DNA of 32,372 bases from Myxococcales bacterium (GTDB lineage: Bacteria > Myxococcota_A > Polyangia > Palsa-1104 > SHYY01): positions 1-32,372 of the forward strand of contig JAJXSP010000004.1 of NCBI GenBank assembly GCA_021784515.1, given 5' to 3'. Below, piece after piece: positions 1-32,372 of this stretch. The stretch's first letter is position 1, and each line of letters begins with the position of its first letter. The notes under the pieces were generated by a model, which saw only the letters and a program-made list of their open reading frames with translations, made no database searches and was not told the origin of the DNA. The position numbers were made by a program, and so were the translations under genes.

Positions 1-2
1 GC

Positions 3-311
3 GGCGACGATCTGCTCGGCGGGCTCGGTGGTGGCAAGGGTGGAGGCGCGCAGGGCGGAGCGCAGCCGGGCGGAGCGCAGCCGGGCGGCAGCAGCCTCCT
101 CGACCAGGTCGGCGGTGCAAGCGGGAAGGGCGGCGGCGCGAAGCCGGCGGCGCAGCCGGGCGGCGACGACAAGGGCCTGCTCGGCCAGATCAAGGGCGGC
201 TCGTCCGGCGGCGGTGCGTCGCCGAGCGCCCAGCCCGCGGGCGGAAATTCGGCGGCGCCGCAGGGTGACGGTCCGGGTCTCCTCGACCAGATCAAGGGCG
301 TCACGAAGTAG
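3..311 (+). CDS. C-terminal fragment of a Gly/Ala/Pro/Gln-rich low-complexity protein with repeated LL[DG]Q[VI]-type motifs (5' end outside window)
   Basis: Frame 3 is open from the window start to TAG at 309-311: ...GGSSLLDQVGGASG...DDKGLLGQIKGGSSG...GPGLLDQIKGVTK*. Followed directly by a strong hairpin. Not in the supplied ORF track because it is 5'-truncated. Confidence 0.7.
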   Translation, partial: GDDLLGGLGGGKGGGAQGGAQPGGAQPGGSSLLDQVGGASGKGGGAKPAAQPGGDDKGLLGQIKGGSSGGGASPSAQPAGGNSAAPQGDGPGLLDQIKGVTK

Positions 312-339
312 CCGCTCGCCCGACCATCCCCGCGAATCC

Positions 340-372
340 CGAAGCGCCGCCCTCGATCAGGGCGGCGCTTCG
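340..372. terminator. Perfect 14-bp stem / 5-nt loop hairpin between convergent genes (candidate bidirectional terminator)
   Basis: cgaagcgccgccct-cgatc-agggcggcgcttcg; lies 3' of the + gene ending at 311 and overlaps the stop of the - gene ending at 357. Confidence 0.7.
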
Positions 373-1322
373 TTCGTCTTCGGGCCGGGCTCCGGCGAGG
401 CGCGGCGCGCCACCGCGGCGAGGCGCATCCCGTCGATGCCGAGCAGCGTCACCGGGAGCGCCTGGATCGCGTGGTAGATGAGCGCGAAGGCGAGCGCCCG
501 CTCGCCGCTCACGCCGACGAGGTGCAGCGCGCCGACCGCGCCCAGCTCGAGGGCGCCGATCCCGCTCGGCGTCGAGGGCACCGCGAGCGCGACCGCCACG
601 CCGAGCAGCACCAAAAGCGGCGTCGCGGGCGGCGCCTCGATGCGCAGCGCGGCCATGCACACGGCGATCTCCGCCACGTCGGCGAGGTGCGCGGCGAGCG
701 TCCAGCCCAGCGCCGAGGCGAACATCGATCCGCGTCGGACCACCGCCATGCCCGCCGCGAAGCGCTGCAGCCGCCCCTCGCGCCGCTGGCCGAACCGCGC
801 GAGCGCCCAGGCAGCCGCGAGGCCGAGCGCGCCCGCCGCCCCCAAAAGCCCGATCGCCAGGCGCACCGACGAGGGCAGCCCGCGCAGGACGAACGGCACC
901 GGCAGCGCCAGCAGCAGCAGCGCGATCGCGTCGAACGCCTTCTCGACGAGCGACACCGCCAGCGACGACGAGATCGGCACCCCCTCGCGCGCGTCGAGCA
1001 GCCGGATCCGCACCAGCTCGCCGGCGCGCCCCGGCAGGAGGTTGTTCGCGGCGAACATCCCGAGGTCGTAGCGCACCAGGGGAAGGAGCCGGATCCGCCG
1101 CACCGGCGCCAACAGCGCGCGCAGCAGCCCCGCGCGCAGCACCACGTGACCGAGGTTGATCGCCGCGGCCGCCGCCGCCAGCAGCAGCGACGCCGCCGCC
1201 AGCGCCGCGCCGACGCGCGGGATATCGAGGCGCCGCACGAAGTGAGCACCGGCGCCGAGCACCGCCAGCGACAGCGCGGCGTGGAGCCCGAGCACGAGCC
1301 CCCGCCGCAGACGGCCGTTCAC
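357..1322 (-). CDS. Lysylphosphatidylglycerol synthase TM-region / UPF0104 (AglD-like) integral membrane protein
   Basis: Multiple hydrophobic helices; 'NNLLPGRAGELVRI' and 'PSTPSGIGALELGAVGAL' motifs typical of the family. GTG start at 1322-1320 overlaps the asnB stop (GTGA). Confidence 0.75.
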   Translation of the reverse strand: MNGRLRRGLVLGLHAALSLAVLGAGAHFVRRLDIPRVGAALAAASLLLAAAAAAINLGHVVLRAGLLRALLAPVRRIRLLPLVRYDLGMFAANNLLPGRAGELVRIRLLDAREGVPISSSLAVSLVEKAFDAIALLLLALPVPFVLRGLPSSVRLAIGLLGAAGALGLAAAWALARFGQRREGRLQRFAAGMAVVRRGSMFASALGWTLAAHLADVAEIAVCMAALRIEAPPATPLLVLLGVAVALAVPSTPSGIGALELGAVGALHLVGVSGERALAFALIYHAIQALPVTLLGIDGMRLAAVARRASPEPGPKTNEAPP

Positions 1323-3232
1323 CCGCCGAACGCCGGCAGTGGCGCTCCCATCGCGGCACGCCCGTCGACGAACTCGCGCAGCCACAGCTCGAGCACGGTG
1401 AGGTTCCACAGGCGCTCGCCGTGTGAGACGCCCGCCGCGTGCTCGTCGAGCAGCCGCCGTACGTGCGCCGGATCCACGAGGCCGCGCTCCCGTGCCCGGC
1501 GATCCGTCAGCACGTCGCGCGACATCCCCGAAAGCTCGTCGCGCAGCCAGCGATCGAGCGGCACGTTGAACCCCTTCTTGCGGCGGGTGAGGATCGGCGC
1601 CGGCAGGAGGTCGCGCACCGCGCGCCGCAGCACCTGCTTGCCGCGCAGCCCGCGCATCTTGAGCGACGCCGGCAGCTGCGCCATCCGCTCCAGCAGCACG
1701 TGGTCGGCGAACGGCGCGCGCACCTCCAGGGCGTGCGCCATCGAGGCCACGTCGACCTTCGTGAAGATGTCGTCGGGCAGGTAGGTCTGCGTGTCGAGGT
1801 CGAGCAGGCGGTTCACCGCGTCGGTGGCGTCGCTCGCGGCGAGGATGCGCTCGAAGGCCCGCACCGACGAGCGGCGGCGTGCGTGCTCGCGCAGGGCCGG
1901 CCCAACGAGCCCCTCCTTGTCCCGCTGCGTGAAGTGGGCGAGGAGGAACAGGTAGCGCTCCGCCTCGCAGAGCGCGTCGTGCGCGGCGTACTCGCGCGCC
2001 GGACGCAGCAGCGCCCCGGGCAGCCGCTCGAGGAGCGCGTGGACGAGGTCCGGCAGCGGCGGCGGCAGGCGGCTCAGGCGGCGTGCCGCCTCGACGACCC
2101 CGTAGCGCGTGTAACCGCCGAAGGCCTCGTCGCCGCCGTCACCGGAGAGCGCGACGGTGACGTGCCGCCGCGCCAGCTCCGAGACGTAGAAGGTGGGCAC
2201 CGACGAGGGATCGGCGAACGGCTCGCCGTACATCCGCACGAGGCGGGGCAGCACCGAGACCATGTCGGGGCGCACCACCACCTCGTGATGGACGGTGTGG
2301 TAGCGGTGCGCGACCAGCCGCGCGTAGGCCGCCTCACCCCCTTCGCCGGCGGGACGGTCGACGGAGAACGTGTGCACCGGGTGCGACGCGTGCCGCGCGA
2401 GCAGCGCCACCACCGTGCTCGAGTCGATGCCGCCCGAGAGGAACGCGCCGAGCGGCACTTCGGCCATCTCGCGCAGCGCCACCGCCTCCTCGAGCAGCGC
2501 GCGCGCCTCGGCCGCCGCGTCGTCGAGCGAGACCTGCGGGCCGGGCGCGAAGGAGAGGCGCCAGTAGCGCTCGACGCGCGGCTCGCCTCCCGGCTCGACG
2601 GTGAGCAGGTGCGCGGCGGGCAGCTTCTGGACGCCGACGAACGCCGTCAGCGGCGCCGGGACGTACTGCAGCGTGAGGTAGCGGTCGATCGCGTCGAGGT
2701 CCAGCTCGGGTTGCCACGGCAGCGCGCGCAGGAGCGCCTGCAGCTCGGAGGCGAACCACAGCCGCCCGTCGCGGTGCGCCCAATACAGCGGCTTCTCGCC
2801 CGCGCGATCGCGCGCCAGCAGCAGGCGGCGCGCGCGGCCGTACCACAGCGCGAAGGCGAACATCCCCCGCAGCCCCTCGACGCAGCGGTCGCCGCGCTCC
2901 TCGTACAGGTGAAGGATCGCCTCGCAGTCCGAGCGCGAGCGGAAGCGGTGGCCGCGCCCGGTGAGGGCACGGCGGAGGTCGCGGTGGTTGTAGATCTCGG
3001 CGTTCGCCACCAGCGCCGAGGTGCCGTCCTCGGTGTGCAGGGGCTGGTTGCCCTCGGGGCGGCGGTCGACGATCGCCAGCCGGCGGTGGCCGAGCACGCA
3101 CGGCCCGTCGAGGAGGAAGCCCTCCGCGTCGGGGCCGCGGTGGGCGAGCGCATCGGCCATCGCACGCACGCCGGCCGCGCCGTCGGCGTCCGCCGTCGCC
3201 TCGCGATCGAGGAATCCTGCGATTCCGCACAT
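1319..3232 (-). CDS. asnB: Asparagine synthase (glutamine-hydrolysing)
   Basis: N-terminal MCGIAGF class II glutamine amidotransferase motif (Cys2), NAEIYNH, and SGGIDSS PP-loop. Confidence 0.95.
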   Translation of the reverse strand: MCGIAGFLDREATADADGAAGVRAMADALAHRGPDAEGFLLDGPCVLGHRRLAIVDRRPEGNQPLHTEDGTSALVANAEIYNHRDLRRALTGRGHRFRSRSDCEAILHLYEERGDRCVEGLRGMFAFALWYGRARRLLLARDRAGEKPLYWAHRDGRLWFASELQALLRALPWQPELDLDAIDRYLTLQYVPAPLTAFVGVQKLPAAHLLTVEPGGEPRVERYWRLSFAPGPQVSLDDAAAEARALLEEAVALREMAEVPLGAFLSGGIDSSTVVALLARHASHPVHTFSVDRPAGEGGEAAYARLVAHRYHTVHHEVVVRPDMVSVLPRLVRMYGEPFADPSSVPTFYVSELARRHVTVALSGDGGDEAFGGYTRYGVVEAARRLSRLPPPLPDLVHALLERLPGALLRPAREYAAHDALCEAERYLFLLAHFTQRDKEGLVGPALREHARRRSSVRAFERILAASDATDAVNRLLDLDTQTYLPDDIFTKVDVASMAHALEVRAPFADHVLLERMAQLPASLKMRGLRGKQVLRRAVRDLLPAPILTRRKKGFNVPLDRWLRDELSGMSRDVLTDRRARERGLVDPAHVRRLLDEHAAGVSHGERLWNLTVLELWLREFVDGRAAMGAPLPAFGG

Positions 3233-3374
3233 GGCCGATGCTCCCTGCGGGTTATCGAGTCGGCGAGCGCCCGGCGGAAGGTCCGGCGACGCGCCTCCGT
3301 CGGACAGGGACCGGATCGGGCGGCGAACGGGCTGCGGCGCGCGGCCGTCGATCGGCTCGTCCGCGCGGCGCCGA

Positions 3375-4277
3375 TCACCGCTCGCCGGTCGGCGCGAGCG
3401 GCTTCGCTGGCACCACCTCGTCGAAGTGCGTGTAGTCGATCACCCGCGTGCCGTCGGCGGTGATGGTGAGGATGTCGGCGAAGCGGAACCCCCACGCGAT
3501 GTCGTCGAGCGAGTAGCGCCAGCGGGCGTGGATCGTCTGCGCCGAGGTCTCGTCGATGCCGCTGAACGCGAGGTAGATCTCCGCCTGCTGCGCGCGCAGG
3601 CGCTCGACGGCGCCCTCGCCGCGGAAGGGGCTGCTCTCGTCGATGGTGTGCATCGCGGTCCAGCTCAGCGTGAAGATCGAGGTGTGGTCGCGGACCAGCT
3701 TCAGCTCGAGCGGCCGCCGGATCGACTCGCCCTCGGGCGTGGTCTCGGCGATGAGCACGATCACCTGCAGCCGCGCCTCGACCACCATGTTGTGGCGGCG
3801 GTTGGCCATCCGGAACTGGAGGTGCGGCACGCCGTGGCGCGTCGGCGCCGCCACCTTCGCCGAGAAGACCACGCGCGCCGTCGGGCGGGAGAACTTGGCG
3901 AAGGCGACCCCCGCGATCATCGCCACGGTCAGCATCCCCACGAATGCCTCGGTGGTGACCACCGCGTGCGCGAAGCGCGTCGCCGGCGCCATGTTGCCGT
4001 AGCCGATCGTCGCGAGCGTCTGGACGCTGAAGTCGAAGGCGTCCTCGTACGAGCCCGGTCGCGCGTTGGCGACCGATCCCGGCTCGATCCAGTAGAGCAT
4101 CGCGAAGAAGGCGTTCAGCGTGAGGAACGCCAGCCCGGCGGCGAGCACGAACTGCCACCACGGGCGCACCAGGATCGAGTGGTAGAGGTCCTCGAAGGGC
4201 GCGCGGCGGAGGCCCCGCGACTCGACTCGCGGGAAGGGGTTGTCCGCGCGGCTCAGGCGGCCTTTCTGACGGGCCAT
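3375..4277 (-). CDS. KirBac-type inward-rectifier K+ channel
   Basis: Selectivity filter TLATIGYGNM, two TM helices flanking the pore, C-terminal Ig-like cytoplasmic domain (FRMANRRHNMVVEA, W..MHTIDESSPF). Confidence 0.92.
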   Translation of the reverse strand: MARQKGRLSRADNPFPRVESRGLRRAPFEDLYHSILVRPWWQFVLAAGLAFLTLNAFFAMLYWIEPGSVANARPGSYEDAFDFSVQTLATIGYGNMAPATRFAHAVVTTEAFVGMLTVAMIAGVAFAKFSRPTARVVFSAKVAAPTRHGVPHLQFRMANRRHNMVVEARLQVIVLIAETTPEGESIRRPLELKLVRDHTSIFTLSWTAMHTIDESSPFRGEGAVERLRAQQAEIYLAFSGIDETSAQTIHARWRYSLDDIAWGFRFADILTITADGTRVIDYTHFDEVVPAKPLAPTGER

Positions 4278-4395
4278 GCGCGGAGTCTACGACAGCCGCT
4301 ACAACGTCGGCGGCGGTGGCAGCTTCTCGGCGAGCCCCCGGCTGCACGGGATGGTGCAGGCGGGGCCGATCCGCGCGCGCAAGGGAGCGGGGGTC

Positions 4396-4475
4396 AGGGC
4401 CCGATCAGGAGCAAATGGATCGAAGATCGCCGTTTGAGGCGCCCCATCCGGCGAGATTGCTTCTGATCGGGCCCT
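4396..4475. repeat. Inverted-repeat element A (80 bp, 19-bp TIRs)
   Basis: agggcccgatcaggagcaa (4396-4414) / ttgcttctgatcgggccct (4457-4475), one G.T mismatch; interior shares gatcgaagatcgc / gaggcgcc / atccggcgag with the reverse complement of element B. Confidence 0.8.
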
Positions 4476-5341
4476 CAGCGCTCGCCTTTCGCCAGCGCCG
4501 CGCCGAGGGCCGCCAGCGTGCCGCCCTTCGCCGCGACCAGCGTCGCGGGCGCCAGCTCGTCGAGGCCCCACTCGGTCGGCCTCCCGACGGTGACCGCGAA
4601 CGCGCCGCCCTGGATGCGACCGACCACGCCGAAGCCGCGCGGCAGCGGCGCGCGTGCCGTCTCCTCGACCGCCGGCGCCTTCGCGACGTTCACCTCGACG
4701 ACCCCGCCCTCGCAGGTCAGCACCAGCCGGTCGCCGACGATGCGCCGCTCCAGCATCAGCACGTTCCCGAGCGGCGACTCGAAGACCGCGTCGAATCGCA
4801 GCACACGCTCGCCCGCGTGGAGCAGCCACAGCCGGTGGTCGGCGATCCGCCGCGCCAGCAGCGCGTCGCCGAGCGGCACCGCCTCGACGAAGCCGCGGTC
4901 GTGCAGCGGCTCGGTCACCCAGCGCGAGACGAGCCAGCTCCCGGGCTGGTGCGGGGTGCAGCCGAAGAAGACGCTGCGCGCACCGGCGACCTTGCAGAAC
5001 TCGGTGACCGCGCCGGCGCAGTCGGCGGCGTCGCCGGGGTGGGCGAGGCGGCGGTCGCCGTTGAACACGAACTGCCCGGCCCGCAGGCGATGCACGCTGT
5101 CGAAGTGGTAGAAGCGTCCGTCGAGAGGCCATGCGAGCGCGAGCTTCTCGCCGACCTTGATCCGCGTGACCTCGTCGACGTCCTGCGGCACCGCGACGTG
5201 CGCCGCGCCGTTCGGCTCGAGCGCGAGGAACACCAGGCCGCGCGGCGTGAGCCCGACGTGCCGCAGCCCGTCGAGCCCGAAGGCGAGTCCCTGCGGGTCG
5301 GCGAAGCGCTGGGTGCAAAGGTCGGTCACGCGACGCCGCAT
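4475..5341 (-). CDS. Hypothetical protein (beta-rich, possibly propeller-like)
   Basis: ORF MRRRVTDLCTQRFADPQGLAFGL... to TGA at 4475-4477, coding-like composition within the longer - strand ORF; no family recognised. Confidence 0.6.
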   Translation of the reverse strand: MRRRVTDLCTQRFADPQGLAFGLDGLRHVGLTPRGLVFLALEPNGAAHVAVPQDVDEVTRIKVGEKLALAWPLDGRFYHFDSVHRLRAGQFVFNGDRRLAHPGDAADCAGAVTEFCKVAGARSVFFGCTPHQPGSWLVSRWVTEPLHDRGFVEAVPLGDALLARRIADHRLWLLHAGERVLRFDAVFESPLGNVLMLERRIVGDRLVLTCEGGVVEVNVAKAPAVEETARAPLPRGFGVVGRIQGGAFAVTVGRPTEWGLDELAPATLVAAKGGTLAALGAALAKGER

Positions 5342-5392
5342 CGTACCGCGGCGTGGGCCGGCCGCGCGACTTCGGGTATCGTTCGCGCGCGC

Positions 5393-7060
5393 ATGGACGA
5401 CCGGGATCCGATCGACGCCGACGGTGTCGCGCGCGCCGTCGCGCTGCTGGAGGCGCTCGCAACCGATCGCGGGCGCCTCGCGCGCCTCGACGCGGGAGAG
5501 CGGCGGCGGCTCCTCGAGGCGGCGGGCCGGCTGGCGCACCCGGCGCCCGACGAGAAGCGGCGCCTGCACAAGGCGCTGCGCCGCAACGATCGCGACCGCC
5601 GGCGCGCCCGCGACGGTGAGCTGCTGGCGGCCACCGCGATCCGCAACCTTCCCTCGAGCCCGCTCCGCCTCGTGGCGCAGGTGGCGCGCCTGCTGCCCGC
5701 CGCCGTCGCGGACGCGCCACGCCGGGCCGCGCCACCCAGCGAGGGCGCCGCCGCGCAGTCGCGTCGGTGGGGCACGCCTTTGCCGGGCCCCACCAGCGCG
5801 GGCGGTGCGGAACCCTCTCAGGGTTCCGCGTTCGATCATCCGCGCGAGCTCGACCGGCCGCGCGCCTGCTACGTCTGCAAGCGCCCCTATCGCCGCCTGC
5901 ACTTCTTCTACGACGCGCTCTGCCCGTCGTGCGCCGAGCTGAACTTTGCGATGCGCACGCAGCGCGCGAACCTCGACGGGCGCGTCGCGCTGGTGACCGG
6001 TGCGCGGATCAAGATCGGCTACCAGACGGTGCTGATCCTGCTGCGCGCCGGCGCCCGCGTCGTCGCCACCACGCGCTTCCCGCGCGACGCGGCGACGCGC
6101 TTTTCCCGCGAGCCCGACGCCGAGAAGTGGCGCGACCGCCTCGACGTCCATGGCCTCGACCTGCGCCACCTCCCGTCGGTGGAGCGGTTCGCGCGCCACC
6201 TCGAGCGGACGCTGCCGCGGCTCGACGTGCTGGTGAACAACGCGGCGCAGACGGTGCGGCGCCCGCCCGGCTTCTACCACCACCTGCTGGCGATCGAGGA
6301 GCGGCCGCCGCCCGACGAGGCGCGCCCGTTCCTCGTGGCGCACGAGGCGCTGGTGCGCGAGGTGACCGGAGAGGCGGCGACGCCGACGGAGGCGCTCGCC
6401 GCGCGCGGGACGCCCGCGGGGCTGGTGGCGTGGCAGGGCGGGGCGCGGGCCGTCGGGCTGACCGACTCCGCGCGGCTCTCGCAGCTCGCCTGCGCCCCCG
6501 GCGACGAGGCCGGGCCGGAGGCCTTCCCGCCCGGGATGGTGGACGGCGATCGCCAGCAGGTGGACGTGCGCGCCCTCAACAGCTGGCGCATGACCGCCGA
6601 CCTCGTCTCGACCACCGAGCTGCTCGAGGTGCACCTGGTCAACGCGGTGGCGCCGTTCGTCCTCGTGGCGCGGCTGCGGCGGCTCATGGCGCGCGACCGC
6701 ACCGACGAGAAGCACGTGATCAACGTGTCGGCGATGGAGGCCTCGTTCTCGCGCCGCAAGAAGACCGAGAAGCACCCGCACACGAACATGGCGAAGGCGT
6801 CGCTGAACATGCTCACGCGCACCTCGGCGGCGGACTTTGCGCGCGACGGCGTGTTCATGAACAGCGTCGACACCGGCTGGGTCACCGACGAGGATCCGGT
6901 GCATCACGTGGCGCGCAAGCAGGCGGTCCACGACTTCCACCCGCCGCTCGACGCGATCGACGGCGCGGCGCGCGTGCTGGCGCCTCTCTTCGACGGGCTG
7001 CGCACCGGCCACCACGCGTTCGGGATCTTCTTCAAGGACTACCAGCCGGTCGACTGGTAG
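5393..7060 (+). CDS. SDR-family oxidoreductase with N-terminal CxxC...CxxC zinc-finger-like region
   Basis: CYVCKRP...LCPSCAELN followed by Rossmann fold (VALVTGARIKIGYQ, LDVLVNNAAQ, NVSAMEA, HTNMAKASLNMLTR). Confidence 0.8.
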   Translation: MDDRDPIDADGVARAVALLEALATDRGRLARLDAGERRRLLEAAGRLAHPAPDEKRRLHKALRRNDRDRRRARDGELLAATAIRNLPSSPLRLVAQVARLLPAAVADAPRRAAPPSEGAAAQSRRWGTPLPGPTSAGGAEPSQGSAFDHPRELDRPRACYVCKRPYRRLHFFYDALCPSCAELNFAMRTQRANLDGRVALVTGARIKIGYQTVLILLRAGARVVATTRFPRDAATRFSREPDAEKWRDRLDVHGLDLRHLPSVERFARHLERTLPRLDVLVNNAAQTVRRPPGFYHHLLAIEERPPPDEARPFLVAHEALVREVTGEAATPTEALAARGTPAGLVAWQGGARAVGLTDSARLSQLACAPGDEAGPEAFPPGMVDGDRQQVDVRALNSWRMTADLVSTTELLEVHLVNAVAPFVLVARLRRLMARDRTDEKHVINVSAMEASFSRRKKTEKHPHTNMAKASLNMLTRTSAADFARDGVFMNSVDTGWVTDEDPVHHVARKQAVHDFHPPLDAIDGAARVLAPLFDGLRTGHHAFGIFFKDYQPVDW

Positions 7061-7068
7061 GGCACCGA

Positions 7069-7941
7069 TCAGCGCAGCGCGAGGAGCCAGCACCCGGCGA
7101 CGGCGGCGAGCGCCGAGAGGGCGAGCGCGGGCTGCGCGAGGCCGGTGACGCGGCGTCGGAGGGCGAGGGCGGCGACGAGGCCGACCGCGAGGCCCGCGCC
7201 GAGGCCGAAGAGGTGCGCGAGGACGTCCGTCTCGCGGCCGCCCGTGCCGAGCATCGCGAACAGGCCGAGCGCCGCCGCGACGGGGAGCAGGGCGCGCATC
7301 CGCCTCGCGCCGCCGGCGCGCCGCCGACGGAGTTGCAGCGCGGCGAGCGTGCCGATCGCGGCGAAGGTGGCCGTCGATGCGCCGATCGACGAGTGGCCGG
7401 CGCCGGCGTGGAGCGCGGCGTTGGCGAGGTTGCCGAGCGCGCCGCCGAGCAGCACCAGCCACGCGCCCACGCCGCTGCCGACGAGGCGCCCGAGCGCGGT
7501 GAAGAGGATCAGCACGGCGACGGCGTTGCCGCCGACGTGGACCCAGTCGGCGTGGAGGGTGAGGGCGGTGACGGCGCGCCACGGCTCGCCGTGGAGGACG
7601 CGCGCCGCGTCGCTGGCGCCGGCGTCGAGGAGGCGCCCCGGGTGGACGGCGGCCCAGGCGTGGAACACGACGAGCAGCCCGGCGGCGAGGGCGCCGAGCA
7701 GGCTGGGAGGCTCGGGTGGTGGCGGTGCGGCCCGCTCGGCGGCGCGCGTGCGGCGCTCGTCGCTGAGCTCGTCCAGCTCCTCCATCGCCCACGAGGCGTC
7801 GCGCTCGTGGACGATCACCGCCCACTGATCATCCACGAGCTCGACGCGGTGGGGGATCTCTTCGGCGAGCAGGGCGAGCTGCCACTCGTCGGCCAGCGCC
7901 TCGTCGGAGGTCACGCGGATGACGCGCTCTTCGGGCTCCAT
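7069..7941 (-). CDS. Rhomboid-family intramembrane serine protease with N-terminal DUF2007-like soluble domain
   Basis: HADWVHVGGNAVAV, catalytic GASTATFA (GxS), AHLFGLGAG; several TM helices. Confidence 0.85.
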   Translation of the reverse strand: MEPEERVIRVTSDEALADEWQLALLAEEIPHRVELVDDQWAVIVHERDASWAMEELDELSDERRTRAAERAAPPPPEPPSLLGALAAGLLVVFHAWAAVHPGRLLDAGASDAARVLHGEPWRAVTALTLHADWVHVGGNAVAVLILFTALGRLVGSGVGAWLVLLGGALGNLANAALHAGAGHSSIGASTATFAAIGTLAALQLRRRRAGGARRMRALLPVAAALGLFAMLGTGGRETDVLAHLFGLGAGLAVGLVAALALRRRVTGLAQPALALSALAAVAGCWLLALR

Positions 7942-7983
7942 GCGGTCCCGCCCAAGCTGCGCATCGCGGCGCCGCCGCGCAAC

Positions 7984-8628
7984 CTATGGCGCCGGCTGCT
8001 CGTCGGTGACGTGCACGAGGCCGAGGTCGAGCCGTCGCGCGGCCGCGAAGCGTGCCTCGACGTCCTCCCAATTCCACAAATTCCACAGAGCCTCGAAGAA
8101 CTGCACTTTCTCGTTCTTGTACTGGAGGTAGTACGCGTGCTCCCAGGCGTCGATCACCAGCAGCGGGACGCTGCCCTGAGTGACCTCGGACTGGTGGTCG
8201 TGGAACTGCGCGGTCAGCAGGCGGCGGCCGAGCGGATCCCAGCACAGCGCCGCCCAGCCCGATCCCATGATCGTCGACGCCGCCTTGGTCAGCTGCGCGC
8301 GGAAGTGCGCGAAGCCGCCGAAGTCGCGGTCGAGGGCGCTCGCCAGGTCGCCGGTCGGGCGGTCGCCGCCGTCGGGCGTGAGGTTCTGCCAGAACAGCGA
8401 GTGCAGCACGTGGCCCGAGACGTTGAAGGCGAGCGAGCGCTCGAGCGCCGCGAGGCGGGCGAAGTCGTTCTTCTGACGCGCCTCCTCGAGCGCCTCGAGA
8501 GCGGCGTTGGCGCCGTCCACGTAGGCCTTGTGATGCTTGTCATGGTGCAGCCGCATGATGTCGGCAGAGATGTGCGGTTCGAGCGAGCCGTAGTCGTACG
8601 GCAGATCGGGGAGAACGTATCGGGCCAT
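7984..8628 (-). CDS. Superoxide dismutase, Fe/Mn family
   Basis: LPDLPYDYGSLEPHI, LHHDKHHKAYVDGAN, GSGWAAL, DAWEHAYYLQYKN metal-ligand motif; GGAGG upstream of the ATG. Confidence 0.95.
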   Translation of the reverse strand: MARYVLPDLPYDYGSLEPHISADIMRLHHDKHHKAYVDGANAALEALEEARQKNDFARLAALERSLAFNVSGHVLHSLFWQNLTPDGGDRPTGDLASALDRDFGGFAHFRAQLTKAASTIMGSGWAALCWDPLGRRLLTAQFHDHQSEVTQGSVPLLVIDAWEHAYYLQYKNEKVQFFEALWNLWNWEDVEARFAAARRLDLGLVHVTDEQPAP

Positions 8629-8805
8629 CCGGGCCTCCTTTCGGCGAAGGGAAGGGCGAAGGGAACCTAGGTGGGATGCACGGGTGCGTCAACTCGCTGC
8701 GACGGGGCACTCTGGTTTCGCGCGGGCGCGGACCTAGACTCTGCGGAGACGGCGACGGCGGCTCGCAGGTTGATCGCGGAGAGCCGCAGCGCCCGGGAGG
8801 AGGCC

Positions 8806-9267
8806 ATGCGCGAGGACCAGTCGTACCGCCGCATCGTCGTTCGCACGGCGATGACCAGCCCCGCCGAGACCGTGCTGCCCGAGGAGACGCTCCAGGCGGC
8901 GGCCGCCCGCATGCGGGCGCGCAACATCGGCCTCCTGGTGGTACGCGATGGAACGGGTCGGGTGCGCGGCGTGATCACCGACCGCGACGTCACCACCCGC
9001 GCGGTCGCCGAGGGGCTCGATCCCAACGGCACGCCCGTGAAGCTGGCCATGACGCCCCAGGTGTTCACGTGCCGGGAGGAGGACGACATCGCCGAGGCCG
9101 CGCGGATCATGGAGGAGCGCGCCGTCCGCCGCCTGATCGTCCTCGGGCGCGACGGGCGGCTGGCAGGCGTGCTCTCGCTCGACGACGTGGCGCGGATCCT
9201 CGGGGACGAGGCGCTCGCCGGCGAGGTGCTCGGCCGGGTCGCGGAGCCGTCGCCGCCCGAGACTTAG
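8806..9267 (+). CDS. CBS-domain pair protein
   Basis: Two CBS repeats (AMTSPAETVLPEETLQAAAARMRARNIGLLVV...GVITDRDVTTRAV; MTPQVFTCREEDDIAEAARIMEERAVRRLIV...GVLSLDDVARIL); GGGAGGAGG before ATG 8806. Confidence 0.9.
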   Translation: MREDQSYRRIVVRTAMTSPAETVLPEETLQAAAARMRARNIGLLVVRDGTGRVRGVITDRDVTTRAVAEGLDPNGTPVKLAMTPQVFTCREEDDIAEAARIMEERAVRRLIVLGRDGRLAGVLSLDDVARILGDEALAGEVLGRVAEPSPPET

Positions 9268-9426
9268 GGCCCGCGGCGAAATAACTCGTTCGCCCTCGCG
9301 GCCGATCCATCCCGACCGACTTCGTCGCTCGTCGGTCACTTGCACCCGGCAAACTCCCTCCTCGCTCCTCGCCGGATCGGGCGCCTCGGTCGCGATCTTC
9401 GATCGACTTATTCCGCCGCGGGCCCT
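9266..9426. repeat. Inverted-repeat element B (161 bp, 19-bp TIRs)
   Basis: agggcccgcggcgaaataa (9266-9284) / ttattccgccgcgggccct (9408-9426), one mismatch; left end overlaps the TAG stop of the CBS gene (9265-9267). Confidence 0.85.
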
Positions 9427-9436
9427 TAGTCCGGCG

Positions 9437-10627
<1,191 letters not shown>

Positions 10628-10681
10628 CGGGCGAGTATAGCGGCCGCCCATCACGCAGGCGAATCCGCCGTCGGCGCCGCG

Positions 10682-11566
10682 CTACTTCTTCTTCGCCCGT
10701 CGCGGCTCCCGCCGGGCCGGCTTGCGCTCCACCGTCTCGCGCTCCGCGAGGGACGGGCGCTCGGCGGGGGCGCTCGCCGCGGGGCGCTCCGCGCGCGGGC
10801 CGGCGAGGCTGGCCTTGAGCGCCTCCACGAGATCGATCACCTGCGCCCCGGGCGCCTCGACCGGCGTGACGCGGATCTCCTCGCCTTCGACTTTTCGCTG
10901 CACCGCCTCGAGGACGCGCTGCTTCACGTCGTCGTGGTAGCTCTCCGGGTGGAAGGCGTCCGACGCGATCTGATCGACGAGCTGCGTGGCCAGCTTCAGC
11001 TCCTGCTCGCGCACCTCCACGGGCTGCTGCGGGACGTCCGAGAACGGGCGCACCTCGTCGGCGTAGAGGAGCTGGTGCATCACGAGCCCGCCGTGCGCCG
11101 GGCGGAGCAGCACGAGGTACTGCTTGCCGCGCGCCGCCCAGCGCGCCAGCGCCACCCGCCCGGTGCGCGCCATGGTCTCGGCGAGCAGGCGGTAGGCCTT
11201 CGCGCCGCCGCGGTCGGGGCCGAGGTAGTAGGGCTTGTCGAAGTAGACCGGGTCGACCTTGTCGATGGGGATGAACTCGGAGATCTCGATCGCCTGGGTC
11301 GCCTTCTCCTCGAGGGCCTTGATTTCGTCGGGCGTGAACACCACGTAGCGGTCCCGGGCGAACTCGTACCCCTTGACCACCTCGTCGCGCGGCACGACCT
11401 CGCCGTCCCGCGCGCAGACGAACTGCTGCCGGACGCGCGAGCCGTCCTTCGCGTGGAGGAGGTGAAAGGAGATGCCCGAGGATGGCTGCGTGGCGGTGTA
11501 GAGCTTCACGGGGATGGAGACCATCCCGAAAGAGATGGTGGCCGTGCCGGTGGACCGCGCGCTCAT
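10682..11566 (-). CDS. ku: Ku protein (bacterial NHEJ) with Lys/Arg-rich C-terminal tail
   Basis: MSARSTGTATISFGMVSIPVKLYTAT, LHAKDGSRVRQQFVCARDGEVV, K(G)YE..., YYLGPDRGGAKAYRLLAETM; tail ...RREPRRAKKK. Confidence 0.95.
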   Translation of the reverse strand: MSARSTGTATISFGMVSIPVKLYTATQPSSGISFHLLHAKDGSRVRQQFVCARDGEVVPRDEVVKGYEFARDRYVVFTPDEIKALEEKATQAIEISEFIPIDKVDPVYFDKPYYLGPDRGGAKAYRLLAETMARTGRVALARWAARGKQYLVLLRPAHGGLVMHQLLYADEVRPFSDVPQQPVEVREQELKLATQLVDQIASDAFHPESYHDDVKQRVLEAVQRKVEGEEIRVTPVEAPGAQVIDLVEALKASLAGPRAERPAASAPAERPSLAERETVERKPARREPRRAKKK

Positions 11567-11714
11567 GTCCTTGATTATAGTCATTGACAAGAGAACGGAA
11601 CCGTGCCTCTGACCCACCTCCCCGGGCCGAGCCGCGCGCCGTCGACGCGCGTCCGCGCCCGCCGCTCCGCGCGCTCGCCGCGGACGAATTCGAGTGAGCG
11701 ATCGCAGCAAAGGA

Positions 11715-11742
11715 TTGACTGCGCTTTGTTGCGGCGCAATAT
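11715..11742 (+). promoter_or_regulatory. Candidate sigma70-like promoter of the histone-like gene (TTGACT-N16-CAATAT)
   Basis: ttgact gcgctttgttgcggcg caatat in an unusually AT-rich stretch upstream of ATG 11810. Confidence 0.4.
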
Positions 11743-11809
11743 GGAGGAGATTTTTGCGTCGGGGAGTTGAGATCTCCCGGCGCCGGACACCCAACCCCGG
11801 GAGGCGAAC

Positions 11810-11989
11810 ATGGCAGCGAAGAAGACGGTGAAGAAGGCGGCCCCGAAGAAGCCGGCCGCGAAGAAGGCGCCGGCGAAGAAGCCGGCCGCGAAGAAGACGG
11901 CGGCGAAGGCGGCGACGAAGGCGGCGACGAAGACCGCGAAGAAACCGGCCAAGAAGGCGCCCGCGAAGAAGGCGCCGAAGGGCTGCTGA
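11810..11989 (+). CDS. Histone H1-like Lys/Ala/Pro-rich DNA-binding protein, 59 aa
   Basis: MAAKKTVKKAAPKKPAAKKAPAKKPAAKKTAAKAATKAATKTAKKPAKKAPAKKAPKGC*; GGGAGG Shine-Dalgarno, terminator downstream. Shorter than the ORF-track cutoff. Confidence 0.85.
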   Translation: MAAKKTVKKAAPKKPAAKKAPAKKPAAKKTAAKAATKAATKTAKKPAKKAPAKKAPKGC

Positions 11990-12054
11990 TCGCACCGCGG
12001 CGGGCGTCCAGGCGAGGGGGGTCGCCCGCAGGCGCCGAACACCGGGGGACACGG

Positions 12055-12082
12055 CGGCGGCCTCGAGCCGCCGTTCGCTTTT
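12055..12082 (+). terminator. Rho-independent-like terminator after the histone-like gene
   Basis: cggcggc-ctcga-gccgccg followed by ttcgctttt. Confidence 0.6.
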
Positions 12083-12169
12083 CCGGAGCGCGGGAGCGCG
12101 CCGATTGCTGCGAGTGCGAACGGCCCCGCGCGCCTTCCGGCCCGCCGCGCCGTCGTCTATTGTGGGGCG

Positions 12170-13192
12170 GTGAGCCGCCGCCGCGTGGACCTGCGCACCT
12201 TCGCCCTCTACGCGCGCTCCCTCGCGTGGTCGTTCCGCTGGTCGCTCGGGCTGCTCGCCGCGGCGGTGGCGATCGGCGCGGCGGCCTACCGGGCCTCGGC
12301 CGACCTCTCGACTGGCGACGCGGTCTACGCGGCCTGGATGGCGCTGTTCGCCCAGCCGATCCGGTCGCCGCCCGAGCCCTGGATCCTCGAGGTGATCGGC
12401 GCGACGTACCCGATGATGGGCGTGATGCTCATCGGCGAGGGCATCGTGCGGCTGAGCCTGCTCCTGCTGTCACGCCAGCATGGGGAGAAGGACTGGATGA
12501 AGGTGATGGCCTCGGTGAAGCGCGACCACGTGGTGCTGTGCGGGCTGGGGCACCTCGGCTCGCGCATCCTCGACCGCCTGCTCGAGGCGGGGGCGGACGT
12601 CGTCGCGATCGAGAAGGACGAGCAGGGGCGCTTCCTGGCTGGCGCGAAGGCGACCGGCATCCCGGTGCTGATCCGCGACATGAAGGACGACCAGGCGCTG
12701 ATCGAGGCCGGCGTGCCGCACGCGCGCGTAATCATCATCGCCACCAACGACGACATGGCGAACCTCGAGGTGGCGCTCGACGCGCGCCGGCTCAACCCGG
12801 GGATCAAGATCCTGATGCGGATGTACGACGGCCAGGTCGCGGGCAAGATCACCAACGCCTTCGCGATCGACCAGGCGTTCTCGTCGGCGGCGCTGGCGGC
12901 GCCGCTGGTGGCGGCGATGTCGCATCAGGGTGGCGTGCTCGCCACCTACCCGATCGGTGGCGTGGCGCACGTCGCCGCCGAGACGGTGGTGCAGGTGGGG
13001 AGCGCGCTCGTCGGGCGATCGGTGGGCGACCTCGAGTCGAGCTTCGCGCTGCAGGTGCTGGCGCGCGTTCCAGACGGCGCAGCCGCCGAGTCGCCGCCCG
13101 CCGCCTCATCGCTCGTCGCGGCGGGCGATCGGCTGGTGATCCACGCGCGGGCCGAGCGCGTGACGCCGCTCTTGGCCGCCGCCGCGCGCTGA
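12170..13192 (+). CDS. Membrane protein with RCK/TrkA-N domain, channel-like but with no canonical K+ filter
   Basis: N-terminal TM segments, then Rossmann RCK: HVVLCGLGHLGSRILDRLLEAGADVVAIEKDE...VIIIATNDDMANLEVALDARRLNPGIKILMR, TrkA-C-like C-terminus. GTG start. Confidence 0.8.
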   Translation: MSRRRVDLRTFALYARSLAWSFRWSLGLLAAAVAIGAAAYRASADLSTGDAVYAAWMALFAQPIRSPPEPWILEVIGATYPMMGVMLIGEGIVRLSLLLLSRQHGEKDWMKVMASVKRDHVVLCGLGHLGSRILDRLLEAGADVVAIEKDEQGRFLAGAKATGIPVLIRDMKDDQALIEAGVPHARVIIIATNDDMANLEVALDARRLNPGIKILMRMYDGQVAGKITNAFAIDQAFSSAALAAPLVAAMSHQGGVLATYPIGGVAHVAAETVVQVGSALVGRSVGDLESSFALQVLARVPDGAAAESPPAASSLVAAGDRLVIHARAERVTPLLAAAAR

Positions 13193-13398
13193 GCGCCCGC
13201 CGACTCCACGCGGCTCACGCTCACGCTCCGCCCTCGCTCACGCTCACGCCCTCGGGGGGCGGGAATGGAGCGTGCGCCCGTCAGGTTCCTAACGGCGCGT
13301 GCGGATCCGTGCGTCCCCGATCTGAACGCTCACGGGAAGGCGGGCCACCAACGAGCCGTAACTCCGTCGGCGATTGGCGAGGAGCCGGCCGGCGGGAC

Positions 13399-13416
13399 CA
13401 CGGCATCCGGCTTGCT
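13399..13416 (+). promoter_or_regulatory. sigma54-like -24/-12 promoter element upstream of the PilZ gene
   Basis: cGGCAt-ccggc-TTGCTg: GG-N10-GC spacing, close to the TGGCAC-N5-TTGCW consensus, ~37 bp upstream of ATG 13453. Confidence 0.5.
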
Positions 13417-13452
13417 GGAGCGGTCCGGAGACCAGAGACAAGGGGTCCTGTG

Positions 13453-13956
13453 ATGGCGGCGCTCCTCGAGAAGGCGGCCTTCCTGATGATCCAGCTGTGC
13501 GCCGATTACCGCACGCTGCGCGGCAAGCGCGACGACCTGCGCGTCGCGCTCTCGCCCGGCGACGAGGCGCGCCTCGGGCAGATCGAGCGCTTCTTCGACG
13601 ATCCGTACGGCGGCCCCGCGGGCGCCCCCGAGTTCGCGCGCCGCGCGCAGCAGCGGTGCGCCGTGCGCGTGCCCGCCACCTTCGACGACGCCGACGGCTC
13701 GCCGTGCGAGGGGCTGGTGCGCGACGTCTCCGGCACGGGCGCGTTGGTCGAGGCCCGCGCCCCGCTCGCGGTCGGCGCACGCACGGTGCTGCGCGTGCTC
13801 GACGCAGCCTCGGGCAGCGAGTGGCGCTTCTGGGCAGAGGTGGCGTGGTCGGCCGAAGGGGGGAGGATGGGGCTCCGCTTCCTCGGCATTCCGCTCGCCC
13901 TGCGAGTCGGCCGCCCGGCCGTCCACCGACGAGAGAGCGCCCGCCGCGCCGCCTGA
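13453..13956 (+). CDS. PilZ-domain protein (c-di-GMP effector candidate)
   Basis: RRAQQRCAVRVPATF...VRDVSGTGALVEARAPLAVG...GRMGLRFLGI resembles the PilZ RxxxR...(D/N)xSxxG pattern. Confidence 0.65.
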   Translation: MAALLEKAAFLMIQLCADYRTLRGKRDDLRVALSPGDEARLGQIERFFDDPYGGPAGAPEFARRAQQRCAVRVPATFDDADGSPCEGLVRDVSGTGALVEARAPLAVGARTVLRVLDAASGSEWRFWAEVAWSAEGGRMGLRFLGIPLALRVGRPAVHRRESARRAA

Positions 13957-13965
13957 CGATCGCGT

Positions 13966-15141
13966 CTACGCCACGCGCGAGCGGAGCACGACGCGCGTGA
14001 TCTCCGCCGCGGTCCCGAGCCGCATCGGCGGGCCCCAGTAACCGGTGCCCGGGCTGACGTAGATCCAGGTGTCGCGCAGGCGCGCGAGGCCCTGCACGTA
14101 CGGCTGCTGGAGGCGCACGAGGTACTTCCACGGCCAGAGCTGACCGCCGTGGGTGTGGCCGGAGAGCTGGAGCCCGACGCCGTGGCGCGCCGCCTCGTGC
14201 ACCGCCGCCGGCTGGTGGGCGAGCAGCACCAGCTCGCGCGACGGGTCGCGACCGGCCAGCGCGCGCGCGAGGTCGGGGCCGTGGCCCGGCAGAAGGCCGC
14301 GCGAGTTGAAGTCGTCCACACCGGCGAGATCGAAGTGGCGCTCGCCGTCGCCGATCGCCACGCGCTCGTTGCGCAGCACGCGGACGCCGAGGCGCGAAAG
14401 CTCGGCGATCCACGCGTCGGCGCCGCTGTAGTACTCGTGGTTGCCGGTGACGAAGTAGACGCCCCAGCGCGCCTCGAGCGCGGCGAGCGGCGCCACCACC
14501 TCGCGCAGGTCCTCGACCCGCCCGTCGACGAGGTCGCCGGTGATCGCCACCACGTCGGGCGCGAGCGCGTTGCAGCGGCGCACCAGCCCCTCGAGGAACT
14601 CGCGCCCGAGAGTGGGGCCGAGGTGGACGTCGGTCAGCTGCACGATGGTCGTCCCCGCGAGCGCGCGCGGCAGGCGCGGCAGCTCGACGGACAGCTCGCG
14701 CAGCGCCACCTCGCGCAGGCCCTGGCGCACCGCGAACGCGCCGAGCCCCGCCGAGACCGCCGCCGCGGCGCCGCCGAGGACCCGTCGCAGCCACAGCCGC
14801 CGCTCCGGATCGAGGGGCGAGCCACCCGCCCGCGCGCCGACCGCGATCACCGCCTGCGCCCCGTCGGCGACGAGCAGCGCGACGAGCAGGAACAGCATCA
14901 GCCCCATCCACACGAACGCCGGCCACGCGACGATTCGAGCGAGCGGCCCCGACACGCGCGCGAGGAGCATCGGCAGCGGCAGGATCGCGCCGAGCACGAT
15001 CAGGGCGCCGATGGCCGCCGTGCGGTAGGGCGCGGGGAGCGCGGTGTCGCGCACCAGGCGCGCCCAGAAGTAGTAGTGGATGGCGAAGGTGATCGAGCAG
15101 GCGGCGACGAGGAAGGTCGCCATCATCGGGGCGCGCGACAT
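13966..15141 (-). CDS. Membrane-anchored metallophosphoesterase (YaeI/YkuE-like)
   Basis: QLTDVHLG, ITGDLVDG, VTGNHEYY, LSGHTHGGQ motifs with N-terminal TM helices. Confidence 0.92.
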   Translation of the reverse strand: MSRAPMMATFLVAACSITFAIHYYFWARLVRDTALPAPYRTAAIGALIVLGAILPLPMLLARVSGPLARIVAWPAFVWMGLMLFLLVALLVADGAQAVIAVGARAGGSPLDPERRLWLRRVLGGAAAAVSAGLGAFAVRQGLREVALRELSVELPRLPRALAGTTIVQLTDVHLGPTLGREFLEGLVRRCNALAPDVVAITGDLVDGRVEDLREVVAPLAALEARWGVYFVTGNHEYYSGADAWIAELSRLGVRVLRNERVAIGDGERHFDLAGVDDFNSRGLLPGHGPDLARALAGRDPSRELVLLAHQPAAVHEAARHGVGLQLSGHTHGGQLWPWKYLVRLQQPYVQGLARLRDTWIYVSPGTGYWGPPMRLGTAAEITRVVLRSRVA

Positions 15142-15184
15142 CCGGGGAAGCTTACCCGACGGAGGCGCGCTCGCCGAAGAAGCC

Positions 15185-16192
15185 TCAGAACTGGCCCTTG
15201 AACAGCGTCGGGGCGTCGGTGACGAGCTGCTGGCAGGTCTCGCCGTCGGGGACCGGCATCGCCACGAAGGGCGAGTCCCCGCTCTGCGACGGGGTGATCG
15301 TCGGGTTGAGGCCCGCCACGGCCTTCACGATCATGTCCGAGCAGTCCTGGTGCGTGCCGCCGCCGCCGGCCGGCGTCTGGCGGCAGCCCACCGGGCTCTG
15401 TTCGAGCTTGAGGCCCGCCACCTTGCCCTTCAGGCGCTGGCCCGCGGTGAGCTGGCCCATCGTCGGCGGGAAGACCATCCCGTCGAGCGACACCACCGTG
15501 CGCAGCGCGAGGTAGACCTCGTCCACGTCGTCGAGGCTGGGCAGCCCCGAGGCGCTGACCGTCGCGCCCGGCTTTCCGTCGGCGTCCTGGTCGCAGATGC
15601 AGCCGTCGTCCATCGTGGCGTCGCAGGTGACGCTGGCCATGCCGCCGCACAGCTTCACCGGCGGCATCGCGTTGGCGACGTAGGAGGGCAGCGGGTCCGT
15701 CGAGGGCATCGCGAGGTGGGCGCCGATCACGATCGCCAGCGGGTCGGAGTCGAAGCTGGCGCAGGTGGTGTTGCCGCCGAGCGTGGCGGTCGACTGGATC
15801 GCCTTGAGCGACTGTACGAGCGCGTCCGAGGCCGTGAGCACCACCGGCGGCGTGTTCTTCACCGGCAGCGCGACCTTCGGGATGTCGATGTGGCAGGGGT
15901 GCACCGTCACCGTCCTGCCGTTGTCGGCGATGTCGGCGAGCAGCAGCAGCGTCGAGGTGGCGTCCTGGTCGAACAGCGCGGGGATGCTCACGTGGACGAG
16001 CAGCTTCGCCTCCACGCCGTAGTGCGCGCCGAGCGCGACCGGCTGGTTGTCCGTCTTGCAGACCTCCGGTCCCGCCGGCGTCATGTCGGCCGGCGGCGCC
16101 ATGCTCATGTCGGCCGCGCCGCCGCCGTCACTGCCTCCTCCACAGCCCGCCACCGTCGAGACGATCGCAGCCACGCGCCACGCCTTGTTCAT
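15185..16192 (-). CDS. Putative lipoprotein, unknown function
   Basis: Signal peptide with lipobox-like VAGC followed by GGGSDGGG linker; Cys-containing secreted domain (GCICDQDADGKPG). Confidence 0.7.
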   Translation of the reverse strand: MNKAWRVAAIVSTVAGCGGGSDGGGAADMSMAPPADMTPAGPEVCKTDNQPVALGAHYGVEAKLLVHVSIPALFDQDATSTLLLLADIADNGRTVTVHPCHIDIPKVALPVKNTPPVVLTASDALVQSLKAIQSTATLGGNTTCASFDSDPLAIVIGAHLAMPSTDPLPSYVANAMPPVKLCGGMASVTCDATMDDGCICDQDADGKPGATVSASGLPSLDDVDEVYLALRTVVSLDGMVFPPTMGQLTAGQRLKGKVAGLKLEQSPVGCRQTPAGGGGTHQDCSDMIVKAVAGLNPTITPSQSGDSPFVAMPVPDGETCQQLVTDAPTLFKGQF

Positions 16193-16309
16193 CGGGTCCT
16201 CCTCCGCGTCCAGGTCCCCGAGCGTTAGCGCGGCGGCCGGCGTGGGGTCAAGTCACCGCCGGGCGGTCGATTGTGCAGACATCGCTCGGCGCGCTAGTCT
16301 GCCGCGACG

Positions 16310-17656
16310 GTGTCGCGCCTCGCCATCGCCTTCGCCGCGCTCGCGCTCCTCCTGCCGCGGCTCGCCCGCGCCTCCGCCGCCGACGTGTTCGGCCTCTCGT
16401 CGGAGGAGTCGGCGGTCGCGGGCGCCTCGACGGCGCGGGTGCACGACTTCACCGCCGGCCATTACGACCCCGCGGCGCTGGTGCGCGTGGAGCGCCCCGA
16501 GATGAGCTTCGGCGTGCTCGGCTTCGGATCGCAGCTCACGGTGAACGGCCGCGTGCGCCCGATCGAGGAGCCCGTGGGCGTGGTCGTCGGCGCGGCGACG
16601 CCGGTGCCGCTCGGCTGGAAGCTCCGCGACCGGATCTTCGTCGGCATCGCGCTCTACCTCCTGCCCGACGCGATCGTCCGCGTGATCTCGCAGACGCCCG
16701 ATCAGCCGTTCTTCGCCACCTACGACAACCGCACCCAGCGGCTGATCGTCCTGCCGTCGGTGGCGGTGCGGCTGTGGGGCGGGCTCTCGGCCGGCGTGGC
16801 GGTGAACTACCTCGCGGGGCTCGCGGGGCAGGTCGCCGCCGGCGAGGGCACCACCCGCGCCGTCGAGGCGCGCGTGGACGAGCAGATCGTCTCCCTCGCG
16901 CGCGTCAACGCCGGGCTGCTCTGGCGCTCGCCGCGCGATCGCGTGTCGGTCGGCTTCACCTACCGGCAGGCCTTCGGCGTGCCGTTCACGACGGTGACGC
17001 AGAACAAGGTGGCGGGGCAGCCCATCGACGTGAACGTGGATGCGGAGGGGCTGTTCACGCCGCACACCTTCGTCCTGGGCGCGGCGGTGCGGGCGCTGCC
17101 GTCGCTGCAGCTGTCCCTCGACACGGGCGTGGCGCTGTGGTCGCTGTGGCGCGGCCCCTACGTCACCGTCTCCAGCACGCTGCCCGTCGCGGGCGTGATC
17201 GACACCGCGCCGCCGCACCTCGACTTCCGTGACACCGTTTGCGTGCGCCTCGGCGCCGAGTGGACGCGCGACCTCGGGCGCCGCGTGACGCTCGCCCTGC
17301 GCGGCGGCTACGCCTTCGAGACCTCGCCGGTCCCGGACGATCAGCCCGGCGTCACCAACCTGCTCGACGGCGACAAGCACACCGTCGCGGCGGGGGCGGG
17401 GGTGGCGATCGCGCTCGGCGCGGTGCACCTGCGGATCGACGCCCACGGCCAGATCCAGGCGCTGCAGCCGGTGACGCTCGAAAAGCGCATCGCCCCCGAC
17501 GGCACCGACCCGGCGAAGGGGCTGCGCGACCTGGTGCCCGACGACCCGCGCAACCCGGCGACGCTCGGCGCGCAGATCGACAACCCCGGCTACCCGAGCA
17601 TCCGCGGCGCCGGCTACGTGTGGGCGGCGGGCCTGACGCTGACGGTGGCGCGATGA
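16310..17656 (+). CDS. OmpP1/FadL-like outer-membrane transport protein (copy 1)
   Basis: Signal peptide, then DVFGLSSEESAVAGASTARVHDFTAGHYDPAAL (FadL-type N-terminus), GGYAFETSPVPDDQPGVTNLLDGDKH; GTG start. Confidence 0.75.
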   Translation: MSRLAIAFAALALLLPRLARASAADVFGLSSEESAVAGASTARVHDFTAGHYDPAALVRVERPEMSFGVLGFGSQLTVNGRVRPIEEPVGVVVGAATPVPLGWKLRDRIFVGIALYLLPDAIVRVISQTPDQPFFATYDNRTQRLIVLPSVAVRLWGGLSAGVAVNYLAGLAGQVAAGEGTTRAVEARVDEQIVSLARVNAGLLWRSPRDRVSVGFTYRQAFGVPFTTVTQNKVAGQPIDVNVDAEGLFTPHTFVLGAAVRALPSLQLSLDTGVALWSLWRGPYVTVSSTLPVAGVIDTAPPHLDFRDTVCVRLGAEWTRDLGRRVTLALRGGYAFETSPVPDDQPGVTNLLDGDKHTVAAGAGVAIALGAVHLRIDAHGQIQALQPVTLEKRIAPDGTDPAKGLRDLVPDDPRNPATLGAQIDNPGYPSIRGAGYVWAAGLTLTVAR

Positions 17657-19020
17657 GGGCGCTCGGCGCGCGCCTCGCGGCGACGAGAACGGGAACGGTC
17701 GCGGTCGCGGTCGCGGGAAGGGGAGCGGGAGCGAGCGCGGGAACGGTGTTCCTCGTCGCGCTCCTCGCCGCGTCCCCCGCGCGCGGGAACGCGCTCGACA
17801 CCTTCGGCTTCGGTCCGCGCTCCGAGGCGATGGCGGGGGCGCAGACCGCCGACGCCAGCGGCTGGGCGGCCGCCTTCCACAACCCTGCCGCCGTCGCGCG
17901 CACCGACGACGTCGAGGCGGCGATCGGCTACTCGGGCGCCGTCACGCACCTCAACATCGACGGCACCGACGCCGGCATCACCACGCCGCGCGGCACCTCG
18001 CTCGGCCTCGCCGTGCCGATCCCGCTCGGCCATGGCGTGAAGCTCGCCTTCGGCGTCGCCGCCTACATCCCCGATCAGTTCATCGTGCGCGTGCAGCTCA
18101 TCCCGATCGCCGAGCCGCACTTCGTCCTCCTCGACAACAACCTCCAGCACATCGTCGTCCAGCCGGTGCTCGCGCTGCGCATCCTGCGCTGGCTCTCCGT
18201 CGGCGGCGGCGTCACGCTGCTCGCCGACGCGGCGGGCAACGGCATCACCTTCGACGTCGGCGCTGTCGGCGGGCAGAAGGTCGGACAGGCGGCCCTCGAC
18301 GTGTCGCTGCCGATCCGCGCCGCGCCGGTGGTGGGCGTGCTCGTCGAGCCGACGCCGCACCTGCGCCTGGGCGCCACCTGGCGCGGCGAGATCGACCTCA
18401 AGCTGAAGCTCGACATCCTCTCGAACGTCAACGTGGCGGGGCTCGTCACGGGCGACGTGCTGATCTCGCTCCGTGCGCTCGACTTCTACACCCCGATGCG
18501 CACCACCGTCGGCGCGGCGTGGGACGCGCTCCCGTCGCTGACGCTGACCGCCGACCTCGACTGGATCCGGTGGTCGGCCTTCTCGGGCGGCGCCCCCGAC
18601 CTCGCCGTGCTGGTGCACCTGGCCATCGCGCCGTCGCTGGTGCACGCGGCGATCGCCGAGCCGTCGTTCCACGACGTGTGGGCGCCGCGGGTCGGAGCGG
18701 AGTGGCGGCGCGCGCTCGGCTCGCACGTCGAGCTGGCGGTGCGCGGGGGCTACGCGTTCGAGCGCTCGCCGGTGCCGGACCAGGTCGGCCTCACCAGCTT
18801 CGCCGACAACGATCGCCACGTGATCGCCCTCGGCGGCGGCGTCGCGCTCTCGAACATCACCTCGCTGATGGCGAAGCCGCTGCGCTTCGACGTGGCGCTG
18901 CAGTGGCAGGAGCTGGTGCCGCGCACGACGGTGAAGGATCCCAGCTTCGCGCCCGGGGCCGGCTTCACCTCGGGCGGGCGGTTGGTGAACTTCGCGGCGA
19001 TGATGGAGGCGCGGTTTTGA
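17653..19020 (+). CDS. OmpP1/FadL-like outer-membrane transport protein (copy 2)
   Basis: ATG overlaps the preceding stop (ATGA); NALDTFGFGPRSEAMAGAQTADASGWAAAFHNPAAVAR; GGYAFERSPVPDQVGLTSFADNDRH parallels copy 1. Confidence 0.8.
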   Translation: MRALGARLAATRTGTVAVAVAGRGAGASAGTVFLVALLAASPARGNALDTFGFGPRSEAMAGAQTADASGWAAAFHNPAAVARTDDVEAAIGYSGAVTHLNIDGTDAGITTPRGTSLGLAVPIPLGHGVKLAFGVAAYIPDQFIVRVQLIPIAEPHFVLLDNNLQHIVVQPVLALRILRWLSVGGGVTLLADAAGNGITFDVGAVGGQKVGQAALDVSLPIRAAPVVGVLVEPTPHLRLGATWRGEIDLKLKLDILSNVNVAGLVTGDVLISLRALDFYTPMRTTVGAAWDALPSLTLTADLDWIRWSAFSGGAPDLAVLVHLAIAPSLVHAAIAEPSFHDVWAPRVGAEWRRALGSHVELAVRGGYAFERSPVPDQVGLTSFADNDRHVIALGGGVALSNITSLMAKPLRFDVALQWQELVPRTTVKDPSFAPGAGFTSGGRLVNFAAMMEARF

Positions 19021-20423
19021 GGCGGCTCGCGCTCGCGCTCGCCGCCGCGCTCGCCGCCGGGTGCGGCATGGAGGGCGAGGCGCCGTTCGCCGGCGTGCGC
19101 TTCGGCGACGTGGCGCCGTGGGAGGACCTCGGGCCGGTCATATTCTGTCAGGGCGGTGCGCGGATCGGCGCGCCCGGATCGGACCCCGGCGGCCTGTGCG
19201 ACACCGGCCGTCCGTGGAAGCCGTGCGCGAACGACGCCGACTGCGGCAGCCGCGAGCGCTGCACCTGCGCCGGATGCGCGGTGGCGCTGTGCGACGGCAA
19301 CGACGAGTGCGCGGCGTCGCAGCAGTGCAACTTCACCGACCGCCGTTGCGATCGCCACTGCGACGCCGACGGCGACTGCGTGGCGGGCGAGCTGTGCGCC
19401 CCCGGTGCGCACGTGTGCCGTGGCCGCTGCCGCGGCGACGGCGACTGCCAGGGCGGCGAGACCTGCGTGAGCGGCCGCTGCGAGGTCACCGCCTGCGGCA
19501 ACGACGGCGACTGCGCCTCCACCTGCGCCATCCAGCGCGTGCCGGGCACGCTGCGCGAGCCGTCGCCGCTCGTCGAGGGCGGCCGCGTGGTGATGTGGGT
19601 GGAGCGCGTCGCGGGCACGCAGTCGGCGATCTGGCGCGCGGTCTCCGACGACGGGCTCACCTTCCGCTTCGATCCGCCGCAGGCCGTGCTCGCGCCGGGC
19701 GCCGACGACGGCGGCCGCGCCGGTGCACCGTCGGTGATCCGCGCCGCCGACGGCTACCTCCTCGCGTTCGCCAACGGCGCGGGCCTCCTGCGCCGCGCGA
19801 CCTCCAGCGACGGCGTCGCCTTCACCGTCGACGCGCAGCCGCTGCTCGCGCCGTCGTCGGACTGGGAGGCAGGCGGGCTCGACGCCCCGGCCCTCGCGCC
19901 GTCGCCGTCGGGCGGCCTTGCCTGCTATTACGGCACGCGCGACCGCGCCGCGATCGGCCTGGCCGAGAGCGCCGACGGCCTCCGGTTCGCCGCGCGCCCG
20001 TCGCCGGTGCTCACGCCGTCGCAGGTGACCGACCCGACGCTGTGGCGCGGCGTCGACGCGATCGCCTCGCCGTTCGCCGAGCCCTTCGCCGCCCCCGACG
20101 GCACGCCGGCGCTGCGCCTCTACTTCGCCGCGCGCGGCCGTGAGTCGGGCGACTCGCTCCAGTTCGGCATGGCGGTCCCCGAGGCCGCCAATTTCTCCGT
20201 CGGCGAGGCCTCGAGCACCGACGGGCGGGTCTTCGTGCCCTGGCCCTACGACCCGGTGTTCGACCGCGTCTCCGACTTCACCAACCACACATCCGAGATG
20301 GACCCGGCGGTGGCCAGGCTCGGCGAGACGCGCCTGATGTACTACCGGGGCGGTTCCGCCACCGAGGATCCCAAGCGGGCCGAGAACCTCGGCGTGGCGC
20401 GAAACCCGATCCCCGCCGATTGA
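19017..20423 (+). CDS. Cys-rich repeat lipoprotein fused to a glycosidase/beta-propeller-like domain
   Basis: TTG start overlapping the upstream TGA (TTGA); MRRLALALAAALAAGC lipobox; repeated C..D.DC...C.....C...C units; C-terminal blades 'SDDGLTFRFD', 'SSDGVAFTVD', 'SADGLRFAARP', 'SSTDGRVFVPWPYDPVFDR'. Confidence 0.75.
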   Translation: MRRLALALAAALAAGCGMEGEAPFAGVRFGDVAPWEDLGPVIFCQGGARIGAPGSDPGGLCDTGRPWKPCANDADCGSRERCTCAGCAVALCDGNDECAASQQCNFTDRRCDRHCDADGDCVAGELCAPGAHVCRGRCRGDGDCQGGETCVSGRCEVTACGNDGDCASTCAIQRVPGTLREPSPLVEGGRVVMWVERVAGTQSAIWRAVSDDGLTFRFDPPQAVLAPGADDGGRAGAPSVIRAADGYLLAFANGAGLLRRATSSDGVAFTVDAQPLLAPSSDWEAGGLDAPALAPSPSGGLACYYGTRDRAAIGLAESADGLRFAARPSPVLTPSQVTDPTLWRGVDAIASPFAEPFAAPDGTPALRLYFAARGRESGDSLQFGMAVPEAANFSVGEASSTDGRVFVPWPYDPVFDRVSDFTNHTSEMDPAVARLGETRLMYYRGGSATEDPKRAENLGVARNPIPAD

Positions 20424-20487
20424 TCCGCTTTTCGCTCGCGCGGGGCGCGCGTCCTTGGTACGGATCGGGCAGCTTCCGCAAGCGCCG

Positions 20488-21672
20488 ATGGCCACCGAAC
20501 GCCCGCCCACCGTAGCATTCCCCGGAATGGACGCGCGCGGCGGCGCAGCTCCGGGCGCCGCGCTCCTCGCCCAGGCCACGCTCGCCGATCTCGAGGCGGT
20601 GCGGCTCCTACTGCGCGGCAGCTCGGTGATCGACTGGCACCGCCTCGCCTTCACCGACGTGCGCGAGGTGGAGCGCTTCCTGCGCGTGAACGAGTTCGAC
20701 CCCGACTCGAACGACGACCTCAACCGCCTCGAGGAGCTGCGCGACGAGGCGGTGGAGTACCTGCGGCGCAACTTCTCCTACCGCATCCCGCCCGACGTCG
20801 GGAGCGGCGTGCCGGTGCAGGACCTCTTCCTGATCGCCTCGCAGAGCGGCAAGCGGCAGATGTACGCGTGCGTCGTGCTGAAGGTCATGCACGTCATTCA
20901 TCACCTCGCCGGCCGCGAGCTGCTCTTCAAGCTGCCGGTCTCCAACGACGAGGTCTTCGGCTTCGTGGAGAAGAAGGTGGTGAAGACGGTCGAGGAGATC
21001 CGCGGCGCGGGCTATCCGATCGTCGAGTTCGCGTGGAGCCGCAAGGAGCACGACAGCCTGATCACGAAGCTGCTGGCGAAGAAGCAGTCGATCGCCGCCA
21101 GCGTCTACGACAAGCTGCGCTTCCGCCTCATCACGCGCTCACGCACCGACCTGCCGGCGGTGCTGATCGAGCTGACCCACCGCCTGGTGCCGTTCAACTA
21201 CGTCATCCCGGGCGAGTCGGTGAACGGGATCATCGACCTGCCGCGGCTCGTCGCCGAGCACACCGCGCTGCGGCGCCACGCCGACGAGCTGGCCGAGAAC
21301 GACGACGCGCCGCCGTCGGCCCACCAGGCGCCGATTGGCGGCAACGAGTTCTCCGGCCCCGCTTACCGTGTGGTCAACTTCGTCGCCGATCTCCCGGTGC
21401 GGATCGACGAGCATCCGATCGCGCTCGACGACCAGACGCGGGCCGAGCTGGGCTCGATCATCTTCGTGCTGACCGAGTTCCAGGTGATGGACGCCGAGAC
21501 GGCGGCGATGAACGAGGTGGGCGAAAACAGCCACGTGGCCTACAAGGAGCGGCAGGCGGCGCGGGTGCGCGCGCGGCTGGCGGGCGGGTCGAAAGCGCTG
21601 CGCGATCGTGCGGCCGCGGCGGCGCTCGACGATGACGGCGACACCGACGGCGACGACGACGACGAGAAGTAG
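20488..21672 (+). CDS. Conserved hypothetical protein (possibly the myxobacterial TIGR04552-type family; unverified)
   Basis: Good coding composition, acidic C-terminal tail (DDDGDTDGDDDDEK); family assignment from memory only. Confidence 0.6.
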   Translation: MATERPPTVAFPGMDARGGAAPGAALLAQATLADLEAVRLLLRGSSVIDWHRLAFTDVREVERFLRVNEFDPDSNDDLNRLEELRDEAVEYLRRNFSYRIPPDVGSGVPVQDLFLIASQSGKRQMYACVVLKVMHVIHHLAGRELLFKLPVSNDEVFGFVEKKVVKTVEEIRGAGYPIVEFAWSRKEHDSLITKLLAKKQSIAASVYDKLRFRLITRSRTDLPAVLIELTHRLVPFNYVIPGESVNGIIDLPRLVAEHTALRRHADELAENDDAPPSAHQAPIGGNEFSGPAYRVVNFVADLPVRIDEHPIALDDQTRAELGSIIFVLTEFQVMDAETAAMNEVGENSHVAYKERQAARVRARLAGGSKALRDRAAAAALDDDGDTDGDDDDEK

Positions 21673-21688
21673 CCGGCCGCGAGGTACC

Positions 21689-21845
21689 AGGAGCCTGTTC
21701 CCGTAATTCGCCTGCTGCGGCGTCCGATGCGCTCGCCCAGGCTTCGTCGCTCCTCCTTGGATTACTGCAAGTAGTCCTTCGTCGTCGCTCCTCGCCTGGG
21801 CGGCGCCTCGAACGCCTCGCGACGGCGCCTTACGGAAACAGGCTC

Positions 21846-21847
<2 letters not shown>
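21689..21847. repeat. Inverted-repeat element C (159 bp, 18-bp TIRs)
   Basis: aggagcctgttcccgtaa (21689-21706) / ttacggaaacaggctcct (21830-21847), one mismatch; right end overlaps the stop (cta 21846-21848) of the - strand kinase gene. Confidence 0.85.
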
Positions 21848-24572
<2,725 letters not shown>

Positions 24573-24737
24573 GTACGACTCCTGGCCGGGGGGATCGTAG
24601 GGGCGACGGCGCCTCGAGGTCAATCGCAAACGCGGGCGCTTGGCCGGGGGGCGTGGACCACAGTCGACGGGCAGGGGTCTGCAGGCCCTGGCTCAGCGAC
24701 CGCTTGACATCACGATCAGAATGTGCATGCGATGCCG

Positions 24738-25454
24738 TCAAGGCGCAGGGGGGCCGGCGGCGCGCAGGCCGTCCTCGTCGCGGCGGAGGTCGTCGCGGAG
24801 GCGGCGCCAGACGACGAAGCCGTCGGCGATCCCGTAGACGAGGACGGCGACCAGGCCGAAGGTCGAGCCCCAGTTCACGCCGCGGAGGACCTCGGCGCGG
24901 CCGGTGTCGGGGAACGTGCCGTCAGGGCGCTGCGCGGCGGTGAGCGCGGCGAAGGTGCCGAGGCTGGTGGCGGCCAGCGCCAGCTCGGTCGCCAGGAGCG
25001 CGCCGAACTTCCGGCGCTCGCCGTTCTGGAACTGCCCGGCCGGTGGCAGCAGGTTGAGCGCGGCGGAGCGGGGCCGGCGCTTCTCCACCTCGCGGAGCAG
25101 CTCGGCGCGGTGGGCGGCGCGCACCTGCTCGAAGAAGCGCACCACGTCGGGGCGCACCAGCGTCGGGTCGAGGCGCGCCCGCGGCTCCTGCTCGAGCCAG
25201 TGCAGGAAGGCGGCCTCGGCGGCGAGCGTGCGGCCGGTGAGCACGCAGGCAATGCCGTAGAGGCGCAGCGCGCGGGCGCGGTCGAGCGGGTCGGGGATCA
25301 CGCTGCCGTCCACCCCGTCGCGGAGCAGCGCCACCACGCCCTCGTAGTCGCCGGCCTCGAAGCGGCCCAGCACCTCGGGGAGCGGCGCGGCGGCGACCGG
25401 GGCGGGCGCGACGCTCACGAGCCACGCGACCAACGCGATCCGTCTAGCGAGCAT
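24738..25454 (-). CDS. Hypothetical exported/membrane protein (TPR-like N-terminal part, C-terminal TM helices)
   Basis: Signal peptide; 'EVLGRFEAGDYEGVVALLRDG...ALRLYGIACVLTGRTLAAEAAFLHWLEQEPRARLDPTLVRPDVVRFFEQVR' pattern common next to myxobacterial PEGA kinases. Confidence 0.7.
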   Translation of the reverse strand: MLARRIALVAWLVSVAPAPVAAAPLPEVLGRFEAGDYEGVVALLRDGVDGSVIPDPLDRARALRLYGIACVLTGRTLAAEAAFLHWLEQEPRARLDPTLVRPDVVRFFEQVRAAHRAELLREVEKRRPRSAALNLLPPAGQFQNGERRKFGALLATELALAATSLGTFAALTAAQRPDGTFPDTGRAEVLRGVNWGSTFGLVAVLVYGIADGFVVWRRLRDDLRRDEDGLRAAGPPAP

Positions 25455-26670
25455 CGGCGAGCACCGCGCCGAGGTCGCCGGCGATCAGGCCGAAGCCGGC
25501 GGCGACGAGGTCGTAGGCCGCGCGCGCGGCGTCGGGCGCCTGGCGCGGCGGGCCCGCAACCTCGAGCGACCGGTCGAGCACGGGCGCGCCGTCGCGCAGC
25601 ACGACGATCCGCAGCCGCCCCGCCGGGCGCATCCCGCCCGGCACCGGATCGAGGCGCAAGCTCTCGAGCGCCGCCATCACCACCGCGCGAGCGCCGAAGC
25701 GCTGCGCCTCGGCGAGGGCGGCCTCTCGGCGCGTGAGGCCGCAGGCCGAGGTGGCGACCACCTGCACTCGCAGCCGGCGCTCGAGCACCTCGCGCGCGGC
25801 CCAGGTCGCCCAGCCGCCCAGCCCGCAGCCGTCGGGCGTATCGATCGCGTGGAGCACCGCGCGGCCGGCGGTCGCGCTCCACGGCGTGCGGGCACGGTGC
25901 GGCGGATCGACGGGGGCCGCGTACACCGGCGGTGGCGGCGCGTCGCTCGCGCCGCGCCGATCCTCGACCGGGGAGGAGGGGGGCGGAGGCGGCGGGCGCG
26001 GCGGCTCCACCGCGGGTGGCTTCTCGTCGTGGGCGGCGCTCGTCGCGGGCACGGTCGCGGGGAGATGCGTCTCGGGCGGCAGCGTGCGCTCGACCTTCTC
26101 GTCGGCGGGCGGCGCCGCGGCCTTCGGCGCGTCATCGGCCTCGCGCTCGACGGGCGCGGACTCGACCGGCTTGCGCTGCTCGACGGGCGTGGATGCGACC
26201 GGCTTGCGCTCGACGGGCGTGACGGCAGCGATCGGGGCGCGCTCCGCCTCGGCGTGCGGCGGCGGGGAGCCGGCCCTCTCCGTCGACGTCGGCGGGATCG
26301 CGGCCCGCGCGCGCTCCCCGGGGGCTGGCGCGCGCCGGGCCGAGGCCGGCAGCGCCGCGGCAACCCGCGCGCTCAGTTCGTTCACCAGCCGATCGATCTC
26401 CTCGAGCGGGCCCTCCACCTGCACCGCCTTGCCGGCGACGACGATGCGCAGCCGCACCCGGTCGCGATCGATCTCCTCGATCCGCCCCGGCGACAGCGCG
26501 CCCGGCGCCGCGACGATCCCCGCGCGCTCCAGCGACGCAGCCAGCGCGCGCGCCACCTCGGGGCCGAAGATCGCCAGGTCCTCCGGGGCGGCGAACGCCG
26601 ACATCGCGGGCGCGGCGAACGCCGCCCCCGACGCGAGCGCGAGCGCGATCAGGAAGCCGGCCGCTCGCAT
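25444..26670 (-). CDS. Hypothetical exported protein with long Pro/Glu-rich linker
   Basis: Signal peptide MRAAGFLIALALASGAAFAAPA; PVERKPVASTPVEQRKPVESAPVERE linker; stop overlaps downstream start by 11 nt. Confidence 0.65.
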   Translation of the reverse strand: MRAAGFLIALALASGAAFAAPAMSAFAAPEDLAIFGPEVARALAASLERAGIVAAPGALSPGRIEEIDRDRVRLRIVVAGKAVQVEGPLEEIDRLVNELSARVAAALPASARRAPAPGERARAAIPPTSTERAGSPPPHAEAERAPIAAVTPVERKPVASTPVEQRKPVESAPVEREADDAPKAAAPPADEKVERTLPPETHLPATVPATSAAHDEKPPAVEPPRPPPPPPSSPVEDRRGASDAPPPPVYAAPVDPPHRARTPWSATAGRAVLHAIDTPDGCGLGGWATWAAREVLERRLRVQVVATSACGLTRREAALAEAQRFGARAVVMAALESLRLDPVPGGMRPAGRLRIVVLRDGAPVLDRSLEVAGPPRQAPDAARAAYDLVAAGFGLIAGDLGAVLADAR

Positions 26671-26701
26671 GGCGCCGATCGAAGCACGGGGCGGGCGGGT
26701 G

Positions 26702-28450
26702 TCAAGGCACTCCTCCGTCGCCGCCGTCCGGCGCGCCCGTCGGCTCGGGCAGCACGAGGGCGAAGCCGCCGCCGGCCGCCGTCGCCGCCGTGCCGCCGGG
26801 CCAGGCCGTCGCGCACGGCCCGAGGCACCACGCCTCGATCAGCGCCCCTTCGATCGGCGCGCCCGTCGGCGAGAGCACCGTGCCGCGCACCGGTTGCCCC
26901 GCCTGCAGCGCGACGTCCGACGACGCGCTGCCCGGCGCGAGGGCGAGGTGGGCGCGCACCAGCTGGCGCTGCGGGTCATCCGAGCGCGGTGGATCGAAGA
27001 ACAGGTCGACGCCCACGCCCGAGTCCACGCGCAGGTGGTAGCGGCCGTCGCCGTCGGTGAGCGCCTCGGGCGCCGCGCCGGGGACGCCCTGCTCCACCGC
27101 CATCACGCGGACGCCGGCGACGGGCGTGCGCCCATCGGTGACGCGGGCCGACAGGTCCATCCGCGGCCGCACCGCGAGCCTCCATTGGTCCGGCTTCGCG
27201 AGCACCACGTGCAGCGCCGTCGCGCCGTCTCCCGGCCCCGACGGCGGCTCCACGAGCAGGTCGTAGGCGGCGGCCGGCAGCGCCAGCGGCGGCAGCGTCC
27301 CGTCGGGCCGCGAGGTCAACGTCATCCGCGCGGTCCCGTCGGCGCTCACCGGCGCGCCGCCCTGCGCGAGGGTGGCGATCGACGGCAGCAAGGCGCTCGA
27401 TCGGATCGTCACGCGCGCCCCGGCGATCGGCGTCCTGCCGTCGGAGCCGATCACCGTCGCCGCTACCGGCAGCGTCGCGACCGTCCAGCGCACGTCGAGC
27501 GGCTTGCCCGGATCGATCGCCATCGGCGCGCCGTGGATCTCCGGCAGCCCGTCGGCGCTGACGGCCACCGACCAGCTTGGGCCCGGCTGCGCGCGCAGCG
27601 CGAAGGCGCCCTTCGCGTCGCTGCGCCCGACGGTGGAGGGCAGCGGTCCCGCCTCCAGCACGATGCGAGCGCCGGCGATCGGCTGGCCGTCCGCGTCCCG
27701 CACCGTGCCCGTGACCTGCACCCCCGCGTCGACGGTGAAGGGGCCGGCGGCGACGGAGGCGCCGAGGTCGTGCGCGCCCAGCGTGGGCGCCAGCCCGTCG
27801 TCGAGCGGGATCGCCACCACCTGGTAGCGCTCGTCGCCGAGCAGGACGGCGGTGAAGACGCCACCCGGGTCCGCGGCGGCGAGCGCGTCGAGCCCGTCGT
27901 CGGCGACGAAGCGCACCGTGCCCGCCACGCCCGCTCCGTCGCCGCGCAGCGATCCCGCCACCGGCAGCCCCGCGGCGAGGGAGAGCTGCTGGTGATCGAG
28001 CGGCGCTCCCGCTGTGAGCACGATCGATCGGTCCTGCCGCGGCAGCCCGCTTTCCGGCGGCGGCGTGATGCGCAGCCTCCACGCGTTCGTCGGTGGGGCG
28101 CCGCCGAGGGTGACGCTGCCCGATTGCGCGCACGGCGAGTCGAACGAGGCCGCGGTCGCGGTGACGTCGTAGCGCCCCGGCAGCGTGGCGTCGAATGCGA
28201 TCGACCGGCCGCTCTCGTCGGGGGTGAAGTCGATCGCGCTGCCGTCGTCGGCGCGCGTCACGGTCCAGGCGATCGCGCCGTAGCCGGTGTAGGCGAGCTT
28301 GGCCGCGACGTGGGCCGGCGCGGTGGGCGTGCTCGGAGTCACCGTGAGCCCGCCGCAGCTCCCGGGCCCGAGGCGCGCGGCGCCGCGGCCGCCGGCGCCG
28401 CCCGCGCCGACGGCGAGCGCCACCGCCGCAGCCATCGATCGGGCGTTCAT
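26702..28450 (-). CDS. Secreted protein with multiple carboxypeptidase-regulatory-like (Ig-fold) repeats
   Basis: VTGTVRDADGQPIAGARIVLE..., DGRTPIAGARVTI, VTDGRTPVAGVRVMAVE, VRGTVLSPTGAPIEGALIEAW; ATG overlaps upstream stop (ATGA). Confidence 0.75.
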   Translation of the reverse strand: MNARSMAAAVALAVGAGGAGGRGAARLGPGSCGGLTVTPSTPTAPAHVAAKLAYTGYGAIAWTVTRADDGSAIDFTPDESGRSIAFDATLPGRYDVTATAASFDSPCAQSGSVTLGGAPPTNAWRLRITPPPESGLPRQDRSIVLTAGAPLDHQQLSLAAGLPVAGSLRGDGAGVAGTVRFVADDGLDALAAADPGGVFTAVLLGDERYQVVAIPLDDGLAPTLGAHDLGASVAAGPFTVDAGVQVTGTVRDADGQPIAGARIVLEAGPLPSTVGRSDAKGAFALRAQPGPSWSVAVSADGLPEIHGAPMAIDPGKPLDVRWTVATLPVAATVIGSDGRTPIAGARVTIRSSALLPSIATLAQGGAPVSADGTARMTLTSRPDGTLPPLALPAAAYDLLVEPPSGPGDGATALHVVLAKPDQWRLAVRPRMDLSARVTDGRTPVAGVRVMAVEQGVPGAAPEALTDGDGRYHLRVDSGVGVDLFFDPPRSDDPQRQLVRAHLALAPGSASSDVALQAGQPVRGTVLSPTGAPIEGALIEAWCLGPCATAWPGGTAATAAGGGFALVLPEPTGAPDGGDGGVP

Positions 28451-29742
28451 CGGAAACGCGCCTGCCATGTCACCCACTCCTCGCACGTGTCGCCCGGCCG
28501 GCACGAGGGCACGCCCGGCCACGCCGTCGCCGCGTCGCACAGGAGCTGCGCCGGGTCGCAGGGCGTCGGCGCGCGCGCCACGCGGTCGAGCGCCTCCACC
28601 CGCACCTGCACCAGCTCGTCGAAGTCGAAGTCGCCCGGGTCCAGCTCGAGCGTGTTCAGGCCGGACATTGGCAGCGCACGCCACGCCGGATCCGACTCGC
28701 GCCACAGGGACCACCGGAACTGCGCCGTCGAGGGGCCGTTCGGGTTGGGGAACCCGTCGAGGTCGTCGAGCACGCGCGTCACCGCGAACTGCGCGGGCTG
28801 CGTCCGGTCGAGGACGTACAGCAGCCCGGGCGCGGGATCGAAGCCGTCCATGCACGGCGGGCGATCGGGCGCCAAACGGAAGGTGATCGGGGGCGCGGTC
28901 TGCCCGTCGCCGGCGACGGTCGCCGGGGAGCGCATCGCGCCGTCGTCGGCCACCACCTGGACCGAGTACTCGCCCTCGACATCGGGCGCCACGCACACCG
29001 TCTGGCCGGTGGTGACAACGCTCTGCCCCGCGCCCGGCGGCGCGGCGTCGCACGGGCCGGCCCACAGCGTCGCCTTCGTGCTCCCCTGCGGCGGCGTCAG
29101 CGTCCAGGTGAAGGCGATCGTCTCGATCGGCTTGCAGTCGGCGTCGGCGTCGGCGGCGAGCGCGTCGAGTCGCACCGTCCCGCCGGCGGGGTGATCGCCG
29201 CACGGGCCGGGCGGGTCCGCCTGCACCGACGGCAGCGGCGGCGCGTCGGCCACCCGCAGCGTGAGCCGCGCCGGCGAGGAGCGCGCGCCGTGGGGATCGA
29301 TCGCCACCAGCTCGACGACGACTTCGCCCGCCTCGTCGAGCTGGAGGCGGGCGTGGCCGAGGTCGTCGATGCGGAACTCGACGCCGGTCACAGACGCCGC
29401 GGGGTGACCGTCGATCGACCATTCGAAGGTGAGCCGCGCCGCATCGCCCTGGTCGGGGTCGCTCGAGCCCGACGGATCCAGCTCCACCGTCGCGCAGCGC
29501 ATCGTCAGCGACACGGCGCCGTCGCCGTCGGGCATCGGGCCACCGACCACCGCGAGCGCGGCCGTCGGCGCCTGGTTGATCGCGCCGATGAAGAGGCAGC
29601 CGGCGGCGGCGAGCGCGACGCCGGCGAGCGCGATGGGGGCGAGCGGGATCACGGCGCGTGCTCGTCGAGCAAGCGCCGCGCCACGGACGCCCTCGTCGCG
29701 GCGGCGAAACGCCGCGAGACCGGATCGCGACAGCGGCGTCAT
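28447..29742 (-). CDS. Lipoprotein with PKD-like domain(s)
   Basis: LAAAGC lipobox; ATVELDPSGSSDPDQGDAARLTFEWSIDG; ATG overlaps the stop of the upstream kinase (ATGA). Confidence 0.75.
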   Translation of the reverse strand: MTPLSRSGLAAFRRRDEGVRGAALARRARAVIPLAPIALAGVALAAAGCLFIGAINQAPTAALAVVGGPMPDGDGAVSLTMRCATVELDPSGSSDPDQGDAARLTFEWSIDGHPAASVTGVEFRIDDLGHARLQLDEAGEVVVELVAIDPHGARSSPARLTLRVADAPPLPSVQADPPGPCGDHPAGGTVRLDALAADADADCKPIETIAFTWTLTPPQGSTKATLWAGPCDAAPPGAGQSVVTTGQTVCVAPDVEGEYSVQVVADDGAMRSPATVAGDGQTAPPITFRLAPDRPPCMDGFDPAPGLLYVLDRTQPAQFAVTRVLDDLDGFPNPNGPSTAQFRWSLWRESDPAWRALPMSGLNTLELDPGDFDFDELVQVRVEALDRVARAPTPCDPAQLLCDAATAWPGVPSCRPGDTCEEWVTWQARFR

Positions 29743-31748
29743 GGTTTCGCGCATTCGAGCGGGTCGTCGCGCAGCTGGCACTCGCCGGCTGGGATGTCGA
29801 TCGCCGCGCGGTCGATCAGCTGCCCCTCCTTGTAGAGGAGCGCCTCGCGGCTGATGCCGGGCGGGAGGCGCGCCGCGCCGCCGTCGTGGAGCGGGGCGCC
29901 GCCCGCGATCCGCACCGCGTCGCCGCGGCGCAGGCGCACGTGGACCAGCGTGTCGCCGAGGAAATCGATCGTTACCTCGACGGGCTGGCCGGCGGCGACG
30001 GTGAATCGCTGCGCCTTGCGCGCGCCGCGGGGGCCCTCGCAGGCGACCTCGTGCGGGCCGGGCGGGAGGCGCAGCCGCTGCCCCTCGCCGATCGCGCGCG
30101 CGCCGTCGACGCGGCCGTTCATGCAGTAGGGGCGGGCGAGGAGGTGCAGCTCACCGTCGGGGGGAGGGGAGGGCGGGTTTTCGGGGGGCTGGGGTGGTTT
30201 TTCGGACGCCTTCGGGCTTCTGGGGGGACGGTCTGTCGCTTCTTCGCCGGCGATCGGGCCAATTGGATTTGGGGCATGGCGGCGCGAAGACACGAAAGAC
30301 GCGTCCCCCGCCTTTTCGGGGGAACGATGTGGTCTTTCAGACGTCTCCGGGCTTCTGGGGGGACGGTATTTCGTTTCTTCGCTTGCAGTCGAGCCAATTG
30401 GATTTTGATTGGGGTGTTGCGAAGAAACAAAAGACGCGTCCCTCGTCTTTTTGGGGGAACGAGGTGGTCTTTCTGGGGGAGATTGTGTTTCGGGTGTCTT
30501 CGGGCTTCTGGGGGGACGGTCTGTCGCTTCTTCGCCGGCAATCGGGCCGATTGGATTCAGGGTTGGGCGAGGCGAAGAAATCAAAGACGCGTCCCTCGTC
30601 TTTTCGGGCGTCTTCGACAGGCCGTGGAGGGCAGTTGCCGCCGTCGCTGCTACGACGATGGACACCGCCGCTGCGAGGGCGAGTCGCCGGAATCGGCCGC
30701 CGCGGCGAGCGCGATCGAGGAGCGCGCGCGCGGCCTCGTCGTCCGGGCGCCAGGCGAGCAGGCGGTTGACCTGCGCCATCGCGCGCGCCACCTCGCCCGA
30801 CGCCAGCGCCGCCTCCGCCTGCGCCCGCGCGGAGGCGATGACGCGCCCCTCGACCTCGGCATTCCACGCCGCCGGGTCGGCGAAGTAGCGCGCGATCTCG
30901 CGGTCGAGCTCCCCGAACCCGTCGGCGCGCAGCCCCTCCTCGAGCGCATCGCCCACCGCCGTCGCATCGGCGAACCGCTCCTCCGGCGTGCGCCGGAGGC
31001 AGCGCTCGATCGTCCGCTCCAGCCACGGCGGCACGCGCGGGTTCTTCGCCGTCGGCGGCGCGTGCTCGGCGCGGTGGATCTTCGCCAGCAGCGCCAGCGG
31101 CTCGCGCGCCGAAAACGGCAGCACGCCCGTCGCCAGCTGGTAGAGCACCGTGCCGAGCGAGAAGAGATCGGAGCGCGCGTCCAGCTCGCCGCCCTCGGCC
31201 TGCTCGGGCGACATGTACGCCGGCGATCCGATCACCGCCCCCGTCGCCGTCATCGTGGTGTCCATCGTCGCCATCCGCGCGATGCCGAAGTCGCAGAGCA
31301 CGACGCGCCCGCCCTCGTCGACCATCACGTTCTCGGGCTTCACGTCGCGGTGCACGATCCCCGCGGCGTGCGCAGCGCCGAGCGCCCGCGCGAGCTTCAC
31401 GCCGATCATCGCCGCCGCCTCGGGCAGCGGCGCCCCGCTCTGCGACAGGAACTGCTTCAGCGTCGGGCCCCGGATCAGCTCGGTCACCAGGTAGGCGGGG
31501 CGATCGCCCTCCTCGGGCGCGTAGTCGTGCACCGCCAGCACGTTCGGGTGGCGCAGCGCCGCCACCGCGCGCGCCTCGCGCGAAAAGCGCGCCGAGCCCT
31601 CCTTCTTCTCGGCGAGCGCCGGGTGCATGAGCTTGAGCGCGACGGTGCGCCGCAGCTCCTCGTCCTCGGCGCGGTACACCGTGGCCATGCCGCCCTGCCC
31701 GAGCTGCTCGAGGATGCGGTAGCGCCCGACCCGTTCCGGAGCGGCCAT
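29739..31748 (-). CDS. Transmembrane Ser/Thr protein kinase with repeat-bearing extracytoplasmic linker and PEGA-like C-terminus
   Basis: GRYRILEQLGQGGMATVYRAED, IVHRDVKPENVMV, CDFGIARM, AYMSPEQAEG; TM LALAAAVSIVVAATAATAL; then three ~45-aa repeats. Confidence 0.93.
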   Translation of the reverse strand: MAAPERVGRYRILEQLGQGGMATVYRAEDEELRRTVALKLMHPALAEKKEGSARFSREARAVAALRHPNVLAVHDYAPEEGDRPAYLVTELIRGPTLKQFLSQSGAPLPEAAAMIGVKLARALGAAHAAGIVHRDVKPENVMVDEGGRVVLCDFGIARMATMDTTMTATGAVIGSPAYMSPEQAEGGELDARSDLFSLGTVLYQLATGVLPFSAREPLALLAKIHRAEHAPPTAKNPRVPPWLERTIERCLRRTPEERFADATAVGDALEEGLRADGFGELDREIARYFADPAAWNAEVEGRVIASARAQAEAALASGEVARAMAQVNRLLAWRPDDEAARALLDRARRGGRFRRLALAAAVSIVVAATAATALHGLSKTPEKTRDASLISSPRPTLNPIGPIAGEEATDRPPRSPKTPETQSPPERPPRSPKKTRDASFVSSQHPNQNPIGSTASEETKYRPPRSPETSERPHRSPEKAGDASFVSSRRHAPNPIGPIAGEEATDRPPRSPKASEKPPQPPENPPSPPPDGELHLLARPYCMNGRVDGARAIGEGQRLRLPPGPHEVACEGPRGARKAQRFTVAAGQPVEVTIDFLGDTLVHVRLRRGDAVRIAGGAPLHDGGAARLPPGISREALLYKEGQLIDRAAIDIPAGECQLRDDPLECAKP
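30194..30610 (-). repeat. Intragenic in-frame tandem array of three palindrome-rich repeat units
   Basis: Units (+ strand) 30194-30328 and 30329-30463 (both 135 bp, ungapped, roughly 80% identical by eye) and 30464-~30610 (with an 18-nt insertion). Encode [K/G]xRDAS[LF][IV]SS-x5-NPIG-[PS][IT]A[GS]EE[AT][TK][DY]RPPRSP[KE]. Confidence 0.9.
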
Positions 31749-31846
31749 CGCCCGCTACGTCGCGGTGACAGTCTTGCGCAGCACGTCGCGGATGCTATCA
31801 CGCACGCTCGGCGAGCGATCGTCGGTGCTCGTCGGCGACCACCTCG

Positions 31847-31877
31847 GCTTGACTTGCTCGACCCCCGAAAGTAGGTT
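31847..31877 (+). promoter_or_regulatory. Weak candidate promoter for the M16 protease gene (TTGACT ... TAGGTT)
   Basis: TTGACT at 31847-31852 and TAGGTT at 31872-31877; 19-nt spacer is suboptimal. Confidence 0.3.
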
Positions 31878-31890
31878 CCACCACCCCCCG

Positions 31891-32372
31891 ATGATGCCCC
31901 GCTTCGCGCGCTGGAAGGACGTGCTGCCCGGGGGGCTGCGCCTCGTCACCGTCGAGTTGCCGCACCTGCACACCGCGACGGTGGTGATGTACGCGCGCGT
32001 CGGGTCGCGCTACGAGTCGCCGGCGGACAATGGCCTGTCGCACTTCGTCGAGCACATGCTCTTCCGCGGCACGAAGCGCTTCCCCGACGCCTACCTGATC
32101 AACAACGCGATCGAGGAGCTGGGCGGCACGCTCTACGCCGAGACGGGGCGCGACTACTCGCTCTACCAGCTCTCGCTCCACCCCGACAGCCTCGACGCGG
32201 GTCTCGAGCTGTTCGGCGAGATCTTCCGCACGCCGGCGTTCCAGGGGATCGACGTGGAGCGGCGGATCATCCTCGAGGAGATCCTCGAGGACCTCGACGA
32301 GGACGGCCGCGAGATCAACATCGACGACGCGGCGCGCGCGGCGCTCTTCGGCGCGCACCCGCTCGGCCAGAA
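31891..32372 (+). CDS. M16-family (insulinase-like) zinc metalloprotease, N-terminal part (3' truncated by window)
   Basis: MMPRFARWKDVLPGGLRLVTVELPHLHTATVVMYARVGSRYESPADNGLSHFVEHMLFRGTKRFP: HxxEH motif; open to window end. Absent from ORF track because it runs off the edge. Confidence 0.92.
   Translation, partial: MMPRFARWKDVLPGGLRLVTVELPHLHTATVVMYARVGSRYESPADNGLSHFVEHMLFRGTKRFPDAYLINNAIEELGGTLYAETGRDYSLYQLSLHPDSLDAGLELFGEIFRTPAFQGIDVERRIILEEILEDLDEDGREINIDDAARAALFGAHPLGQ

Follow-up and report, generated by a model that had tools for sequence, protein, structure and literature searches.

A gene for a Ser/Thr protein kinase in a Myxococcales genome carries, in the linker behind a transmembrane-like segment, three consecutive homologous units rich in palindromes, raising the question of whether this stretch is an expanded piece of protein or a nucleic acid element that the protein tolerates. 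The reading reached here, to which we assign a probability of about 0.8, is that each of the units is a copy of a non-autonomous palindromic element, hairpin-forming and protein-coding, which is confined to its lineage as far as tested and tolerated in loops and linkers.

Three units in the linker of a kinase gene

In the window (the whole stretch of 32,372 nucleotides analysed), the kinase gene occupies positions 29739–31748 of the complementary strand, as an open reading frame of 669 aa with a kinase domain (PF00069, E 7.8e-45) followed by a TM-like segment, the repeat-bearing linker and a C-terminal domain. The three homologous units described in the original prediction are present in this linker, within positions 30205–30612. 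When a 124-nt ungapped reference at 30197 was used, further copies were found at 30332 (79%) and 30485 (85%), so that successive units start 135 and 153 bp apart. The first two units thus agree with the 135 bp of the original prediction, and the third lies 18 bp (6 codons) beyond that spacing, with the frame kept. With the covariance model R1 (see below), copy 1 was placed at 30205–30323 (101 bits, E 4e-20), copy 2 at 30340–30458 (111 bits, E 1.9e-22), starting 135 bp past copy 1, and copy 3 at 30493–30612 (112 bits, E 1.2e-22), starting 153 bp past copy 2. All three lie on the + strand, antisense to the kinase, and on the kinase strand they code for SPEKAGDASFVSSRRHAPNPIGPIAGEEATDRPPRSPKAS, SPKKTRDASFVSSQHPNQNPIGSTASEETKYRPPRSPETS and KTPEKTRDASLISSPRPTLNPIGPIAGEEATDRPPRSPKTP, respectively.

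As had also been noticed, the stretch is richer in AT, with the GC content going from about 0.77 in the surroundings to 0.55–0.61 over the repeats, and several frames stay open through it on both strands (+30194–30769, −30119–30541 and −30337–31026 in the list of open reading frames). In a tree of the copies, the three from the kinase group together (support 93/98), and so the triplet most likely derives from one insertion that was then duplicated locally; a single insertion in a repeat-prone linker behind the TM segment would have been amplified to three tandem copies. The triplication altered the length of the kinase linker, a change for which any role is hypothetical.

Three tandem copies in one linker, with a Ser/Thr/Pro/Lys-rich peptide that fits a disordered spacer, could also be produced by an ordinary protein-level expansion of the linker, favoured by selection because it serves as a spacer or accepts phosphate. 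Such an expansion is very improbable given the distribution and the pattern of change of the repeat, as detailed in the following sections.

A family of dispersed copies in the source genome

When the source assembly (5.5 Mb, 555 contigs, completeness 95.5%) was searched by blastn with the 417-bp kinase stretch, 42 matches were obtained on many contigs. The alignment of 37 copies, fetched with their flanks, revealed a core of about 119 bp that reads GACGTCTTCCACACGC TGGGGGGACGGTCTTTCGTTTCTTCGC, a variable loop and GGGGCGAAGAAACAAAAGACGCGTCCCTCGTCTTTCGGACGTC. The 119-position model R1 was built for a search of the genome and identified about 60 distinct places, many of which are listed for both strands in the match table; copies beyond the fetched stretches are known through these genome searches only. 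As many copies lie at contig ends, the true copy number is probably higher. Copies at or near an end were seen on contigs C555, C207, C140, C494, C476, C417 and C153, and the repeat probably breaks the assembly. Three other copies (C159:214, C315:123 and C555:9543) are nearly identical in sequence, with an upstream flank common to C315 and C555 and a downstream flank common to C159 and C315, which suggests a larger duplicated segment.

Genes were called with a simple home-made finder based on codon usage and trained on the same contigs. Among 64 catalogued copies, 42 were intergenic, 10 lay across gene ends and 12 were inside ten unrelated genes, as would be expected of the mobile element that had been proposed. 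Pfam searches confirmed most of these hosts, namely the large subunit of carbamoyl-phosphate synthase (CarB), UvrC, a UvrD-type helicase, a DinB+FGE-sulfatase (EgtB-like) protein, a CheR with STAS, a BadF/BadG activase with DUF2229, an SLBB/4Fe-4S protein and the kinase with its three copies (PF00069); the match was weak for a transglutaminase-core protein, and one protein had no domain match. Thirteen copies were located within 60 bp of gene 3′ ends in the same orientation as the gene. Nine intergenic copies were inspected for split genes and none was found, the flanking proteins, where assignable, belonging to different genes. The competing reading named in the original prediction, an ordinary expanded protein linker confined to this kinase and its orthologues, is thus contradicted by the occurrence of the sequence at more than 40 intergenic sites and in nine unrelated genes besides the kinase.

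R1 had no match in any of 37 relatives, among them one genome of the same genus (80% complete) and one of the same family, and blastn of the relatives agreed except for a single partial match of 38 bp (E 7e-5) in a same-class genome. Searches of plasmids and phages gave no match to the element, and the same was true of named species genomes and of left-arm pattern scans of genome and viral contig collections, sets from which the source genome may be omitted. The element peptide had no match in PHROGs. A sub-threshold match to the Rfam family Fibro-purF (E 0.5, 17 vs. 60 bits) was rejected.

A long hairpin with compensatory changes

The supported fold consists of a single long hairpin, with an imperfect stem of 22 bp and a variable loop, plus a weaker inner hairpin. 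The long stem sets GGGACG, GTCTTT and GTTTCTTCGC against GCGAAGAAAC, AAAGAC and CGTCCC; in copy 2, it extends approximately over positions 30358–30442 (+ strand), with GGGACGGTATTTCGTTTCTTCGC as left arm, the loop, and GCGAAGAAACAAAAGACGCGTCCC as right arm. Within the conserved stem (columns 29–51/92–115 of alignment A1), 96.5% of the cells were paired, and both sides had changed at five stem pairs, notably with GTCTTT/AAAGAC becoming GTCCTT/AAGGAC or GTGTTT/AAACAC. The covariation score, in which cells are counts of sequences and not independent events, was 0.159 for this stem, compared to a mean of 0.120 in shuffled alignments (0 of 500 reached it) and to values of 0.080 or lower when the partner strand was slid.

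The copies of the window mostly folded better than shuffled sequences on both strands, with z values of −3.2 (+ strand) and −3.6 (− strand) for copy 2 and, on the mRNA strand, of −3.2, −3.6 and −2.75 for the three kinase copies. Folding and covariation across the genome-wide family, as had been suggested for collected copies, thus bear out the long-range stems of the original prediction. In contrast, the short hairpin AAAGACG/CGTCTTT, also predicted, was found in many copies but lacks covariation, as its score was reached by 190 of 500 shuffles. Support is therefore limited to the long stem of 22 bp and does not extend to the short hairpin.

Weak matches to the model revealed sub-families in which the arms are swapped and the ends unchanged (for example CTTGACTTTCGC/GCGAAAGTCAAG and CTTTCCTTTCGC/GCGAAAGAAAAG), a sub-family with a mini-hairpin (ATCTCGGCG/CGCCGAGAG) and a variant in which GGGACA/TGTCCC replaces GGGACG/CGTCCC. 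As the arms change while the ends remain constant, palindromy is maintained while the sequence changes.

Several other repeats were observed beside the element. One of them, a sister element of 99 bp, shares the ends of the main element but has a different stem (the CTTGACTTTCGC/GCGAAAGTCAAG one); it occurs at L037:1020–1243 and L023:787–1180, where it adjoins the main element in opposite orientation, and also in L081, L082, L084 and L085. The ends of the element run into tandem 9-bp units (such as GCGGTCGTC/GCGGACGTC), seen in the flanks of L009, L013, L019 and L035 and, for example, from G000:C153:6377 onward; these units have expanded to large numbers on one side of the element or on both, and their nine bases keep the reading frame. 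Finally, 6-bp repeats (GTTCCC/GTTCTC) adjoin several copies (L020:896–4441, L039:1–1689, L041:1923–3653 and L016) and code for (NG/NE)n runs in host proteins.

A covarying stem could also be that of a structured regulatory RNA, such as a 3′-UTR hairpin or a riboswitch-like element, dispersed by selection for regulation. Many copies lie directly past stop codons on the same strand, and G-U pairs slightly exceed A-C ones on the + strand of the element (12 vs. 4 pairs), both in agreement with such a role. Nevertheless, we consider it improbable, as the host and neighbour genes are functionally unrelated, Rfam gave no match above threshold (best E 0.5) and transcription of the in-gene copies yields the opposite strand.

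Lineages, strand and frame of the copies

A tree of 46 copies separated one group with nine of its ten members in genes (seven genes; hereafter lineage A) from another with 33 of 36 members outside genes. The in-gene label required 5 changes on the tree, compared to 10.9 when shuffled (0 of 500 reached 5), although many branches were weakly supported. The near-confinement of one lineage to genes is not predicted by random insertion plus a simple filter alone; the in-gene lineage may be the older one, with genes as the only places where it has survived, or the two lineages may differ in insertion preference. With sister strains, this split makes age and insertion preference directly testable.

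The element was antisense to the gene in all ten host genes, and nearly all in-gene copies share one frame, which gives RKTRDASFVSSPR...PIxPIAxEETKDRPPRxxKTS. The copy in the SLBB/4Fe-4S gene (L078) has a frame shift in its second half, and in both this copy and that of CarB a one-base deletion shifts the frame ahead of the SFVSS block. This pattern of one strand and one frame rests on ten genes from the home-made finder, most of them with confirmed domains. As all six frames are open in most copies, openness alone does not explain the choice of frame. The frame used is the most hydrophilic of the six (GRAVY −1.28) and has the lowest hydrophobic peak; the pattern is consistent with removal of the other strand and frame outcomes by selection.

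Selection on the peptide itself was also considered, and it is unsupported, as pN/pS was about 0.86 among lineage-A in-gene copies and the changes in the in-gene copies were distributed almost evenly over codon positions (43/46/55). The intergenic copies gave 28/27/46, with a marginal excess at the third position. The feature that is maintained appears to be the hairpin, not the peptide. The pN/pS value, together with the covariation of the stem at the DNA level, also argues against the expansion of an ordinary protein linker. A further proposal, that lineage A is coding-adapted and propagates preferentially into open reading frames by a mechanism dependent on orientation or frame, leaving the sister lineage intergenic, is tentative and rather unlikely.

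Empty sites in orthologous genes

An empty site, which an inserted element should leave in orthologues of a host gene, was found in CarB. The CarB loop of the same-genus genome (G001) reads NDITRPRGEGADGQPWQPASFEP, with the element absent, and that of the source is 37 aa longer, with the element within. In the relatives other than the same-genus one, the loop reads NDIT(R/K)ETPASFEP, with NDITRETPASFEP in G002 and G006, and it is also without insert in G004. Similarly, two EgtB-like orthologues (L184 and L185) have a short unrelated linker without insert. A 7-bp direct repeat (CGGCCTC) is found on either side of the CarB insert. It was examined as a possible target duplication but is probably due to chance, because the loop of the same-genus CarB differs.

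For the kinase, the comparison gave a more complex picture than an empty site. In the same-genus orthologue (L101:1024–2859, 47–50% identity over the flanks), the corresponding position of the linker is taken up by a simple repeat and by a different dispersed palindrome of about 41 bp, present in about 30 copies in that genome. This palindrome (L101:2231–2271) reads CTCCCTCTACCGCTTGCGGGAGAGGGTCGGGGTGAGGG and is translated as LPLPLAGEGRGEG. As unrelated palindromes occupy the same linker, the kinase linker is a tolerant site that was independently invaded by unrelated repeats.

Probable mode of spread and candidate movers

From the distribution of the copies we infer that the element has been mobile, and the interpretation of the units as a mobile palindromic element is supported. 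The features expected of this class were found together: a dispersed hairpin-forming repeat of 100–150 bp (119-bp core, about 60 copies), in-frame copies in unrelated genes, intergenic copies and orthologues without the insert. The element would have inserted broadly across the genome, with insertions surviving between genes or in genes that offer a tolerant loop, linker or tail; in genes, the surviving frame would give a soluble peptide of about 40 aa and low hydrophobicity, other outcomes being purged. We thus infer that an enzyme acting in trans inserts the element and that purifying selection then retains a tolerable strand, frame and site, the likeliest movers being a transposase supplied in trans or a nuclease that recognises single-strand hairpins.

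One such mover would be a RAYT, with the hairpins acting as single-strand substrates of a Y1 transposase, as in REP/BIME-type repeats, and the in-gene copies being incidental. The position of hairpins often near gene 3′ ends in the same orientation (the 13 copies within 60 bp) and the opposite orientation within some clusters (C320, C68) fit this proposal, as do the UvrC and UvrD-like helicase hosts, given that intragenic REPs are known in uvr, UvrD/Rep helicase and other repair genes (PMC3733652). However, no match to PF01797 (Y1_Tnp) was found in the source genome at E 0.001 (assembly about 95% complete), while control genomes did match, and the element, with its 119 bp and 22-bp stem, is larger than the GTAG- and CGTC-tagged REPs, of 20–40 bp and with stems of 8–9 bp in the CGTC group (PMC3733652). 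A RAYT-driven origin is thus unlikely.

Alternatively, the element may be a MITE, that is, a short, internally deleted derivative of a DDE transposon mobilised in trans, which would account for the conserved ends with swapped inner arms and for the intergenic bias. This possibility is held with low confidence, since the long palindrome does not reach the ends in the form of clean terminal inverted repeats, and neither a clear target-site duplication nor a full-length relative was found: the aligned flanks showed no consistent duplication, the ends blurring into the 9-bp CGTC units, and a search through the conserved 5′ end for a longer autonomous copy returned short elements only, among those inspected. 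The MITE reading rivals the others only as regards the mover and is compatible with the description of the element as a protein-coding palindrome.

Comparison with known systems

When protein-coding palindromes were first described, they seemed peculiar to Rickettsia, and a few further cases followed. A high-GC genome of 5.5 Mb with a one-strand pattern in ten genes and a same-genus empty site provides an independent system, in which one can ask how selfish DNA yields new protein segments and how insertions within genes are filtered.

As outlined in PMC2229807 and PMC10969869, the palindromic elements of Rickettsia (RPE-1 and others; Ogata et al., 2000) are repeats of 105–150 bp with a long stem-loop, inserted in frame in conserved genes with a conserved peptide that host proteins tolerate. 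The present element resembles them in size class, long stem-loop, dispersal in intergenic sites and in frame within unrelated conserved genes, an encoded peptide shared among copies and its probable tolerance by host proteins; it differs in its high-GC genome outside Rickettsia, in-gene copies all on one strand, the triple tandem and the arm swaps of its sub-families. The RPE-like reading proposed at the outset holds as an analogy in mode of occurrence, homology in sequence to RPE families being unlikely given the organism and the base composition. The palindromes that PMC2996958 cites for Wolbachia and Methanocaldococcus jannaschii are, by that description, likewise stand-alone inserts adding codons to housekeeping genes, in different organisms.

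With the GTAG/CGTC REPs the element shares its palindromic nature, a mostly intergenic location, proximity to gene 3′ ends and some copies in repair genes, and with the CGTC group in particular the CGTC at its ends and the lack of a known transposase (PMC3733652). Its imperfect stem of 22 bp and its loop of about 40 nt set it apart from REPs, and by the features tested it is neither a RAYT-type nor a CGTC-type REP. The 107-bp Correia element of Neisseria and the enterobacterial ERIC are hairpin MITEs of about 100–130 bp whose open frames have been found fused in frame to genes (PMC2229807), a likeness in size, hairpin and coding that does not extend to their defined terminal inverted repeats and target duplications, neither of which was found here. 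Within this set of systems, the element is a new family of an already known class, the protein-coding palindromes.
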